A stretch of DNA of 64,000 nucleotides from Prescottella equi. GTDB lineage: Bacteria > Actinomycetota > Actinomycetes > Mycobacteriales > Mycobacteriaceae. Each line of letters opens with the position of its first letter. The first letter of the stretch is position 1. This document shows, piece after piece, positions 1-64,000 of the stretch. Made by a program: the position numbers and the translations under genes. The stretch covers positions 434,001 through 498,000 of the forward strand of contig NZ_LWTX01000002.1 in the NCBI RefSeq assembly GCF_002094305.1, read 5' to 3'. Under the pieces are notes generated by a model. That model had not been told where the DNA came from and did not search any database. It saw only the letters and a program-made list of their open reading frames with translations.

Positions 1-1
1 C

Positions 2-382
2 GGGAAGCCCGAGGTCGTGACGCATCGGATCACTCAAGTCAGACGCACGTCACAGGGTGATCTGACCTTCGTGACGCACGGTGACAACAATCCGTCCCCA
101 GACGAGAGACCGGTTGTGCCCGAGCAGGTTCGGGGCAAGGTCTGGTATTCGATGCCTTACGTGGGCTATATCAACAACTACATCACAGGTAAGCAGCGTT
201 CGATCCTCCTGACGGTGGTCGTAGGCGGCCTGCTGATCTACGCGGTATCGATGTTCGTCAGTTCGAGTCGAGACAAGGCGCGCAGCCGTCGCCCAAAGCC
301 GATCGACCTTCGCGACGACGACTCCACCGCGACAGCCGTAATCCCGGTGATCGACGGCAACGCGTCGACCACAAAGAAATAA
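2..382 (+). CDS. Signal peptidase I, SipW/S26B type, C-terminal part (cut by window edge)
   Basis: The frame is open to the left edge (the codons before the GTG at 17 read G-K-P-E-V), so the gene starts outside the window. The fragment holds the second half of an archaeal/ER-type (S26B) signal peptidase: VTHRI with the catalytic His that replaces Lys in this class, then a THGDNN..PDE stretch with the conserved Asp residues, then a MPYVGYI strand. A membrane segment follows near fragment residues 63-82 and an Arg/Asp-rich tail. Its role would be to remove alternate signal peptides at the membrane. The next gene starts 12 bp later and encodes a likely substrate, so the two are probably one operon. 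The catalytic Ser lies outside the window. Confidence 0.8.
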   Translation, partial: GKPEVVTHRITQVRRTSQGDLTFVTHGDNNPSPDERPVVPEQVRGKVWYSMPYVGYINNYITGKQRSILLTVVVGGLLIYAVSMFVSSSRDKARSRRPKPIDLRDDDSTATAVIPVIDGNASTTKK

Positions 383-394
383 GAAGGGCCAACC

Positions 395-988
395 ATGTCT
401 CGCGACGAGCACTCCCACTCGCCTTCCACGGACGATGGCCGGATGCGTAGGGCACTGGGTGGCGGCCGAGTACGCGCTGCCCTTTCCCTCGGGATAGTCC
501 TCGGCCTGGGCGCCGTCGGCACAATGGCTGCGTGGAGCGATACCGCAACTGCGACCTCCGGGGCGTTCACACTTGCAACGATTGATCTGCAGCTCAACAA
601 CAACCCAGGCAACCCCACGGCCTATGCGTTCACTTCGCTCAACAGATCGGGCATGATGCCCGGCGACACCGCGCAGGCAACACTTCCCGTGCAGAACAAT
701 GGCACCTCGGACTTCAAGTACTCGATGTCGGCATCAGCGACGGGGGATGCTGCTCTCGCGCCGATGACGAAGGTGACTGTGCTCGAATCCACATGCACCA
801 CAGCAATCGCCGGCCCGCTCGGTTTGTCGACCACGGCCTCCACACCACTCATTACGACTGCACGCTCACTAGTCCAGAGCACATCCGAGACGCTCTGCCT
901 GCGAGTCGCCCTTGATCCCGGAGTGACGGTCGCCGCGCAGAACAAGTCCATCAATGTCTCGTTCGCCTTCTCCGCGACCACGGCGTGA
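395..988 (+). CDS. TasA/CalY-like exported protein with SipW-type signal
   Basis: 197 aa. A charged N-terminus is followed by a hydrophobic stretch near residues 28-46 ending in GTMAAWSDTATATSG, the layout of proteins exported through SipW-type peptidases (a small hydrophobic core, then A-x-(F/W)-(S/T)-D). The rest is a beta-rich secreted domain with NNNPGNP, a PGD motif (MMPGDTA) and one Cys pair, like the TasA/camelysin family whose members form extracellular fibres or surface proteins. The start ATG has agaaggg 6 bp upstream. It lies between two signal peptidase genes. Family placement rests on the signal and the PGD region; the function of this copy is not known. Confidence 0.75.
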   Translation: MSRDEHSHSPSTDDGRMRRALGGGRVRAALSLGIVLGLGAVGTMAAWSDTATATSGAFTLATIDLQLNNNPGNPTAYAFTSLNRSGMMPGDTAQATLPVQNNGTSDFKYSMSASATGDAALAPMTKVTVLESTCTTAIAGPLGLSTTASTPLITTARSLVQSTSETLCLRVALDPGVTVAAQNKSINVSFAFSATTA

Positions 989-995
989 GGTAGCC

Positions 996-2714
996 ATGTC
1001 CGATCAAGAGAAACACACCGACCGTCAGACACCCACCAGCCGGGTTTGGCGTGAAATTGCCCTCACGGTCGGCGGGATTGTCGGCCTGATATGCATCCTC
1101 GCAACACTCGCGGCAATGCTGTTCGGCGTCAAGCCACTGATCTTCCGATCCGGTTCGATGTCACCGGAGATCACCACGGGTTCGCTCGCGCTGTCTCACA
1201 ACGTTCCCGCTACCGAACTGAAGGTCGGGGACATCATCAGCGTGGAGAACGCCCAGGGCACCCGGATCACCCACCGCGTCCACGAAATTCAACAGAAGTC
1301 CGGCGACACTGTAATCGTCATGCTCAAGGGCGATGCCAACCAGGATCCCGACGTCGAACCCTATGTAATCACCCACGCGGACCGGGTATTCACGAGCGTC
1401 GGAGGCCTTGGCTACGCGGTTGCATGGCTTTCGAACCCTGCCGCGATCTTCCTAGGCGGCGCTTTCGTTGGCGCCCTCCTGATGATTGTGGTCCGCCCGA
1501 CCATCAAGAAGGACGACAGCGACGACGATCGTAGACCAGGCACGCGGTCACCGATCGACGACGCCATCACCACCGAATTCGTGCCCGTCATCGAGTCGAA
1601 GGTCGAACCCATCTCCCCCACACAGCGCTTCTCGAGCCCTTCCGCCCGATCATTGCTCGCCATCACGGCAGCCGCGGTTTCCGTATTCGCGCTCACCCAG
1701 GCCACGGGGACGTCTGCGGCATTCACCGACAGTGCTACTGCGAAGAGCGGGACATTGTCATCGGCGACAAAAGTCCTTCCCGCAATCTCATCGATCAGCG
1801 CATCTAACGCTGGCGCGGGCGGCACCCAATGGTGTGTCATGAATTGGCCGCATCTCGGCTATGGATTCACCTACTACATCGGCGTCTATCTGAACAATAC
1901 AGGCAATCCGGTCTGGGAAACCACGCGAGATCCAGGGGTCTCGGCCGCCACAGGTACGAATGTTACGGTCAGCGTTGGATCGTCAGAGACGGAGTACAGC
2001 GGCAGCACACGATACTTCACCACCCGCATTTACACAGTTAACCGCTACTCCGGCGAGCGGTCCTCCGATTGGCGCGGACAAGAAATCAAGCGCCGGGGGA
2101 TCTTCTACGAAGGTACGTGCAACGGCTATAAGGACAGTATCAGCGGGGCAAGCCTCGAGGGCTCCTTCGGAGATTTGAACGCACGGATGGCTGCCCCCAC
2201 ACAAACAACCTCAACCACCGCACCGACGACCGTGTCGATGCCGCCCAACACCAGTACCAGCACCGGCACCGGCACCGGCACCAGCGAACCCGCGACAACC
2301 ACCATCCCCGTCCCATCGCCACAGCCGAGCATCGGATCAACAACAACTCCCGCCACCACATCGTCGACGACGACGACACTGTCCCTCGCGCCGACAACCG
2401 CTGTCACTACCACTGCCACGGACACCGCGTTGGGCACCTCAGCGCAATCACAGTCACGTGACTACGCAGCAGCCCTTATGAGGTCGCCCGAAACCTCACA
2501 GACTGCGCTCGTGATCTCAAACAAGAATGGTGACGAGGTGAAGCGCATTCCGGTTTCGGCGTCGGCCACCTTCGAGTGGGATTCGTCCACAGACACCCTG
2601 TGGATCGTGGACGGCGGCCAACTGTACAAGGCGTCCGGCAGCACGTGGTCCAAGACCTCAGTAGACCCGACGTCCAGCGAAGTGCCTGCCGACATCGCAG
2701 CCCTGGTCGAATAA
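996..2714 (+). CDS. SipW-type signal peptidase fused to an exported Thr-rich domain
   Basis: 572 aa from the ATG at 996, preceded by gagg over the upstream stop; an ATG at 954 lies inside the previous gene and lacks a ribosome site. Residues 21-43 form a membrane segment. The S26B peptidase core follows: RSGSMSP with catalytic Ser54, ITHRVH with His93, KGDANQDPD with Asp113 and Asp117. A second membrane segment spans about 150-167. Then, unusually, residues 217-245 read as a SipW-type signal (hydrophobic run ending TSAAFTDSATAKSG), followed by a roughly 150-residue domain with two Cys, a 120-residue Thr/Ser/Pro linker, and a short C-terminal domain (DTLWIVDGGQLYK). The protein therefore looks like a peptidase carrying its own substrate. 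No function is known for the exported part. Confidence 0.8.
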   Translation: MSDQEKHTDRQTPTSRVWREIALTVGGIVGLICILATLAAMLFGVKPLIFRSGSMSPEITTGSLALSHNVPATELKVGDIISVENAQGTRITHRVHEIQQKSGDTVIVMLKGDANQDPDVEPYVITHADRVFTSVGGLGYAVAWLSNPAAIFLGGAFVGALLMIVVRPTIKKDDSDDDRRPGTRSPIDDAITTEFVPVIESKVEPISPTQRFSSPSARSLLAITAAAVSVFALTQATGTSAAFTDSATAKSGTLSSATKVLPAISSISASNAGAGGTQWCVMNWPHLGYGFTYYIGVYLNNTGNPVWETTRDPGVSAATGTNVTVSVGSSETEYSGSTRYFTTRIYTVNRYSGERSSDWRGQEIKRRGIFYEGTCNGYKDSISGASLEGSFGDLNARMAAPTQTTSTTAPTTVSMPPNTSTSTGTGTGTSEPATTTIPVPSPQPSIGSTTTPATTSSTTTTLSLAPTTAVTTTATDTALGTSAQSQSRDYAAALMRSPETSQTALVISNKNGDEVKRIPVSASATFEWDSSTDTLWIVDGGQLYKASGSTWSKTSVDPTSSEVPADIAALVE

Positions 2715-2800
2715 CGCCACGTTGCACCTGCATCCGTGCCGGTGCAACTCAATCACCGTCGGGCCGGGAATCTCGCACGAGGGGAATGGAAGACAATCCG

Positions 2801-3400
2801 ATGAACACACAGACGAGGGCCTTCAAGGTCGTGATCGCCGCGGCAGCGCTCGGCTCGACGCTGACTCTGACCGCCTGCGACTTCGGCAGCCTCGGTAGCG
2901 GAAGTGCCGGCGGCGCAACCACCACCACGCCGTCCGCACCCACCACAACGGCTCCCCCGACGACCATCGGTGGCGGCGGCAACGGATCGGGCTCGCTCTC
3001 GATCACTGAGGTCACCGCACCCACGTGGAGCGACCAGAACGGCCCGATCGACATCTCGTCGTTCCGCATCGTCCCCGGTGACGTTCTCACCTACAGGGGC
3101 AGCTACCGGATCAACCTCACCGGGACCGATCTGAAGGCTCGCCTCACCGCGGACAACATCACCTTCACCGGCAACGGACAGCTCGCGGGCAAGCTGCAGC
3201 CTCAGGTGACCGCGACCATCGGCGGCACCGTCGTCCCGGGTGGACCCACCGGCATAGTCGTCACCCCTACCCAGAACAATGCGATCGTCGACGTGGCAGC
3301 CAAGTTCACGTTCGATCCACAGACGTCCGGCGTTGTCGGACAGGCAGACTCGGCGAACTTCGCGGACTTCCGCGTCCGCCTCGAGCAGGTCATCTCCTAG
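2801..3400 (+). CDS. Exported protein of the alternate-signal family, with a lipobox
   Basis: 199 aa. The start at 2801 has ggaag 8 bp upstream; the ATG at 2786 is too close to its gaggggaa. The N-terminus has a hydrophobic stretch ending LTLTAC, so Cys26 fits a lipobox, followed by a Thr/Pro/Gly linker to about residue 65. The folded part contains FRIVPGDVLTYRGSY and repeated short beta segments, close to exported proteins that sit beside SipW genes in Rhodococcus (the RER_14450-like group, from memory). Unlike those, the signal here looks like a lipoprotein signal, so it may be processed by lipoprotein signal peptidase instead. It closes the island, and a strong hairpin follows directly. 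Confidence 0.65.
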   Translation: MNTQTRAFKVVIAAAALGSTLTLTACDFGSLGSGSAGGATTTTPSAPTTTAPPTTIGGGGNGSGSLSITEVTAPTWSDQNGPIDISSFRIVPGDVLTYRGSYRINLTGTDLKARLTADNITFTGNGQLAGKLQPQVTATIGGTVVPGGPTGIVVTPTQNNAIVDVAAKFTFDPQTSGVVGQADSANFADFRVRLEQVIS

Positions 3401-3409
3401 TTCCCGACA

Positions 3410-3456
3410 GAATCGAGGCCACCGGCGGACCCCCTCCCAGCCGGTGGCCTCGATTC
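3410..3456. terminator. 17-bp perfect hairpin
   Basis: Arms 3410-3426 and 3440-3456 are perfectly complementary (17 bp, GAATCGAGGCCACCGGC and its complement) with a 13-nt loop. It starts 9 bp after the stop of the exported protein gene. There is no clear T-run, as is common for actinobacterial terminators. Confidence 0.8.
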
Positions 3457-3544
3457 TCATTCCTGCGCCCTGCCGATCCGGCACCGGAGTCGGGTGAACG
3501 ACGGTGCGCGGGAATGGGCCGCGTGCGCACCCCTGGCGCACGCC

Positions 3545-3586
3545 ACGCAGCGCCGGTTCATCACCCCCCATGAACCGGCGCTGCGT
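3545..3586. terminator. Second 17-bp perfect hairpin
   Basis: Arms 3545-3561 and 3570-3586 match perfectly over 17 bp with an 8-nt C-rich loop. It sits between the plus-strand island and the minus-strand secreted protein gene. A role as terminator is likely, but it is not adjacent to either stop, so a second, unseen transcript end is possible. Confidence 0.6.
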
Positions 3587-3637
3587 CATATCCGCCTTGC
3601 CGAGACACCGAACCTGCCTAGCCGACCCGAAACGACA

Positions 3638-3690
3638 AACGGGCGGCTGTCCGACTATCGGCCGAGGGCCGTGCCGAACAACCGCCCGTT
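3638..3690 (-). terminator. Hairpin downstream of the secreted protein gene
   Basis: Arms 3638-3650 and 3678-3690 pair over 12 of 13 bases (AACGGGCGG and its complement at the ends), with a further small stem inside the loop. It lies 20 bp beyond the stop of the minus-strand gene at 3710 and is best read as its terminator. Confidence 0.55.
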
Positions 3691-3709
3691 CAGGGTCGGT
3701 AGAACGAAA

Positions 3710-4339
3710 TCAGGACGCGAGGCTGCCCGAGCTACCCGCGCCGGCGAAGAGGCAGGACAGCGAGCCCAGGGAACCGCTGGGGACGCAGCCGGGATCGGGT
3801 AGCTCACCCGGGGTGAAGCCGACGGACCAGCGCGGATTGATGGTGCCGTTCTGCGCCTGGTTGCCGGCGTCTGCGGGCATACCGCTCACCAGATCGATGG
3901 ACGCGACCGCGCCGGGCGCGAGGTGCACCCGGCCGATCTCCGTCAACGGCGCCACGGCGCCACCGTCGGTCAGCGTCACCGGCGTGCCGGCCGTGCCGTC
4001 GACGTCCACACGCACGCTGGCGATCATGTCGGGCGACACCTCGTACTCGCCCACCGCGAAGCCGGCCCAGCCCGCCACACCGGAGGCGTTGCGCACCTTG
4101 AAGCTGGTCTTCAGCTCCTCGCCGGGCACCAGCAGTCCGTTGTTCCACGAGATCTTCTCGGTGCCACCCCACGTGGTGCCGCCGTCGGACGAGTACTCGA
4201 CCGTCGCGGGCTCGTCGGCGCGCGCGACGGACGGCACGACGATCACGGCGAGGGCCGACAGGAAGAGGGCGAGCAGCACGGCGCCCAGGATCTTGCCCGG
4301 CACCGAGAGGCCTCCGGACACACGGGTGATTGCGGTCAT
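3710..4339 (-). CDS. Secreted protein of unknown function, TasA-like sequence style
   Basis: 209 aa from the ATG at 4339; the frame stays open for 29 more codons upstream but those read as noise. A Sec signal with a long hydrophobic core (residues 17-36) ends in ARA, giving probable cleavage after residue 41. The mature part begins with SSDGGTTWG and contains conserved-looking features: a LVPGEE turn, SFKVRN, VAGWAGF, and MPADAGNQAQNGTINP. This PGE turn and beta-rich pattern resemble proteins of the alternate-signal islands next door, though here the signal is ordinary. It is convergent with the island. I cannot assign a function. Confidence 0.65.
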   Translation of the reverse strand: MTAITRVSGGLSVPGKILGAVLLALFLSALAVIVVPSVARADEPATVEYSSDGGTTWGGTEKISWNNGLLVPGEELKTSFKVRNASGVAGWAGFAVGEYEVSPDMIASVRVDVDGTAGTPVTLTDGGAVAPLTEIGRVHLAPGAVASIDLVSGMPADAGNQAQNGTINPRWSVGFTPGELPDPGCVPSGSLGSLSCLFAGAGSSGSLAS

Positions 4340-4454
4340 TTCGCGGAGCCTAGGGCAGCAAACCTGGCCAAGCGTCCAATTCGGCGATATTGGATGGATC
4401 ACGCGAGACGAACTGCGGTACACCACGCGACGACCGGTGGCCTACCGTTGTGTT

Positions 4455-4694
4455 GTGACGAAAGAATCGAACCGCAACGACGCCGACGCCCCCACCGAGT
4501 CCGGCAAGGGACTGTTCTATGCGGCAGTCGTCAGCTTCCTGATCGGCATCGCGGCCATCGTCGCCATCTTCTTCGTCCACTCGCTCTCCGAGGGCGACCC
4601 GGGTCTGGTTCTCTACTTCCTGACCCTGGCGTGCCCGCTCGGCTTCGTACTCGCCGTCGCCTACGCCCTCCGCTCCGGCCGCCGGAGCCGCTGA
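4455..4694 (+). CDS. Small two-helix membrane protein
   Basis: 79 aa from the GTG at 4455. A charged N-terminus of about 20 residues is followed by two membrane segments (near 22-42 and 50-70) and a basic tail (RSGRRSR), which predicts both ends in the cytoplasm. The ribosome site is weak (the upstream sequence is ccgttgtgtt), so the start is uncertain, but no other start gives both helices. The stop is 11 bp before the YccF gene and the pair is probably co-transcribed. No family recognised. Confidence 0.6.
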   Translation: MTKESNRNDADAPTESGKGLFYAAVVSFLIGIAAIVAIFFVHSLSEGDPGLVLYFLTLACPLGFVLAVAYALRSGRRSR

Positions 4695-4705
4695 AAGGAA
4701 CGATC

Positions 4706-5110
4706 ATGAGGATCCTGCTGAACATCATCTGGCTGATCTTCGGCGGCCTGTGGCTGGCGCTGGGCTACTTCCTGGCCGGCCTCGTCATGTGCATCCTCAT
4801 CATCACGATTCCGTTCGGCATCGCCTCGTTCCGGATCGGCCTCTACGCGCTGTGGCCGTTCGGCAAGACCGTCGTCGACAAGCCGACGGCGGGTGTCGGC
4901 TCGCTCATCGGCAACGTGATCTGGCTGATCCTCGCGGGCATCTGGCTCGCGATCGGACACATCGCGACCGCATTGGCGATGGCCATCACGATCATCGGCA
5001 TCCCGCTGGCGATCGCGAACCTCAAGATGATCCCGATCTCACTGATGCCGCTCGGCAAGGAGATCGTCGACGTCGGGTCCCGCGATCAGGCCCAGTGGGC
5101 GCCCGCCTGA
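4706..5110 (+). CDS. yccF: YccF-domain inner membrane protein
   Basis: 134 aa, start ATG with aaagga 6 bp upstream. It has the twin-repeat layout of the YccF family: NIIWLIFGGLW near residue 6, then FGIASFRIG and a basic turn, then a second copy NVIWLILAGIW near residue 70 followed by IIGIPLAIANLKM. Four membrane segments are predicted. The family is widespread and uncharacterised. The length equals the family norm. It is likely co-transcribed with the small membrane protein just upstream. Confidence 0.85.
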   Translation: MRILLNIIWLIFGGLWLALGYFLAGLVMCILIITIPFGIASFRIGLYALWPFGKTVVDKPTAGVGSLIGNVIWLILAGIWLAIGHIATALAMAITIIGIPLAIANLKMIPISLMPLGKEIVDVGSRDQAQWAPA

Positions 5111-5165
5111 CACCGCACCACCCTCCCGGTCCGTTCCGAATTCTGAGACGAGCCTGCGGTATACC

Positions 5166-5181
5166 TGTGATCTCGCTCACA
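5166..5181. promoter_or_regulatory. Perfect CRP/GlxR-type operator upstream of rpf
   Basis: TGTGATCTCGCTCACA matches the consensus TGTGA-N6-TCACA at all ten fixed bases. It lies 437 bp before the rpf start and about 250 bp before the riboswitch, so it fits the promoter region of the rpf transcript. CRP control of rpfA in Mycobacterium tuberculosis and GlxR control of rpf2 in Corynebacterium are established; binding here is inference. The rest of 5111-5424 shows no gene. Confidence 0.7.
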
Positions 5182-5424
5182 TTACGCGGCGATAACGGGG
5201 CGGTGTCGGTCCGTGACCGTCCGGCGCTCGGCGCGACTAGCTGGGGATAAGCCGTCTCAATCGAATCCCGCACGCGAACAACACAAGACGCGCCGCGTTA
5301 TCAACCGGTGACATTGAGCGGCAAATTCTCGTACCGTCGTTTTCGGCCGCAACCTCGGCCACCCCGGGCCCGCCGCGCCAAACCCCGTCCAGTGGGCCCG
5401 GAAGTACCCACGAACCATCCATGG

Positions 5425-5600
5425 ACGGGGACGGGGGACCCAAGGTCCTCCGGGGAAGCAAGTCCCGAACGAGGGACGACCCCGCAGGCATCGGGAGAGC
5501 GATCTCCCTGGGGGTGAAGCCAGACCCGCTCCATCCAAGAGCGGCGAGGCCGGGCGACCTCTCAGTCCGAACCCGACAGCTGACCTCGCAGGCGCGTGCG
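5425..5600 (+). ncRNA. Cyclic di-AMP riboswitch (ydaO/yuaA class)
   Basis: The leader of rpf carries the conserved blocks of this class in order: GGGGGACCCAAGG near 5430, CCCTGGGGGTGAAGCC near 5508, then GCCGGGCGACC, TCCGAACCCGACAGCTGACC and CTCGCAGGCG up to about 5595. The last three blocks are nearly invariant in the family. The element ends just before the ribosome site (gagagga at 5601). c-di-AMP binding normally switches the downstream gene off, and rpf is a known target in actinobacteria. Outer boundaries are approximate. Confidence 0.9.
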
Positions 5601-5617
5601 GAGAGGAAACGACCGAC

Positions 5618-6250
5618 ATGAGCGGACGCCATCGCAAGCCGACCACCACCGGCCGCACCGTCGCCAAGGTCGCCGTCACCGGCGCCATCATGGGCGTGGG
5701 CGGCGTCGCCTTCGCCGGCACCGCCAACGCGGCGCCCGATTCCGACTGGGATCGCCTGGCGCAGTGCGAGGCCAGCGGCAACTGGGGCATCAACACCGGC
5801 AACGGCTACCAGGGCGGGCTGCAGTTCTCGCCCAGCACGTGGACCGGCCACGGCGGCGGCCAGTTCGCCGCCACCGCGGACAAGGCCACCCGTGAGCAGC
5901 AGATCGTCGTCGCCGAGCGGGTGCTCGCGTCGCAGGGCTGGGGCGCCTGGCCGTCCTGCTCCTCCAAGCTCGGTCTGAGCAGCGCGCCGTCGCAGCGCAG
6001 CGTCCCGGCCACCCCCGCGCCGGCCCCGGTCACCCCGGCTCCCGTCGCCACCACCCCCGCGGCCCCGGCCGCTCCCTCGGCCGTGCAGGCCGCCTTCGCC
6101 GGCATCGACGCGCTCCTCGACGCCGCCGCGAACAACGGCATCGTCATCCACCAGGACGTGCTCAACGCCTACGACGCCGCCAAGTCGTTCGACTTCAACC
6201 AGGTGGCCATGCAGAACATCGCCGGTATCGCGAACCAGTCGCAGAGCTGA
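5618..6250 (+). CDS. rpf: Resuscitation-promoting factor (secreted muralytic transglycosylase)
   Basis: 210 aa. The start ATG has gagagga 10 bp upstream. A signal peptide ends near AANA (residues 35-38). The Rpf domain spans about 41-115: [11 protein letters not shown] with catalytic Glu51, GLQFSPSTW, and a WPSC motif whose Cys114 can pair with Cys50. An Ala/Pro-rich linker (about 125-160) and a short helical C-terminus follow; there is no LysM or G5 domain. Rpf enzymes cleave peptidoglycan glycan strands at the cell surface and wake dormant cells. Expression appears to be set by a CRP-type site and a c-di-AMP riboswitch. The location near the XPB helicase matches the rpfA neighbourhood of mycobacteria. 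Confidence 0.95.
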
Positions 6251-6270
6251 GATCGCCCCACCCGGAACAG

Positions 6271-6307
6271 CGAACGGGCCCCTCACCATCGGTGAGGGGC
6301 CCGTTCG
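6271..6307 (+). terminator. Rho-independent terminator after rpf
   Basis: A 17-bp perfect stem (arms 6271-6287 and 6291-6307, CGAACGGGCCCCTCACC and complement) with a 3-nt loop, followed by a GTT-rich stretch, starts 20 bp after the rpf stop. Confidence 0.85.
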
Positions 6308-6319
6308 GTTGTGTGTGCG

Positions 6320-6508
6320 TCAGCGGTTGATCACGGTGTGCGGGTGCACGTAGGGCAGAGAATCCACCGGAAGGGGGAACTCCGTCTCCTCGCCGAACGG
6401 CGAGAGATTGCCGGCACGACTGGAAGACAACTCGGTCACCGCGTGATCTCCATCCGCAGTTTCCGGCCACCCTGGATCGACATAGCGCTTCTTCGAATTG
6501 TTAGCCAC
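6320..6508 (-). CDS. Small hypothetical protein
   Basis: 62 aa from a GTG at 6508. It is polar and Pro-rich with a basic N-terminus (MANNSKKRYVDPGWP), an acidic middle, and a C-terminus PYVHPHTVINR. It has no signal or membrane segment. The composition differs from the junk frames around it, and it fills the gap between the rpf terminator and the next gene, which is why I keep it. Mycobacterium also has a short unknown gene between its helicase pair and rpfA, but I cannot confirm homology. No Shine-Dalgarno sequence is clear. Confidence 0.55.
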   Translation of the reverse strand: MANNSKKRYVDPGWPETADGDHAVTELSSSRAGNLSPFGEETEFPLPVDSLPYVHPHTVINR

Positions 6509-6568
6509 GCGCCCATTTTGACAGGAGTGCGAAGCGCGGTACAGCCCAGGTCACTAATCTCATAGGCG

Positions 6569-8869
6569 ATGACCCCCACGCCAGGCACCGAGGGCGCCGC
6601 CGAAACCGCGTCGACCGCACCGACACCGACCCTGACCAGCTGGTTGGCCGACCGCAAGGACGCCGCGCTCACCGAGCTGCTGCGGCTGCGTCCCGACCTC
6701 GCCGTGCCCCCACCGGCCACCTCCGCGATTCTCGCCGCCCGGGCCGAGCAGCGCGCGTCGGTGGTGCGGGCCGCCGATCTGCTCGACTCCCTCGAGTTCA
6801 CGGTCCTCGAACTCCTCGCGCTGGAGCAGGCCGACCAGATGCCGGTGGCCCGGCGGCACGTCGACGAGGCGCTGGCCGGCCGGGTACCGCAGCGCACACT
6901 GGATCGGGCGCTGGCCCGGCTGCGCGCCCTCGCGCTGGTGTGGGGCGACGACGAGCACCTGCGCATCGTCCGCTCCGCGGTGGAAACCATCCCGTGGCGG
7001 GTGGGCCGGATCAACGCCGAACCCGACGACCTGAGCGAGGACGGGATCCGCGCCGCGCTCGACGCGAGCGAACCGAACGAACGCGAGCTGCTGACCACCC
7101 TGGCCCGGTCGTCGCCGATCGGACGCACCCGCGACGCCGCGCCCGGCACCTCCCCGGACCGGCCCGTGCAGCGGCTGCTCTCCCGGGGGCTGCTGCGCTG
7201 GATCGACGCCGAAACCGTGGAGCTGCCGGCCCGGGTGGGCCAGGTGCTACGCGGTGAGGCCGTGTTCGATCCGTCCTCCCCCACCCCGCCGCCACTGTCC
7301 GGCCGCAAGCAGAAGCCCGCCGACGTCAACGCCGCCGCTGCCGGCGAGGCCCTCGAGCTCGTCCGGCACTGCGAGGACATCGTCGCCGCGCTCGGCGACG
7401 CCCCCGCCCCCGCGCTCAAGGCCGGCGGTGTGGGTGTGCGCGAGGTACGACGACTGTCCAAGGCCACCGGTGTCGACGAGGCCCGCGTCGGCCTGTTGCT
7501 CGAACTGCTCGCCGCGGCCGGGCTGATCGCCCGCGGCATCCCCGATCCGGCGCCGCTCACCGACGTCGACGACTACTGGGCACCCACCGTCGCCGTCGAC
7601 GGCTGGCTCACCTCCGGCACCGCCCGCCGCTGGGCCACCGTCGCCGGTGCGTGGCTGGCACTGCCGCGGCGGCCGTGGATCATCGGCAGCCGCGACGCCA
7701 CCGACAAGCCGATCTCGGCGTTGTCGGAGGAGGTGCGCGCGCCGGGCGCCGCGCACGAGCGTCGGCTGCTGCTCGAACTGCTCGCCGAAACCGGTGGCAA
7801 GGAGGTCTCCGCGACCGAGGCCGCCCGCCTGCTCGCGTGGCGGCGCCCCCGCTGGGCGGGCCGGCTGGGCCCGCACGTCGTCGAGCGCACGCTCGCCGAG
7901 GCCCGCACCCTGGGGCTGGTCGCGCACGGCGCGCTCAGCTCCCCCGGCAAGGCGCTGCTTCACGGCGGCGACCCCGAGGCGGAGATGGAAGCGGCCCTGC
8001 CCCAGCCGATCGACTACGTGCTGGTGCAGGCCGACCTCACCGTCGTCGCCCCCGGCCCGCTGATCCCGGAGCTGCTCGAGCAGATCACCCTCGTCGCCGA
8101 CATCGAATCGGCCGGCGCCGCATCCATGTACCGGATCAGCGAGGCCAGCATCCGGCGCGCGCTCGACGCCGGGCTCACCGCGTCCGAACTGCAGGCCCTG
8201 TTCGCGACCCGCTCCAAGACCCCGGTGCCGCAGTCACTGACCTACCTGATCGACGACGTCGCCCGTCGCCACGGCCGGCTGCGTGCCGGGGTCGCGGCGT
8301 CGTTCGTCCGCTGTGAGGATCCGGCGCTGCTCGCCGAGGTGCTGTCCTCCCCCGTCGCCGAACACCTGGCGCTGCGCGCGCTCGCCCCCACCGTCGTCAT
8401 CTCGCAGGCGCCGCTCAAGGAGGTCCTCGCGGACCTGCGCGGCGCCGGGTTCGCTCCGGCCGGCGAGGACTCGAGCGGCGCGATCGTCGATTTGCGCCCG
8501 CGTGGGGCCCGGGTGCCCGCCGCCCGGGCCGCGCGCTCACGGGTCCCCGCGGTGCCCAACGACGACCAACTGGCGGCGCTGGTGCGGTCGCTGCGCTCCG
8601 GCGACAAGGCCGCCGCGTCGTCGGGGACGGGGCTGCGCAGCGACGGCAGTCGGGCGTCCACCGCCGCGACCATGACCCTGCTGCAGACCGCTGCGCAGGT
8701 GCGGCGGTCGGTCACCATCGGCTACGTCGATGCGCAGGGCGTCGCGTCGCACCGCATCGTGCAGCCGGTCAGCGTCGGCGGCGGGCAGTTGGACGCGCTC
8801 GATCAGGCGTCCGGCGAGGTGCGCCGGTTCACACTGCACCGGATCACGTCCGTCGCGTTCGCCGACTGA
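6569..8869 (+). CDS. Helicase-associated protein with C-terminal WYL-like domain (partner of XPB)
   Basis: 766 aa. This is the large partner protein that precedes the XPB helicase in actinobacteria (Rv0862c in M. tuberculosis beside Rv0861c). Residues 20-330 are helical and carry winged-helix-like repeats (RAADLLDSLEFTVLELLAL and QRTLDRALARLRALALV). The middle, around 460-620, contains the helicase-associated region (YVLVQADLTVVAPGPL) and RRHGRLRAGVAASFVRC. The last 70 residues form a WYL-like fold (VRRSVTIGYVDAQG with a closing RRFTLHRITSVAF). It probably guides or regulates the helicase. A TAATCT box ends 8 bp before the ATG and there is no ribosome site, so translation may be leaderless. 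Confidence 0.85.
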   Translation: MTPTPGTEGAAETASTAPTPTLTSWLADRKDAALTELLRLRPDLAVPPPATSAILAARAEQRASVVRAADLLDSLEFTVLELLALEQADQMPVARRHVDEALAGRVPQRTLDRALARLRALALVWGDDEHLRIVRSAVETIPWRVGRINAEPDDLSEDGIRAALDASEPNERELLTTLARSSPIGRTRDAAPGTSPDRPVQRLLSRGLLRWIDAETVELPARVGQVLRGEAVFDPSSPTPPPLSGRKQKPADVNAAAAGEALELVRHCEDIVAALGDAPAPALKAGGVGVREVRRLSKATGVDEARVGLLLELLAAAGLIARGIPDPAPLTDVDDYWAPTVAVDGWLTSGTARRWATVAGAWLALPRRPWIIGSRDATDKPISALSEEVRAPGAAHERRLLLELLAETGGKEVSATEAARLLAWRRPRWAGRLGPHVVERTLAEARTLGLVAHGALSSPGKALLHGGDPEAEMEAALPQPIDYVLVQADLTVVAPGPLIPELLEQITLVADIESAGAASMYRISEASIRRALDAGLTASELQALFATRSKTPVPQSLTYLIDDVARRHGRLRAGVAASFVRCEDPALLAEVLSSPVAEHLALRALAPTVVISQAPLKEVLADLRGAGFAPAGEDSSGAIVDLRPRGARVPAARAARSRVPAVPNDDQLAALVRSLRSGDKAAASSGTGLRSDGSRASTAATMTLLQTAAQVRRSVTIGYVDAQGVASHRIVQPVSVGGGQLDALDQASGEVRRFTLHRITSVAFAD

Positions 8870-8971
8870 GAATCCGGGCCCGAAGGCCTCGCGAACTGCA
8901 CGACTGGCTTTTTTCTGGAAATGGGCTATGGTCTCGGTCAAGTGATTGCCACTTCGAATTCAGGAGCGACA

Positions 8972-9097
8972 ATGGCCGACCGAAAACCCGGTAAGAGTCT
9001 GAAAAAGTCTGCACAGTCCATCAAGGAAAAGCGTGCGGAAAAGCGGGAGCGTGCCGCTGATGCCGGTGAGTTGATCAAAAAGCGGAAGCGCCACTGA
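8972..9097 (+). CDS. Very small, highly basic protein
   Basis: 41 aa, about 40 percent Lys plus Arg: MADRKPGKSLKKSAQSIKEK is the first half, and it ends KKRKRH. It is predicted to be a single charged helix. It is preceded by a good ribosome site (aggag, 5 bp spacing) and followed 11 bp later by another small ORF, which supports translation. A basic peptide of this size could bind nucleic acid or ribosomes, but that is only a guess. No family recognised. Confidence 0.6.
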   Translation: MADRKPGKSLKKSAQSIKEKRAEKRERAADAGELIKKRKRH

Positions 9098-9108
9098 CGG
9101 ACCGCGCC

Positions 9109-9321
9109 ATGACCCGCGAGGCCCCGGCGCCCGACGCGCCGGATGTCCTGGACCACCTGCATCGGAAACTGGACCTGCTGCTGGGCGACGACGCCCCCGG
9201 GCAGCCCCGCCCGCCGGGCTTCCGGTCCGCGATCGCGTCGGCGAAATTGTTCGTCCTCGACGAACGCGCACACAATTCCGGTTTTCACAAATTCAACGAC
9301 GCCGAAAAAAGAGGATCCTGA
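9109..9321 (+). CDS. Small hypothetical protein
   Basis: 70 aa, ATG at 9109, 11 bp after the basic peptide gene. It contains PDAPDVLDHLHRKLDLLLGD, which would form an amphipathic helix, then a Pro-rich turn and a polar C-terminus (FHKFNDAEKRGS). Its stop lies 1 bp before the next start, a spacing typical of translational coupling. No family recognised. It could instead be chance coding, because the ribosome site (gacggacc) is poor. Confidence 0.45.
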   Translation: MTREAPAPDAPDVLDHLHRKLDLLLGDDAPGQPRPPGFRSAIASAKLFVLDERAHNSGFHKFNDAEKRGS

Positions 9322-9322
9322 C

Positions 9323-9475
9323 GTGAAGCGGACCCTGCTCGCCCTGGACAGAATTCAGACGCGACTGGAAAACGAGCTCGACGCCACCGAAGTCCGCTCC
9401 GAACGCGACGCCGGCTACCGCGCCGGAATTTCCGAGGCGCTGGTGCAGGTGATGGAAACGAGGAAATCCCTCTGA
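9323..9475 (+). CDS. Small helical hypothetical protein
   Basis: 50 aa from the GTG at 9323, with aagagga 8 bp upstream inside the preceding gene. The sequence is almost wholly helical and charged (LALDRIQTRLENELDATEVR, then a short hinge and AGISEALVQVMETRK), and could form a short coiled coil. It is the last of three tightly packed small genes that end at a hairpin. No family recognised. Confidence 0.5.
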   Translation: MKRTLLALDRIQTRLENELDATEVRSERDAGYRAGISEALVQVMETRKSL

Positions 9476-9482
9476 GGCCTTC

Positions 9483-9534
9483 GGCCTGTGCGCCTTTCCG
9501 GTAGCCCTCACTACCGAAAAGGCGCACGGGCCGG
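9483..9534 (+). terminator. Hairpin after the small-gene set
   Basis: Arms around 9484-9504 and 9511-9532 pair with one mismatch in the inner 17 bp (GTGCGCCTTTCCGGTAG side) and one wobble further out; the loop is CCCTCA. It begins 8 bp after the stop of the 50-aa gene. Confidence 0.75.
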
Positions 9535-9606
9535 AGGCCTACGTGGCGGGACGTCGCCGACGTCTGGACAATGGTCTGGTTACCGTTCCGCTGCTAGGAG
9601 GCGCAC

Positions 9607-11265
9607 GTGACCGACGGCCCGCTGATCGTCCAGTCCGACAAGACCCTGTTGCTCGAGGTCGATCACGAGCGCGCCGACGAGGCACGGCAGGCGATCGCAC
9701 CGTTCGCCGAGCTCGAACGCGCCCCCGAACACGTGCACACGTATCGGATCACCCCGCTCGCGCTGTGGAATGCGCGCGCCGCCGGGCACGACGCCGAGCA
9801 GGTCGTCGACGCGCTCGTCAACTTCTCCCGGTTCGCGGTGCCGCAGCCGCTGCTGGTCGACATCGTCGACACCATGGCCCGCTACGGCCGGTTGCAGTTG
9901 GTGAAGAGCCCGGTGCACGGTCTCACGCTGGTGAGCCTGGACCGTGCGGTGCTCACCGAGGTGATGCGGCACAAGAAGATCGCCCCGATGCTGGGCGCAA
10001 AGATCGACGACGACACCGTGATCGTGCATCCCAGCGAGCGCGGGCACCTCAAGCAGATGCTGCTCAAGATCGGCTGGCCGGCCGAGGACCTCGCCGGGTA
10101 CGTCGACGGCGAGGCACACCCCATCGACCTCGCGTTCGAGGAGGGCCACTGGCAGTTGCGCGACTACCAGGAGATGGCGGCCGACTCGTTCTGGGCCGGT
10201 GGCTCCGGCGTCGTGGTGCTGCCCTGTGGCGCCGGCAAGACGATGGTGGGCGCCGCCGCGATGGCCAAGGCGAAGGCGACGACGTTGATCCTGGTCACCA
10301 ACACCGTCGCGGGCCGGCAGTGGAAGCGCGAGCTGATCGCCCGCACCTCGCTCACCGAGGAGGAGATCGGCGAGTACTCGGGTGAGAAGAAGGAGATCCG
10401 CCCGGTCACCATCGCCACCTATCAGGTGATCACCCGCAAGTCGAAGGGCGAGTACAAGCACCTCGAGCTGTTCGATTCCCGCGACTGGGGCCTGGTGATC
10501 TACGACGAGGTGCACCTGCTGCCCGCGCCGGTGTTCCGGATGACCGCGGATCTGCAGTCCCGCCGCCGTCTCGGTCTCACCGCGACGCTGGTCCGCGAGG
10601 ACGGCCGCGAGGGCGACGTGTTCTCGCTCATCGGGCCGAAGCGCTACGACGCCCCGTGGAAGGACATCGAGGCGCAGGGCTGGATCGCGCCCGCCGACTG
10701 TGTCGAGGTGCGGGTGACGCTCACCGACGCGGAGCGGATGGCGTATGCGACGGCCGAGCCGGAGGAGCGCTACAAGCTGTGCTCCACCGCCCGGACCAAG
10801 CACGCGGTGGTGAAGTCCATCCTGGACAGGCACCCGGGCGCGCCGACGCTGGTGATCGGCGCCTACCTGGACCAGCTCGAGGAACTCGGCGCGGAACTGG
10901 ACGCCCCCGTCATCCAGGGTTCCACGCGAAACAAGGAACGCGAGGCGCTGTTCGACCGCTTCCGGGCCGGTGAGATCCAGACGCTGGTGGTGAGCAAGGT
11001 CGCGAACTTCTCGATCGATCTGCCGGAGGCGTCGGTGGCCGTGCAGGTGTCGGGCACCTTCGGCTCCCGGCAGGAGGAGGCGCAGCGGCTGGGCCGACTC
11101 CTGCGTCCCAAGCACGACGGCGGTCAGGCACACTTCTACTCGGTGGTCGCTCGGGACACGCTCGACGCCGAGTACGCCGCCCACCGTCAACGCTTCCTCG
11201 CCGAGCAGGGCTACGCGTACCGGATCACGGACGCCGACGACCTGCTCGGCCCGGCCATCGGATAG
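9607..11265 (+). CDS. xpb: XPB/Ercc3-type DNA repair helicase
   Basis: 552 aa from a GTG with taggagg about 6 bp upstream. An N-terminal XPB domain (residues 1-130) precedes a superfamily 2 helicase: Walker A PCGAGKT with Lys211, an ATYQVITRKS motif, the DEVH box at 300-303, the RED motif at 330-332 within LTATLVREDGRE, and the C-terminal QRLGRLLRPK arginine-finger motif. It is a 3'-5' helicase implicated in nucleotide excision repair or transcription-coupled processes. Bacterial XPB proteins of this form pair with the WYL-tailed protein encoded upstream; here the two are split by three tiny genes and a terminator. The length is normal for the bacterial family. Confidence 0.95.
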   Translation: MTDGPLIVQSDKTLLLEVDHERADEARQAIAPFAELERAPEHVHTYRITPLALWNARAAGHDAEQVVDALVNFSRFAVPQPLLVDIVDTMARYGRLQLVKSPVHGLTLVSLDRAVLTEVMRHKKIAPMLGAKIDDDTVIVHPSERGHLKQMLLKIGWPAEDLAGYVDGEAHPIDLAFEEGHWQLRDYQEMAADSFWAGGSGVVVLPCGAGKTMVGAAAMAKAKATTLILVTNTVAGRQWKRELIARTSLTEEEIGEYSGEKKEIRPVTIATYQVITRKSKGEYKHLELFDSRDWGLVIYDEVHLLPAPVFRMTADLQSRRRLGLTATLVREDGREGDVFSLIGPKRYDAPWKDIEAQGWIAPADCVEVRVTLTDAERMAYATAEPEERYKLCSTARTKHAVVKSILDRHPGAPTLVIGAYLDQLEELGAELDAPVIQGSTRNKEREALFDRFRAGEIQTLVVSKVANFSIDLPEASVAVQVSGTFGSRQEEAQRLGRLLRPKHDGGQAHFYSVVARDTLDAEYAAHRQRFLAEQGYAYRITDADDLLGPAIG

Positions 11266-11277
11266 GACCCCTCACCC

Positions 11278-11946
11278 GTGCGACGCTTCGAGTTCCCGGT
11301 CGACAAACTTCACGCCAAGGCCGTCAACGAGACCCTCGGCGATCTGCGACGGCTGCAGTGGTCGGCCGCGCTGATGGCGGTCCTGCTCGGCGCCGGCGCG
11401 GCATGGATGTTCGTCCTGGCACACCCGTGGTCGTACATCCTCGGCGTGGTTCTCGCGATCTGCGCACTGACCTCGCTCTTCATGGTGGTGTGGACGCCTC
11501 GGAAGGTGGGCAGCATCGAAGATCTCTACGCGAAGGGCGACCTGGTACCGGCGATCGTGTCGGAGGTGCATCCGCGCGGGTACACGCTGCTGTCGCTGAT
11601 CGACATCGCCAAGCCCGGCGCGACGAAGCCGCACTACGCGCTCGCCGCCCGGACCGTCCGCACGCTGCCCGGCAAGAGCTACGCGGTGGGCGCGAAGCTG
11701 CCATCGGTGTCGGTGCTCGGCGACCGTGGATCGCGTTCCTCCGGTGAGACGTGGCAGATGGTGAGCTTCATGCCGGTCTCGTGGGGCACCCGCGACAGCA
11801 AGGTCCTCACCAAGGCGTCGGCTGCGATCGACGACGTCGAGTGGAAGCTGCTGAACAAGAACATCGCGAGGTCGGAGAAGGTTCGGGGCTCGAGTGGGCA
11901 GTTCGTGCTGCTCGATCCGGCGGATCTCCCCGACGAACTGCGCTGA
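11278..11946 (+). CDS. Membrane-anchored hypothetical protein (DUF3239-like)
   Basis: 222 aa from a GTG 12 bp after the helicase stop, so probably in the same transcript. Two membrane segments lie at about 32-50 and 54-72, close together as a hairpin, followed by a 150-residue cytoplasmic domain containing LVPAIVSEVHPRGYTLL and WQMVSFMPVSWGT. The layout fits a family of unknown function seen in corynebacteria and rhodococci (DUF3239, from memory). Function unknown. Confidence 0.7.
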   Translation: MRRFEFPVDKLHAKAVNETLGDLRRLQWSAALMAVLLGAGAAWMFVLAHPWSYILGVVLAICALTSLFMVVWTPRKVGSIEDLYAKGDLVPAIVSEVHPRGYTLLSLIDIAKPGATKPHYALAARTVRTLPGKSYAVGAKLPSVSVLGDRGSRSSGETWQMVSFMPVSWGTRDSKVLTKASAAIDDVEWKLLNKNIARSEKVRGSSGQFVLLDPADLPDELR

Positions 11947-11974
11947 CGCGCAGCGAATTACAGCGATGGGATTA

Positions 11975-12003
11975 GCCCCGGCCCCGTTTCCCGGGGCCGG
12001 GGC
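11975..12003. terminator. 12-bp GC hairpin between convergent genes
   Basis: Arms 11975-11986 (GCCCCGGCCCCG) and 11992-12003 are perfectly complementary with a 5-nt loop. It lies between the stops at 11946 and 12005, so it can end transcription from both sides. Confidence 0.75.
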
Positions 12004-12004
12004 C

Positions 12005-12253
12005 TCAGATCATCAGGGCCGCGAGGCCGACGCCACCGACCGCAACGAGCGCGATCGTGAGCGCGAGGGTCACAGACCCCATCAGTACAACCGTCGCGAC
12101 CGCCGGCACCGCCGCCACCACGATCAGCAGGGCGACCCACCACAGCGCCGTCTCGACGGACGTTGATCTACCGATTTCCAAGTCGTGCAAGATGTTCGGC
12201 CGGACAGCGCCGGTCATCGGCCGGGAAACAGATCCGTTGGCTCGGAGTTCCAT
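12005..12253 (-). CDS. Small two-helix membrane protein
   Basis: 82 aa. The start at 12253 is fixed by a perfect aaggaggt 7 bp upstream; a longer frame beginning at 12271 would bury that site. A polar N-terminus of about 35 residues is followed by two membrane segments (near 40-61 and 63-81) ending at the C-terminus. The ribosome site lies inside an 11-bp inverted repeat, which suggests translation control. No family recognised. Confidence 0.6.
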   Translation of the reverse strand: MELRANGSVSRPMTGAVRPNILHDLEIGRSTSVETALWWVALLIVVAAVPAVATVVLMGSVTLALTIALVAVGGVGLAALMI

Positions 12254-12254
12254 A

Positions 12255-12282
12255 GAGGTGACCTCCTTCATGAGGTCACCTC
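12255..12282 (-). promoter_or_regulatory. Inverted repeat that traps the ribosome site
   Basis: GAGGTGACCTC (12255-12265) and GAGGTCACCTC (12272-12282) are perfect complements with a 6-nt loop. In the mRNA of the downstream small membrane protein, the Shine-Dalgarno bases lie in one arm and the loop edge. It could be an RNA hairpin that blocks initiation or a DNA operator; the sequence alone cannot decide. Confidence 0.55.
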
Positions 12283-12568
12283 AGTCTCGCGCACTTCGGC
12301 AGATTTCGCAGCCGTGTCGGCAGAACGATCGACATCGACCGCCGCGTCCGGCCGTCCGGGCGCCGATTCCCTTCGAACGCTGAACGTTTTCCGGATGAAC
12401 GTCAATTGAACTGCGGTGCAGCGATTCCGGACGATTCGCCGTCACTCGGCCGCGCAACGAGGAAGCCGCGCAGGGGCTTTGCCGCCCCGCCACGCCCCTT
12501 CCCCCCGATCGCCGGCATGTGTGTGTCGGACGCCCGATCGGTTGCCGCGCACGCACAACACTGATACA

Positions 12569-12598
12569 ACAAATCTATTCCGACAGCTATAGATTTGT
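12569..12598. promoter_or_regulatory. AT-rich inverted repeat upstream of otsA
   Basis: ACAAATCTAT (12569-12578) and ATAGATTTGT (12589-12598) are perfect 10-bp arms with a 10-bp spacer, ending 78 bp before the otsA start. The 20 AT-rich bases stand out in a GC-rich region. A regulator operator is the likely reading. The remainder of the 12283-12676 gap shows no gene. Confidence 0.5.
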
Positions 12599-12676
12599 CG
12601 TCTCGTCGGGCGGCGCGGTTCCGTGCTCCGAGCGATCCCCGCCTCCGGCGGGACGCGTACCCACGGGAGCCGCTCG

Positions 12677-14218
12677 ATGCCATTGGAACTTGCCGACGAC
12701 ACAACCGCCCGCCCCGACGAACAGTCCGACTTCGTCGTGGTCGCCAATCGCCTGCCCGTCGATCTCGAGGAGCGGCCCGACGGCTCCACCGCGTGGCGGC
12801 GCTCGCCCGGCGGGCTGGTCACCGCGCTGGAGCCGGTTCTGCGCAGCAGGAACGGCTGCTGGGTGGGCTGGCCCGGCGTCGCCGACCGTGACGTCGCTCC
12901 GTTCACTCACGAGGGGTTGCGGGTGCACCCGGTCCGCCTCGGCGAGGACGACATCGAGGGCTTCTACGAAGGCTTCTCGAACAGCACCCTGTGGCCGCTC
13001 TACCACGACGTCGTCGTCAAACCCACGTTCGACCGGGAGTGGTGGGCCACCTACCGGGACGTCAATCTGCGCTACGCGCATGCGGCCGCCGCCGCAGCCG
13101 CACCCGGTGCGACGGTGTGGGTCCACGACTACCAGCTGCAGCTCGTTCCCCGGCTACTCCGGGAGCTGCGCCCGGACGTCACGATCGGGTTCTTCCTGCA
13201 CATCCCTTTCCCGCCCGTCGAGTTGTTCGCCCAGCTGCCGTGGCGGCGCAGCGTCCTCGAGGGGATGCTCGGCGCCGACCTGGTCGGCTTCCACCTCCCC
13301 GGCGGAGCCGAGAACTTCGTGGTGCTGGCGCGCCGGTTGCTCGAGCTCGAGACGCGGCCGGTCGCCGACGGACGCGGCGAGGTCCGCTTCGACGGGCGCA
13401 TCGTCCGGGTGGGAGCCTTCCCGATCTCCATCGATTCGGCCGACATGGTCGAACGCGCGCGCAGCGAGTCGGTGCGCCGGCGCGCCCGCGAGATCCGGGA
13501 GGACCTCGGCAACCCCGAGCAGATCCTGCTGGGTGTCGATCGGCTGGACTACACCAAGGGCATCGACCTGAGACTCGACGCACTGGGCGAGCTGTACGAC
13601 GAGGGCCGGCTCGACCCGAGCCGGACCGTGATGGTGCAGCTCGCCACCCCGAGCCGGGAGCAGGTGGAGCAGTACGCGCTCATGCGGACGTCGATCGAGA
13701 CGCAGGTCGGTCGGATCAACGGTGACCACGGTCGCCTCGGGCGCGCGCCCGTCCACTACCTGTACCAGCCGGTGCCGCGGGAAGAGTTGATCGCGCTCTA
13801 CGTGGCCGCGGACGCCATGCTCGTCACACCGCTGCGCGACGGCATGAACCTCGTCGCCAAGGAGTACGTGGCGTGCCGTCCCGACCACACCGGAGCTCTC
13901 GTCCTGAGCGAGTTCACCGGCGCCGCTTCCGAATTGGACCAGGCATACCTGGTGAACCCGCACGATCTCGACTTCGTCAAGGACACGATCGTCGCGGCCC
14001 TCGAGCAGTCGCCGGAGCAGCGCAGCACCCGGATGGCCGCGCTCCACGCCCAGGTGATGACCCACGACGTGCACCACTGGGCGCGAACGTTCCTCGACCA
14101 CCTGGCCTTGGCCGGCCGCGCCAACACCGAAGTGGAGGAGTTCCCCCTGGACTGGCAGATGCCGACGACCGGCCCGTTCTCGCCCGGCGAGTCGCCGATC
14201 GCCGCCACGGGGCGGTAG
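12677..14218 (+). CDS. otsA: Trehalose-6-phosphate synthase
   Basis: 513 aa, GT20 family. The ATG at 12677 has gggag 8 bp upstream and begins just before the domain; an upstream start at 12623 would add unconserved residues. Motifs: NRLPV (24-28), the SPGGL loop (43-47), [15 protein letters not shown], and [11 protein letters not shown] for UDP-glucose and glucose-6-phosphate binding, then [14 protein letters not shown] and the LSEFTGAA loop. It joins UDP- or GDP-glucose to glucose-6-phosphate, the first step of OtsAB trehalose synthesis; trehalose also feeds mycolate glycolipids in this group. No otsB is nearby. Its stop abuts the convergent MCE gene without a gap. Confidence 0.95.
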
Positions 14219-15475
14219 TCACCGCGGCGGCACCAATCCCATCACGGTCGCGAGCTGCGTCGCGATCGGGTTGAGGTTCAACGCATCCGGAGCCACCTTC
14301 GGCTTGTCGTCCCACGGCTGCGGGACGGTCGGGTCGGCCAGCGCCGCCCGTTCGGCGCTGCGCACGCCCGTGACACTGCCTTGCGGCGCGAGGCACCGGA
14401 CGTCGGAGGCGAACGGGAAGTCGTCACGGGTGTCGTCGAAGTCGGGGTCGCGCCGCTTCATATCCGCCAGGATCTCGTGGGTGCTCTCGTAGCCGACCGT
14501 GCACGCGGGCGGATTGTTCGTCTCGAGGATGATCCCGAAGTGGATGGTGCCGTCGCCCGGCGCGACGGCACGTGCGGCCACCGGCAGGGCGGGCAGCAAC
14601 TGCAGCATCGAGCGCAGATAGGGCTCGCGCCCCGGGGCGAGCGAGGTGACCTGCTGCGTGTTCGAGAGCACCTCGGTGAGGTCGGCGCCGCTCTCGCGGA
14701 CCAACGCACCCACCTGGTCGCTGGTGGCGGTGCCCGTGCCGATCAGCTTGCGTACGTCCGGATCGCTCGAGCGCAGCTGGGCGGCGAGTGCGTCGAGGTC
14801 GGCGCTGAACGAGCGGATCGACGACGCCTGGCCCGCCTGGGTGTCGAGTACGGTGCGGCCGTCGCCGATCAGGTCGAGCGTCTGCGGCAGCGCATCCGAC
14901 GCCTCCCGGGTGAAGGCGTTCAGCGAGTCGACGACGGCCTGCAGGTTGTCGCCCTGGCCGTCGAACGCCTTGCCGAGTTCGGTGGCGACCGTGTGCAGCC
15001 GGTCGGCGGGCACGGATCGGGCGAACGCGTCGACCGAGGCCACCAGATCCTCGACCGGTGTCGGGACGGTGGTGTCCTTCCGATCGATCACGGATCCCTC
15101 GGCGAGGTACGGGCCGTCGCTGCCGGTGGGCTGCAGGTCCACGTACTGCTCGCCGATCGCCGACCGGTTGGCCACGACCGCCGCCGCGGACGCCGGAACC
15201 TGCGGGCCGCCGTCGTCGAGGCGCAGTTCCACGCGGACGCCGTCGGCGGTGAGCTGCAGGTCCCCCACCCGTCCGACCGGGACGCCGCGGTAGGTGACCT
15301 CGGCGTTGGAGAAGATGCCGCCGGAGGTCGGCAGGTCGACGAACACGGAGTACTGGCCGAAGCCGAGGAGGTTGTCGAGACGCGCGTACTTGCCGCCTAC
15401 GAAGACGATGCTCACGACGGCCAGGATCAGGAACGCCGCGATCTGGCCTCGCGCCAGCCTGGACACCATGTTCAT
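14219..15475 (-). CDS. MCE-family protein, orphan copy
   Basis: 418 aa with ggagg about 10 bp before the ATG. One N-terminal membrane segment (about 10-27) is followed by the MCE/MlaD domain (about 40-117: YSVFVDLPTSGGIFSNAEVT, RGVPVGRVGDL, GEQYVDL). A long helical region follows (about 135-300), as in the Mce needle subunits, and then a C-terminal domain with four Cys and a Pro-rich tail. It is most like the MceF or MceD type. Mce proteins form lipid-carrying tunnels and normally come in sets of six with YrbE permeases; none of those is here, so it is a lone gene. A palindrome lies about 100 bp upstream. Confidence 0.85.
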   Translation of the reverse strand: MNMVSRLARGQIAAFLILAVVSIVFVGGKYARLDNLLGFGQYSVFVDLPTSGGIFSNAEVTYRGVPVGRVGDLQLTADGVRVELRLDDGGPQVPASAAAVVANRSAIGEQYVDLQPTGSDGPYLAEGSVIDRKDTTVPTPVEDLVASVDAFARSVPADRLHTVATELGKAFDGQGDNLQAVVDSLNAFTREASDALPQTLDLIGDGRTVLDTQAGQASSIRSFSADLDALAAQLRSSDPDVRKLIGTGTATSDQVGALVRESGADLTEVLSNTQQVTSLAPGREPYLRSMLQLLPALPVAARAVAPGDGTIHFGIILETNNPPACTVGYESTHEILADMKRRDPDFDDTRDDFPFASDVRCLAPQGSVTGVRSAERAALADPTVPQPWDDKPKVAPDALNLNPIATQLATVMGLVPPR

Positions 15476-15577
15476 CGCCGCCGGCCCTCCATGCTCACCC
15501 CGAAGAGAATGTCGGCGAGATCACCAGAACCGCCCCACTGTTACGCAGGCAACAGGCTACCGCTATCCGTTACTCGG

Positions 15578-15595
15578 GGTCACATTCATGTGACC
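15578..15595. promoter_or_regulatory. 18-bp palindrome upstream of the MCE gene
   Basis: GGTCACAT-TC-ATGTGACC, two perfect 8-bp arms with a 2-bp centre, lies about 100 bp before the MCE start and 42 bp after the idi stop. The compact shape is typical of a TetR- or GntR-type operator. It could also act as a weak terminator for the carotenoid operon. Confidence 0.5.
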
Positions 15596-15636
15596 GGAGT
15601 TACAAAGTGGACAATTGTCCGGCTCGCAACCGGCCG

Positions 15637-16230
15637 CTACGGGGCGTCCACCCCGTGCCGGGCGGCGGGCGGCAGGGCTGTCAGCGGCGCGGCGGTCCAG
15701 GCGGCGGGATCCGGGCCGAGTCGGCGCAGCTGCTGCACCTGCTCGCGACACCACGGCGACACGGCGCGAGCGCCGGCGTCGACCTCCGCGGAGAACGTCG
15801 ACCAGGCCACCCAGTCGACGTCGTCCACCTCCCCCCGCCGCGGAACGGGCGGCGGCCCGTCGTAGCGCACCCGGAATACCGGGCAGATCTCGTTCTCCAC
15901 CACACCGCTGTCCATCACCGCGCGATAGCGGAAGTCCGGCAGAACCAGATCGACCTCGGACGAATCGATCCCGAGCTCGTGATGCAACCGTCGCCGAACC
16001 GCCTCGCGCAGTGGCTCGCCCAGGGCTGGGTGCCCGCAGCACGTGTTGGTCCACACTCCCGGCCACGTAGCCTTGTCGAGGGCACGGCGAGTCATCAGCA
16101 GCCGCCCGTGGCGGTCGAAGACGTAGGACGAGAACGCCAGATGCAGCGGCGTCGCGGTGGTGTGGACGGTCGCTTTCGGCTCGGTGCCGACGGCGCGGCC
16201 CGCCTCGTCCAGCAGCACGACATGTTCCAT
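15637..16230 (-). CDS. idi: Isopentenyl-diphosphate delta-isomerase, type I
   Basis: 197 aa, Nudix-fold type I enzyme. Active Cys65 lies in [12 protein letters not shown]. By comparison with the E. coli enzyme the metal ligands are His23, His30, His67, Glu112 and Glu114 (VENEICPVF). It converts IPP to DMAPP and so supplies the allylic starter for prenyl chains. It is the last gene of the carotenoid operon, 36 bp after crtB, which explains its role here: raising precursor flow to pigment. The C-terminal 25 residues are an Ala/Pro extension. Confidence 0.95.
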
Positions 16231-16266
16231 GTGATTCCTTCTTCGTCGGGTCGGGGCCGTCGGGGG

Positions 16267-17253
16267 TCAGGCCGCACGCGCTCGCGTCCGCGCCGTCCGG
16301 CGCAACCGCGCGGACGTCCGGCCCGCAATCAGCAACTGCGGCACCGCGACAGCCAGTCGGCGACGCCGGGAGACGACCGCTCGCTCGCAGAGCACGCGGT
16401 ATCCACCGTCCTCCACTTCGCGCAGGATGTCGGCGTAGAGGACGAATGCGGTGCGGATCGCCGGCCGCGCCGCGGGATCGAGCATGTCGAGCCCCGGTTC
16501 GGCGGCCCGGTACACCGACCGGGTGTGGGCGACGAGATGGGCGAGCGCTCGGCCGAGCCGGGGGTCGGTCCGGCCGGTCGAACGACAGCGGCGAAGGAGT
16601 TCCTCGTCGACGCCGAACGCCGCGAGCTCGTCGGTCGGCAGATAGATCCGGTCCCGGTCCAGGTCCTCGCCCATGTCGCGGATGAAGTTCGTCAGCTGGA
16701 ACGCTTCTCCCAGCGCGCGGGCAGGGCCGACGGCGTCGTCGATCGGAACCGACGTGCCCAGGATGGGCAGCATCTGCAACCCGATCACGGCTGCCGAGCC
16801 GTACATGTACTCGGACAGCTCGGCCATCGTGCGGTATCGCGACCGGAACGCGGCGGTTCCCGGGATGTCCATCCGCATCGAATGCAGGAACGCGTAGTGG
16901 TACTCGTGTGGAATGTCGTAGCGCGCAGTGGTGTCCGCCAGCGCGCTCAGGACCAGGTCCGTCTCGGCGTGTCCCGACACCCCACCGGCCAGCACCGTGC
17001 GGACCCGCGCCTCGAGCTCGTCCAGCGCCGCGGCCGCCGCCCGGTCCGTCGGGGCGATACCGCTGTCGGCACCGACGTCGACGACGTCGTCGACCATGCG
17101 CGCGAAGCCGTACAGCGCGTGCACACCCGCCCTCCGCGACGTCGGGAGCAGTCTCGTCGCCAGGAAGTACGTCTTGCCGTGCCGCGCGTTCAGGGTGCGA
17201 CACAGGCGGTAGGCCGCGTGCAGGCTCGGATCGATACCGTCGAGTTCACCCAT
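16267..17253 (-). CDS. crtB: Phytoene synthase
   Basis: 328 aa from the ATG at 17253 with ggaggt 5 bp upstream; the start overlaps the crtI stop by 8 bp. The squalene/phytoene synthase fold is clear: a first Asp-rich motif DDVVD (55-59), YMYGSAAVIG, and a second Asp-rich motif RDMGEDLDRDR (192-202). It joins two geranylgeranyl diphosphates to give phytoene, the first committed carotenoid step. The basic C-terminal tail (residues 305-328) is a common actinobacterial extension. Confidence 0.95.
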   Translation of the reverse strand: MGELDGIDPSLHAAYRLCRTLNARHGKTYFLATRLLPTSRRAGVHALYGFARMVDDVVDVGADSGIAPTDRAAAAALDELEARVRTVLAGGVSGHAETDLVLSALADTTARYDIPHEYHYAFLHSMRMDIPGTAAFRSRYRTMAELSEYMYGSAAVIGLQMLPILGTSVPIDDAVGPARALGEAFQLTNFIRDMGEDLDRDRIYLPTDELAAFGVDEELLRRCRSTGRTDPRLGRALAHLVAHTRSVYRAAEPGLDMLDPAARPAIRTAFVLYADILREVEDGGYRVLCERAVVSRRRRLAVAVPQLLIAGRTSARLRRTARTRARAA

Positions 17254-18865
17254 GCCGGACCTCCACCCGAGACGTTTCCGTGTGCCGAGCTGCGGCCGTG
17301 GGCGCCCCGGTGATCCGTTCGGCGGCGAGGCGCCCCGATACGAGGACGGTCGGCACCCCGACCCCGGGCGTCGTCCCCGACCCGGCCAGCACGACGTTCC
17401 CGATCCCGGACACCATGTTCTTGCGGCGGAACGGGCCGGTCTGCCGGAATACGTGCGCCGAGGAGAACGGGCTTCCGGCCAGCATGCCCTTGTCGAGCCA
17501 GGTCTGCGGGGTGTCGAGATGGTCGACGACCATGGCCTGCCGCAGATCTCGATAGCCCCGTCCTTCCAGGTCGTCCTGGAGCTCACGCATGTACGACGTC
17601 CCCAGCCGGCCCCAGTCCAGATCGGCGCTGTCGAGGTTGGGGCACGGCGCGAGGATCGACACCGGCTCGCTGTGCACGCCGTCCCGGACGACGTGCAGAC
17701 CGGGATCGGTGACGGCCGGGCGCGTGATCAACAGTGACGGGTCGTACATCAACCGTCCTCGGCCACGCGGGGCGGTGATCCGGGCGAACGTCTCCGACCA
17801 CTGCGCACCGAAGTCGATGGTGTGGTGCGCACGAGTCGGCCACGTCCGCGTCACCTCGGTGGGGACCGTGCCGTGGAAGACGACGGCCGACGGCGACGCC
17901 ACCGCGTAGCCGCGTCTGCGCCCGCGCGTGGCGACGCCCGCGCCGTCGAGCAGCCGGTCCACCACGGGGAGGTCTGCTGTGAGAACCAATGCGTCACACT
18001 CGAAGTGACGGCCGTCGGCCGTCCGGACGCCGGTGGCCCGGCCACCGGCGACGTCCACCGCGCAGACCTCGGCGCCGGTGTACACCACCCCACCGTGGCG
18101 GGTGAGGGCATCGGCCATCGCCCGCGCGATGGTGCACATGCCCCCTTCCGGGAAGTAGACACCGAGCGAGGTGTCCATGTGCGCGATGGCGCCGTACACG
18201 CCCAGGGCCTTCGCGGGCGACATGCCGGCGTACAGCGCCTGGAAGGTGAAGATGCGGCGCAGTCGGTCGTCCCGGACGAACGAGCCGACCCGCGGTCCGA
18301 GGCGACCGAACCCGCCCAGGCGAACGAGTTTCGCGGTGTCGACCAGCGCTCCCCGCGACGACACCAGGTCGAGCGGCGAATCGAAGTTCGAGTCGATGTA
18401 CCGGTCGAACTCGGTGTCGAAGATCGACGCCAGCCACCGCCGGAGTCGGCGGTATCCCGCGGCTTCGCCTGCACCGCAGACTCGTTCGACCTCCGCGGAC
18501 ATCGCCGCCGGATCGGAGAAGACGTTCAGCGAGGTGCCGTCGGCGAACCGGGCGTGATAGCTCGGCGCGAGTTTGGCGAGCGTGACCGGCGGCGACGTGG
18601 ACTCGAACGACTCACCGACGGCCGCGAGGGCGTCGGCGATGAGTTCGGGCATGGTCAGCACACTCGCGCCGTTGTCGATGTCGTACAGCCGGTGCCCGGA
18701 ATCGTCCCGCACCTCGTACGTGCCGACGCGGCCGCCGACCGAACTCTCCCGCTCGAGGACGGTGACGCGCTTGCCTGCACCCGCGAGGTGCAGTGCCGCG
18801 GACAGCCCGGCGAGCCCCGCTCCCACCACGACGACCGACTCGGTCCGTCCCTCGACCGCCCTCAT
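17246..18865 (-). CDS. crtI: Phytoene desaturase (CrtI family)
   Basis: 539 aa from the ATG at 18865, which overlaps the stop of the upstream glycosyltransferase gene. An FAD-binding GAGLAGLSAALHLAGAG motif (residues 15-31) and ERESSVGGR lie near the N-terminus, and the CrtI signature GSGTTPGVGVPTVL near the C-terminus. It desaturates phytoene stepwise towards lycopene at the membrane using FAD. It could instead act on a later, acyclic carotenoid, since some CrtI relatives do; position beside crtB favours the phytoene step. Confidence 0.9.
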   Translation of the reverse strand: MRAVEGRTESVVVVGAGLAGLSAALHLAGAGKRVTVLERESSVGGRVGTYEVRDDSGHRLYDIDNGASVLTMPELIADALAAVGESFESTSPPVTLAKLAPSYHARFADGTSLNVFSDPAAMSAEVERVCGAGEAAGYRRLRRWLASIFDTEFDRYIDSNFDSPLDLVSSRGALVDTAKLVRLGGFGRLGPRVGSFVRDDRLRRIFTFQALYAGMSPAKALGVYGAIAHMDTSLGVYFPEGGMCTIARAMADALTRHGGVVYTGAEVCAVDVAGGRATGVRTADGRHFECDALVLTADLPVVDRLLDGAGVATRGRRRGYAVASPSAVVFHGTVPTEVTRTWPTRAHHTIDFGAQWSETFARITAPRGRGRLMYDPSLLITRPAVTDPGLHVVRDGVHSEPVSILAPCPNLDSADLDWGRLGTSYMRELQDDLEGRGYRDLRQAMVVDHLDTPQTWLDKGMLAGSPFSSAHVFRQTGPFRRKNMVSGIGNVVLAGSGTTPGVGVPTVLVSGRLAAERITGAPTAAARHTETSRVEVRHG

Positions 18866-20130
18866 GCGGCACCGTCCAGGATCGACATCAGGGTTCCTCG
18901 CTTCTCTCGTTTCCGCGCTCGGTGTGCGGACGGTTCGCCGGTCGGGGAGGGCAGTGCTCTGCCCTTCCAGGAGAGGGTATTTCGTGCCCGGCGGATGTGG
19001 GAATCCACGACCAGTCCGGCGAAGACCGCGGTGGCCGGTGGGTGCAGAGCGGCGCTCGCGATCATCCGCAGCAGATCGACAGCCCGCACGCGACCACGAT
19101 CGGCGGCCGCGCTCTCGGACATCGCCGCGCCCACGCGTCCGGCCACGCCGGCGAGGTAGCCGACGGTGCCCGCACGCCGTATGCGTCCGGATCCCAGGAC
19201 AGCCGCGGCGGGCGGCAGCAGGTACGCCACCGCGGCGAAGGTGAGAACACCTGCGGCCCCTGGCCGTCCGCCGAACGACGACCACAACCATCGCGTGTAG
19301 CCCGCCCGTAGTTCGGTCCAGTTGCGGTACATCCGGCATTCGACGAATCCGGCGCCGGACACGACGACGGTGCGCTCACCGGCCCGCCGCAGAGTCCTCG
19401 CGATGTCGAGATCCTCGGTGGCGCTGGACGCGACGGACTCGTGTCCACCGATCCGCCGGTAGGCGTCGGCGTCGAACACTAGAACCTGACCACACGCCAC
19501 GGCCAGTGACGGCCGCAGCGAACGGTTCGCGGCGGCGACCACGACGGTCGACATCCACGAGAAGCTCAGCAACGGCTGGATCAGCCACTCGGCGAAGCCC
19601 CCGGTCCGCTGTTCGGGCCACGGGCACACCAGCGCGGCTCCGCTGCTTCGCAGTGCCGTCACCGCCGCCCACACCGCGTCCGGTGCCAGCCGCACATCGG
19701 CGTCGACGAAGACGATGACGTCGGCGGCGGGAGAATCGGCCTGCGCCAGCGCGGCGAGGCGGCGGCAGGCCGCCGCCTTTCCGGTCCACCCGGGCGGCGG
19801 CGCGGCGGTGTTCGAATGCACCGCGATCCGCGAGTCACCGCGAGCGGCGTCCAGTGCTGCTTCCCGCGTCCCGTCCCGGGAACCGTCGTCGAGCACGATC
19901 ACCCGCAGCTCCCCCGGCCAGCTCTGGGCGCGAAGGTCGCCGATCAGCAGCGGCAGTCTCGTCTCCTCGTCGCGCGCCGGTACGCAAACCACGACCCGGT
20001 CATTTTTCGTCGCCGCAGCCCCGGGTCGTCGCAGCCGCGGCATCGACAGCGCGTTGCCGACCGACAGCGCCGCCGACGCCACCGCCAGCGCCGCCCCGCT
20101 CACGACCAGCCGGCGGGTGACGGCAGTCAT
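18862..20130 (-). CDS. GT2-family glycosyltransferase of the carotenoid operon (CruG-like)
   Basis: 422 aa from the ATG at 20130 (gggag 5 bp upstream, overlapping the previous stop). A membrane segment near residues 8-28 anchors a GT-A domain: VVVCVPARDEE (47-56), VLDDGSRDGT (79-88), the DAD metal motif (143-145) and SSATEDLDIARTL near 240-252. Three further hydrophobic stretches follow. Paired with the CruF-like gene upstream it resembles the CruF-CruG set that hydrates and then glycosylates the carotenoid end group in cyanobacteria, so I infer sugar transfer to a carotenoid hydroxyl. Acceptor and sugar are not readable from sequence. Confidence 0.75.
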   Translation of the reverse strand: MTAVTRRLVVSGAALAVASAALSVGNALSMPRLRRPGAAATKNDRVVVCVPARDEETRLPLLIGDLRAQSWPGELRVIVLDDGSRDGTREAALDAARGDSRIAVHSNTAAPPPGWTGKAAACRRLAALAQADSPAADVIVFVDADVRLAPDAVWAAVTALRSSGAALVCPWPEQRTGGFAEWLIQPLLSFSWMSTVVVAAANRSLRPSLAVACGQVLVFDADAYRRIGGHESVASSATEDLDIARTLRRAGERTVVVSGAGFVECRMYRNWTELRAGYTRWLWSSFGGRPGAAGVLTFAAVAYLLPPAAAVLGSGRIRRAGTVGYLAGVAGRVGAAMSESAAADRGRVRAVDLLRMIASAALHPPATAVFAGLVVDSHIRRARNTLSWKGRALPSPTGEPSAHRARKREKRGTLMSILDGAA

Positions 20131-21017
20131 GCCGGCTCCCGGAGCGGTTCGCGTCGCCAGGTCAGCGTCCACAGCAGCGGGACGCCGACCGCCCCCATCA
20201 TGCAGAACCCGTAGACCGCCGAGTACCGCAGCTCGGCGCCGTCCAGCAGGGCCGCGTGCGCGAACGCAGAGCCGAGCCACGTCCACACGAACAGCACCAG
20301 CGGCGCGGTGTCCGGCATCCGCGGGCCGGCGGGCCGGCGGGCGCGAGTGCGCCTGTCCACGATCTCCACGACGACCGCCATCAGCAGTGCGGTACCGAAC
20401 CATCCGAGGTAGTTGGTGACCGGAATCGACGCAATGCCCGGCAGACCGGGAGCGTCGGACGTCCACGTCCACTGTCCGTCCGTCACCATCTGGGTGTCGA
20501 GGTACAGATCCCACCCGACCATCCCGACGGCGGTGAGCACGATCCGCTGGAGCCACAGCCGCCCGGCGGGCACCCGGGAGCGTTCGAGCACGTAGGTCAC
20601 CGCGCACCAGATCGGGTAGAAGCCGGCCGTCCAGGCGAACGGAACCACGACCGGGACGCCGTCGACATCCATCCCGAGCCGGTCGACGGCGTAGAAGTAG
20701 CTGCCGAACGGGAAGCCGGTCGCGGTGCCGACGATCTCCGCGGCCAGACCCACGCCCGCGGTCGTGACGAGCAGTGCCGACGCCCACACCGCGCCCCGGG
20801 ACAGGCCGGCGTGCACCAGGACCGCCGCCGCCGACAGCGTGACGACCGCAACGGTGATCGTGTCGCGGGCTTCCCCGGTCACCAGGGCATACGTGATCTG
20901 GGCGAGCAGTGCGCCCCCGACCAGCGCCCACAGCAGAACCATCGCCCCCGTCCGCGGCGCCGTGGCCCCGACGGGGCGGGCGTCCGTCGGCGCCAGGACC
21001 GGCCCCGTCGACGTCAC
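20127..21017 (-). CDS. Carotenoid biosynthesis membrane protein (CruF-like hydratase family)
   Basis: 296 aa from a GTG at 21017 that overlaps the upstream small ORF stop. It is an integral membrane protein with about seven helices, of the DUF422/CruF family: AEIVGTATGFPFGSYFY, WTAGFYPIWC, WDLYLDTQMV and TNYLGWFG are the typical conserved blocks. Members add water across the terminal double bond of acyclic carotenoids (1,2-hydratase) or act in C50 carotenoid formation. With the glycosyltransferase next door, a 1'-hydroxy carotenoid glycoside is the likely product. No lycopene cyclase is visible in the window. Confidence 0.8.
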   Translation of the reverse strand: MTSTGPVLAPTDARPVGATAPRTGAMVLLWALVGGALLAQITYALVTGEARDTITVAVVTLSAAAVLVHAGLSRGAVWASALLVTTAGVGLAAEIVGTATGFPFGSYFYAVDRLGMDVDGVPVVVPFAWTAGFYPIWCAVTYVLERSRVPAGRLWLQRIVLTAVGMVGWDLYLDTQMVTDGQWTWTSDAPGLPGIASIPVTNYLGWFGTALLMAVVVEIVDRRTRARRPAGPRMPDTAPLVLFVWTWLGSAFAHAALLDGAELRYSAVYGFCMMGAVGVPLLWTLTWRREPLREPA

Positions 21018-21178
21018 TCCGGCCGCCGATCACCTGCGATGTCGACACCACGGTCCGGCACCGAACCGCTCACCGCACGACCCGCGAGCCGGTTGGCTTC
21101 CATGAAGAGTTGGAGGAACCCACCGGGAGGCGGAACCGAATCCTCACCGGCATGCGCAGAAGCTTCCGTCAACGCCAT
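21014..21178 (-). CDS. Possible small first gene of the carotenoid operon
   Basis: 54 aa from the ATG at 21178, with aagggt 6 bp upstream. Its TGA overlaps the GTG of the CruF-like gene as GTGA, which would couple translation of the two. The middle (GGFLQLFMEANRLAGRAVSG) is a plausible short amphipathic helix; the ends are polar. No family recognised. It may serve only to load ribosomes onto the GTG-start gene behind it. The coding case rests on spacing alone. Confidence 0.4.
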   Translation of the reverse strand: MALTEASAHAGEDSVPPPGGFLQLFMEANRLAGRAVSGSVPDRGVDIAGDRRPE

Positions 21179-21307
21179 GTCGCAACCCTTCCCTCGACTG
21201 TCCGGCCCGTCCGTGGAGACGCAGCCCTCACCTTCCGGGAAGTCATTCGGAGCACCGACACCGATGGATGGGAACGAATTGTGCGGAGTAGATCGTAGGA
21301 TCGCGGC

Positions 21308-22279
21308 ATGAGCGCTCCGACTCTCGCGGACTCGTTCGAATCCCATCGCGGACACCTGCTGTCCGCGGCATATCGCCTCACCGGAAGCGTCACCGACGCC
21401 GAGGACGCTGTGCAGGAGGCGTGGCTACGCCTCGCGAAATCGGACGCCGACCGGATCGACGACCTCCGGGCCTGGCTCACCACCGTCGTCGGCCGCCTGT
21501 GCCTCGATCGCCTGCGCTCGGCGGCCGTCCGCCGCGAGCAGTACGTCGGGCAATGGCTACCCGAGCCGATCGTCACGGACCTGACACCGTCGGCCATGCC
21601 CGATCCGCTGGAGGCCGTCGTCCGCCAGGAGGACAACCGGCTGGCCGCGCTGATCGTGCTCGATGCACTCACCCCGGACCAGAGGGTGGCGTTCGTGCTG
21701 CACGACGGGTTCGGGGTGCCGTTCGGGGAGATCGCGGATGTGTTGTCGGTGAGCGTCGCGTCGGCCCGACAGCTCGCGTCCCGGGCCCGACGTGCCGTCG
21801 CCGACGCCCCACCGCCGGTGCCGGACGACGAGCACACCGCGGCCGTCACCCGCCTGATGATCGCGATGGCGGCCGGCGACCTCGACGCCGTCCTCGACGC
21901 GCTGCACCCCGACGCCATCACGATCGGCGACGCCAACGGCACCACCCGTACCGCCGTCAACGTCATCACCGGCGCCGATCGCACCGCCCGCTTCTTCCTG
22001 GGGCTCGCGCACAAGTACGGCCTCGAGGCCTTCCTGGGTGCGGCGATGCCGGCACTGGTCAACGGCCAACTCGGCTTCGTCAGCCACGGCTCTCCCGGCG
22101 ACGACACCCACCCCGGTTTCCCGGGGCGGGTGACGGGGTTCACCGTCCGCGACGGCCTGGTGTGGGCCGCCTACGACATCGCGAACCCCGAGAAGCACCG
22201 TGGGATTAGGCTTTCCGCTCCTCCTGCGCCCCCGACCCCTCCGCCGCCCACGGCACCCGGCACGCGTCGCCCGAGTTGA
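21308..22279 (+). CDS. ECF41-group extracytoplasmic sigma factor with SnoaL-like tail
   Basis: 323 aa. Region 2 spans about 10-75 (GHLLSAAYRLTGSVTDAEDA, then DLRAWLTTVVGRLCLDRLRS), and region 4 about 115-165 (LTPDQRVAFVLHDGFGVPFG). The tail from about 180 is SnoaL/NTF2-like. Two ECF41 marks are present: WLPEP in the linker (QWLPEPIV) and NPEKH near the end, matching the NPDKL box of the group. In ECF41 sigma factors the tail replaces an anti-sigma factor. The partner gene, a carboxymuconolactone decarboxylase, is convergent and overlaps by 74 bp, and it carries an ECF41-type promoter. The inducing signal is unknown. Confidence 0.9.
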   Translation: MSAPTLADSFESHRGHLLSAAYRLTGSVTDAEDAVQEAWLRLAKSDADRIDDLRAWLTTVVGRLCLDRLRSAAVRREQYVGQWLPEPIVTDLTPSAMPDPLEAVVRQEDNRLAALIVLDALTPDQRVAFVLHDGFGVPFGEIADVLSVSVASARQLASRARRAVADAPPPVPDDEHTAAVTRLMIAMAAGDLDAVLDALHPDAITIGDANGTTRTAVNVITGADRTARFFLGLAHKYGLEAFLGAAMPALVNGQLGFVSHGSPGDDTHPGFPGRVTGFTVRDGLVWAAYDIANPEKHRGIRLSAPPAPPTPPPPTAPGTRRPS

Positions 22280-22808
22280 ATCCCTGGTCGTGGATGCCGA
22301 GGGCCGAGTTCATCCGCGCCCGCATGTTCTCGAGTCCGATCTGGTAGGTCAGTTCGACGACGCCGTCGCGGCCGAACCGTCGCTCCAGGTCGGCCACCTG
22401 CTCGTCGGTCGCGGCCGTCGGCGTCTCCGTCATCGCGTCGGCGTAGGCGATCGCCGCGCGTTCGTCGTCGCTGTAGAGCGGCGAGGTGTCGTACTCACCG
22501 ATGTGTTGCAGGCGGTCCACGTCGAGGCCCTGCAGTCGCTGGAGCATGGTGCCGAAGTCGACGCACCACGAGCATCCGACCGTCCAGGCGACGCGGTAGA
22601 CGGCGATGTCGCGCACGTTCGGCGGCAGCACGGTCGATACCTTCTGTGCGCCCATCTCGTGCCTCGCCGACACCGTGAAGAGCTTGCGATGATTGGCCAG
22701 GACCGCGAACGGTTCGGGTACCTCGCCGAACCGCCGACCGGCGTACCAGTACGCGGCCTTCACCAACGGATTGGCCTCCTGCGGGGTCACCGCGTGAATG
22801 CGAGCCAT
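22206..22808 (-). CDS. Carboxymuconolactone decarboxylase/AhpD-like protein
   Basis: 200 aa from the ATG at 22808 with aggaga 6 bp upstream. It has the all-helical AhpD-like fold with the CxxC pair Cys79-Ser-Trp-Cys82 inside VAWTVGCSWCVDFGTML, and a second helix repeat containing DDERAAIAYADAMT. Proteins with this CxxC are peroxidase-linked thiol reductants; the substrate here is unknown. Genes of this family are the standard partners of ECF41 sigma factors. A TGTCACG-N16-CGTC promoter sits upstream. Confidence 0.9.
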   Translation of the reverse strand: MARIHAVTPQEANPLVKAAYWYAGRRFGEVPEPFAVLANHRKLFTVSARHEMGAQKVSTVLPPNVRDIAVYRVAWTVGCSWCVDFGTMLQRLQGLDVDRLQHIGEYDTSPLYSDDERAAIAYADAMTETPTAATDEQVADLERRFGRDGVVELTYQIGLENMRARMNSALGIHDQGFNSGDACRVPWAAEGSGAQEERKA

Positions 22809-22865
22809 GACGTTCTCCTGTCTCCGGGTCTGCGCCGGGCACCGGTTGCGCCCGTTCACCCCTTG

Positions 22866-22892
22866 GACGAGACAGCCCCCGCGAACGTGACA
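22866..22892 (-). promoter_or_regulatory. ECF41-type promoter
   Basis: Read on the minus strand, TGTCACG (22892-22886), 16 bases, then CGTC (22869-22866). This agrees with the ECF41 target consensus TGTCACA-N16-CGTC in all but one base, at exact spacing. It lies 58 bp before the carboxymuconolactone decarboxylase start. Confidence 0.8.
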
Positions 22893-22936
22893 CGGCCGGG
22901 TTCGTTCGTCGACGGCGACGCCGCTACGCTGGACAA

Positions 22937-24121
22937 ATGCCCGCAGCGCCCCGTTCCCGCACCGTCTCGCGACTGCAGCCGTTCGCGTCCACGATCTTCG
23001 CCGAGATGACGGCGCTGGCCACCGAGCACGATGCGATCAACCTGGGTCAGGGCTTCCCCGACACCGACGGTCCGGCGTCGATGCTCGAGGTCGCGCGACA
23101 GGCGATCGCCGACGGCCTCAACCAGTACCCGCCCGGTCCGGGTATGCCGGTGCTGCGGCAGGCCATCGTGACCGACCGCGCCCTGCGCTACGGCACCTCG
23201 CTCGACCCCAACTCGGAAGTCCTGGTGACCGTCGGCGCCACGGAGGCGATCAGCGCCGCGATCCTCGGGCTGGTCGAGCCCGGCGAGGAGGTGGTGCTGA
23301 TCGAGCCGTACTACGACTCGTACGCCGCCGCCGTCGCGCTGGCCGGGGCGGTCCGGCGGTCGGTTCCGCTCGCCCGGGACGGCGGGCGGTTCGTGCTCGA
23401 CCTCGACGGTCTGCGGGCCGCGATCACCCCGAACACCAAGATGCTCGTGGTCAACTCCCCTCACAACCCCACCGGCACGGTGTTCACCGAGGCCGAGCTG
23501 CTCGCGGTTGCCGAGCTGGCGTGCGAGCACGATCTGCTGGTGCTCAGCGACGAGGTGTACGAGCACCTGGTGTTCGACGGGCTCACCCACACGCCGCTCG
23601 CTGCGCTGCCCGGCATGTACGAGCGCACGGTCACGGTGTCGAGCGCGGCCAAGACGTTCAACGTCACCGGCTGGAAGACCGGATGGGCCTGCGGCCCTGC
23701 CGAACTGATCGACGCGGTTCGCGCGGCGAAGCAGTTCATGTCGTTCGTGGCCGGCGGCCCGTTCCAGCCCGCCGTGGCGCACGCGCTCGAACACGAGCAG
23801 GCATGGGTGCGGCAGATGCGAAACGAGTTGCAGGGCAAGCGAGATCTGCTCGCGGCGGCCCTGCGGGACGCCGGGTTCGACGTCTGTTCGGGCGGTGGCA
23901 CGTACTTCCTGCTGGCCGACATCTCCGCGTTCGGCACCCGGGACGGAATCGAGTTCTGCCGCCGACTACCCCGCGAGGTCGGCGTCGCGGCGGTGCCCGT
24001 GAGTGTGTTCACCGACCACCCCGAGCAGTGGAGTCACCTGGTTCGGTTCGCGTTCTGCAAGCGTGACGAGGTCCTCACCGAGGCGGCGTCCCGGCTCCGC
24101 CGGGCAGAGGTGTCCGGGTGA
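22937..24121 (+). CDS. dapC: N-succinyldiaminopimelate aminotransferase (DapC-like)
   Basis: 394 aa, fold-type I PLP aminotransferase. NLGQGFPDTDGP at 35-46, NQYPPGPGMP at 62-71, VVNSPHNPTG at 171-180, SDEVYEH at 204-210 and the PLP Lys239 in SSAAKTFNVTGWK. The sequence follows M. tuberculosis DapC (Rv0858c) closely from memory, which serves lysine and diaminopimelate synthesis; that gene also lies near rpfA and the helicase. A broader kynurenine or methionine aminotransferase role cannot be excluded from sequence. Its stop overlaps the next start as GTGA, so the two genes are coupled. Confidence 0.8.
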   Translation: MPAAPRSRTVSRLQPFASTIFAEMTALATEHDAINLGQGFPDTDGPASMLEVARQAIADGLNQYPPGPGMPVLRQAIVTDRALRYGTSLDPNSEVLVTVGATEAISAAILGLVEPGEEVVLIEPYYDSYAAAVALAGAVRRSVPLARDGGRFVLDLDGLRAAITPNTKMLVVNSPHNPTGTVFTEAELLAVAELACEHDLLVLSDEVYEHLVFDGLTHTPLAALPGMYERTVTVSSAAKTFNVTGWKTGWACGPAELIDAVRAAKQFMSFVAGGPFQPAVAHALEHEQAWVRQMRNELQGKRDLLAAALRDAGFDVCSGGGTYFLLADISAFGTRDGIEFCRRLPREVGVAAVPVSVFTDHPEQWSHLVRFAFCKRDEVLTEAASRLRRAEVSG

Positions 24122-25134
24122 GCCTGGCGACCGTTCCCGCGGACTTCCTCAAACGCGCCCTGCGACTGGCGGAGACGGCAGGTGCGGACCTGGCGTCGAC
24201 GCTCGAGGCGTCGGGCATCGACGTCGCGTCGCTCGACGATCCCCGCTCGCGGCTCACCCCGGAGCAGGTCACGGCGTTCACCCAGGCCGCGTGGCAGCTC
24301 ACCGACGACGAACTGTTCGGCATCGGTGCGTCTCCGGTCCCGCGCGGCACGTTCCGGCTGATCTGTCTGTCGTTGATCCACCGCCCGGATCTGGGCAGCG
24401 CGCTCGAGCGGATGGCCGATGTCACCCGCGCGCTGCCGGTGCCACCGATCACGCTTTTCCGGAGTGAACGCTCCACGCGACTCGAGGTGCGGGTCGACGT
24501 CCGCGACGACGCGTACTCCCCCGAATTCGTCGACGAGGCGTTCCGGCTGGTCACCGATTTCGAGCTGATCCTCCTGCACCGCTTCGCGGCCTGGCTGGTG
24601 GGTCGCCGTGTGCGACTGCGGGCGGTGCTCATCCCCTATCCGGAGCCCGAGGCCCGGTTCGCCAAGCACTACGACGCGATCTTCGGGGTCCCGGTCACGT
24701 TCGGGGCGGCCGTGGCGACGCTCGAGTTCGAAAACGCGATCCTGCGGGCACCGATCATCCAGGACGAGGACACGCTCGCCGAGTACCTGCGCGAATCTCC
24801 GAACCTGCTTCTCTCCGAACGCGACTACGACAGCACCGCCTCCGCTCAGGTGCGCCGGGTACTCGAGATGGGGGCGCGCGGACGCACGTGCACTGCCGAC
24901 GAGATCGCCGAGATGCTCTCGATCAGCGTGCCGCACCTGCGCCGGCTCCTGCGCCAGGAAGGCACGTCGCTCAACGCGCTGCGCGAGGAGGTGCTGCGCG
25001 ACGCCGCGGTCGCCGCACTCCGCCGCGGCGAGCCGGTGGACGAGCTGTCCGCCCGGCTCGGCTTCTCCGAGGCGAGCGCGTTCCGGCGCGCATTCAAACG
25101 GTGGACGGGCGCGACGCCCGGGGCCTACCGCTGA
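24118..25134 (+). CDS. AraC-family transcriptional regulator
   Basis: 338 aa from a GTG overlapping the dapC stop. The N-terminal two thirds match the arabinose-binding-like regulator domain of the OruR/ArgR-type group (RGTFRLICLSLIHRPDLGSA, HYDAIFGVPVTFG). The C-terminal HTH_18 spans about 245-338, with the second helix-turn-helix LGFSEASAFRRAFKRWTGATPGAYR as its hallmark (shown in part: FRRAFKRWTG). Target genes and ligand are unknown; coupling to the aminotransferase gene hints at amino acid metabolism. Its 3' end overlaps the convergent whiB7 gene by 41 bp. Confidence 0.85.
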   Translation: MSLATVPADFLKRALRLAETAGADLASTLEASGIDVASLDDPRSRLTPEQVTAFTQAAWQLTDDELFGIGASPVPRGTFRLICLSLIHRPDLGSALERMADVTRALPVPPITLFRSERSTRLEVRVDVRDDAYSPEFVDEAFRLVTDFELILLHRFAAWLVGRRVRLRAVLIPYPEPEARFAKHYDAIFGVPVTFGAAVATLEFENAILRAPIIQDEDTLAEYLRESPNLLLSERDYDSTASAQVRRVLEMGARGRTCTADEIAEMLSISVPHLRRLLRQEGTSLNALREEVLRDAAVAALRRGEPVDELSARLGFSEASAFRRAFKRWTGATPGAYR

Positions 25135-25417
25135 GCGTTCCGCCGGCACACCCTCCCGCCGCCACGTGGGCGCGGGGCCGGCCGCGTGAGCGCTTGCGGG
25201 CGACGACGACGCCGCGGTGCAGGATCTCACCGCCCCAAACTCCCCACGGCTCGGCCCGCTCGAGCGCACCGGCGAGGCACCGGGACCGGATCGGGCATCC
25301 CCCGCACTGCCGTTTGGCCTGCTCGAGATCGTCGGGGGCCGGCGAGAACCACAGATCAGGGTCGCCGGTGCGGCACGGCGTCGTCCGTTCGTCGATGGAA
25401 ATCGCACTGCCCTGCAT
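25094..25417 (-). CDS. whiB7: WhiB7-type iron-sulfur transcription factor
   Basis: 107 aa. Four cluster Cys are placed as in WhiB proteins: Cys15, Cys38, Cys41 and Cys47. GVWGG at 59-63 is the SigA-binding turn, and RGRPR at 78-82 is the AT-hook that marks WhiB7. DPDLWF after the first Cys also matches. WhiB7 activates intrinsic antibiotic resistance genes on ribosome stress. The last 25 residues run past the usual end and overlap the convergent AraC gene. gaggaga lies about 9 bp before the start. The 88-bp gap upstream is short for the long attenuating leader known in mycobacteria, so that control may differ here. Confidence 0.85.
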   Translation of the reverse strand: MQGSAISIDERTTPCRTGDPDLWFSPAPDDLEQAKRQCGGCPIRSRCLAGALERAEPWGVWGGEILHRGVVVARKRSRGRPRAHVAAGGCAGGTLSGRPRASRPSTV

Positions 25418-25505
25418 CCCGATGGTCTCCTCGTCTCCCCGCGGCCGGGTAGTTCCCGTGCCATCGGTACAGACCGGTTTCGGGACGAAAACTCATCGCG
25501 AAAGG

Positions 25506-25910
25506 TCAGCAGAGAGCGACGGCGGCGGCCGAGGGGACGGTCACGGAGGGGGCGGCTACCGTGGCCGCGTCGGCGGCGCTCGCCGCGAGCTGCCGGCCGG
25601 GCACCGCGCGGGCGACGTCGTAGACGCGATCGAACGCGTCCACCAGCCATTCGTCGGTGGCCTCGGCCAGCACGCCCGCCGACGGATCCTGCTCGTCGTA
25701 GACGGTGACCGTCCAGTCCCCGCACGCGTCGGGATCGGTGGTGGTACCGGTGTCGTGGTTCTGCGCGAGGAGGAACCGCCCGAACTCGAAGTCGACCCGG
25801 ACCACGCGGCGACCGCGGTGCAGAACCACCCGGACGGGACGATGAGTCGCCGCCGCCAGCACCGTGACGGCATCGGTGTAGCAAAGATCAGGCGTGTCCA
25901 GCCATCCCAT
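25506..25910 (-). CDS. Hypothetical protein under a SigF-type promoter
   Basis: 134 aa from the ATG at 25910 with aagga 8 bp upstream. The first 95 residues look folded (TDAVTVLAAATHRPVRVVLH, VDFEFGRFLLAQNHDTG, DEWLVDAFDRVYDVARAV), and the rest is an Ala/Val-rich tail ending in Cys. No signal or clear membrane segment. Family not recognised. A GGTATA-N15-GGGTAA element upstream matches two others in this stress locus, so it is probably a general-stress gene. Confidence 0.6.
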   Translation of the reverse strand: MGWLDTPDLCYTDAVTVLAAATHRPVRVVLHRGRRVVRVDFEFGRFLLAQNHDTGTTTDPDACGDWTVTVYDEQDPSAGVLAEATDEWLVDAFDRVYDVARAVPGRQLAASAADAATVAAPSVTVPSAAAVALC

Positions 25911-25978
25911 GCCGAGGTCCTTTCCCGACGAGTTCTCCGAGTTCTCCGCGCCACCCTCCGGCAACGCACTCCACGCTG

Positions 25979-26005
25979 TTACCCCGGGAGAACGGCGGCT
26001 ATACC
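25979..26005 (-). promoter_or_regulatory. SigF-type promoter for the hypothetical stress gene
   Basis: Minus strand: GGTATA (26005-26000), 15 bases, GGGTAA (25984-25979), 69 bp before the ATG at 25910. The same two boxes at the same spacing occur at 26081 and 30217. The -10 box fits the GGGTAT of SigF/SigB promoters; the -35 differs slightly from the usual GTTT. Confidence 0.6.
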
Positions 26006-26080
26006 TCCGATGTCACACACGTCACCGGAACCGCCCGAAACGGTCGTCCGCACCGCTCCGCCGGACTTTTCGAGATCGGG

Positions 26081-26107
26081 GGTATAGGGCTCCCGAGAGG
26101 TGGGTAC
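26081..26107 (+). promoter_or_regulatory. SigF-type promoter of the switch-protein/sigF operon
   Basis: GGTATA (26081-26086), 15 bases, GGGTAC (26102-26107). Transcription would start near 26114, about 38 bp before the first ORF. It matches the element at 30217 over boxes, spacing and much of the flank (AGA then GGGGA after the -10). Confidence 0.65.
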
Positions 26108-26151
26108 AGACGGGGAGATCGTTCGTAAATCTCTCACCGGGAGTTGCCCTC

Positions 26152-26301
26152 ATGTCGTTGTTCTCGAGGACCGCCGTTCGCGTCGCCTGCGTCAAGAGCG
26201 TCTACTCGTGGTGCGGCGTGCCGTACTTCGGCGCGCGCGCCGACCTGGCAGCCACGGCCTACCCGACACCGGTGTCCGTTCTGTCGGCGGCGCGGGCGTA
26301 G
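26152..26301 (+). CDS. Small hypothetical protein at the head of the sigF operon
   Basis: 49 aa, ATG at 26152 with gggag 7 bp upstream. It contains two Cys (RVACVKSVYSWCGVPYFGAR) spaced like a short metal or redox site, and is otherwise Ala-rich. It lies about 38 bp after the predicted SigF-type start and 10 bp before the STAS gene, so it would be the first gene of the operon. No family recognised. Confidence 0.45.
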   Translation: MSLFSRTAVRVACVKSVYSWCGVPYFGARADLAATAYPTPVSVLSAARA

Positions 26302-26311
26302 GGCCGGCCGG

Positions 26312-26704
26312 GTGAGCACCGAACGTATATTTGCGCCCATGGAAATGTCCGGATCTGCCGCCGATTCCGCCCTGTCCCTCGACGTCGACGTGATCGAGGG
26401 CGTGGTCGTCCTACGCGCCCGCGGCGAGATCGACGTCCTCACCGCGCAGATGTTCGAGGAAGCACTCGACCGTGCCGCGTCCCGGCTGAAGGACGGCGTA
26501 CTGATCGTCGACCTCTCCGAGGTCGCGTTCCTCGCGTCGGCCGGCCTCGCCGTGCTGGTCCGCTGCAGCGACGACATCCCCGCCGGTAATCGGTTCATCG
26601 TGGCCGCGCACGGCCCCGCCACTGTCCGCCCCCTCGAGCTGACCGGACTGACCGAGGTGCTCGAGGTGCACCCGTCCGTCGAAGCGGCTCTGTCGACGGT
26701 GTGA
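26312..26704 (+). CDS. Anti-sigma factor antagonist (STAS domain, RsbV-like)
   Basis: 130 aa from the GTG at 26312; ATGs at 26339 and 26345 are possible starts too, as none has a strong ribosome site. STAS fold: VVVLRARGEIDVLTAQMFEE (residues 31-50) and LIVDLSEVAFLASAGLAVLV, with Ser76 at the position phosphorylated in RsbV/SpoIIAA. The usual D-S-S-G is A-S-A-G here. When unphosphorylated it should bind the anti-sigma kinase and free SigF. It overlaps the next gene, the likely partner. Confidence 0.85.
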   Translation: MSTERIFAPMEMSGSAADSALSLDVDVIEGVVVLRARGEIDVLTAQMFEEALDRAASRLKDGVLIVDLSEVAFLASAGLAVLVRCSDDIPAGNRFIVAAHGPATVRPLELTGLTEVLEVHPSVEAALSTV

Positions 26705-27201
26705 TCCTCGTGGCTGACAGAACGGTTACCTCGGCGTCGGTGGCGCAGCAGTCGGGCGTCGACGCCACGCGTGGCGACGGCGGCTTCTCGCTGATCGAAC
26801 TGCGGGCCGAGCCCACGGTCCTCGCACCGGCTCGCCGGGCGCTCGCCGAGTTCCTGAGGCGGGCGGGTTTCCCCGACGACCGGGCGCAGGACGTGCTGTT
26901 GGCCTGCTACGAGGCGATGGCGAACATCGTCGAGCACGCGTACCCCAGCGGGGCCGTCGGCACCTTCGACGTGTCGGCGACCTGTGACCGGGCCGGGACC
27001 CTGACGGTGACGATCACCGATCGTGGCGTCTGGAACAGCGCGGGGCCCGACCCCGCTTCGCGTCGGGGCCGCGGGCTGCAACTGGTTCGTGCGTGCGCCG
27101 ACCGATCCGAGGTCGCGTGCGGGGACACCGGGACACGAGTACTTCTCCAGTGGCGCGGCGCGCCCAGCAGCGCCACGCCCTACGACGAACAGGGTGGATA
27201 G
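26701..27201 (+). CDS. Anti-sigma factor kinase-like protein (HATPase, RsbW type)
   Basis: 166 aa from a GTG overlapping the STAS stop (another GTG at 26710 is possible). GHKL ATPase boxes: N-box ACYEAMANIVEHAY (about 75-88), G1-like ITDRGVW, G2 RRGRGLQLV. These proteins phosphorylate STAS antagonists and hold sigma factors. It is a close paralogue of the protein encoded at 30289 (both contain YEAMAN-VEHAYP and RGRGLQL). Position between the STAS gene and sigF suggests it acts on one or both. Confidence 0.85.
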   Translation: MILVADRTVTSASVAQQSGVDATRGDGGFSLIELRAEPTVLAPARRALAEFLRRAGFPDDRAQDVLLACYEAMANIVEHAYPSGAVGTFDVSATCDRAGTLTVTITDRGVWNSAGPDPASRRGRGLQLVRACADRSEVACGDTGTRVLLQWRGAPSSATPYDEQGG

Positions 27202-27207
27202 AACACG

Positions 27208-27639
27208 ATGCAGGCCGACGCCACTTCCGAGGTCTCCCTCAGCCCGTCCGGCACCACCCCCGCCGTGACGGTCACCGTCGCCGCCCGGCACGACCAGCTC
27301 ACCATCCTGCGGATGCTGACCGAGCTGGTGGCGATGCGCAACAACTGCACCCTCGATCAGGCGGCCGATCTCAAGCTGGCCGTCGACCAGATCTGCACCC
27401 TGCTGATCTCGTCCGCCGCCCCGGACACCGAGGTGAGCTGTCGGTACACCACGGTCGACGACACCTTCACCATCACGCTGACCGCCTTCACGGTCGGCGA
27501 GTGGTACCCCGAACAGGGCAGCCTCGAGTGGCGCATCCTGAGCGCCCTGGCCGATTCGATCGCGATCGACCAGCAGCCCGGCGCCTCCGGCGGCGCGACC
27601 GAATCGACGGTGACGATCTGCACCCGAAAGCTGGTGTGA
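27208..27639 (+). CDS. Anti-sigma factor, reduced HATPase (RsbW-like)
   Basis: 143 aa. The fold of an RsbW-type protein is visible: LTILRMLTELVAMRNNCTLD, then the N-box region ADLKLAVDQICTLLI, but the G1 DxGxG box is not present (the corresponding place reads TAFTVGEWYP). It sits 3 bp before sigF, the normal place of the direct anti-SigF factor (RsbW/UsfX in mycobacteria). It may bind the sigma factor without strong kinase activity, while the upstream paralogue supplies the kinase; this is inference. Confidence 0.8.
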   Translation: MQADATSEVSLSPSGTTPAVTVTVAARHDQLTILRMLTELVAMRNNCTLDQAADLKLAVDQICTLLISSAAPDTEVSCRYTTVDDTFTITLTAFTVGEWYPEQGSLEWRILSALADSIAIDQQPGASGGATESTVTICTRKLV

Positions 27640-27642
27640 CGG

Positions 27643-28431
27643 GTGGTTGTCCACGCCGACTCCCCGTCGTCACAGTCCTCGGATGACCTCGACGGGGTGG
27701 CCGAACTGTTCGCCGAACTGGCGAACTGCGACCCCGGTGACGAGCGTGGCACCGCGCTGCGCGACCGGATCGTCGCGCAGTCACTTCCACTGGCCCGCAA
27801 CATCGCTCGACGCTTCTCCAGCCGCGGCGAGGAGATGGACGACCTCTACCAGGTGGCGTGTGTCGGCCTGATCAACGCCGTCGACCGCTTCGACCCCGCC
27901 CAGGGAAGCAGCTTCGCCGCATACGCCGTCCCCACCATCATGGGCGAAGTGCGCCGTTACTTTCGCGACCACGCGTGGGCGGCCCGGGTCCCCCGTCGCC
28001 TCAAGGATCTGACACTCGACGTCGGCAAGGCCACCGAGGCACTGTCGCAGCGCCTCGGGCGTTCACCCACCGCACACGAACTGGCCGCCGAACTCGGCAC
28101 CGATCCGGACTCGGTCATGGAGGCGATCGCCGCGGCCGGTGCGTACCAGACACATTCGCTCGACAGCCCGGTCGGGCGCGACGGCGAGAGCGCCACTCTC
28201 GCCGATACGCTCGCGACCGACGACGTGGATCTCGAGCAGACCGAACTCCACCTCGCCCTGCAGCCCCTCATCGATCAACTCGAGCCGCGGGAGAAGCGCA
28301 TCGTCGTGATGCGCTTCTTCGAGGAGAGGACGCAGACCGAGATCGCCCGCGAGATCGGCGTCTCGCAAGTCCAGATCTCCCGCCTGCTGTCGAAGATCCT
28401 CGCCAGGATTCGCACCAACCTGGACGAGTGA
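27643..28431 (+). CDS. sigF: RNA polymerase sigma factor SigF/SigB type
   Basis: 262 aa from a GTG 3 bp after the previous stop. Regions 2 (LPLARNIARRFSSRGEEMDD, then DLYQVACVGLINAVDRFDP), 3 (PRRLKDLTLDVGKATEALSQ) and 4 (LEPREKRIVVMRFFEERTQT) are all complete, as in group 3 stress sigma factors. It directs RNA polymerase to general-stress promoters with GTTT and GGGTAT boxes. The operon order (STAS, HATPase, HATPase, sigma) gives its control by partner switching. A SigF-like promoter in front of the operon implies autoregulation. Confidence 0.95.
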   Translation: MVVHADSPSSQSSDDLDGVAELFAELANCDPGDERGTALRDRIVAQSLPLARNIARRFSSRGEEMDDLYQVACVGLINAVDRFDPAQGSSFAAYAVPTIMGEVRRYFRDHAWAARVPRRLKDLTLDVGKATEALSQRLGRSPTAHELAAELGTDPDSVMEAIAAAGAYQTHSLDSPVGRDGESATLADTLATDDVDLEQTELHLALQPLIDQLEPREKRIVVMRFFEERTQTEIAREIGVSQVQISRLLSKILARIRTNLDE

Positions 28432-28437
28432 CGCCGC

Positions 28438-30117
28438 TCAGTAGGCGCGCTTCAGCCGCATCCGGAGGGGCCGGCCGTCGGGGTCGACGACGAGGCGGTA
28501 GACGAGAGCGGCGGCGCGCTGCTGCCACCGTGGCGGCACGTCGATGTGGTGTCGGCGCAGCCGTCCCGCAGGTCTGGTCCCCGCCGACGGCGCCTCGTGC
28601 CAGCGGTCCAGCGCGTCGACACTGGTTCTGACGACGTCGAAGAAGCGCCCCGGGTCGATCAGGTCGGCGTCGTCACCGTCGCGCCGGCCCAGGTGTTCCC
28701 GGGCCAGCTCGAGCCGGAGGTCGCGCGCGAAACGGCGCGCCCCGTCGCCCAGACCGGCCGGGTCGACGGGCGCACGAACATCACGCTCGGCGTCCACGAC
28801 GGCGGCAGTCAGCTCCGAATCATGGGTCCAGGACCGACGATTGAAGTTGTCGCTCCCGACGGCCGCCCACGTGTCGTCGACAACACACACCTTGGAGTGC
28901 ACGTACACGGGAATGCCGCGATCGTTCTCGAGGTCGAGCACCAGCACCCGGTCGCCACCGGCGGCGCGGATGGTTTCGAGCGCCGACGAGTGCCCGAGCA
29001 GCGCAGACGGGATCGTGATGGGACTGTCGTCGTCGAGATGCTTCGGAACGACCGCCACGAGCCTCAGCTCCGGCTCGCGGCGCAGCGCCTCGGCGAACAC
29101 CCGCGCGACGTCCACCGACCACAGGTACTGGTCCTCGACGTACACCAGGGTCCGGGCGCGGTGCAGAACCTTCGCGTATGCCTTGGCCGCGCTGCGTTCG
29201 CCCTCTCGGGCAAAGGGGTAGGCCGGTCGGCGCCGCGGGTAGGTGCGCAGCAACTGCACCGAACACGACCCGCACGGCTCGGGAGGCGCTGCGGGCGTCG
29301 GCAATTCGGACGGTGATCGAGTCAGGCCCCGCAGGATGTCCGGCAACGCGTGCCACGGCAGCCGGGACAGCGCAGCGGGATCCTCCCACCGCTCCCGGAA
29401 CACGTCCTCGACGTCACGGACCGCCGGCCCGCGAATCTGCAACTGGGCGTCGTGCCACGCCGGGGTCTCGCCGTACTCGGGCGGGAACGGCCGGCTGAGC
29501 GGGTCACCGAAGTGATCGGCGTCGTCGCGGCGGGCGCGGGCGAGATCGATTCCCCCGACGAACGCGACGTCGGGGACGTGCGGGTCGGCATACCTGACCA
29601 CGACGAACTTCTGATGGTGACTGCCGAGTGCGGGTACCCGCTGGTCGAGGATCACCTCACCGCCGGCGGCCTCGAGCGTCTCCGCGAGCTTGCGGTTGCG
29701 GCGCCCCGGGAACCCGAGTGTCTCGATGTGCGAGCGCCACATCATGCCCTTGACCGTCGCGCCGCGACGGGCGGCGCCGGCGAAGGCGTCGGACACGGTA
29801 GTGCCGTCGACGAGCTGTTGATCGGCATCACCGCGCCAATCCGTGAACAGCACGAGGTCGTTCGATCCGGCGCGGGCCAGAGCCTCGGCCAGGGCCTCGA
29901 AGTACGCCCTGCCGTGGATCAGGGGCGTGACCTCGTTGCCGTCCGTCCACGCCGGGATCCGGGTGTCGCCGTTTCCTCGCTCGTCGGCGCTGAGGAACCA
30001 CGGGTGCGCCGGATCGAACCGCTCCCGGCGGCCCGTCAGCGCGAGGCTGGACCGCCCGAACGCCGAGGAGACCCGCCCAGCGAGCACACGGCAGCGACGC
30101 CACAGGGTTACGACCAA
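28438..30117 (-). CDS. Phospholipase D-family protein
   Basis: 559 aa from a TTG at 30117 with gaggagg 9 bp upstream; the frame stays open to a GTG at 30264, but the extra 49 residues look unconserved and cover a promoter on the other strand. Two HKD motifs are present: HHQKF at 167-171 followed by VGGIDL, and VHSK at 406-409 followed by GSDNFNRRS. Between them lie YVEDQYLWS and PITIPSALLGH. The N-terminus has a short amphipathic or membrane-proximal stretch. It probably cleaves or transfers phosphatidyl groups; a cardiolipin synthase role is possible. It stands between two SigF-linked units, 6 bp from the sigF stop. Confidence 0.85.
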   Translation of the reverse strand: MVVTLWRRCRVLAGRVSSAFGRSSLALTGRRERFDPAHPWFLSADERGNGDTRIPAWTDGNEVTPLIHGRAYFEALAEALARAGSNDLVLFTDWRGDADQQLVDGTTVSDAFAGAARRGATVKGMMWRSHIETLGFPGRRNRKLAETLEAAGGEVILDQRVPALGSHHQKFVVVRYADPHVPDVAFVGGIDLARARRDDADHFGDPLSRPFPPEYGETPAWHDAQLQIRGPAVRDVEDVFRERWEDPAALSRLPWHALPDILRGLTRSPSELPTPAAPPEPCGSCSVQLLRTYPRRRPAYPFAREGERSAAKAYAKVLHRARTLVYVEDQYLWSVDVARVFAEALRREPELRLVAVVPKHLDDDSPITIPSALLGHSSALETIRAAGGDRVLVLDLENDRGIPVYVHSKVCVVDDTWAAVGSDNFNRRSWTHDSELTAAVVDAERDVRAPVDPAGLGDGARRFARDLRLELAREHLGRRDGDDADLIDPGRFFDVVRTSVDALDRWHEAPSAGTRPAGRLRRHHIDVPPRWQQRAAALVYRLVVDPDGRPLRMRLKRAY

Positions 30118-30216
30118 CGCTCGAATCCTCCTCGGGAGCACTCCGGGATCCTTCCAGAACCGCGGGGCGCTGTCCGGCACCGGACGGTCGGAGCGAGATC
30201 CCGGTCGGAAGTCCCA

Positions 30217-30243
30217 GGTATAGGACCCCCGTACTCGGGGTAC
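30217..30243 (+). promoter_or_regulatory. SigF-type promoter of the second HATPase gene
   Basis: GGTATA (30217-30222), 15 bases, GGGTAC (30238-30243), 45 bp before the ATG at 30289. Boxes, spacing and downstream flank agree with the element at 26081. Confidence 0.65.
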
Positions 30244-30288
30244 CAGATCGGGGAACCGTGTCACCGTACCGAGCCGGGGAGAGAAGCC

Positions 30289-30717
30289 ATGTCACGGCAG
30301 CTGCGGCAGCGCCCGACCGACGACGCCCTGTCATTGACGGGCATTCGTGCGATCCCGACCGAGCTGGCGCCGGCCCGCGCCAGCCTGACGTCGTACATGC
30401 ACGGCCTGGGCCTGCCCGCAGTCCAGGCCCAGGACGCGGTCCTGGCCGGCTACGAGGCGATGGCGAACAGCGTCGAGCACGCCTACCCGCCCGGCGGCGC
30501 AGGAACATTCGATCTGCATGCCACTCGCGGGCACGACGGGGTCGTCACCGTCACGATCACCGACCACGGAACGTGGAAGGACACCGGGACGCAGCCGCAC
30601 GCCAAGCGGGGGCGCGGCCTGCAGCTGATGAAGGCGTGCAGCGACCACGCGGAGGTGCACCGTGGCCACGACGGGACGCGCGTCCGGTTGCAGTGGAGCC
30701 CTCGCGTCGCCGCGTGA
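30289..30717 (+). CDS. Anti-sigma factor kinase-like protein (HATPase), paralogue
   Basis: 142 aa, ATG preceded by ggggagagaag. N-box AGYEAMANSVEHAYP, G1-like ITDHGTW, G2 KRGRGLQLM. It is clearly related to the protein at 26701 along its length and has a matching promoter, which points to duplication of promoter plus gene. It stands alone, with no STAS or sigma gene attached, so it may cross-talk with the sigF operon or with the phosphatase encoded at 32810. Confidence 0.8.
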   Translation: MSRQLRQRPTDDALSLTGIRAIPTELAPARASLTSYMHGLGLPAVQAQDAVLAGYEAMANSVEHAYPPGGAGTFDLHATRGHDGVVTVTITDHGTWKDTGTQPHAKRGRGLQLMKACSDHAEVHRGHDGTRVRLQWSPRVAA

Positions 30718-30750
30718 CGGCGCGGCTCCGGATGTCGCCGAACGGCGGAT

Positions 30751-31194
30751 TCAGTGCCGGCCGGGGAGACGGACCACCTGCACCCAGAAGTCGTCGATCT
30801 GCCGGACGGCAGCGATGAACTGATCGAGATCCACCGGCTTGGTGACGTACGCGTTCGCGTGCAGCTTGTAGCTGCGCACTATGTCCTCCTCGGCGCCCGA
30901 CGTCGTCAGGATCACCACCGGGATGTCGGCCAGGTCCTGGTCCGATTTGATCTTCTCGAGCACCTGGCGTCCGTCGTACTTGGGCAGGTTGAGGTCGAGC
31001 AGGATCAGGTCCGGCCGAACAGCGTCCGGGTACTCCCCGCGCTTGTAGAGGAAGTCCAGCGCCTGTTCGCCGTCCCGGACGACGTGCAGGTTGTTGCCGA
31101 CCTTGTTGAACTCGAACGCTTCCCGCGTCATCAGTTCGTCGCCGGGATCGTCCTCGACGAGAAGGACGTCGATCGCCTTGCCTGCAGAACTCAT
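30751..31194 (-). CDS. Single-domain response regulator (Rcp1-like)
   Basis: 147 aa, receiver domain only. The acidic pocket [10 protein letters not shown] (11-20), phospho-acceptor Asp67 in LILLDLNLP, Thr98 and Lys119 ([11 protein letters not shown]) are all present. There is no output domain, as in Rcp1-type regulators that pair with phytochrome-like kinases and relay phosphate. Its ATG overlaps the stop of the histidine kinase gene, so the two are coupled. It is the last gene of the kinase operon. Confidence 0.9.
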
Positions 31195-32813
31195 GTGAGG
31201 GCTCCTTGTCCGGTGTGGACGCCGACATCGGCGCCGTTGACTGCTTCGCTGATGACGGGCAGGGTGAAGTTGAACCGCGCCCCGTCGGAAGAGGTTGTGT
31301 CGAGCCAGATCTGACCGCCGTGGTACTCGACGATCTTCTTGCACAACGCGAGTCCGATACCTGTACCGGTGTACTCGTCGCGGCCGTGCAGGCGCTGGAA
31401 GATGACGAAGATCTTCTCCTCGAACTCCTCCGCGATCCCGATCCCGCGGTCCTGCACGCTCACCAGCCACATGTCGTCTGGGCGGCGCTGCACGCTGATG
31501 GATACCTCGGGTGTGCTCTCGGGCCGAGTGAACTTGATCGCGTTACCGATCAGGTTCTGCCACAACATCGCCAGCAGCGTTGCATCGCCGTCGATCTCGG
31601 GCAGCCGCTGCGGTCGCTCGATCGTCGCACCCGACTCGTCGACGGCCGCGGAGAGGTTCGCCAACGCCTTGTCGAGCGCGTGGTCGAGGGACACCGGTCC
31701 GAAGCCGTCGTTGACCCGACCGACGCGGGAGAAGGTGAGCAGGTCGTTGATCAGCACCTGCATGCGCTTGGCACCGTCCACCGCGAAGTCGATGTACTGG
31801 CGGCCCCGCTCGTCGACGACGTCCCCGTAGCGCTTCTCGAGGAGCTGGCAGAACGAGGCCACCTTCCGGAGCGGTTCCTGCAGGTCGTGCGATGTGACGT
31901 AGGCGAACTGCTCGAGTTCGGCGTTGGAGCGCCGCAACTCCACCGTCTGCGCGTCCAGCTTGGCGGTCTGCACCTCGAGTCGGGCCTGACGGTCTCGCAC
32001 GAGCTCGAGTTCGGCGACGATCCGCTGCCGCATCCCCTCGATGTCCTCGGCGAGCGCCCGGATGTCCGCCGGACCGCTACCCGCGTCGACCTGCTGCCCG
32101 AAGTTGCCCAGTGCCACGCGACGCGACGACTCCGACAGTCGCCGCAGCGGGCTGGTGATCGCCTTGCGGATCAGCACCGCGAACGCCGCCGACGCGGCCA
32201 ACAGAATCACGAACAGCGACACGAACACCGCGGCCCGGATCTCCCGCGCGTGCGCGAGGGTCGCCCGGGCGTCGGCGCCGGCCTCGGCCAAGTGCTGGTC
32301 CAACTCGCCGAGACCGGCGCGCAGCTGGTCGAAGGCGAGCTTGCCGCGCTCGTACACGCCCGGGTCGAGAGGGCGGCCACCCGTGGTCGGTGTGGTGGCG
32401 AGGATGGGCTCGACGAAAACGGTCTGCCAGTTCGCAGCGTCCTGCTCGATCGCGTCGAGATCGGCGACCAGTTCGGATGTGGAACTGACCAGACCGCGCA
32501 GCTCGGCCATCGCGTCGGTCTGCAACTGCTCTCCCGCGGTGTACGGCTCGAGGGCTGCCGTGTCACCGCTGAGCGCGTACCCGCGAACCCCCGTCTCCTG
32601 ATTCAGGAACGACGCCCCGAGCTGCGAGGCCGCAGCTTCCGCCGGCGCGAGCCGGTTGATCAGATTGTCGGTGGCCGTCTGGGTCCAGTTCAGCGACACG
32701 GCAGCAGCGACCGCCCCGCCACAGATCAGAACCACCAGGGCGGCCAGAATCACGTTGAACCATGCCTGGACCGTGAGGCCCTTACCGGCAGTTCGCCGCA
32801 ATTGCGTACTCAT
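31191..32813 (-). CDS. Sensor histidine kinase with CHASE3-like sensor and HAMP
   Basis: 540 aa. TM1 (about 18-40) and TM2 (about 194-215) flank a helical outside domain of the CHASE3 type ([15 protein letters not shown], residues 70-84). HAMP spans about 216-268, a coiled coil follows, then HisKA with His309 in [14 protein letters not shown], and an HATPase domain with [17 protein letters not shown] and [12 protein letters not shown]. The [11 protein letters not shown] box is of the phytochrome-like family. It probably passes phosphate to the single-domain regulator and to the receiver of the phosphatase gene upstream. The signal is unknown. Confidence 0.9.
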
Positions 32814-34021
32814 CGACGGGCACCTTCCTTCGTCATCCGAACATGGACGACCGCGATGTCGTCGGTCAGGCCGCCGAAGTCGGCCGCAAGGCTCTCCGCG
32901 TGGCCGATCAGCGCGTCGACGAAGTCGTCCGCCGACGCATCGGCGCGCGTACGCGCGTACTCGAGCAGTCGCTCCTCGCCGAGCCGCTCCGTCGTACCGG
33001 TGCGGCTCTCGAACAAGCCGTCGGTGAAGAGCACCATCGCGGACCGATCCTCGATCGGCAGCTCGTGGGCCGTCCACTTCCCCGGCACCCGGCGCAGACC
33101 CAATGCGGGCCCACCGGGAACCTCGAGCCAGTGCACCCCGGAGCCGGTGCGCAGCATCATGCCGGGATGGCCCGCGCGAATGACGCGCATCGTGGACCGA
33201 TCCGGTGCGAGCACGACGCACGTCATCGTCGCGAAGATGTGGCGCCGGGGCCGCTCCGCGATCAGGATCTCCTCGAGCGTCCGCATCGCGGCGTCGGTGG
33301 GAACACCACCGACCACCAGCGTCCGCCACGCGATTCGCAGGCTCACGCCGAGGGCGGCCTCGTCCGGACCGTGCCCGCAGATGTCGCCGATGAGGACGTG
33401 CACCGTCCCGTCGCCGGCCTCCACCACGTCGTAGAAGTCGCCGCCGAGCAGGCCGTGCTCGCGTCCCGCCCGGTAACGCGCAACCACCTCGACGTGGTCG
33501 CTGCGCAGCAGGGGAACCGGCAGCAGGCCGCGCTCGAGCCGGGCGTTCTCGCGGGATCGCTGTTCACTCGCTTGCAGGGCAGCCGCATTGTTCTCGGCAC
33601 GCTTGCGCTCGACGGCGTACCGGACCGAGCGCGTCAGCAGGTCGCCGTCGACCCGGCCTTTGACCAGGTAGTCCTGCGCGCCGGCCGCCACGGCCGCGAG
33701 CCCCGTTCCGTCCTCGGCGAGACCGGTCATCACCACTACGGGCGCACCGTTCGCGCTGCGCTGAACAGCGGCGAGCGCGTCGAGTCCCTGCGCATCCGGC
33801 AGATGCAGGTCCAGCAGGATGCAGTCCGGCCTACCGGTTTCGAGTACCGCCTGGGCCTGTCCCAGCGACTTGGTCCAGACCAGGTCGTAGTCGAAGGCCG
33901 AGTCGATCGCCATCTCCTCGACCAGGAGGGCATCGCCGGGGTCGTCCTCGATCAGCAGGATCGACAGCTTGCTGTCGCCTGCTATTTTCGCACCGCTGGG
34001 AACAGTGTCGTCGTCGGTCAC
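32810..34021 (-). CDS. Receiver domain fused to PP2C/SpoIIE-type phosphatase (RsbU-like)
   Basis: 403 aa from a GTG at 34021 (weak ribosome site; the start may lie a little further in). The receiver occupies about 18-138 with Asp71 (CILLDLHLP) and a short coiled coil (140-165), then a PP2C domain from about 178: YRAGREHGLLGGDFYDVVEA, IGDICGHGPDEAALG, and TDDIAVVHVR at the end. Such proteins dephosphorylate STAS antagonists once their receiver is phosphorylated, linking two-component signals to partner switching. Here the kinase is encoded directly downstream, and the STAS and SigF genes are 5 kb away, so a complete pathway is visible. Confidence 0.9.
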   Translation of the reverse strand: MTDDDTVPSGAKIAGDSKLSILLIEDDPGDALLVEEMAIDSAFDYDLVWTKSLGQAQAVLETGRPDCILLDLHLPDAQGLDALAAVQRSANGAPVVVMTGLAEDGTGLAAVAAGAQDYLVKGRVDGDLLTRSVRYAVERKRAENNAAALQASEQRSRENARLERGLLPVPLLRSDHVEVVARYRAGREHGLLGGDFYDVVEAGDGTVHVLIGDICGHGPDEAALGVSLRIAWRTLVVGGVPTDAAMRTLEEILIAERPRRHIFATMTCVVLAPDRSTMRVIRAGHPGMMLRTGSGVHWLEVPGGPALGLRRVPGKWTAHELPIEDRSAMVLFTDGLFESRTGTTERLGEERLLEYARTRADASADDFVDALIGHAESLAADFGGLTDDIAVVHVRMTKEGARR

Positions 34022-34159
34022 GCCGGATTGGCCAGCGAAACAGTCGACAAGGCCATGACCTGCTCCTCACGTCGGGGCAGACGATCTGCCGACGACTACC
34101 CTAACGGACGCTTGGACCACGGGCCGCGCCGCTGTGAGGACCCGCACCGGTGTCGTTCG

Positions 34160-34771
34160 TTACGCGGCCACCACCGGTGTGACGACGGCGAGGCCGGCGA
34201 ACACCTTCGCGAAGGCCGCGAGCGACGCCTCCACCTCGTCGGTGCGCCCGTCGGCGAGCCAGCCGAGGATCAGGCCGTCGATGGCCGTGGTCACCATGCG
34301 GCTGAGCACGGGGATGGGAACGGTCCATTCGATCCCGGCGGTCTCGGCGAGCCGGGCGAGGAAGCGGCCGGTCGATGCGAAGTACTCGCGGTACTGCCAC
34401 TCGGCCACGTCGCTGCGTTCGGGGGCGCGCAGCGCCCCGACGGTCAGCTCGTAGAACACCAACTGCTTCCGGGGTTGGACACGAACGGTTTCCCACAGGG
34501 TCATGAGCCCCTTGAAGATCGACTGCTCGGCATCGACACCGGGCGTCAGGCTGGCGACCGCGTTCTCGAGCATCGTCGCGACGACCTCACGGGTGAGTTC
34601 GCGCAACAGCTCCTCCTTGGAACTGAAGCAGTAGTGGAACACGCTCTGCTGCACCCCGGCCTCGGTGCAGATCGCGCGGGTACTCGCGGCGGCGAGCCCC
34701 ACCTCGGAGCTGACGCGAATGGCCGCGTCGATCAAGTCCCTGCGCCGTTGTTCCGCCGAAACGTAAGGCAT
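34160..34771 (-). CDS. TetR-family regulator
   Basis: 203 aa. The N-terminal HTH spans about 8-55 (DLIDAAIRVSSEVGLAAAST and VQQSVFHYCFSSKEELL); the C-terminal ligand domain carries WETVRVQPRKQLVFYELTVG. The target is not obvious; the divergent esterase gene starting 201 bp away is the natural candidate. The intergenic stretch shows no clear palindrome. Confidence 0.85.
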   Translation of the reverse strand: MPYVSAEQRRRDLIDAAIRVSSEVGLAAASTRAICTEAGVQQSVFHYCFSSKEELLRELTREVVATMLENAVASLTPGVDAEQSIFKGLMTLWETVRVQPRKQLVFYELTVGALRAPERSDVAEWQYREYFASTGRFLARLAETAGIEWTVPIPVLSRMVTTAIDGLILGWLADGRTDEVEASLAAFAKVFAGLAVVTPVVAA

Positions 34772-34972
34772 CGCAACCTTTCCCGAACCCTCGCACCCAG
34801 TGTTCCCGGCAGCGTAGTGGGCAGTTGGTCCGGTGGCCAGGGTTGAGCGCAGTGAATTCGCGGAGCCGAGCGATGTCCGATTTCACCCTTGTTTCCAAGC
34901 CGGTCGGTTGACAGACTTCGGGGACGATTCGGCAGCACGACGTGCGGCCCGCGGCGAGAGGACGAAAGACCG

Positions 34973-36079
34973 ATGAGAACGACGCTCGAATCGATGCTCG
35001 AATCGGCGGTCCGGACCGTGGCCACGGTCGCCGGAGCACTCCCCACGCCGCTGCAACGCGCCCTCGGCGGCCGACCGGTCCGCCTCGACGGGCAGGAGCT
35101 GAATCCCGAGATCCAGTTGATGCTGCGCATGCTGGCGCTGCTTCCGGACTCCGACTTCGAAGAGCTCCCGATCGAGAAGTCGCGCGCGCAGATCGACATG
35201 GAGGCACGCCTGGTCAGCGGTCGGCCGATTCCGATGGCATCGGTCGAGTCGCTGGCGATCCCCGGACCGGCGGGCCCCGTCCCGGCACGGATGTTCCGCC
35301 CCGCTGGTCTGCCGACCTCCGCGCCGCTGCTGGTCTACTTCCACGGCGGCGGTTTCGTCCTCGGCAGCCTCGACAGCCACGACTCGCTGTGCCGGTTCCT
35401 CGCCCGGAACGCCGAGGTGGCCGTGCTGGCCGTGGACTATCGCCTGGCACCTGAGCACGCCTTCCCCGCGGCGGTGGACGACGCCGTGTCCACCTTCCGT
35501 TACGCGGTCGAGAACGCATCGACGCTCGGCATCGATCCCGACCGGGTGGCTGTCGCCGGCGACAGTGCCGGCGGCAACCTCGCCGCGGTCGTCTCGCAGG
35601 TCACCCGGAACGACGACCGGCGTCCCGCGTTCCAGATGCTGTTCTTCCCGTGGCTCGACATGACCGCGAAACGCCGCTCGTACCAACTGTTCAGCGACGG
35701 CTTCTTCCTCACGGAGGCCCAGATGGATTGGTACACGAACCATTACGTGCCGAAGACGGAAGATCGCAGCGACCCGCAGGCATCGCCGATCCTCACTGCG
35801 GACCTCACCGGACTGCCCGCGGCGTACGTCGCGATCTCAGGATTCGACGTACTGCGCGACGAGGGCATCGAATACGCCGAGCGCTTGCGTGCCGCGGGCG
35901 TCCCGACCACGTTGCGCGTCCACGACGACCTGGTACACGCGTTCGTGAACCTCACCGGCTACGGGCGAGCCGGGGTGGATGCACTCCGCGAGGCCGCCGG
36001 TGCACTGTGCGTGGGACTCTCCTTCGCGCCGCGGCGTGCGTCCGATCCCGGACTCGGGGCAGTCGAACTGGCGGAGTGA
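34973..36079 (+). CDS. Alpha/beta hydrolase of the hormone-sensitive lipase family
   Basis: 368 aa from the ATG at 34973 (gagagga upstream). The oxyanion-hole motif HGGGF (residues 124-128), the nucleophile elbow GDSAGG near 192-197, and the late acid/base residues around SGFDVLRDEG and DDLVHAF are all present, as in LipH/HSL esterases. The N-terminal 90 residues are a helical cap. It hydrolyses short- to medium-chain esters; the natural substrate is unknown. No signal peptide. Confidence 0.85.
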   Translation: MRTTLESMLESAVRTVATVAGALPTPLQRALGGRPVRLDGQELNPEIQLMLRMLALLPDSDFEELPIEKSRAQIDMEARLVSGRPIPMASVESLAIPGPAGPVPARMFRPAGLPTSAPLLVYFHGGGFVLGSLDSHDSLCRFLARNAEVAVLAVDYRLAPEHAFPAAVDDAVSTFRYAVENASTLGIDPDRVAVAGDSAGGNLAAVVSQVTRNDDRRPAFQMLFFPWLDMTAKRRSYQLFSDGFFLTEAQMDWYTNHYVPKTEDRSDPQASPILTADLTGLPAAYVAISGFDVLRDEGIEYAERLRAAGVPTTLRVHDDLVHAFVNLTGYGRAGVDALREAAGALCVGLSFAPRRASDPGLGAVELAE

Positions 36080-36083
36080 CCGC

Positions 36084-36509
36084 TCAGCCCACGCAGAACT
36101 CGTTGCCCTCGGGGTCGGTCATCGTGATCCAGATGCTCGGGCCCTGCCGGCCGCGATGCAGGATCGTGGCGCCGGCGGCGACCAGTTCGGCGACCACCTC
36201 CTCGCGGCGGTCCCCCACTCGCACGTCGAAATGCATCCGGTTCTTGACCGCTTTGCCCTCGGGCACCAATTGGAACAGCACCCTGGGCCGCTGCGGGTGC
36301 TCGGGGTCCCGGATGGCCGCCCCCTCCTTCCAGACGAGGACCCCCTCGAACACCGTGGTGTCCGACTCCTGCGCATGTCCCGCCTCGACGAGTCCCCGGA
36401 TGAACTGCTCGTCGCTGGGCTCCACCTCCCAGCCCAAGGTCTGCGCCCACCACTTCGCCTGCAGGTGAGGATCCTTCGCGTCTACGGTGATCTGAATTTC
36501 GTATCCCAT
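36084..36509 (-). CDS. VOC/glyoxalase-like protein
   Basis: 141 aa with the two beta-alpha-beta-beta-beta modules of the vicinal oxygen chelate fold: QITVDAKDPHLQAKWWAQTL at the start and the closing TMTDPEGNEFCVG. This is the glyoxalase_6-like subgroup common in actinobacteria. Most members have no known substrate. It is convergent with the esterase gene, 4 bp away. Confidence 0.8.
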   Translation of the reverse strand: MGYEIQITVDAKDPHLQAKWWAQTLGWEVEPSDEQFIRGLVEAGHAQESDTTVFEGVLVWKEGAAIRDPEHPQRPRVLFQLVPEGKAVKNRMHFDVRVGDRREEVVAELVAAGATILHRGRQGPSIWITMTDPEGNEFCVG

Positions 36510-36628
36510 GTCGCGACGCTACTGCGGACCACCGACAAGTCTGTGCGGAAGACGCTTCGCCGATCAGCTGCCGACGGGGCGTGCCCTCACCGATGGAGAA
36601 CACGCCCCCGTGCGGCCGACGACCGGCC

Positions 36629-37705
36629 TCAGCCGCGGCGAGTGGCGACCGCGGCGGCGAGACGGTCGAGCGTCGAGGCCGTGGTGTCCCAGTCGATGCA
36701 GGCGTCGGTGATCGACTGGCCGTAGGTCAGTTCGTCGGACCTGCCCAGCGTCAGGTCCTGGCGGCCCGCCTCGATGAAGCTCTCGAGCATGATGCCCACG
36801 ATCCCCTTCTCGCCGGCCTCGATCCGCTCGGCGACGTCGGCGGCGACGTCGACCTGCTTGTTGTGGTCCTTGCGGCTGTTGCCGTGACTCGCGTCGATCA
36901 CGACCCGCTCCGGAAGACCCGACTTCGCAAGGCGCGCAAGGGTGTCCGCGACGGTCTCGGCGTCGTAGTTCGGCCCGTCGGTGCCGCCACGCAGGATCAC
37001 GTGGCAGTCCGGGTTCCCGACGGTGTGGATCAGCGCGGCCTGCCCCTCGAGATCGGTGCCCGGGAAGACGTGGCTCGCGGCCGCGGCGCGGGTGCCGTCG
37101 ACCGCAACCTGGACGTCGCCCTCGGTGGAGTTCTTGATACCCACCGGCATCGACAGCGCGCTGCACAGCTGGCGGTGCACCTGGCTGGCGGCGGTGCGGG
37201 CACCGATCGCGCCGTAGGTGACCAGGTCGGCGATGTACTGCGGGATGATCGGGTCGAGGAATTCGCAGCCGACCGGCAGACCGAGCCGGGAGATGTCCAG
37301 CAGCAGCTTGCGCCCCATCCGCAGGCCGGTGTTGATGTCGAAGGTGCCGTCGAGGTGCGGGTCGTTGAGCAGGCCCTTCCAGCCCAGCGTGGTGCGCGGC
37401 TTCTCGAAGTAGACGCGCATGACGATCTGCAGGTCGTCGCGCAACTCCTCGGCCTTCGCGGCCAGACGGCGTGCGTAGTCCATTGCCGCCTCGGGATCGT
37501 GCACCGAGCACGGTCCGACCACGACGACCAGACGGTCGTCGTCGCCGTTGAGGATGTTGACGGTGTCGGCACGCCCCGAACGCACGGTGGCTGCGGCCAC
37601 CTCGTCGGGAGTGTGCTCGGCGCGCACGACGGACGGCGCCACCAGCGGGCTGACACTGACGGTGCGCTGTTCGTCGAGACGCTGGTCGTTTGCGATAGCA
37701 GTCAT
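36629..37705 (-). CDS. aroG: 3-deoxy-7-phosphoheptulonate synthase, class I (AroF/AroG/AroH type)
   Basis: 358 aa, of the E. coli AroFGH class: VVVVGPCSVHDPEAAMDYA, MRVYFEKPRTTLGWKGL, GRKLLLDI, LRGGTDGPNYD and DASHGNS supply PEP, E4P and metal sites. It condenses PEP with erythrose-4-phosphate, the entry to the shikimate pathway. Feedback residues cannot be assigned by eye. The gene is preceded by a 158-bp leader with an aromatic-rich leader ORF and hairpins, so transcription is probably attenuated by charged Tyr, Phe or Trp tRNA. aggaaa lies 9 bp before the ATG. Confidence 0.95.
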   Translation of the reverse strand: MTAIANDQRLDEQRTVSVSPLVAPSVVRAEHTPDEVAAATVRSGRADTVNILNGDDDRLVVVVGPCSVHDPEAAMDYARRLAAKAEELRDDLQIVMRVYFEKPRTTLGWKGLLNDPHLDGTFDINTGLRMGRKLLLDISRLGLPVGCEFLDPIIPQYIADLVTYGAIGARTAASQVHRQLCSALSMPVGIKNSTEGDVQVAVDGTRAAAASHVFPGTDLEGQAALIHTVGNPDCHVILRGGTDGPNYDAETVADTLARLAKSGLPERVVIDASHGNSRKDHNKQVDVAADVAERIEAGEKGIVGIMLESFIEAGRQDLTLGRSDELTYGQSITDACIDWDTTASTLDRLAAAVATRRG

Positions 37706-37757
37706 GGGGTTCGGTTTCCTGTTCTCAGGCCGACCCTCGAAGACTGAAGAATCCAGT

Positions 37758-37779
37758 GAGCCGGTCTGTCATCCGGCTC
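37758..37779 (-). terminator. Attenuator-like hairpin in the aroG leader
   Basis: GAGCCGG (read on the minus strand 37779-37773) and CCGGCTC (37764-37758) pair over 7 bp with an 8-nt loop, and CCA/TGG outside can extend the stem. It lies 15 bp after the leader ORF stop and 52 bp before the aroG start. A T-containing stretch (ATTCTTCAGTCTT) follows. In addition, TGTCAGCG at the leader ORF start (37862-37855) is complementary to CGCTGACA at its stop (37800-37793), an alternative pairing. Confidence 0.55.
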
Positions 37780-37794
37780 TGGGGTGGAAGATTG

Positions 37795-37863
37795 TCAGCG
37801 CGTGGTTACGCCGACCGACCCACCCGGGGCCGGCCTGCTAAACCAGAAATAGGTCGCTGACAC
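37795..37863 (-). CDS. Leader peptide with Tyr-Phe-Trp-Phe run (aroG attenuator)
   Basis: 22 residues: MSATYFWFSRPAPGGSVGV then TTR, from a GTG at 37863 to a TGA at 37797-37795. Residues 5-8 are Tyr-Phe-Trp-Phe, all three aromatic amino acids made by the pathway that the next gene starts. A TACTGT box (37876-37871) ends 7 bp before the GTG, so the transcript probably begins at the start codon and the leader is translated without a ribosome site. Stalling at the aromatic codons would alter which downstream hairpin forms. Coding role is inferred from content and context. Confidence 0.65.
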   Translation of the reverse strand: MSATYFWFSRPAPGGSVGVTTR

Positions 37864-37974
37864 GTCGACCACAGTAGCGCGGGCCGCCCGGACATGCAGC
37901 AGCGCCCCCGTGAACGAGACCACGATCACACCTAGCGGGCACCCGGCCCGTAGCCCCTCCCACGCACCGAACCC

Positions 37975-38002
37975 TTGACATACAACCGATCAGTTGTATG
38001 TT
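37975..38002 (+). promoter_or_regulatory. ArsR-regulated promoter: TTGACA, palindrome, TATGTT
   Basis: A -35 TTGACA (37975-37980) and -10 TATGTT (37997-38002) are 16 bp apart. Between and over them lies a palindrome with perfect 9-bp arms ACATACAAC (37978-37986) and GTTGTATGT (37993-38001). Bound regulator would block RNA polymerase. The predicted start falls about 7-8 bp after the -10, at the GTG at 38010. Confidence 0.8.
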
Positions 38003-38009
38003 TGCCGGT

Positions 38010-38351
38010 GTGAGCGGAGATGACGAGGACCGGGCGGACGCCCTGTTCCACGCGCTCGCCGACCGCACCCGGCGCGACATCCTGCGCCGCGTCCTGGCCG
38101 GAGAGCACTCGGTTTCCGCGCTCGCCGAGAAGTACGACATGAGCTTCGCCGCCGTGCAGAAGCACGTTTCCGTGCTGCAGAACGCCGGCCTGCTCACCAA
38201 ACGGCGTCGCGGGCGCGAGCAGTTGGCCAGTGGCGACGTGGCCGCGGTGCGCTCGGTGGCCTCCATGCTCACCGAGCTGGAGGACGTCTGGCGCGGGCGC
38301 ATCGCACGTATCGACGAGCTCATCGCACTCGACTCGACCAAGGAGGACTGA
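38010..38351 (+). CDS. ArsR-family repressor
   Basis: 113 aa from the GTG at 38010. The ATG at 37998 lies inside the -10 box, so the GTG is preferred and translation is leaderless. Winged HTH: FHALADRTRRDILRRVLAGE and MSFAAVQKHVSVLQNAGLLT, a group in which a SRPBCC gene follows. No Cys metal site is present, so it is not an arsenic sensor. It probably represses its own two-gene operon through the palindrome that overlaps the promoter. Confidence 0.85.
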   Translation: MSGDDEDRADALFHALADRTRRDILRRVLAGEHSVSALAEKYDMSFAAVQKHVSVLQNAGLLTKRRRGREQLASGDVAAVRSVASMLTELEDVWRGRIARIDELIALDSTKED

Positions 38352-38354
38352 GCA

Positions 38355-38840
38355 ATGCCTGTCACCGATGTTTCGCACGATCTCGAGAACCGCACCCTGA
38401 CGATCACCGCGCAGTTCGCGGCTCCGGTGGAACGGATCTGGCAGATCTATGCCGACCCCCGCCAACTGGAGAAGGTGTGGGGGCCGCCGGCCTGCCCCGC
38501 GACGGTGGTGGACCACGAACTCGTACCGGGCGGACGGGTCACGTACTTCATGACCGGTCCGGAAGGTGAGAAGTACGCGGGCTACTGGGAGATCGCGGCG
38601 GTGGACGAACCGCACAGTTTCTCGTTCGCCGACGGCTTCGCCGACGAGGACTTCAATCCGAATCCCGAACTGCCCGTGTCGCAGAACGTCTACACGTTCA
38701 CTGCACACGACCGGGGCACGCGGGCGACGTACACGAGCACATTCGAGTCCGCAGAGGGCCTGCAGAAGGTGCTGGACATGGGCGTCGTCGAGGGTGCGAC
38801 GTCGGCAATCAACCAGATCGACGGCGTTCTGACGGCCTGA
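38355..38840 (+). CDS. SRPBCC/AHSA1-type ligand-binding protein
   Basis: 161 aa, 3 bp after the ArsR gene. The START/Bet v1-like fold is shown by AQFAAPVERIWQIYADPRQL and WGPPACPATVVDHELVPGGR near the N-terminus and a long C-terminal helix (GLQKVLDMGVVEGATSAINQ). ArsR-SRPBCC pairs are very common in actinobacteria; the bound ligand is unknown. Confidence 0.85.
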   Translation: MPVTDVSHDLENRTLTITAQFAAPVERIWQIYADPRQLEKVWGPPACPATVVDHELVPGGRVTYFMTGPEGEKYAGYWEIAAVDEPHSFSFADGFADEDFNPNPELPVSQNVYTFTAHDRGTRATYTSTFESAEGLQKVLDMGVVEGATSAINQIDGVLTA

Positions 38841-38962
38841 CGACACCCGGCCGGGCGGGGCCACCTCTGGCGAAACTGAAATCAATTCCATATCGTGTGA
38901 CGCGCGACACCCGCGCGACGGGCGCCGCTCACGCCCGTCCGCCGTCGTCAGGAGTGCCCCCC

Positions 38963-39646
38963 GTGACCGCATCGCCCAGCTCGAGCGCCGATCTTCAGAC
39001 TCTGCTCGCGACCCGCAGCAGTTGCCGCGCGTTCCGCCCGGATCCCGTTCCGCGGGTGACGATCGAGCAGATCCTCGAGCTGGCGCAGCGCACTCCGTCG
39101 TGGTGCAACACCCAGCCCTGGCAAGTCGCGATCACCGAGGGTGAGGGCACCGAACGGTTCCGGAAGGGGCTGGGCGAGTATGTGCGATCCAACCCCCAGG
39201 AATCGGACTTCCCGTTCCCCGCCGAGTACCGCGGCGCGTACCAGCAGCGCCGCAAGGAATGCGCGATGCAGTTGTACGCGAGCGTCGGCATCGCGCCCGG
39301 AGACCGGCAGGCGTCGGCGCAGCAGACCATGAAGAACTTCGACCTGTTCGGCGCACCGCACGTCGCGATCGTCACCACGGACGCCGCGCTCGGCGTCTAC
39401 GGTGCAGTCGACTGCGGCCTGTACGTGAACACCTTCCTGCTCGCCGCCCAGAGCCTCGGTGTGGCAAGCATTCCGCAGGCCGCGCTGGCCGGAAGCGCGC
39501 CCTACCTCCGCAGCTTCCTCGACCTGCCCGAGGACCGGAAGGTCGTGTGCGCCATCTCGTTCGGCTACGCCGACGAATCCCACCCAGCGAACGGCTTCCG
39601 CACCACCCGCGCCGACATCGCGTCCGTGGCCACCTGGGTGTCCTGA
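38963..39646 (+). CDS. Nitroreductase-family flavoprotein
   Basis: 227 aa from a GTG at 38963 with aggag 8 bp upstream; the frame is open to 38897 but the extra residues are low in structure. The FMN-binding start TRSSCRAFRPDPVPRVTIEQ, the PSWCNTQPWQVAI block and FGAPHVAIVTTD with GVASIPQAAL are typical of nitroreductase. It reduces nitro or quinone compounds with NAD(P)H. The substrate is unknown. It stands alone between the ArsR operon and a TetR gene. Confidence 0.85.
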   Translation: MTASPSSSADLQTLLATRSSCRAFRPDPVPRVTIEQILELAQRTPSWCNTQPWQVAITEGEGTERFRKGLGEYVRSNPQESDFPFPAEYRGAYQQRRKECAMQLYASVGIAPGDRQASAQQTMKNFDLFGAPHVAIVTTDAALGVYGAVDCGLYVNTFLLAAQSLGVASIPQAALAGSAPYLRSFLDLPEDRKVVCAISFGYADESHPANGFRTTRADIASVATWVS

Positions 39647-39673
39647 GGCGCCCGCGGCGTCGAACGGCCGACT

Positions 39674-40312
39674 CTAGAAGGAGCTCAGGGCGCGGTCCGG
39701 AAGCTCCGCGAGGCTGCCCAGCGTGCCCATCTCGATGAGATTGATGACGAAGGTGTCGTGATCGAGCGGGAGCTCGCTCCCGCCGTCGAACGCCCGTGCC
39801 CGCGACGCCAGCGCCGAGACGATGAAATTGGTCGTCAGCCGGATCCGCTCCTCGCGGAGCGCCTCGCTCATGCCCGTCATGGATCGGCGGACCACATCCT
39901 TCGCGATCGCACTCGCCGGGGAATACTGGGCGTCGGCGAGACCGCCACGCCGCTCGTACACCTCGGCCATGATCTGCACGAAGTCACGCCCTCGTTCGTC
40001 GAGAAGCTTCTCCGCGAGCGGAATCGTCATTGCGGCGATGGCATCGCGCAGCGCCTCCGGCGAAGGTTCGCGGCCGACACACAACCGTTCGACGAGCTCG
40101 TCCATACGCCCGCTGACATCGACCATGTGCCGCAGCACGATGGCCTCGAGCAATCCTTCGCGGGATCCGAAGTAGTAGTGCACCGCCGAGTCGTTCCGCA
40201 CCTCGGCCATCGCGTTGAGATCGCGGATGCGTACTCGCGCAATTCCTTCACGCGCGAACAGATACTCACCCGCCCGCAGCAATCGCTCCCTCGCGGGAAG
40301 ATTCGGAGCCAT
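39674..40312 (-). CDS. TetR-family regulator divergent from the P450 operon
   Basis: 212 aa from the ATG at 40312 (a TTG at 40330 is also in frame). HTH at about 8-52: LLRAGEYLFAREGIARVRIR and NDSAVHYYFGSREGLLEAIV. The C-terminal domain carries FVQIMAEVYERRGG. Its promoter region overlaps that of the divergent P450 operon, where a 19-bp palindrome lies, so it very likely represses that operon and itself. Confidence 0.85.
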   Translation of the reverse strand: MAPNLPARERLLRAGEYLFAREGIARVRIRDLNAMAEVRNDSAVHYYFGSREGLLEAIVLRHMVDVSGRMDELVERLCVGREPSPEALRDAIAAMTIPLAEKLLDERGRDFVQIMAEVYERRGGLADAQYSPASAIAKDVVRRSMTGMSEALREERIRLTTNFIVSALASRARAFDGGSELPLDHDTFVINLIEMGTLGSLAELPDRALSSF

Positions 40313-40315
40313 GGC

Positions 40316-40343
40316 TTGACAGCCTAACAAACATGATTAATGT
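40316..40343 (+). promoter_or_regulatory. Promoter of the P450 operon
   Basis: TTGACA (40316-40321), 16 bp, TAATGT (40338-40343), close to the housekeeping sigma consensus. The start site would be near 40351, directly before the palindrome at 40357, giving a leader of about 125 nt. Confidence 0.7.
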
Positions 40344-40356
40344 GTTCCGCATCACT

Positions 40357-40375
40357 GTTAACGGCCCTCGTTAAC
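40357..40375. promoter_or_regulatory. TetR-type operator
   Basis: GTTAACGGCCCTCGTTAAC: 7-bp perfect arms (GTTAACG and CGTTAAC) with a 5-bp spacer, just after the predicted P450 start site and over the -35 area of the divergent TetR gene. Confidence 0.65.
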
Positions 40376-40476
40376 TGTTTCCTTCTCCACGGCCCGGTGC
40401 CCTCGGACGACCCGGGTCGAGCTGGACACTGTCCGATGTCAGGACTCCCGAATCCCTATGCGCGGAGGGAATTTCC

Positions 40477-41712
40477 ATGGCTGTACCCGAAGGAATCGAC
40501 GTCACCGACGCTTCGACGTTCGAGAACGGAATCCCCCACGACCTCTTCGCGGAACTGCGCCGCACCGACCCCATCTGGTGGAACCCGCAGCGTCGTGGGG
40601 CCGCGGGCTACGACGACGAAGGATTCTGGGTGGTGTCGACACACGAACTCGTCCAGGACGTTTCCCGGCGCAACGACGTGTTCTCGTCGTGGGAGAACAC
40701 CGTCATGGTGCGAAACGCGGACGACGCGCCCCGCGAACAGATCGAAGCCCAGCGGGCCACCATGCTCAACAAGGACGAGCCCGAGCACTCGGCACTTCGT
40801 CGCATCGTCACCAGAGGTTTCACCCCACGGGCCGTCAGCGGACTGCGCTCGGCGCTGGCCGCGCGGGCGCAGGACATCGCACGAACCGCAGCCGGCCTGG
40901 GACGCGGCAACTTCGTCGAGGAGGCCGCGTGCGAGCTGCCCCTGCAGGCGATTGCCGATCTCCTCGGTGTGCCACAGGAGGACCGCCGCAAGCTCTTCGA
41001 CTGGTCCAACCAAATGACCGGCCGAGACGACCCCGACGCGCACGGCGATCCGCTGGTCGCGGTCGGCGAAATCGCGGGGTACGCATACGCACTGGCCACC
41101 GAACGCCGCGAGAATCCGGCCGACGACATCGTCACGAAGTTGGTCCAGGCCCAGGTCGACGACGGCGCGCTCACCCCGGAGGAGTTCGCGTACTTCGTCA
41201 TCCTGCTCGTGGTGGCCGGCAGTGAGACCACCCGGAACTCGATCACGCACGGGCTGATGGCGTTCCTCGACAACCCCGAGCAGTGGGAGCTGTACAAGCG
41301 CGAACGCCCGTCGACCGCGGTCGACGAGATCATCCGCTGGGCGAGCCCGGTCCTGTCGTTCCAACGGACCGCGACCTGCGACACCGAACTCGGCGGCCGG
41401 ACGGTGCGGAAGGGCGATCGCGTGGTGATGCTGTACGCGTCCGCGAACTACGACGAGACCGTCTTCGACGAGCCCCGCCGCTTCGACATCACGCGGTCCC
41501 CCAACCCTCATCTGGCCTTCGGGGGTACCGGGGCGCACTACTGCCTCGGCGCCAATCTCGCACGACTCGAAGTGGAACTGATGTTCGCCGCGATCGCCGA
41601 TCACCTGCCCGACATCACGATCCTCGGACCACCCACTCGTATGCGGTCGGCATGGCTCAACAGCATCAAGGCGCTGCCCGTCGACTACGGCACCTGCCCG
41701 GTCGCGCACTGA
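40477..41712 (+). CDS. Cytochrome P450 (CYP125/CYP142-like)
   Basis: 411 aa. The I-helix motif AGSETT lies at 247-252, ExxR at Glu284-Arg287, and the heme loop FGGTGAHYCLG has ligand Cys356. The heme region and the end (SAWLNSIKALPVDY) resemble CYP125 and CYP142, which oxidise the side chain of cholesterol, and CYP124. It needs a separate ferredoxin and reductase, none of which is nearby. It heads an operon with a phosphotransferase and a solute-binding protein, so the substrate may not be a steroid. Confidence 0.85.
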   Translation: MAVPEGIDVTDASTFENGIPHDLFAELRRTDPIWWNPQRRGAAGYDDEGFWVVSTHELVQDVSRRNDVFSSWENTVMVRNADDAPREQIEAQRATMLNKDEPEHSALRRIVTRGFTPRAVSGLRSALAARAQDIARTAAGLGRGNFVEEAACELPLQAIADLLGVPQEDRRKLFDWSNQMTGRDDPDAHGDPLVAVGEIAGYAYALATERRENPADDIVTKLVQAQVDDGALTPEEFAYFVILLVVAGSETTRNSITHGLMAFLDNPEQWELYKRERPSTAVDEIIRWASPVLSFQRTATCDTELGGRTVRKGDRVVMLYASANYDETVFDEPRRFDITRSPNPHLAFGGTGAHYCLGANLARLEVELMFAAIADHLPDITILGPPTRMRSAWLNSIKALPVDYGTCPVAH

Positions 41713-41741
41713 TGGCCGCCCGGAACGCCAGGAGGAAGGCG

Positions 41742-42914
41742 ATGACCACCAGTTCCGCTGTCCCGAGGGGAGTGAACACGGACGTCACGACGACCTCGAC
41801 CGATGTCGCGGCGCTCCGCGGAAGTCTCGAACGCTGGGTGCGAGACCGGATCGGAAGCCCCACCGCTCATGTCTCCGCTCTGCAGATGCCGTCCGCGTCC
41901 GGGATGTCGAGCATCTCGGTGCTCTTCACCGTCGACTGGGACGAGCACGGAACGCGCCACCACGCAGACCTCGTCGCCCGGCTGGCCCCCGAATCCACCG
42001 CGCTTCCCGTGTTTCCCGAGTACGACCTCGAACGGCAGGCTGCCGTCATGCGCGCCGTCGCCGCTCACAGCGCGGTGCCGGTGCCCCGGGTGCGGTGGGT
42101 CGAGCCGTCGTCCGACGTCCTGGGGCAACCGTTCGTCGTGATGGACCGGGTCGAGGGTGTGGTCCCGGTCGACAATCCCCCCTACGTGTTCGGTGGCTGG
42201 CTGCACGAGGCCACGTCGGAGCAGTGCGAGGTCTTGCAACGCGGTTCGGTGGAGGTGTTGGCGGCCATCCACTCGATTCCCGATCCGGGGTCGCTGTTGC
42301 CGGAGCTCGGCGCCGGCGCCGCCGACGACGCCCTGCGCAGGCACGTCGACAACGAGCGCACCTACTACGAGTGGACGCACTGCGAGGACGGGGTGCGGAT
42401 CCCGCTGCTGGAGAAGGGGTTCGACTGGCTCGAGGAACATTGGCCGAGCGCTCCGTCGGAACCGGTGCTGTGTTGGGGAGACTCCCGTATCGGCAACATC
42501 ATGTATCGGGACTTCGCGCCTGTGGCCGTACTCGATTGGGAGCTCGCAACCCTCGCTCCCCGTGAGGTGGACGTCGGTTGGTTCGTCTTCTTCCACCGGA
42601 TGTTCCAGGACATGGCGGAACAGTTCGACCGACCGGGCCTTCCCCATCTGCTCCGACGCGAGGAGGTGGTCGCCCTGTACGAGGAGACGACCGGCGTCGA
42701 ACTGCGCGACCTCGACTTCTACCTCGTCTACGCCGCCGTCCGCCACGGCATCATCATGTCCCGCATCAAGCGTCGCTCCATCCACTTCGGCGACAGTGCG
42801 GCGCCGTCGGACCCCGACGAGTACGTCCTGCACCACCACCTGCTCCGCCGGATGATCGACGGCGAGCCCGCATTCCCAATCACACAGTCTCGGAACGGAA
42901 GAAGGATCGAATGA
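41742..42914 (+). CDS. Aminoglycoside-phosphotransferase-like kinase (ACAD10/11-type)
   Basis: 390 aa from the ATG at 41742 with aggagga about 6 bp upstream; the ATG at 41712 overlapping the P450 stop is less likely. The kinase fold of the APH family is shown by HADLVARLAPEST, GQPFVVMDRVEGVVP, the catalytic loop CWGDSRIGNIMY and the metal motif VLDWELATLAPREVDVGW. Relatives fused to or beside acyl-CoA dehydrogenases phosphorylate hydroxy-acyl-CoA intermediates. With a hydroxylating P450 upstream, phosphorylation of a newly made hydroxyl group is a reasonable guess. Confidence 0.8.
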   Translation: MTTSSAVPRGVNTDVTTTSTDVAALRGSLERWVRDRIGSPTAHVSALQMPSASGMSSISVLFTVDWDEHGTRHHADLVARLAPESTALPVFPEYDLERQAAVMRAVAAHSAVPVPRVRWVEPSSDVLGQPFVVMDRVEGVVPVDNPPYVFGGWLHEATSEQCEVLQRGSVEVLAAIHSIPDPGSLLPELGAGAADDALRRHVDNERTYYEWTHCEDGVRIPLLEKGFDWLEEHWPSAPSEPVLCWGDSRIGNIMYRDFAPVAVLDWELATLAPREVDVGWFVFFHRMFQDMAEQFDRPGLPHLLRREEVVALYEETTGVELRDLDFYLVYAAVRHGIIMSRIKRRSIHFGDSAAPSDPDEYVLHHHLLRRMIDGEPAFPITQSRNGRRIE

Positions 42915-44524
42915 CACGATCGTCACTTGCCCGGTTCGGTCGGGTGTTCACAGCGTTGGCCGCGGCGACGGTGCTGGCGGCCGGATGCGCAGGCCAGAGC
43001 TCGACCTCCGCCACCGACGCCACCGACGTCACGACGGGCCTGGTGGGCGAGCAGCCCGACGGCGGCGACGCCGTGTCCGGCGGAATGCTGTCGTACGCGA
43101 CGTACAACGCGGTGAGCAGCCTGGATCCGGCCGATCGGCAGGACGGCGGGGCGACCGGCGGCACCGAGATGGCGGCGATCTACGACGTCCTCATGCGCTA
43201 CGACACCGCCACCAAGGAGTATCAGCCGCAGTTGGCGCAGTCGCTGACACCCAACGGGGACAACGCCGTCTGGACGTTGAAGCTGCGGGACGGCGTGAAG
43301 TTCAGCGACGGCACCGCGCTCGACGCAGCGGCGGTGCAGTGGAGCATCGACCACTACCTCGAGAAGAAGGGCACCCACACGCAGGTGTGGAAGGTGACGG
43401 TCGACAAGGTGGAGTCGCCCGACCCGTCGACGGTCGTGTTCACGCTGAAGCAGCCGTGGAACGAGTTCCCGATCATGTTCACCACCGGACCGGGCATGAT
43501 CGTGGCGCCCTCGTCGACGGCCAACGGCACCTTCACTCCCATCGGAGCGGGCCCGTTCACGGTCGAGAAGTTCGCATCCCAGAACGAACTGGTACTCGCC
43601 GCGAATCCGGGCTACTGGGACGGCAGGCCGAACCTGGACAAGCTGCGGTTCCCGGCCATCGTCGGCGAGCAGGCCAAGCTCGACGCGTTGCACAGCGGCG
43701 GCATCCAGGCCGCGTACCTGCGTGCCGCGGACACCGTGCACAACGCACTCGAGGCCGGGGACGTCGGCTACGTCTACACCGCCAGCATGGGTGGCGTGCA
43801 GGTACTGAACCAGCGCGAGGGACGCGCGGCGTCGGATCCGCGGGTGCGCGAGGCGATCGTCAAGGCACTGAACCCGGAAACGTTCAACGAGCGCGGTGAA
43901 GGTGGCTTCGGTATGCCGGGCACCGACATGTTCCAGTCCTGGTCGCAGTGGCACGGAAACGTGTCCGGCTCCACCTTCGACCCGGACACCGCGAGGAAGG
44001 TCCTGGCCGAGGCCAAGGCCGACGGCTACGACGGCAAGCTCACCTATGCGGGCCTCAACGAACCGGGCGCTCAACGCCGGGCACTCGCGATCCAGTCGAT
44101 GCTGCAGGCCGTCGGGTTCACCGTCGACATCGTCTACAACAGCGGCATCAACGACCTCGTCAAGATGATGTATGCCAAGCACGATTTCGATCTGGGCGAG
44201 TCGGCGTTCAACGTCCTCGACGAATCGCCGTTCATGCGCATGTACGGCAATCTGGCGAGCGCGTCGACGTCCAACGTCCTCGGGTATCAGAACCCCGAGA
44301 TGGACGCCCTCCTCGGCAAGCTGCAGTCCGCACCGAACGACGACGACCGCCGCCGGGTCCTCGAGGACATCCAGACCCTGGTGAACGAGACGAACCCGAT
44401 GATGGTCCTCGGCGCGGGCAAGTACTTCATCCCGTGGAGCAAGAACGCGCACGGCATCACGCCCAGTGCCGACGGCGTCCTGCTGTTCGGAAACGCCTGG
44501 CTCACTCCGGATTCGGCGTCGTAG
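42911..44524 (+). CDS. Solute-binding lipoprotein, oligopeptide/nickel family (SBP_bac_5)
   Basis: 537 aa, ATGA overlap with the previous gene, gaagga 4 bp upstream. The lipobox LAAGC places the lipid Cys near residue 24. The fold of family 5 binding proteins follows: LDPADRQDG, AQSLTPNGDNAVWTLKLRDG, FTPIGAGPFTVEKF and a C-terminal NETNPMMVLG. It would bind a ligand outside the membrane for an ABC importer, but no permease or ATPase gene follows, so it must use a distant transporter or act as a receptor or carrier. Confidence 0.85.
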   Translation: MTRSSLARFGRVFTALAAATVLAAGCAGQSSTSATDATDVTTGLVGEQPDGGDAVSGGMLSYATYNAVSSLDPADRQDGGATGGTEMAAIYDVLMRYDTATKEYQPQLAQSLTPNGDNAVWTLKLRDGVKFSDGTALDAAAVQWSIDHYLEKKGTHTQVWKVTVDKVESPDPSTVVFTLKQPWNEFPIMFTTGPGMIVAPSSTANGTFTPIGAGPFTVEKFASQNELVLAANPGYWDGRPNLDKLRFPAIVGEQAKLDALHSGGIQAAYLRAADTVHNALEAGDVGYVYTASMGGVQVLNQREGRAASDPRVREAIVKALNPETFNERGEGGFGMPGTDMFQSWSQWHGNVSGSTFDPDTARKVLAEAKADGYDGKLTYAGLNEPGAQRRALAIQSMLQAVGFTVDIVYNSGINDLVKMMYAKHDFDLGESAFNVLDESPFMRMYGNLASASTSNVLGYQNPEMDALLGKLQSAPNDDDRRRVLEDIQTLVNETNPMMVLGAGKYFIPWSKNAHGITPSADGVLLFGNAWLTPDSAS

Positions 44525-44640
44525 CACCGGACGCAGACACCGCGACTCGATCCTCGATCGGGCGGACGCCACCACGGGTCCGCCCGATCGGCCTTCCCCG
44601 GGGCCTATGCTGGACGGTGCAGCTGGTTCGCCGGGTGCGG

Positions 44641-44862
44641 TCGTGAGGAGCCCCGAAGACCGCCGCCGGCGTCGAAGCATCCGTGGTCGTGAGACCGGCG
44701 GATGTGAGAGGGAACCCGGTGGAAATCCGGGACTGTCCCGCAGCGGTGAGTGGGAACGACCGCCGTCATGAGCACTGGACCGACAGGTCCGGGAAGCGAC
44801 GGCCAGTAGGTTTCGCCGGGTCGATTCCCGGCCGAGCGCCCACGAGTCCGAAGACCTGCCGA
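44641..44862 (+). ncRNA. Cobalamin riboswitch upstream of metE
   Basis: The B12-box and flanking helices are present in order: GAGGAGCCCCGAAG near 44645, GAGGGAACCCGGTGGAAATC near 44708, GGGACTGTCCCGCAGCGGTG, CCGGGAAGCGACGGCCAGTA near 44798 and GAGTCCGAAGACCTGCC ending at 44860. It is nearly the same sequence as the switch before metF. B12 binding should shut off metE when the B12-dependent enzyme can work. Confidence 0.95.
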
Positions 44863-44866
44863 CTGT

Positions 44867-44887
44867 GTCGGGCACGCCGTGCCCGAC
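44867..44887 (+). terminator. Expression-platform hairpin of the metE riboswitch
   Basis: GTCGGGCACG (44867-44876) and CGTGCCCGAC (44878-44887) are perfect 10-bp complements one base apart, directly after the aptamer. It is the likely terminator or switch stem. The 138 bp from here to the metE start shows no other element. Confidence 0.6.
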
Positions 44888-45025
44888 GGTCCACCGCCTC
44901 GTGGAGAAGGCGAGATGGGCGATGCTCGGCACTTCGTGCTGCCCGCCGGCGGGTACACACAGGGCTCGCTTACGTTCTCGTCTGCCGGCGGTGACCATCC
45001 ACGCTGTGAGCAACTGGAGAACGAC

Positions 45026-47287
45026 GTGACATTCGCTTTCACCGCAACCGTGCTGGGCTCCCCGCGCATCGGACCCCGCCGCGAGCTCAAGAGGGCCGTC
45101 GAGGCCTACTGGGCGGGGAACCTCGACGCCGCCGCACTCGCGGCGGTCGGCAAGGATCTGCGCCGACAGACCTGGACCGAACTCGTCTCCGCCGGGATCG
45201 ACTCCGTCCCGGTGGGCACTTTCTCGTACTACGACCAGATGCTCGACACCGCTGTCATGTTGGGCGCGCTGCCCGAGCGGGTCGAGAGGATCGACGACGA
45301 ACTGGACCGCTACTTCGCGGCCGCGCGCGGCACCGACACCGTGCCGCCGCTCGAGATGACGAAGTGGTTCGACACCAACTACCACTACCTGGTCCCCGAG
45401 ATCACCGCCGCGACCAGGTTCGTGCTGAATCCGGGCAAGATACTCGGCGAGGTCGCCGAGGCCCGGGACCTCGGCATCCCGGCACGCCCGGTCGTGATCG
45501 GACCGACCACCTTCCTGCTGCTGTCGAAGTTCGACGACGGCTCCGCGCTCGAGCGCCTGGACGAGATCGTGCCCCTGTACGCGGATCTGCTGCACCGTCT
45601 CGCGGACGCGGGCGTCGAGTGGGTGCAGATCGACGAGCCGGCGCTCGTGGCCGACCGGACCGATGCCGAGCTGGCCGCGACCCGCTCGGTGTACGACCGC
45701 CTCGCCGCGCTCGACCATCGTCCCGCGATCCTCGTCGCGTCGTATTTCGGTGACCTCGGCGCGGCACTGCCGGCGCTGACGTCGACGGGCATCGAGGGCA
45801 TCGCCGTCGACCTCGTCGCCGGATCCCTCGACGCGGTGATCGCGACGCCGGACATCGAACGCAAGCACCTTGTCGCCGGCGTCGTCGACGGCCGCAACAT
45901 CTGGCGCAACGGACTGGACGCCTCACTCGACACTCTCGAAATGCTGCGTGAGCGTGCGGGTTCGGTGGCCGTGTCGACGTCGTGCTCGCTGCTGCACGTC
46001 CCCTACGCCCTCGGCGGCGAGGACGGTCTCGACCGGGCGCTGCGGTCGTGGCTGGCGTTCGGTTCCGAGAAGATCGGTGAAGTCGCCACCCTCGCGGCCG
46101 GACTGCGCTCGGGGCGCGGGGCGATCACCACCGAACTGTCCGAGGCACGGGCGGCGGCGGCCACCCGGGTCGCCGATCCGCGACTGCACGACGACACGAT
46201 CCGCGAGCGCCTCGCCGACCTGACCGACGCCGACCGCACGCGGATCCCGGCGGCGGAGCGGCGCACCGTGCAGGCGAGTCGGCTGCCGCTGCCGCCGTTG
46301 CCGACCACCACTATCGGTTCGTACCCGCAGACCACCGCGATTCGCGTGGCCCGCGCCGCGCTGCGCAAGGGCGAGATCGATCAGGCCGAGTACGTCCGCC
46401 GCATGCGGGCCGAGGTCGCCGACGTGATTGCACTGCAGGACGAGTTGGGGCTGGATGTCTTGGTACATGGCGAACCCGAACGCAACGACATGGTGCAGTA
46501 CTTCGCCGAGCAGCTCGACGGCTTCTTCGCGACCGCGAACGGCTGGGTGCAGTCGTACGGCAGCCGCTGCGTCCGCCCACCGATCCTGTTCGGCGACGTG
46601 CGCCGACCGGAGCCGATGACCGTCGAATGGTTCACGTACGCCCAGTCACTCACCGACAGACCCGTCAAGGGCATGCTCACCGGCCCGGTCACGATCCTGG
46701 CGTGGTCGTTCGTGCGCGACGACCAGCCGCTCGCCGAGTCCGCCGATCAGATCGCCCTCGCGATCCGCGACGAGACGATCGACCTGGAAAGAGCCGGCGC
46801 CCAGATCATCCAGGTCGACGAGCCCGCGCTGCGTGAATTGTTGCCGCTGCGGGCGGCAGAGCAACAGCACTACCTGGACTGGGCCGTGGGAGCATTCCGG
46901 CTGTCGACGTCGGGCATCGCCGACGCCACCGCGATCCACACCCACCTGTGCTACTCCGAGTTCGGTCCCGTGATCGGGGCGATCGCCGGCTTGGACGCCG
47001 ACGTCACGTCGATCGAGGCGGCCCGCTCACACATGGAAGTGCTCGACGACCTGGACGCGGTCGGCTTCGACCTGGGCGTCGGACCCGGCGTGTACGACAT
47101 CCACTCGCCGCGGGTGCCGCCCGTCGACGAGATCGCCGCATCTCTGCGCGCCGCACTGAAGGTCGTTCCGTCGGAACGACTCTGGGTCAACCCCGACTGC
47201 GGCCTAAAGACACGAGGCTCGGTCGAGGTCGAGGCATCACTGCGCAACCTCGTCGACGCCGCACACATGGTGCGCGCGGAACTCTAG
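45026..47287 (+). CDS. metE: Cobalamin-independent methionine synthase
   Basis: 753 aa from a GTG at 45026 with ggaga 5 bp upstream; the frame is open back to 44879 but those residues overlap the riboswitch end. Two barrel domains are complete: N-terminal [20 protein letters not shown], and C-terminal [16 protein letters not shown] with the zinc ligands in HTHLCYSEF and [10 protein letters not shown]. It moves the methyl group of 5-methyl-tetrahydropteroyl-triglutamate to homocysteine without B12. The riboswitch ahead means expression when B12 is scarce. Confidence 0.97.
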
Positions 47288-47296
47288 GCGATCGGG

Positions 47297-47313
47297 TCCG
47301 CCGCGACGGCGGA
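47297..47313. terminator. Short hairpin between convergent metE and dehydrogenase genes
   Basis: TCCGCCG (47297-47303) and CGGCGGA (47307-47313) form a 7-bp GC stem with a 3-nt loop in the 43-bp gap between two stops. Confidence 0.5.
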
Positions 47314-47330
47314 GGCGGGACCGGGGACCA

Positions 47331-48206
47331 CTAGGGTAACCCGGCCCGCCGCCGGGTGGCCTCGGTGACGGCGGACCAGTCCTGGTCGGCCTGCCCGTGG
47401 GCAAGCGCGTCGAGGAACAGATCCTCGAGTACGCTGCCGAAGGGCAGGCCGACGTTCACGGCGTGCGCCTGGGCGAGCGCCAGGCGGACGTCCTTGAGCC
47501 CCAACGGCAGTCTGAAACCCGCGGGTTCGTAGCGGCGCTGCGCGATCATCGCGCCGTATCCCTGATAGACGCCACCGGGGAACAGGCTGTCGTTCATGAT
47601 CTCCATCAGCAGTTCGGGCGAACCGCCGACCTTCTCGGCGACCGTCGTGGCCTCCGCCATTGCCTGAATCGCGTTGGCGATCAAATAGTTTCCCAGAATC
47701 TTGACCACATTGGCCTGCGCGGGATCCTCGCCGATCCGCCACGTGCGTCGCCCGATGACGTCGAGCATCGGCGCCACCACGTCGATCGCACCCGGATCCC
47801 CCGCCGCTAGTACGGTCAGCTGTCCCGCCTCGGCCACCTCGGCACGCCCGAACACCGGCGCCGCCACGTAGAAGATTCCCCGTTCACTCAGGGCCGCTTC
47901 CGCCTCACCGGACTTTCCCGGGCTGACCGTGGCCAGATTGACATGCACGGAACCCGGTTTCGCGGCCTGCAACGACGGCGCCGACAACACCGACTCGGTG
48001 AAGGCGCCGTCGTCGGCCAGTGAACTGAACACGACAGACTTGTGAAGCACATCGGCAAGATCGGGCGCCTCGGACGCCCCGTAGTCGACGACGTCGGCGG
48101 CCTTGCCCGGACTTCGATTCCACACCGTCACGTCGTAGCCGGCCCGGGCGAGATTGCGCGCCATCGGCCTGCCCATCGTGCCCATACCCAGAAATCCGAT
48201 GTCCAC
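47331..48206 (-). CDS. NAD(P)-dependent beta-hydroxyacid dehydrogenase family
   Basis: 291 aa from a GTG at 48206 with gaggagcc 5-6 bp upstream; the frame extends to 48326 without support. The Rossmann motif GFLGMGTMGRPMARNLARAG lies at residues 3-22. The second signature GSVHVNLATVSPGKSGEAEA and the catalytic Lys region VVKILGNYLI are in place, as in 3-hydroxyisobutyrate dehydrogenase and glyoxylate reductase relatives and some imine reductases. The substrate cannot be told. It may share a transcript with the MFS gene upstream (28-bp gap). Confidence 0.8.
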   Translation of the reverse strand: MDIGFLGMGTMGRPMARNLARAGYDVTVWNRSPGKAADVVDYGASEAPDLADVLHKSVVFSSLADDGAFTESVLSAPSLQAAKPGSVHVNLATVSPGKSGEAEAALSERGIFYVAAPVFGRAEVAEAGQLTVLAAGDPGAIDVVAPMLDVIGRRTWRIGEDPAQANVVKILGNYLIANAIQAMAEATTVAEKVGGSPELLMEIMNDSLFPGGVYQGYGAMIAQRRYEPAGFRLPLGLKDVRLALAQAHAVNVGLPFGSVLEDLFLDALAHGQADQDWSAVTEATRRRAGLP

Positions 48207-48234
48207 GTCAGGCTCCTCGTGGTCGGGACCGCGG

Positions 48235-49686
48235 TCACACGGTTCGCTCCACTGTAACGCCGTCGGGGTCGCTCGGAACCGACTCCGGCGCCGCGCTCCG
48301 GAAAAGCAGCGCTGTGGCAACGGCACCGATCAGCGCAACGACCGCGGCGCCCAGGAAGGCCGCCGAGAACCCGTCGGTCAGGGCTACCGGGTCACCGATC
48401 CTGTCGGCGCCGTAGGCAGCCGCGATGGCGGTCATGGCGGCGAGACCGATGGCCGAGCCCACCTGGTAGCTCGTGTTGACGATGCCGGAAGCGAGCCCGC
48501 CCTCCTCTGGCCGCGCCGCGGAGATCGCGGTGCCGAGAGTCGGGATGAAGGCGAGCGACATGCCGAGCGCCGCAACCAAGGACGCGGGAAGCACGTCGGT
48601 GACGAACGAACCGCCGGGACGCACGAAGGACAGCCAGACCATGCCGGCCGCGAGGAGCAGCAATCCGGCAACCGTCATGTTCTTCGGCCCGAATCGGCCG
48701 ATTGCCCGAGGTGCGAGCACGACCATGCCGATCATGATCAGTACCGTCATGGGCACCAGGGCCGCGCCGCTGGGGAACGCGGTGTAGCCGAGGACCTGCT
48801 GCAGGTACAGGTTGAGGAAGAACCACATCGGGATCCAGGCGGCACCGAGGAGCAGTTGGGCCAGATTGGCAGCGCCGAGGTTGGGAGCCCGGAAGATGCC
48901 GAGACGGATCAGCGGTTCGCGACGGGACGCCTGCAACGCGACGAATCCGACGAGCAGCGCAGCGGCACCTGCGAGAACGAGCCAGGTGCGGGCCGAACCC
49001 CACCCGACCTCCGGCGCCTGGACGATCCCGTAGACGAGGGCCGCCAGGCCCGCAGTGACGCTGACGGCGCCGAGCACGTCGATCCGACTGCGGGCGACGA
49101 GCCCTCCGGGCGGCATGAGAGCAGGGGTGACGGCCAGAATGATCAGAGCGATCGGGATGTTGATGTAGAAAACCCATGGCCAGCTGGCATATTCGGTGAT
49201 CAGGCCTCCGAAGAACACGCCGGCGGTCCCACCCGCAGGCGCCGCGGCGCCGTAGAGCGCGAACGCCTTGGTCAGTTCGCGCGGGTTACCACCGAAGAGC
49301 ATCATCAACATCGTCAGGGCAGACGGAGCGATCAGCGCCGCACCGGCGCCCTGCACCGCGCGTCCCGCGAGTTCGACGCCGACATCGGACGCCATCCCTG
49401 CCGCGGCCGAACCGGCGATCAGCGTCACCCAGCCGGCGGTGAAGACCCGGCGCGCACCGAAGAGGTCCGACAGCTTGCCGCCGAGAAGCAACAGTCCCCC
49501 GAACGCAACGACGTAAGCGTTGAACACCCACGACAGGTTCTCCTGGGAAAAGCCCAGGTCGTCCTGCATCTGCGGCAGCGCGACGCCGATGATCGAGGTG
49601 TCCATGATGACCATGAACTGGGCAGCCGCGATGACGGCAAGGCCCAGCCAGCGACGAGATGCCGGCGGCGAACTGTGGTTGGACAT
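48235..49686 (-). CDS. MFS drug exporter of the DHA2 (14-helix) family
   Basis: 483 aa from the ATG at 49686 with ggaggag 6 bp upstream; an ATG 36 bp earlier is less likely. Fourteen hydrophobic segments are spread along the protein. Motif A GGKLSDLFGARRVFTAG and motif D1 IMDTSIIGVALPQM near the start are typical of proton-drug antiporters such as EmrB. It probably exports toxic organic compounds. A CsoR-type palindrome lies 44 bp upstream, an unusual control site for this family. Confidence 0.9.
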   Translation of the reverse strand: MSNHSSPPASRRWLGLAVIAAAQFMVIMDTSIIGVALPQMQDDLGFSQENLSWVFNAYVVAFGGLLLLGGKLSDLFGARRVFTAGWVTLIAGSAAAGMASDVGVELAGRAVQGAGAALIAPSALTMLMMLFGGNPRELTKAFALYGAAAPAGGTAGVFFGGLITEYASWPWVFYINIPIALIILAVTPALMPPGGLVARSRIDVLGAVSVTAGLAALVYGIVQAPEVGWGSARTWLVLAGAAALLVGFVALQASRREPLIRLGIFRAPNLGAANLAQLLLGAAWIPMWFFLNLYLQQVLGYTAFPSGAALVPMTVLIMIGMVVLAPRAIGRFGPKNMTVAGLLLLAAGMVWLSFVRPGGSFVTDVLPASLVAALGMSLAFIPTLGTAISAARPEEGGLASGIVNTSYQVGSAIGLAAMTAIAAAYGADRIGDPVALTDGFSAAFLGAAVVALIGAVATALLFRSAAPESVPSDPDGVTVERTV

Positions 49687-49729
49687 GTTCTCTCCTCCAA
49701 ACGTATTCGGATCGATCGACATCTTCGTT

Positions 49730-49748
49730 GATACCCTAGGGGGGTATC
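49730..49748. promoter_or_regulatory. CsoR-type operator upstream of the MFS exporter
   Basis: GATACCCTAGGGGGGTATC: 7-bp perfect arms around TAGGG. It matches the operators of the CsoR/CstR/FrmR family (ATACCC then a G-run and GGTAT; the Bacillus copZA site is almost the same from memory). It lies 44 bp before the exporter start. No csoR-like gene is in the window. Confidence 0.65.
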
Positions 49749-49806
49749 GTATGTCTATGATTCGATCGGAACCGCCGGCCGGGACGACTGGGGAGGCAAG
49801 GACCGC

Positions 49807-50123
49807 CTATGCGGTCTCGGGAGGTGAGGCGTAAAGGACCAATGCGCCGAGAGGCGACGTCAGCGCCAGGTCACGGAGCTCGGCCACGAGCGCGTAGCGT
49901 CCCGGAGGGAGATCTTCGACGATCCGCTGGCCGTTCTCGTCGAGAATCCAGCCGTGGACGGTCGTGCAGTCCCCCCGCTTCGTCGACCCACGTCGTGTCC
50001 GCAGTGGTCACCAAATCGATCGTCACGGGTGACACCCGACTGTTTCAGGACAGCGCCGTCCACTTCGACCGATCCGATCTGGACCATATCGGCTTCGGGA
50101 CCGGATCCGGGATCCGTGCTCAC
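49807..50123 (-). pseudogene. Frameshifted remnant of a small secreted-type protein
   Basis: Three frames, read in order on the minus strand, give what looks like one protein. 50123 onward reads DMVQIGSVEVDGAVLKQSG. From the GTG at 50035 the +1 frame reads SPVTIDLVTTADTTWVDEAG. After the G6 run (49971-49976) the next frame reads DCTTVHGWILDENGQRIVED, then LPPGRYALVAELRD and ends ALVLYASPPETA at the stop 49809-49807. Removing one G joins the last two parts as EAG-DCTTVHGW. An N-terminal signal is missing. Either a decayed gene or a sequencing error in the homopolymer. The family is not recognised. It lies between prpR and the MFS promoter. Confidence 0.5.
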
Positions 50124-50164
50124 TCCCCAACCGTGTCACACGACGGATCCGCATGCCGCCGGTT

Positions 50165-51583
50165 TCACGACGCCGGCGGATACGGCAGCCGGCTGCTGAA
50201 GTCGACGTCCACGCGCACCGGGCGGCCGATCTGCGGAAATGCGCGCTGCGCGCAGTTCGTACGCTCGCAGATCTTGCACCCGGCCCCGATCGGGACCGGC
50301 GACACCTGCTCGTCGAGGCGGAGGCCGCGCGAGTAGACGAGACGGTCTGCATGGGTTATGTCGCAGCCGAGGCCGACGGCGAAGCTACGGTCCGGCGTCC
50401 CGTACGGGCGGGCGCCGTCGTCGGTGGTGCGGGCGATCCACAGGTAGGTGCGGCCGTCCGGCATCTGCGCCACCTGGGTGACGATGCGTCCCGGGGTGCC
50501 GAACGCGTCGTGCACCACCCACAGCGGACAGCTACCGCCGACGCGGGAGAAGTGGAATGCCGTGGCGGACTGCCGTTTCGAGATGTTCCCGGCCCGGTCG
50601 GTGCGGACGAAGAAGAACGGCACCCCGCGCCGGCTGGGGCGCTGCAGCGTCGAGAGCCGGTGGCAGACCGTCTCGAAGCCCACCTCGAACTGCAGCGCGA
50701 GCAGCTCGATGTCGTAGTGCAGATGTTCGGCGGCGTCGAGAAACTGGGTGTACGGCAGCAGCAGCGCCCCCGCGAAGTAGTTCGCCAGACCGATCTTCGC
50801 CAGTTCCCGGGCATTCTCACTCAGGCCGATCGCCGCCTCTAGCTGTCGCTCGATCACCGCCGACTGCGTGAGAAACGCCAGCTGAGTGGCGATCTGGAAC
50901 GCACGCTGCCCCGGCGAGAGGTGCCGCGACAGCGTCAGGATGCGATTGGTCGCGTCGTAGACGCGTTTCGGCCCGGGCCGGTCCGGCGGATCGGTGCGCA
51001 GGCGGACGACGATGTCATGTTCGGATTCGAGCAGTGCCGTCAGCTGTGTGTCCAACGATCCGATCCGAAGTCCGCCTTCGACGAACAGCTGCTCGGCGGC
51101 GTCGTCGAGCTGCGCGATGTGATTGTGCCTGTCATAGAAGAAGTCTCGCACCTCTTCGAACGGCATCGGCGCCCCGTCGCCCGCAGCGGTGGGCGTCGCC
51201 AGATGAGCGCTGAACTGCTCGAGCTGCTCGGTTGCGGCCTGCAGCCTACGGTGGACACCGACGAGCGCGTGCCCGATCTCCGGCATGCGGGCGACGAACT
51301 CCTCGATGGTGGACGCGGACGGCGCCGGAGTGCCGAGAGTCGTCAACACGTCCTGCAGGTCGGCGGCCAGGCGCGCATCGGACTCCGCGGCGAAGAAGTG
51401 GGCGTCGAGGTCGAACGTCGTATTGAGCTTGAGCAGCACAGGCACCGTCAGCGGCCGCTGGTCGTTCTCGAGCTGATTGACGTAACTCGCCGACAGATCC
51501 AGGATGCGCGCGAGCGCGAGCTGCGTCAGACCACGCTCCTCACGCAGCCGGCGCAAGCGCGGACCGCCGTAGATCTTCTGCAC
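50165..51583 (-). CDS. prpR: PrpR/RamB-type transcriptional regulator of the methylcitrate genes
   Basis: 472 aa from a GTG at 51583 with aagga 7 bp upstream; the frame is open much further but the extra part is intergenic. An XRE-type HTH lies at about 8-62 ([20 protein letters not shown] and [14 protein letters not shown]). A long ligand domain follows (ScfR/DUF2083 type), with [14 protein letters not shown] and [20 protein letters not shown]. Near the C-terminus [12 protein letters not shown] supplies Cys ligands; the M. tuberculosis relative holds an iron-sulfur cluster. It is divergent from prpD, as in mycobacteria, and should activate prpDBC when propionyl-CoA builds up. Confidence 0.9.
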
Positions 51584-51628
51584 CCTCGCGTCCTTCCACT
51601 CACCCCCACTCAAGCACAGCCGACACCA

Positions 51629-51720
51629 TTCGCACCATTCGCAAACCCGGTCGATCCACACCACAAAAGTACGCATATTCAGGCTCTTTACCGCCGAACC
51701 CGGCCTGCATACGCTGCGAA
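51629..51720. promoter_or_regulatory. Candidate PrpR/RamB half-sites in the prpR-prpD gap
   Basis: TTCGCA (51629-51634), TTCGCAAA (51638-51645) and the inverted TGCGAA (51715-51720) resemble the TTTGCAAA-type boxes of RamB/PrpR proteins. Two are direct repeats 9 bp apart. The match is short and imperfect. Confidence 0.4.
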
Positions 51721-51753
51721 ACAGCAGCACCGGCCACATCAAAGGACACAGCT

Positions 51754-53256
51754 TTGAAGACACATCCCGTTCGTACCCGCCTCTCCGCGGAGAACTTCCC
51801 CAAGCACGAACACCTCGCGTGGAAGATCGCCGAGGTCGCAACCGACCCGGTCGAGGTGCCGGCCGACACCACCGAGATGATTGTCAACCGGATCATCGAC
51901 AACGCGGCCGTCGCCGCCGCGTCCGTGACCCGTCGTCCCGTCGCGAACGCCCGGGCCCAGGCGCTGGCGCACCCGTACGCCCCCGGTTCGACGGTCTTCG
52001 GTGTCGGTGGCACCTTCTCGCCCGAGTGGGCGGCGTGGGCGAACGGTGTCGCAGTGCGTGAGCTCGACTTCCACGACACGTTCCTGGCCGCGGAGTACTC
52101 GCATCCGGGCGACAACATCCCGTCGATCCTCGCGGTCGCACAGCACACCGGCCGCGGCGGCACCGACCTGATCCGCGGTCTGGCCACCGGCTACGAGATC
52201 CAGGTGGACCTGGTGCGGTCGATCTGCCTGCATGAGCACAAGATCGACCACGTCGCGCACCTCGGCCCGTCCGCCGCCGCCGGCATCGGCACGCTGCTCG
52301 GCCTCGACACCGAGACGGTCTACCAGGCGATCGGCCAGGCGCTGCACACCACCACGGCGACCCGACAGTCCCGCAAGGGCGAGATCTCGAGCTGGAAAGC
52401 CTACGCGCCGGCGTTCGCCGGGAAGATGGCCGTGGAGGCCGTCGACCGGGCGATGCGCGGTGAGGGTGCCCCGTCCCCGATCTGGGAGGGCGAGGACGGT
52501 GTCATCGCCTGGCTGCTCGGTGGCCCGAACGCGGAATACGCTGTGCCGCTGCCAAGTCCGGGCGAGGCGAAGCGCGCGATCCTCGACACCTACACCAAGG
52601 AGCACTCCGCGGAGTACCAGAGCCAGGCACCCATCGACCTGGCCCGCCGGATGCGCGAGCGCATCGGCGACCTGGACCAGATCGCGTCGATCGTGCTGCA
52701 CACCAGCCACCACACCCACGTCGTGATCGGCACCGGCTCCAACGATCCGCAGAAGTTCGATCCGTTCGCAAGCCGTGAGACGCTCGACCACTCGGTGATG
52801 TACATCTTCGCCGTCGCACTGCAGGACGGCACGTGGCACCACGAGCGCTCGTACGCACCCGAGCGCGCGCAGCGCCCCGACACGATCGAGCTGTGGAAGA
52901 AGATCTCCACCGCCGAGGATCCGGAGTGGACCCGCCGCTACCACTCGACCGACCCGGACGAGAAGGCCTTTGGCGCCCGCGCCGAGGTCACGTTGAAGAG
53001 CGGCGAGGTGATCGTCGACGAGCTCGCGATCGCCGACGCGCACCCGCTCGGTGCCCGGCCCTTCTCGCGCGACCAGTACATCGCGAAGTTCCGCACCCTC
53101 ACCGAGGGCGTCGTCGATCCGGCCGAGCAGGACCGCTTCCTCGACGCCGCGCAGCGCACCCCCGATCTGAAGGCCGGCGAGCTGAACCAGCTCACGTTCA
53201 ACGTCTCGGACGACGTTCTCGCCCGCTCCCCCGAGTCGCCGAAGGGACTGTTCTGA
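51754..53256 (+). CDS. prpD: 2-methylcitrate dehydratase
   Basis: 500 aa from a TTG with aaagga 7 bp upstream. MmgE/PrpD fold: [40 protein letters not shown] (residues about 106-125, with the conserved His-Asp), and [17 protein letters not shown]. It dehydrates 2-methylcitrate to 2-methyl-cis-aconitate in propionate breakdown. First gene of the operon, 1 bp before prpB. Confidence 0.95.
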
Positions 53257-53257
53257 C

Positions 53258-54196
53258 ATGACCGGTCTCATCGCCGCTTCCACCTCCGCGGCCGACAAGC
53301 GCATCGCTTTCCGCGGGGGCCTGTCGTCGGGCAAGATCCAGCGCCTGCCCGGTGCGATCAACCCGTTGACCGCCAAGCTGATCCAGGAGATCGGTTTCGA
53401 GGGCGTGTACGTCTCCGGCGGCGCGTTCTCCGCCGCGCTCGGACTGCCCGACATCGGGCTGACCACGCTCACCGAAGTTGTCGCGCACGGCCGGCAGATC
53501 GCCGGGATCACCGATCTGCCGGTGCTCATCGACGCCGACACCGGCTTCGGTGAGCCCATGTCGGCGGCCCGGACCGTCCTTGCCGCCGAGGACGCCGGTA
53601 TCGCCGGCCTGCACCTCGAGGATCAGGTGAACCCCAAGCGGTGTGGCCACCTCGACGGCAAGGCCATCGTCCCCACCGACGAGATGGTTCGTCGCCTGCG
53701 CGCCGCCGTCACGGCTCGGCGGGACCCGAACTTCGTGATCTGCGCCCGCACCGACGCCGCCGGCATCGGATACGACGCAGCCTCCGGCAAGACCGGCATC
53801 GACGCCGCAATCGAGCGGGCCAAGGCCTACGCGGACGCCGGCGCCGACATGATCTTCACCGAGGCCCTGCACACCGAGGCGGAATTCGCGAAGTTCCGTG
53901 CCGCGGTGGATATCCCGCTGCTTGCGAACATGACGGAGTTCGGCAAGTCCCAGCTGATCCCCGCGCAGACGCTCGAGGATATCGGCTACAACGCGGTGAT
54001 CTACCCGGTCACCACCCTGCGACTCGCGATGGGCGCCATCGAGCGTGGCCTGCGCGAGATCCACGCGACCGGCACGCAGGAGGGGCAGCTCGATCAGATG
54101 CAGACCCGCTCGCGGCTGTACGAACTGCTCGAGTACGAGCGCTACAACGAATTCGATTCCGGAGTCTTCAACTTCACGCTCGGAGGGAACCAATGA
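53258..54196 (+). CDS. prpB: 2-methylisocitrate lyase
   Basis: 312 aa, start ATG 1 bp after the prpD stop. Isocitrate-lyase superfamily: DADTGFG, LEDQVNPKRCGHLDGK with the active-site Cys in the KRCGH loop, and ICARTDA. It splits methylisocitrate to pyruvate and succinate. Mycobacteria often lack prpB and use Icl1 instead; having a dedicated enzyme here is the Rhodococcus/Corynebacterium arrangement. Confidence 0.95.
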   Translation: MTGLIAASTSAADKRIAFRGGLSSGKIQRLPGAINPLTAKLIQEIGFEGVYVSGGAFSAALGLPDIGLTTLTEVVAHGRQIAGITDLPVLIDADTGFGEPMSAARTVLAAEDAGIAGLHLEDQVNPKRCGHLDGKAIVPTDEMVRRLRAAVTARRDPNFVICARTDAAGIGYDAASGKTGIDAAIERAKAYADAGADMIFTEALHTEAEFAKFRAAVDIPLLANMTEFGKSQLIPAQTLEDIGYNAVIYPVTTLRLAMGAIERGLREIHATGTQEGQLDQMQTRSRLYELLEYERYNEFDSGVFNFTLGGNQ

Positions 54197-55314
54197 CGAA
54201 TGCAGTCCCGACGATCTACAAAGGCCTGGCCGGCGTCGTCGTCGACACCACCGCGATCTCCAAGGTCGTTCCCGAGACCAACTCGCTGACCTACCGCGGC
54301 TACGCGGTCCAGGACCTGGCGGCGAACTGCACCTTCGAACAGGTCGCGTACCTCCTGTGGAACGGTGAGCTGCCCTCGGACGCCCAGCTCGAACTCTTCT
54401 GCCAGCGCGAGCGGGCCAGCCGCCGTGCGGACCGGTCGCTGCTCGCGCTGGTGGCGAAGATGCCGGACAACTGTCACCCGATGGACGTGGTGCGCACCGC
54501 GATCAGCTTCCTCGGCGCGGAAGACCCGGAGGAGGCAGACAGCTCTCCGAAGGCCAACCGCGAGAAGGCTCTTCGCATGATGGCGGTGCTGCCGACGATC
54601 GTCGCCGCCGATCATCGCCGGCGCCACGGTCTCGACCCGATCGCGCCGCACAGCCACCTCGGCTTCGCCGAGAACTTCCTGAACATGTGCTTCGGCGAGA
54701 TCCCTGATCCGGAGATCGTGAGGGCGTTCGAGGTGTCGTTGATCCTCTACGCGGAGCACAGCTTCAATGCCTCCACCTTCGCGGCCCGCGTGGTGACCTC
54801 GACGCTGTCCGACATCTACAGCGCCGTCACCGCCGCGATCGGAACGCTCAAGGGACCGCTGCACGGCGGCGCCAACGAGGCGGTCATGCACGACATGCTC
54901 GAGATCCGCGAACCCGAGCACGCCGAGTCCTGGCTGCGCGGCAAGCTGGCCCGCAAGGAAAAGGTGATGGGCTTCGGGCACCGCGTCTACAAGAACGGCG
55001 ACTCGCGCGTCCCCACCATGCGTCAGGCGTTCTTCGATGTCGCCGCGAGGACCGGCGGCGACAAGTGGGTCCGGATATACCAGATCCTCGAGCGCACCAT
55101 GAACGAGGCCACCGGCATCGAGCCCAACCTCGACTTCCCCACCGGGCCCGCGTACTACCTGATGGGCTTCGACATCGAGATCTTCACGCCCATCTTCGTG
55201 ATGAGTCGCATCACCGGTTGGACCGCGCACATCATCGAACAGGGCGAGTCCAACGCCCTGATCCGACCGCTCAGCGAGTACACCGGCGTGCCACAGCGCT
55301 CGGTGGTGGCCTGA
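54193..55314 (+). CDS. prpC: 2-methylcitrate synthase
   Basis: 373 aa, ATG overlapping the prpB stop as ATGA, with ggaggg 6 bp upstream. Citrate-synthase fold: LTYRGYAVQDLA, HSFNASTFAARV with a catalytic His, LHGGANEAVM, GFGHRVYKNGDSR and the Asp in EPNLDFPTG. It condenses propionyl-CoA with oxaloacetate. The short length and operon place favour methylcitrate over citrate synthase, though some do both. Confidence 0.93.
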   Translation: MTNAVPTIYKGLAGVVVDTTAISKVVPETNSLTYRGYAVQDLAANCTFEQVAYLLWNGELPSDAQLELFCQRERASRRADRSLLALVAKMPDNCHPMDVVRTAISFLGAEDPEEADSSPKANREKALRMMAVLPTIVAADHRRRHGLDPIAPHSHLGFAENFLNMCFGEIPDPEIVRAFEVSLILYAEHSFNASTFAARVVTSTLSDIYSAVTAAIGTLKGPLHGGANEAVMHDMLEIREPEHAESWLRGKLARKEKVMGFGHRVYKNGDSRVPTMRQAFFDVAARTGGDKWVRIYQILERTMNEATGIEPNLDFPTGPAYYLMGFDIEIFTPIFVMSRITGWTAHIIEQGESNALIRPLSEYTGVPQRSVVA

Positions 55315-55324
55315 GCCCACGATC

Positions 55325-55376
55325 AGCGCCCCGGGGTTGGTCATTGGCATCACCGTCTCCTACGCCTCGGGGCGCT
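55325..55376 (+). terminator. Hairpin after prpC
   Basis: AGCGCCCCGGGG (55325-55336) and CCTCGGGGCGCT (55365-55376) pair over 12 positions with one G-T wobble and a 28-nt loop. The long loop makes it a moderate terminator candidate that separates the prp operon from the next riboswitch. Confidence 0.45.
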
Positions 55377-55414
55377 CCCTGCTCGAACTGCATCCTCCAA
55401 CCGAGCTCGAAACT

Positions 55415-55582
55415 TCCGGATCGCGATCTTGTAGTGTGCCACTCGACGCAGGGAACACCGGTGCAAATCCGGGGCTGTCCCGCAACTGTCACCGAGGAGC
55501 GAACCCCCAACGCTCGGCCACGACCCCACCGGGTTGGAAGGCCGGGGGCGAGCGCTGATCCGGGAGCCAGGACACCTGTGTC
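55415..55582 (+). ncRNA. Cobalamin riboswitch upstream of the ABC transporter
   Basis: Conserved blocks: GCAGGGAACACCGGTGCAAA near 55449, then TCCGGGGCTGTCCCGCAACT, a variable arm (GAGCGAA to GGCCGGGGGCGAGCGC) and GGGAGCCAGGACACCTG ending near 55579. It is more distant from the other two switches and lacks their GGCCAGTAGG arm sequence, so it belongs to a different subtype. The core ends about 50 bp before the transporter start. Confidence 0.9.
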
Positions 55583-55630
55583 GAGGCCACGACACCCCGT
55601 GCCGTGGCCAGGACGACCACGAGGATGGAA

Positions 55631-57220
55631 ATGAATATCTCGAAATCTACCGCCCGCCACGGGCGGTATTCAGTGCTGCGCACCGGTGTCGTCACCGTCG
55701 TTGCAGCCCTCGGCATCGTCGGCTGTTCGTCGGGCGCCGTGGATACCACCGCCGGCATCACCGACGATCATCTGACGATCTACAACTCGTACAAGATCGC
55801 TGGTCTGGATCCGGCCGCCACCGGCACCAACTGGCTGTTCGACTGGGGCGTCGCCGAGAACCTCCTCCAGGTCGAGGAGGACGGTGAGATCACACCGTGG
55901 CTCGCCGAGGGTGTCGAGCGCCGCGACGATCTGACCTGGGTCATCACGCTGCGGGACGGTCAGACGTTCCAGAACGGCAAGCCCGTCACCGCACAGGCGG
56001 TGGCGGCTGCGCTGAACCGCCAGATCGAGAAGTCCAAGGCCGCAAGGGTCTACCTCGAGTCGGGGACGCAGGCCGTGGCGGAGGGCGACACGGTGGTGCT
56101 CCGCACCCCCAAGCCCAACGCGATGGTCCCGGCCGGGCTGGCGGCGCGCGACAACTCGCTGCAGATCTACGACGTCGAGGCGATCGACGCCGCAGCCGGC
56201 GACTCCGCGAAGATCGTCGGATCAGGTGCGTACACCGGCCCGTACGCCATTACGCAGTGGACGCCGACCGATCTCGAACTCGCCCGCTACGACGCGTACT
56301 GGCAGGGCACTCCCGCGTTGAGCGGGATCAGTGTCGACGTCGTGCCGGACGAGCAGGCGCGCATCGCGGGCGTGGAGAGCGGCGAAGCCGACATGGCGTT
56401 CTACCCGTCGACCGGCGCACGACTGGCACTCGAGGGTAACTCGACTGTCGCGGTGAAGAATTCGCCGAAGGCCCTGCAGTCGCTGCTGATCGAGATGAAC
56501 TTGAAGGAGGGCGTCTTCACCGACGTCGAGGTACGCAAGGCATTCACCCAGGCGATCGACTACCAGGGTGTGGCCGACAACATCGGCAACGGCTCGTTCG
56601 ACGCGGCCGAAGGCCTGTACCCCGAGGGCCTGCCGTACGCGCTCGATAATCAGAAGTACGACCTCGAGGCCGCCAAGTCGATTCTCGACAAGGCCGGCTG
56701 GGTCGTCGGCTCCGACGGTATCCGCACCAAGGACGGGCAGCGGCTCACGGTTCGCTTCGTCACTCAGGCACAGGGACCGGAGACCACGGACGTGGCCATC
56801 GGCATCCAGGACCAGGTCGCCAAGGCCGGGTTCGAGCTGAGAATCGACGTCGCCGAGGATTCGGCAGCGGTGAAGGAGAATCCGGCAGGCTGGGATTCCT
56901 CGATCGCGCTGAGCGGTTCACTGTCCGGCACCGCGGATCCCGTACAGCCTTACCTGGTCCGGTGGACCACCGGCGGATCGTCGAATGCCCAGGGCCTGTC
57001 CAACCCTGAGATCGATGCGATCGGCGAGAAGTTGCGCGGCACCTTCGACGAGGACGAGCGGAACGAGTTGCTCGAGCGCGCACAGGAGATCCTCGTCGCC
57101 GAGCAGGCGTACGTCGTGGCCGGCACGTTCAAGTACTTCACCGTGGTGACCTCCGACGAGTGGTCCGGATACGAGGTGTCCAACGTGCGCCGGCACATCC
57201 GGTACGACACCGGGGCGTGA
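55631..57220 (+). CDS. B12-controlled solute-binding lipoprotein, oligopeptide/nickel family
   Basis: 529 aa from the ATG at 55631 with gagga 5 bp upstream; a GTG at 55604 is possible but overlaps riboswitch sequence. The lipobox is GIVGC, lipid Cys near residue 32. Family 5 features: SYKIAGLDPAATGTNWLFDW, LTWVITLRDGQTFQNGKPV, and YWQGTPALSGISVDVVPDEQ. Under a cobalamin riboswitch it should be made when B12 is low, so its ligand is likely cobalt chelate, a corrinoid or a methionine-related compound rather than peptides. Confidence 0.85.
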   Translation: MNISKSTARHGRYSVLRTGVVTVVAALGIVGCSSGAVDTTAGITDDHLTIYNSYKIAGLDPAATGTNWLFDWGVAENLLQVEEDGEITPWLAEGVERRDDLTWVITLRDGQTFQNGKPVTAQAVAAALNRQIEKSKAARVYLESGTQAVAEGDTVVLRTPKPNAMVPAGLAARDNSLQIYDVEAIDAAAGDSAKIVGSGAYTGPYAITQWTPTDLELARYDAYWQGTPALSGISVDVVPDEQARIAGVESGEADMAFYPSTGARLALEGNSTVAVKNSPKALQSLLIEMNLKEGVFTDVEVRKAFTQAIDYQGVADNIGNGSFDAAEGLYPEGLPYALDNQKYDLEAAKSILDKAGWVVGSDGIRTKDGQRLTVRFVTQAQGPETTDVAIGIQDQVAKAGFELRIDVAEDSAAVKENPAGWDSSIALSGSLSGTADPVQPYLVRWTTGGSSNAQGLSNPEIDAIGEKLRGTFDEDERNELLERAQEILVAEQAYVVAGTFKYFTVVTSDEWSGYEVSNVRRHIRYDTGA

Positions 57221-58170
57221 CGACCTCGTTCCGTGGTGCAGCCAGGCGCCTGATCCAAGCAGTGGCCGCGGCCTGGGGCGCCAGTCTCCTCATCTGGATG
57301 CTGCTGCCGCTGGCGCCGGGTGACCCTGCGCGTCTGACACTGGGCGCGCAGGGTATCCCGGAACCCAACGACGAACAGCTGTCCGCGATGCGCGAGCAAC
57401 TCGGGCTGGATCTGTCGCTGCCGCAGCAGTATCTGCATTGGCTGGCCGGTGTCGTGCGCCTCGATTTCGGGCTCTCGTACGTCACCGGCCGGCCGGTCAC
57501 CACCGAGTTCGCGGAACGCCTGGGCCCGACGCTGCGTCTGGCCGTCGCGGCTCTCGTTCTGGCGGTGGCGCTCTCACTCGTGCTCGGTCTGGTCGCGGCC
57601 CGGTACCGCGACCGCTGGCCGGATTCCGTGGCCCGGGCGATCGCGCTGATCTCGGCATCCACTCCCGGCTTCGTCGTCGGACTGGTGCTCATCCAGGTGG
57701 TGGTCATCGACATGGGTATCGGCAAGGTGGTGCTCGACGGGTCCTGGTCGATGGTCGCGATGCCGGCGGTGTGCCTGGCGTTCGGACTCTTCGACACCTG
57801 GTCACGGCTGCTGCGGTCCAACCTGGTCGAGGTGATGGACAGTTCCGTCGTCGACGTCGCACGCAGCCGCGGCGCCACGACGCGGCGCGCGTTGCTTCGC
57901 CATGCGCTCCCGCACAGCATGCCGACGTATCTGCACGCGGTGGCCGTCGGCGCGGGCGCGGTACTCGGCGGCGCCGCAATCGTCGAGACCGTCTTCACCT
58001 GGCCGGGCGTCGGCGCGTACGTCGTGTCGTCGGTCGCTACCCGGGATCTTCCGGTCGTCCAGGCATTCGCGATGCTCGCGACCATCGTCTACGTGGCCGT
58101 GAACCTGGCAGCGGACGCAGCTGCGGCCCTCATCGATCCTCGACTGCGCTCGACGGGAAGCCGAACATGA
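57217..58170 (+). CDS. ABC transporter permease 1 (DppB/NikB type)
   Basis: 317 aa from a GTG overlapping the upstream stop. The first helix LIQAVAAAWGASLLIWMLLP, a ligand-side loop with GDPARLTLG, and the permease EAA loop RSRGATTRRALLRHALPHSM identify the DppB group. Six helices predicted. It lines the channel with permease 2. Confidence 0.9.
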   Translation: MTTSFRGAARRLIQAVAAAWGASLLIWMLLPLAPGDPARLTLGAQGIPEPNDEQLSAMREQLGLDLSLPQQYLHWLAGVVRLDFGLSYVTGRPVTTEFAERLGPTLRLAVAALVLAVALSLVLGLVAARYRDRWPDSVARAIALISASTPGFVVGLVLIQVVVIDMGIGKVVLDGSWSMVAMPAVCLAFGLFDTWSRLLRSNLVEVMDSSVVDVARSRGATTRRALLRHALPHSMPTYLHAVAVGAGAVLGGAAIVETVFTWPGVGAYVVSSVATRDLPVVQAFAMLATIVYVAVNLAADAAAALIDPRLRSTGSRT

Positions 58171-59009
58171 TGCCGATGCGCACGCGCGTCCCGATCTCCT
58201 GGGCGAAGGATCAGGCGCTCCTGATCGGTGTCGTGCTCACGGTCGTCGTCGCGGCGATCGCAGCGGTGGGACCACTCCTGATCGGGATGGATGCGAACGT
58301 GCCGAACTACGGCGCCAAGCTGCGTCCACCGAGCGCCGAACACTGGTTGGGCACAGACCAGTACGGACGGGACCAAGCCGCCCGGCTGATGGTCGGCTTG
58401 CGCCGATCGATCCTGTCCGCGCTGATCGTGCTCGCCGGCTCGATGACAGTGAGCCTCCTGGTCGGAGTGCTGGCGGGGTTGTCGCCACGGTGGATCGATT
58501 CGCTCCTCGGCCGCGTCATCGACGTCCTGCTCGCCGTTCCCAGTCTTGTGCTCGCTCTGGCGATCGTGGGCCTCCTCGGCCCGGGATACGCGAATCTCTT
58601 ACTGGCACTGATCGTGTCGTCGTGGGCCGCGGACGCCCGACTGGCCCGTTCGCTGACGATGGATCTGTCCCACCGGCCGTACATTACCGCCGCCAGGCTG
58701 TCCGGGGTCGGCACCGTCGGGATTGCACTGCGCCACATCGTGCCCGCAGTCGTTCCACGCCTGTCCGTCGTCGCGACCCTGCGCCTCGGTGGAATCGTGG
58801 TCTCGCTGGCCGGACTGTCCTTCCTGGGACTCGGCGTCCAGCAGCCCGATGCCGAACTCGGCGCGATGCTCGGTGACGCACGCAAGTTCCTGACAGCCGC
58901 GCCGTGGCTGCTACTGGTACCGGCGACCGCAATCCTGCTCATGACGACCGCCGCGAACCTGATCGCCGACGGCCTGCATCGGCGCACCGCAGTGAGGGGA
59001 CGACAGTGA
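58167..59009 (+). CDS. ABC transporter permease 2 (DppC/NikC type)
   Basis: 280 aa, ATGA overlap. The DppC mark HWLGTDQYGRD (residues 59-69) is present, followed by six helices and the EAA-like loop TAARLSGVGTVGIALRHIVP. It is the partner of permease 1. The N-terminal helix is near 18-40. Confidence 0.9.
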   Translation: MMPMRTRVPISWAKDQALLIGVVLTVVVAAIAAVGPLLIGMDANVPNYGAKLRPPSAEHWLGTDQYGRDQAARLMVGLRRSILSALIVLAGSMTVSLLVGVLAGLSPRWIDSLLGRVIDVLLAVPSLVLALAIVGLLGPGYANLLLALIVSSWAADARLARSLTMDLSHRPYITAARLSGVGTVGIALRHIVPAVVPRLSVVATLRLGGIVVSLAGLSFLGLGVQQPDAELGAMLGDARKFLTAAPWLLLVPATAILLMTTAANLIADGLHRRTAVRGRQ

Positions 59010-60436
59010 CCACAGGTACCGCCGAAACCGCAACTCGCCCGGACGAAGCTGTGACGGCCGTATCCGATCTGTCCGTGACGTACGCCGACGGTCGTGTCGC
59101 GCTCCGCTCGGTGTCCCTCACCGTCGATCCGGGAGAAACGGTCGCCGTCATCGGCGAGAGCGGCTGCGGCAAGAGCACACTGATCAAGGCCCTGCTCGGA
59201 ATGCTGCCACCGGGGGCGTCTGTGGAGGGCACCATCCGGGTCGACGGATGCAACGTGACCACGGCGTCGGAGGCGCAGTTGCGCGAGATCCGCGGCAGCC
59301 GAGTGGGATATGTCGCGCAGGACGCCTACGGCGGCCTCGATCCGCTCATGCGAATCGGCGCGAACATCGAGGAGGCGTGGCGGGCGAAGTCGCGCCCGGT
59401 CCCGCACGAGGCCGCGGCGCAGCGGCTCACAGCACTCGGCATCACGGACAGCGTTCGGCGTGTGCAGGATTGGCCCCACACCTGGTCCGGCGGCATGCAG
59501 CAGCGCGCGGGCATTGCCGCGGCGACGGCGCTCCAACCGGCGCTGGTGGTGGCCGACGAGCCCACGTCCGCGTTGGACTCGGGTACCGCCGAGACCGTGC
59601 TGACCCGACTGGTGGCGCAGTCCCGGAGTCTGCTGATCGTCAGCCACGACCTGCCGCTCGTGGCCAGGTTCGCCGACCGCATCTACGTCCTGAAGGGTGG
59701 CGAGGTCGTGGAACACGGTGACGCCGAACAGATCCTCGCGACGACTCGGGATCCTTACACACGCGCGCTGATCCATGCCCACGATCCCCTCGTCGACACG
59801 CAGGGCGTGGAACCTCCCGGTGAGGTTGTCCTGGACGTCGCTGCCGTCAGCCACACGTACGGCACCCGTCAGGTGGTGCCGACGACTTCCCTCCAGGTGC
59901 GGCGCGGGGAGATCGTCGGCATCCGCGGGCCTTCAGGATCGGGCAAGAGCACCCTGCTTCGGATCCTCGCCGGCCTGGAGAAGGCCGGGAGCGGCACCGT
60001 CTCGTGGTCGGGTGCCCCCGCCCCCGCACCCGCGTCGGTCCAACTGGTGTTCCAGGATGCGGTGGGCAGCCTCGATCCACGTTGGCCCATCTGGAAGTCG
60101 GTCGTCGAACCGGCGCGGTTGCGGGGCAGGCAGGGCCGTACTGCCGCCGCATCGGCGCTGCGTCGCCTCGGCCTCGAAGCGGTCCCCCTTCAAGCTCGGC
60201 CTGCCGCCCTGTCCGGCGGCCAGTGCCAACGGGTCGCACTCGCCCGGGCCCTCGTCTCCGGCGCCGAGTTGGTGGTGGCCGACGAGCCCACCGCCGCCCT
60301 CGATCCGACGGTGGGACGACAGGTCCTCGCGGCGCTCCGAGGTCTCGCCGACTCCGGCACCGCGGTCGTGATGGTCAGCCACGACGACCGCGCCCTGAAC
60401 TCAGTGTGCGACCGCATCCTCACGATGGGTCAGTAG
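59006..60436 (+). CDS. Fused double ATPase of the ABC importer (DppD-DppF type)
   Basis: 476 aa from a GTG with gagggga 6 bp upstream. Two complete nucleotide-binding domains: Walker A GESGCGKST (50-58), signature SGGMQ (161-165), DEPTS (184-188); then Walker A GPSGSGKST (308-316), a Q-loop LVFQDAVGSLDPRW, signature ALSGGQCQR and DEPTAALD. Normally these are two genes (DppD, DppF); fusion in one chain is found in some metal and peptide importers. It overlaps the convergent flavin oxidoreductase gene by 36 bp. Confidence 0.9.
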   Translation: MTTGTAETATRPDEAVTAVSDLSVTYADGRVALRSVSLTVDPGETVAVIGESGCGKSTLIKALLGMLPPGASVEGTIRVDGCNVTTASEAQLREIRGSRVGYVAQDAYGGLDPLMRIGANIEEAWRAKSRPVPHEAAAQRLTALGITDSVRRVQDWPHTWSGGMQQRAGIAAATALQPALVVADEPTSALDSGTAETVLTRLVAQSRSLLIVSHDLPLVARFADRIYVLKGGEVVEHGDAEQILATTRDPYTRALIHAHDPLVDTQGVEPPGEVVLDVAAVSHTYGTRQVVPTTSLQVRRGEIVGIRGPSGSGKSTLLRILAGLEKAGSGTVSWSGAPAPAPASVQLVFQDAVGSLDPRWPIWKSVVEPARLRGRQGRTAAASALRRLGLEAVPLQARPAALSGGQCQRVALARALVSGAELVVADEPTAALDPTVGRQVLAALRGLADSGTAVVMVSHDDRALNSVCDRILTMGQ

Positions 60437-61363
60437 CGGGCGTACTCGGCGGGCGATCCTCTCCAGCAACGGTCCCCACTGGGCGGCGGTGAGATGAACG
60501 GGTTGGACATGACACAGCAGATCGGTGGCGAACTGCAGACAAGCGTCGCCGCGGAGTCCGTCGGCGATCGTCGCCGCCGAACCGTGATAGATGTGGTTGC
60601 GGTCGAGATAGTCCGCGGCGCTGTATCCCTCGGGGAAACGCCCGGTGCGGATCCCCCGTTCCACCCAGTCGGCCACCCCGTCCTCGATCAGCTCCCGCGC
60701 CGACGCGGTGTCGTCGGTGCAGACAACCGGACGTGACAGTCCGATGCGAGGATTCGCGGCGCTCCGGGTGTACTCGTCGAGCATCCGCGCCGAGAGCGCG
60801 TCGTCGGGCCCCTGCGGCGACGAGCTTCGACCGGACAGCACTCCAGCCCCCAGTCGTGCAGCCAACTCCATTCCTGAGCGCGAAGCCGTGCCGAGCCAGA
60901 TCCGGTCCCGCAGCCCGCGCTCGTCGGGGAAGATCCGTCCGCCCTCGATCAGCTCGATCATCGTCTCGACCGTGCGCCTGAGATCGGCGCGGCGTGTGTC
61001 GTGCTCCCTGCCGAAACGACGGGCGGCCTCCGGGTCGGCGCCCGCGCCGAGTCCCAGCTCGAGGCGCCCGCCGCTGAGCGCGTCCACCGTTGCGGCGTCC
61101 TCGGCGAGCCGAATCGGATCCTCCAGCGAGGCGACTACGACTGCGGTGCCCAACCGGATGCGTTCGGTGCGCTCCGCGACCGCGGCGAGCAGTACGAGCG
61201 GTGAAGGCGAGTGTCCGCGTTGAAATCCGAAGTGGTGCTGGGCTATCCAGAACGATTCGAACCCCAGATCCTCTGCGAGGCAGGCCAGTTCGATGGTATC
61301 CCGCATTTCCTCCCGCGAGCCGCGAGCACCCGCGCAATGGCTGATCACGCCGATTCGAGTCAT
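60401..61363 (-). CDS. LLM-class flavin-dependent oxidoreductase
   Basis: 320 aa with aaggaa 6-7 bp before the ATG. A luciferase-like barrel: ELACLAEDLGFESFWIAQHH, RLGTAVVVASLEDPIRLAED and LELGLGAGADPEAARRFG. The cofactor is FMN or F420; the family does not settle it. It starts 25 bp after metF and so should be made with it under the B12 riboswitch. A role in folate, sulfur or corrinoid chemistry is a guess from that link. Confidence 0.8.
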   Translation of the reverse strand: MTRIGVISHCAGARGSREEMRDTIELACLAEDLGFESFWIAQHHFGFQRGHSPSPLVLLAAVAERTERIRLGTAVVVASLEDPIRLAEDAATVDALSGGRLELGLGAGADPEAARRFGREHDTRRADLRRTVETMIELIEGGRIFPDERGLRDRIWLGTASRSGMELAARLGAGVLSGRSSSPQGPDDALSARMLDEYTRSAANPRIGLSRPVVCTDDTASARELIEDGVADWVERGIRTGRFPEGYSAADYLDRNHIYHGSAATIADGLRGDACLQFATDLLCHVQPVHLTAAQWGPLLERIARRVRPLLTHREDAVAH

Positions 61364-61388
61364 CCGAATTCCTTCCCCAGACGGTGGG

Positions 61389-62411
61389 TCACGCCACGCG
61401 CGAGGCGTAGCCGAGGTTCGCGAGGACCTCGCTGGTCGCGCGCGCGAAGTTGAGTGTGATGAAGTGCAGGCACGGGGCGCCCTCGGCGATGAGGCGCTCG
61501 GCCATCTGAGTGGCTACCTCGATGCCGATCTCGCGGACCGCGGCCCGGTTCTCCTCGGGTCCGTCACCGGCGGCGCGGGTGAGGCGTTCATCGAGGGCCG
61601 GCGGCAGGCTCGAACCGGACAGTTCCAGACTGCGCCGGGCCGAACGCAGCGACGTGATCGGCATGAGCTCGGGGATGATCGGCTTCTCGGCCTGCTCGGG
61701 GTCGTACGCCGCGACCCGGTCGCGCAGCCGCAGGTAGTCCTCGACGTCGAAGAACATCTGGGTGATCGAGTACTCGGCGCCGGCCCGCAGCTTCTGCACG
61801 AGGTACTCGGTGTCGTGTTCGAGGTCCGGGGCACGGTAGTGGCCCTCCGGGAAGGACGCGACACCGACGTGGAAGTCGCCCATGTCGCGTACGAGACGCA
61901 CGAGCTCCTCTGCGTACTCGACGCCGTCCGGATGCTTGACCCACTCCCCCAACGGATCTCCGGGCGGATCCCCGCGCAGCACCAGGACATTGCTGACGCC
62001 ACGGTCGGCGTACGCCCCGCACATCGCGCGCAGTTCGTCGACGCTGTGTCCGACGGCCGTCATGTGCGCAACCGGCAGGAGGGTGGTGTTCTCGGCCAAC
62101 TCGCCAGTGACCCGAACCGTGCGGTCCCGCGTCGAACCGCCGGCCCCGTACGTCATCGACACGAAAGCAGGATCCATACGCTCGAAGGCACGGACGGCCC
62201 GCCACAACCGCGCCTCCGCGGCCTCGTCGCGGGGCGGCGAGAACTCGACGGAGAAGGGAATCCGGCCGGCATCGGGTGCGCCGATACGGTCCACGATCGA
62301 AGGTGTCCGACTCTCGAGCGTGTCACGCTGACGCGACAACTCACCCGCCGTCGCGGTGGCGACCTCGGGGTCCAGTCCGGCGAAGGACGCGCTGCTCTGA
62401 TTGGTATTCAT
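61389..62411 (-). CDS. metF: 5,10-methylenetetrahydrofolate reductase
   Basis: 340 aa from the ATG at 62411. The FAD barrel shows FSVEFSPPRDEAAEARLWRA near residue 52, PAFVSMTYGAGGSTRDRT, LVLRGDPPGDP and ITQMFFDVEDYLR. It makes 5-methyl-THF, the methyl donor for MetE and MetH. A long leader with a cobalamin riboswitch precedes it, so it would be co-induced with metE when B12 is low. The C-terminus (PCLHFITLNFARATSEVLAN) is complete. Confidence 0.93.
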   Translation of the reverse strand: MNTNQSSASFAGLDPEVATATAGELSRQRDTLESRTPSIVDRIGAPDAGRIPFSVEFSPPRDEAAEARLWRAVRAFERMDPAFVSMTYGAGGSTRDRTVRVTGELAENTTLLPVAHMTAVGHSVDELRAMCGAYADRGVSNVLVLRGDPPGDPLGEWVKHPDGVEYAEELVRLVRDMGDFHVGVASFPEGHYRAPDLEHDTEYLVQKLRAGAEYSITQMFFDVEDYLRLRDRVAAYDPEQAEKPIIPELMPITSLRSARRSLELSGSSLPPALDERLTRAAGDGPEENRAAVREIGIEVATQMAERLIAEGAPCLHFITLNFARATSEVLANLGYASRVA

Positions 62412-62577
62412 CGTGATTCGTGGGTCTTTCCGGTCGGTCCGAGAGGCCGCCCACGGCTGCACTCACCCACGAAGCCCCTGAATCGAGCGCTCTGACGCGC
62501 ATCGTGATGCCACGAGGGTACGCACACCCACTCCTCGAGGCGGCACACCGCCGGATGCGGCGCACCCGGCACAGTGG

Positions 62578-62787
62578 GCAGGTCTTCGGACTCGCAAGCG
62601 CCCACGTCGTCCGACGTGAACCTACTGGCCGTCGCTTCCCGGGCTCGTGACAACTGAGACCCAGTGCTGGTGACGGCGGTCGTTCCTGCTCACCGCTGCG
62701 GGACAGTCCCGGATTCCCACCGGGTTCCCTCTTCGTGCCTTGCAAGGCACTTCGACGCCGGCCAATAACCTTCGGGGCTCCTCACGG
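62578..62787 (-). ncRNA. Cobalamin riboswitch upstream of metF
   Basis: Read on the minus strand: GTGAGGAGCCCCGAAGG (62787 on), GCCGGCGTCGAAG, GAGGGAACCCGGTGGGAATC, GGGACTGTCCCGCAGCGGTG, CCCGGGAAGCGACGGCCAGT and CGAGTCCGAAGACCTGCC ending at 62578. It is almost identical to the metE switch in every block. A following GCCGGGTGC/GCATCCGGC stem mirrors the metE platform hairpin. About 166 nt of leader remain before metF. Confidence 0.95.
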
Positions 62788-62841
62788 TCCTGGCGGCGAA
62801 CCAACTGCATCGCCCAGTGTAGAAGCAACACCGACTGCTGA

Positions 62842-63675
62842 TTACGGGTGGGCGGAGCGGGAGGCCGTCACGTCGTCCGTCCGCGCGAGTCCGCGCGAGA
62901 CAACTGGATGCCGAGGCCCCCTGTGGAACTGGACGGACGGCACCCCGTCCAGACCCGGGGAGACGGTGGCGTGGACGTTGTAGACGTCACTCACGAGTTT
63001 CTCGGTGAGGACATCCACGGGCCTGCCTGCTGCGACGATCCGCCCCTCTTGCAGCACCACCAGCCGATCGCAGTAGATCGCGGCGAGGTTGAGGTCGTGC
63101 AACGCGATGTAGCTCGCCATGGGCAGCCCCGCGACAAGTTCCAGAATCTCGAGCTGGTGCTGGATGTCGAGATGGTTGGTCGGTTCGTCGAGCAGCAGAT
63201 GTTCGGGTTCCTGCGCGAGCGCTCGGGCGATCTGCGCGCGCTGGCGTTCACCTCCGGAGAGCGTGTGCCACAGGCGACGCCGCTTCTCGAGCATGCCCGT
63301 GCCCGCCAGCGCCTTCTCGATCGCCGTGTCGTCGGCCATCGGATCGGATCCGAATACTCCGCGATGCGGTATCCGGCCGAGCCGGACCACGTCGAGCACC
63401 GTGACATCGACGTCGGTGTGGGCGTGTTGATCCACCATCGCAACTCGGCGGGCGATGCTGCGGCGGCGCACGGTTCGGATGTCCGCGTCGTCGAGCGTGA
63501 CCGTGCCGGCATCGGGTGTCGCGATACCCGCGAGGAGGCGCAGGAGCGACGACTTGCCCGATCCGTTGGGGCCGAGGAGCCCGACGGTCTCTCCGGGTTC
63601 CGCGACGACGGTGACACCGTCCAGCACGAGATTGCCGCCACGGTTCCAGCCGACGTCTCTCGCGGACAGAGTCAT
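62842..63675 (-). CDS. ABC transporter ATP-binding protein, FecE/BtuD type
   Basis: 277 aa from the ATG at 63675 with gaggag 6 bp upstream. Walker A GPNGSGKS (35-42), signature LSGGERQR (139-146), DEPTNHLD (163-170) and a VDQHAHTDVDVTVLDVVRLG Q-loop region characteristic of iron-siderophore, heme and cobalamin importers. It overlaps the permease stop upstream. Given three cobalamin switches nearby, B12 uptake is as plausible as iron; the controlling region lies outside the window. Confidence 0.9.
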   Translation of the reverse strand: MTLSARDVGWNRGGNLVLDGVTVVAEPGETVGLLGPNGSGKSSLLRLLAGIATPDAGTVTLDDADIRTVRRRSIARRVAMVDQHAHTDVDVTVLDVVRLGRIPHRGVFGSDPMADDTAIEKALAGTGMLEKRRRLWHTLSGGERQRAQIARALAQEPEHLLLDEPTNHLDIQHQLEILELVAGLPMASYIALHDLNLAAIYCDRLVVLQEGRIVAAGRPVDVLTEKLVSDVYNVHATVSPGLDGVPSVQFHRGPRHPVVSRGLARTDDVTASRSAHP

Positions 63676-64000
63676 TCGGTTCTCCTCATCCGGAACAGGA
63701 TCAACGCGAAGGCCGGAACGCCGATCAGTGCGGTCACCACGCCGACCGGAATCTCCTGCGGCGCGAACAGTGTGCGGGCAATCGCATCCACCCACACCAT
63801 GAAGATCGCACCGATCAGCGCCGTCGCCGGCAGGAGCCGACTGTGCCTGGGGCCTACCAGGAATCGTGCTGCATGCGGGAGGACGAGCCCGACGAACCCG
63901 ATCGCGCCGGCCGCGCTCACCAACGCCGCCGTGATCAACGCCGTGACGGTCAGCAGCAGTACGCGAACGCGACGTACCGAGATGCCCAGTGTCGCCGCGG
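63672..64000 (-). CDS. FecCD-family permease, C-terminal part (cut by window edge)
   Basis: The frame runs off the right edge: residues TLGISVRRVRVLLLTVTALI precede the stretch ITAALVSAAGAIGFVGLVLP, which is the FecCD/BtuC core motif (GxIGFVGLxxPHxxR: here PHAARFLVGPRHS). Several membrane helices follow, then APQEIPVGVVTALIGVPAFA near the end, another family block. It forms the channel for the ATPase encoded downstream (4-bp overlap). The binding protein and any riboswitch would lie beyond the window. Confidence 0.9.
   Translation of the reverse strand, partial: AATLGISVRRVRVLLLTVTALITAALVSAAGAIGFVGLVLPHAARFLVGPRHSRLLPATALIGAIFMVWVDAIARTLFAPQEIPVGVVTALIGVPAFALILFRMRRTE

Follow-up and report, generated by a model that had tools for sequence, protein, structure and literature searches.

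The aroG leader locus

Directly upstream of aroG, a type I DAHP synthase gene, lies a short ORF with four consecutive aromatic codons. The question raised is whether this ORF reports the supply of aromatic amino acids to the gene, and whether transcription or translation of aroG is then the step that responds. The locus is considered within the 64,000 nt stretch of Prescottella equi DNA that was analysed (the window). The leader is read here as a ribosome-stalling attenuator of aroG, with a probability of about 0.93. Initiation of aroG translation is somewhat favoured as its main output, perhaps together with termination.

All elements of the locus are on the minus strand. The regulated gene, aroG (37705–36629; DAHP_synth_1, PF00793, E 4.4e-85), encodes a protein whose closest named relatives are 95–97 % identical to it. 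The leader ORF, VSATYFWFSRPAPGGSVGVTTR (37863–37795, TGA stop included), has 22 codons from a GTG start and reads GTG TCA GCG ACC TAT TTC TGG TTT AGC AGG CCG GCC CCG GGT GGG TCG GTC GGC GTA ACC ACG CGC TGA, with the putative regulatory codons TAT TTC TGG TTT (Tyr-Phe-Trp-Phe, YFWF) at 37851–37840. A −10 element, TACTGT (37876–37871), is separated from the GTG by a 7 nt spacer. The segment at the 5′ terminus, S1 (TGTCAGCG, 37862–37855), is perfectly complementary to the ORF end with its stop (CGCTGACA, 37800–37793). In the middle of the ORF, S2 (CAGGCCGGCCCCGGGTGGG, 37837–37819, codons RPAPGG) is able to pair with S3 (CCACCCC, 37787–37781) and with S5 (GGGTCGGCCTG, 37736–37726). A terminator-like hairpin, GAGCCGG-N8-CCGGCTC, follows S3 at 37779–37758, here without a U tract. 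The aroG Shine-Dalgarno (SD) sequence, AGGA (37720–37717), is enclosed by a second hairpin, with S5 as the 5′ arm and S6 (CCGAACCC, 37714–37707) as the 3′ arm. The original prediction had described the 22-codon Tyr-Phe-Trp-Phe ORF ahead of the DAHP synthase gene accurately, as direct reading confirms; its perfect complementarity between ORF start and ORF end was borne out, and the GAGCCGG hairpin that it placed 3′ of the ORF is present.

When all 713 short-ORF stops of the window, on either strand, are considered, the leader is the only short ORF (8–45 aa) to contain four consecutive aromatic codons. The sequence TATTTCTGGTTT occurs once in the 5.2 Mb genome, the remaining three YFWF-coding places using TACTTCTGGTTC. 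No Rfam element, T-box or other, exceeded its gathering score at the leader locus. The same genome also carries a type II DAHP synthase gene, trpE and pheA; in the 500 nt upstream of the type II gene, pheA and the best two of five trpE-model matches, no leader with an aromatic run turned up. A 1200 nt scan gave only one short ORF (MWYWKPTSRTPGKPTR), at 953 nt 5′ of the type II match and with no −10 element; it is not counted.

Several neighbouring features were observed in passing. An inverted repeat, ACATACAAC-N6-GTTGTATGT (37978–38001), overlaps the start of a divergent ArsR-type regulator gene (37998–38351, plus strand, with HTH matches) and is likely to be the operator of that regulator. 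The next gene (38355–38840, plus strand) has, by eye, a SRPBCC/AHSA1-type look. Three cobalamin riboswitches scored above the Rfam gathering threshold within about 18 kb (44677–44859 and 55415–55597, plus strand; 62560–62768, minus strand).

Start of transcription

A TANNNT motif ends 6–8 nt 5′ of the start codon in 174/174 leaders picked by regular expression, at exactly 7 nt in 157 of them, and at random positions of the same regions in 42/3480, although the script favoured starts with a −10 among alternatives and the spacing figure is somewhat inflated as a result. No consensus −35/−10 promoter pair was found in a scan of 37650–37960, so that the promoter call depends on the −10 element and on the conservation of its distance from the start. 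The leader ORF is probably leaderless, with transcription starting at the GTG. The leaderless start proposed originally is borne out in so far as TACTGT lies 7 nt 5′ of the GTG, at a spacing conserved in relatives, and a start at the GTG itself is probable.

Distribution and forms of the leader

The YFWF run is present in 70/80 named related loci, and YWF occupies the same place in 2/80. Other aromatic runs are found at three of these loci (L077, L079 and L080) and none at three (L069, L070 and L081); one (L078) has an unrelated ORF. A further leader, AYWRF at L076, was at first overlooked since its match starts elsewhere. The conservation of the aromatic run in relatives, suggested originally as a check, was therefore found.

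Within the family, 170/201 genomes gave a match, and an aromatic leader precedes the gene in 39 of 40 upstream regions chosen for spread over genera; the exception is a second gene copy. At the level of the order (52 of 74 other listed places, our own choice), an aromatic-dense leader was found in 31/52 regions. The 21/52 without one are the whole set of 11 regions with the label f16 plus 10 more, among which 6 belong to second or further copies; one region counted among the 21 (L131) has a chance aromatic ORF. At the level of the class (20 of 34 further genomes that gave a match, likewise our choice), 13/20 regions have an aromatic-dense leader, while all 7 without it carry the label f31 and two of these have chance ORFs. 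In a Corynebacterium-like genus the gene is present in 20/81 genomes and preceded by an aromatic leader in 17/20, being without it at L210, L212 and L213.

The forms of the leader are lineage-specific, and include YFWF, YYWF, YWRF, SYRWF, WYAYF, RFYF and RYPYF. The 174 leaders picked from 213 upstream regions (the regular expression overlooked three true leaders, L062, L063 and L071) contain Phe, Trp and Tyr in 162 cases and only Phe and Tyr in 12. A covariance model of the YFWF type matched in 86/201 family genomes, once per genome, and 86/86 matches precede aroG: 82 by coordinates, 53–107 nt ahead on the same strand, and the remaining 4 according to fetched sequences and tblastn. Some places were entered twice (L171/L196, L077/L172 and L045/L174), so that raw counts of T tails and codons are inflated; the permutation tests used dereplicated sets.

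Some relatives depart from this pattern. Type I DAHP synthase genes without an aromatic leader occur in Antrihabitans cavernicola and Nocardia crassostreae (L069, L070) and at a second copy (L189); L069 and L070 have the motif GCAGGCCGAAGGATT in common just 5′ of the ATG. Asanoa siamensis (L072), of the Micromonosporaceae, has a Nocardia-like leader (VQRQYWFTPPARVG) that differs from the SYRWF form seen in genomes with the label f15, and horizontal transfer of leader and gene is possible. Several aroG matches in genera labelled g2 and g5 and in others (e.g. G109, G034 and G500) contain one in-frame TGA within the matched stretch, which is perhaps merely an earlier C-terminal stop.

Codon choice and constraint on the RNA

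In the leaders, with repeats of some places counted, 181/186 Tyr codons are TAT and 207/301 Phe codons are TTT, against 3/441 and 0/363 in aroG of 72 named loci; in aroG of Corynebacterium-like loci the values are 9/117 and 18/170. The same choice of TAT and TTT recurs in clades with differing leaders, and tuning of decoding therefore seems a more likely reason for the rare codons than pairing alone.

What is conserved might instead be the peptide itself, as a small functional product or an arrest peptide, and not a sensor that reads codons, and the core YFWFxxPAxGG is indeed well conserved within the clade. The pattern of conservation makes this very improbable. Four of the five P-A-x-G-G codons are nearly invariant at synonymous positions (CCG in 91, GCC in 92, GGT in 90 and GGG in 90 of 92 leaders), the ORF end is CGC-TGA in 90/92, and the N terminus varies by frame while its 5′ CAGCG is kept, as in ATGCAGCGC (Met-Gln-Arg, MQR) versus GTGTCAGCG (Val-Ser-Ala, VSA). 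Other clades alter the PGG part (e.g. LEE, LEG) and the partner 3′ of the stop alters along with it, and the aromatic residues change order between YFWF, YWRF, SYRWF, RFYF and WYAYF. That the ORF is a chance ORF or overlapping coding noise, for which GTGs upstream in frame with it might speak, is scarcely credible given its conservation across genera, its placement and its codon choice.

Pairing within the leader

The leader RNA of the window folds more stably than dinucleotide shuffles (z −4.5). A consensus fold computed from 20 leaders joins S2 to S3 and the adjoining GAGCCGG, forming an antiterminator-like helix, and pairs the FWF codons with the 3′ arm of the GAGCCGG hairpin; the hairpin is thereby excluded. 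Across clades (46 dereplicated leaders), the leader segment after the aromatic codons pairs better with the 55 nt 3′ of its own stop than with the corresponding stretch of other leaders (mean −31.4 versus −28.2 kcal/mol; z −6.6, 0/5000 permutations). The signal comes from the 32 non-YFWF leaders (z −6.7, 0/5000), in 25/32 of which the best duplex includes a GGAGCC-like segment 3′ of the stop, and the 14 leaders of the YFWF type do not show it (z +0.84). In the window and some other YFWF rows, the best duplex fell in the GAGCCGG/CCGGCTC arms and not in CCACCC. The YFWF sequences hardly vary, and the case for S2:S3 pairing in the window is made by homology and by the consensus fold.

The remaining pairings of the ORF gave less. 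No covariation was detected between S1 and the ORF end (26 dereplicated leaders); this null, like those for S2:S3 and the GAGCCGG hairpin within the clade, is attributable to arms that hardly vary. RNAalifold returned only a sparse consensus for 42 dereplicated full leaders (2/73 leaders, L016 and L017, were left out beforehand, as the script found no aroG start). For S2:S5 the covariation is weak, 91/2000 permutations being equally good (26 leaders). The S2:S5 pairing extends in the window so that UUUCUGGUUU of the YFWF codons meets GAACAGGAAA around the SD; against base-shuffled targets this extended duplex stands out as strong in the window (z −4.5), but all 50 shuffles are beaten in only 9/26 leaders.

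The SD hairpin and the terminator-like hairpin

The helix with clear covariation in the clade of the window is the stem that encloses the SD, in which GGGYCGG and the bases preceding it (S5) pair with those just 5′ of the aroG ATG (S6). Its arms co-evolve: in 26 dereplicated leaders, own arms pair at −8.37 and foreign arms at −5.83 kcal/mol (z −6.6, 0/2000 permutations), with a z of 0.14 for a control arm. Compensatory pairs include CGTGGG/CCCACG, TTCGGG/CCCGAA and TGCGGG/CCCGCA; the stem of the window itself is short (−5.5 kcal/mol). The 26 leaders derive from 87 rows left after 10/97 YFWF-type rows were dropped, 4 in which no ATG was found and 6 in which an S5-like motif was absent by regular expression, and the test may thus favour species that fit. 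With looser windows, the signal has z −3.1 for YFWF (control −1.4, N 22), −2.5 for YWRF (control −0.4, N 19), −2.4 for the mixed rest (control −0.3, N 8) and −1.1 for RFYF (control −0.8, N 8). From these values in other groups, the SD hairpin may extend beyond the clade of the window. The covariation of pairing that the original prediction had looked to is thus found in the SD hairpin, whereas the two pairings that it named, ORF start with ORF end and the GAGCCGG hairpin, show little variation in the clade.

The output could alternatively be transcriptional, either by intrinsic termination or through Rho. In the former case, as reported for aroR/aroF of C. glutamicum, a stall would allow an antiterminator to form between S2 on one side and S3 with the GAGCCGG arm on the other, and GAGCCGG/CCGGCTC would otherwise terminate. 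The mutual exclusion in the consensus fold and the co-varying homologous pairing in the 32 non-YFWF leaders agree with this, as do the T-tailed hairpins of 19/22 Corynebacterium-type leaders (repeats of some places counted) and the T7 that follows the hairpin in Aldersonia (L045). For the clade of the window, termination as the output is nevertheless rather unlikely. T-tailed hairpins occur in only 9/98 YFWF-type leaders (repeats again counted), and in 75/83 YFWF rows the 8 nt that follow the GAGCCGG hairpin hold no more than two T; in the window no terminator-like site was found in 37650–37960, the hairpin being followed by ACTGGATT and no U tract. The lack of covariation within the YFWF type weakens both this explanation and S2:S3 in the window, and in folds of the truncated RNA the hairpin loses pairs at the Tyr stall only (6.96 to 4.41). 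Weak U tracts may suffice for actinobacterial RNA polymerase, which would weaken the objection from the missing T tail. Rho-dependent attenuation, in which leader translation and structure would govern access of Rho between the leader stop and aroG, would suit the lack of a T-rich tail in most of the clade, and the available part of an actinobacterial survey (PMC1262725) weakly suggests Rho for the cys leaders of mycobacteria. It is improbable here, as the stretch is short and strongly structured and the co-evolution of the SD hairpin would need a separate explanation. The original reading of an attenuator at the pathway entry enzyme is upheld with respect to a conserved, probably leaderless aromatic leader peptide; that the GAGCCGG hairpin ends transcription is open to doubt in the clade, where most species have no T-rich tail and the SD-enclosing hairpin is well supported.

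Ribosome position and the amino acids that may be sensed

In the favoured translational form of the attenuator, transcription would begin at the leader GTG, as the conserved −10 spacing suggests, and a ribosome would translate the emerging RNA. With charged aromatic tRNAs it would reach the stop and cover part of S3; the GAGCCGG hairpin would then be formed and the aroG SD masked, in the species of the window mainly through pairing with the YFWF codons and also by the S5:S6 hairpin around the SD. If charged tRNAs for Tyr, Phe or Trp ran short, a stall on TAT TTC TGG TTT would presumably follow, and the ribosome would cover the codons that act against the SD. S2 would be free for S3 and S5 and the SD exposed, if the switch runs in this direction.

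Static folding with approximate ribosome footprints, which depends on footprint size and ignores kinetics, was used to model these states. In the window, the predicted unpaired probability of the SD is 0.10 without a ribosome, 0.11 with one at the stop, 0.63 at the Tyr stall and 0.50 at the Trp or last Phe stall. Openness over the stretch from SD to ATG is 0.61 (none), 0.61 (stop), 0.81 (Tyr), 0.45 (Trp) and 0.36 (last Phe); the lower values at the last two stalls than without a ribosome arise because the SD hairpin then forms. Over 26 leaders the corresponding means are 0.37, 0.37, 0.50, 0.40 and 0.34, with the Tyr stall more open than the stop state in 15/26 leaders and less open in 1. When the window RNA is cut after the GAGCCGG hairpin, the hairpin has 6.96 pairs (none), 6.97 (stop), 4.41 (Tyr), 6.58 (Trp) and 6.97 (last Phe); in the full-length RNA it is formed in every state (6.5–7.0 pairs). 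Mutually exclusive 2:3 and 3:4 helices can both be drawn, and neither co-varies within the YFWF type.

In this static model, both the SD and the hairpin respond clearly only to the Tyr stall. Since clear derepression is predicted at that stall only, sensing of all three amino acids is unproven, and the model supplies evidence against a simple ‘any aromatic’ sensor.

Relation to known leaders

The aroF gene of C. glutamicum encodes a type I DAHP synthase, and Neshat reportedly described an aroR-aroF attenuator there in 2014, with aroR leaderless. According to the available parts of two papers, the aroR leader is a Phe-Tyr-Phe leader ahead of aroF that acts as an attenuator, and it responds to Phe limitation but not to Tyr limitation (PMC11802643, PMC4046766). 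The supposition that no case had been described in this group thus has to be given up. In both systems an aromatic leader peptide precedes a DAHP synthase gene, in the window as a short ORF with aromatic codons directly 5′ of it. The RFYF leaders at 17/20 loci of the Corynebacterium-like genus are similar, and many of them pair mid-leader with a GGAGCC-like segment 3′ of the stop. The Corynebacterium type has a Phe-Tyr-Phe core, with Trp just before it (WRFYF) in 9/17, and T-tailed hairpins, whereas in the clade of the window the run is Tyr-Phe-Trp-Phe, the T tail is mostly missing and the SD hairpin co-varies. Given the same kind of gene, the same place, a related core and mid-leader pairing, the leader is filed as a variant of the aroR kind with a different codon set and probably a different output.

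Leaders that report several related amino acids are also on record, contrary to the original statement that classical leaders sense one: the LVVI leader of Mycobacterium tuberculosis ilvB1 (PMC13236596, as far as its available text goes) and, in a source available in part, IlvL of Streptomyces lividans, both for branched-chain amino acids. The LEU element of actinobacterial leuA, in the available portion of its description, has a regulatory codon run predicted to pair with the leuA SD (PMC1262725), and the S. lividans leuA leader is reported, also in a partial source, to be leaderless and to have no typical terminator. Pairing of the codon run with the SD is likewise predicted in the window fold, with weak covariation over 26 leaders, but the LEU element belongs to leucine and leuA and is described with a pseudoknot, and the YFWF leader, with its other gene and amino acids, is not filed as a member. 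Mycobacterial poly-Cys leaders (Canestrari 2020, as cited in the available part of PMC13236596) share a leaderless short ORF, which is probable here, and exert attenuation at the level of translation; they differ in cysteine, in the cys genes and in a codon run near the stop (PMC1262725, available part), the YFWF run lying near the start. The U-tract intrinsic terminator of a classical trp-type attenuator was found neither in the window nor in more than 9/98 YFWF-type leaders.

The available part of the 2005 survey of Actinobacteria gives no conserved RNA structure for phenylalanine or tyrosine operons (PMC1262725). The searched literature, which includes available parts of PMC8079986 and PMC6892785 and covers subscription journals thinly, yielded no description of the YFWF form with Trp; its DAHP synthase leader descriptions, likewise from partly available texts, concern C. 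glutamicum alone, and others may exist elsewhere.

Significance

A broader picture is offered tentatively. In Rhodococcus, Nocardia and relatives, the aromatic codons may double as a three-amino-acid sensor and an anti-Shine-Dalgarno sequence of aroG, in which case a ribosome halted there would release the aroG start. Corynebacterium may keep an ancestral termination attenuator that elsewhere turned translational, with lineage-specific adjustment of the sensed set (Tyr and Phe, or Tyr, Phe and Trp) and of the rare codons that end in U.

The one DAHP synthase leader so far described, aroR, becomes part of a group found across several actinobacterial families, in which the set of aromatic codons differs by lineage, and the clade of the window shows an apparent shift from termination to control of the SD. 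The near-universal TAT and frequent TTT codons in GC-rich genomes are a testable sign of sensitivity tuning. The leaders form a set of natural variants for studying how a ribosome-based sensor is rewired, and may be of relevance to aromatic-compound engineering in Rhodococcus.
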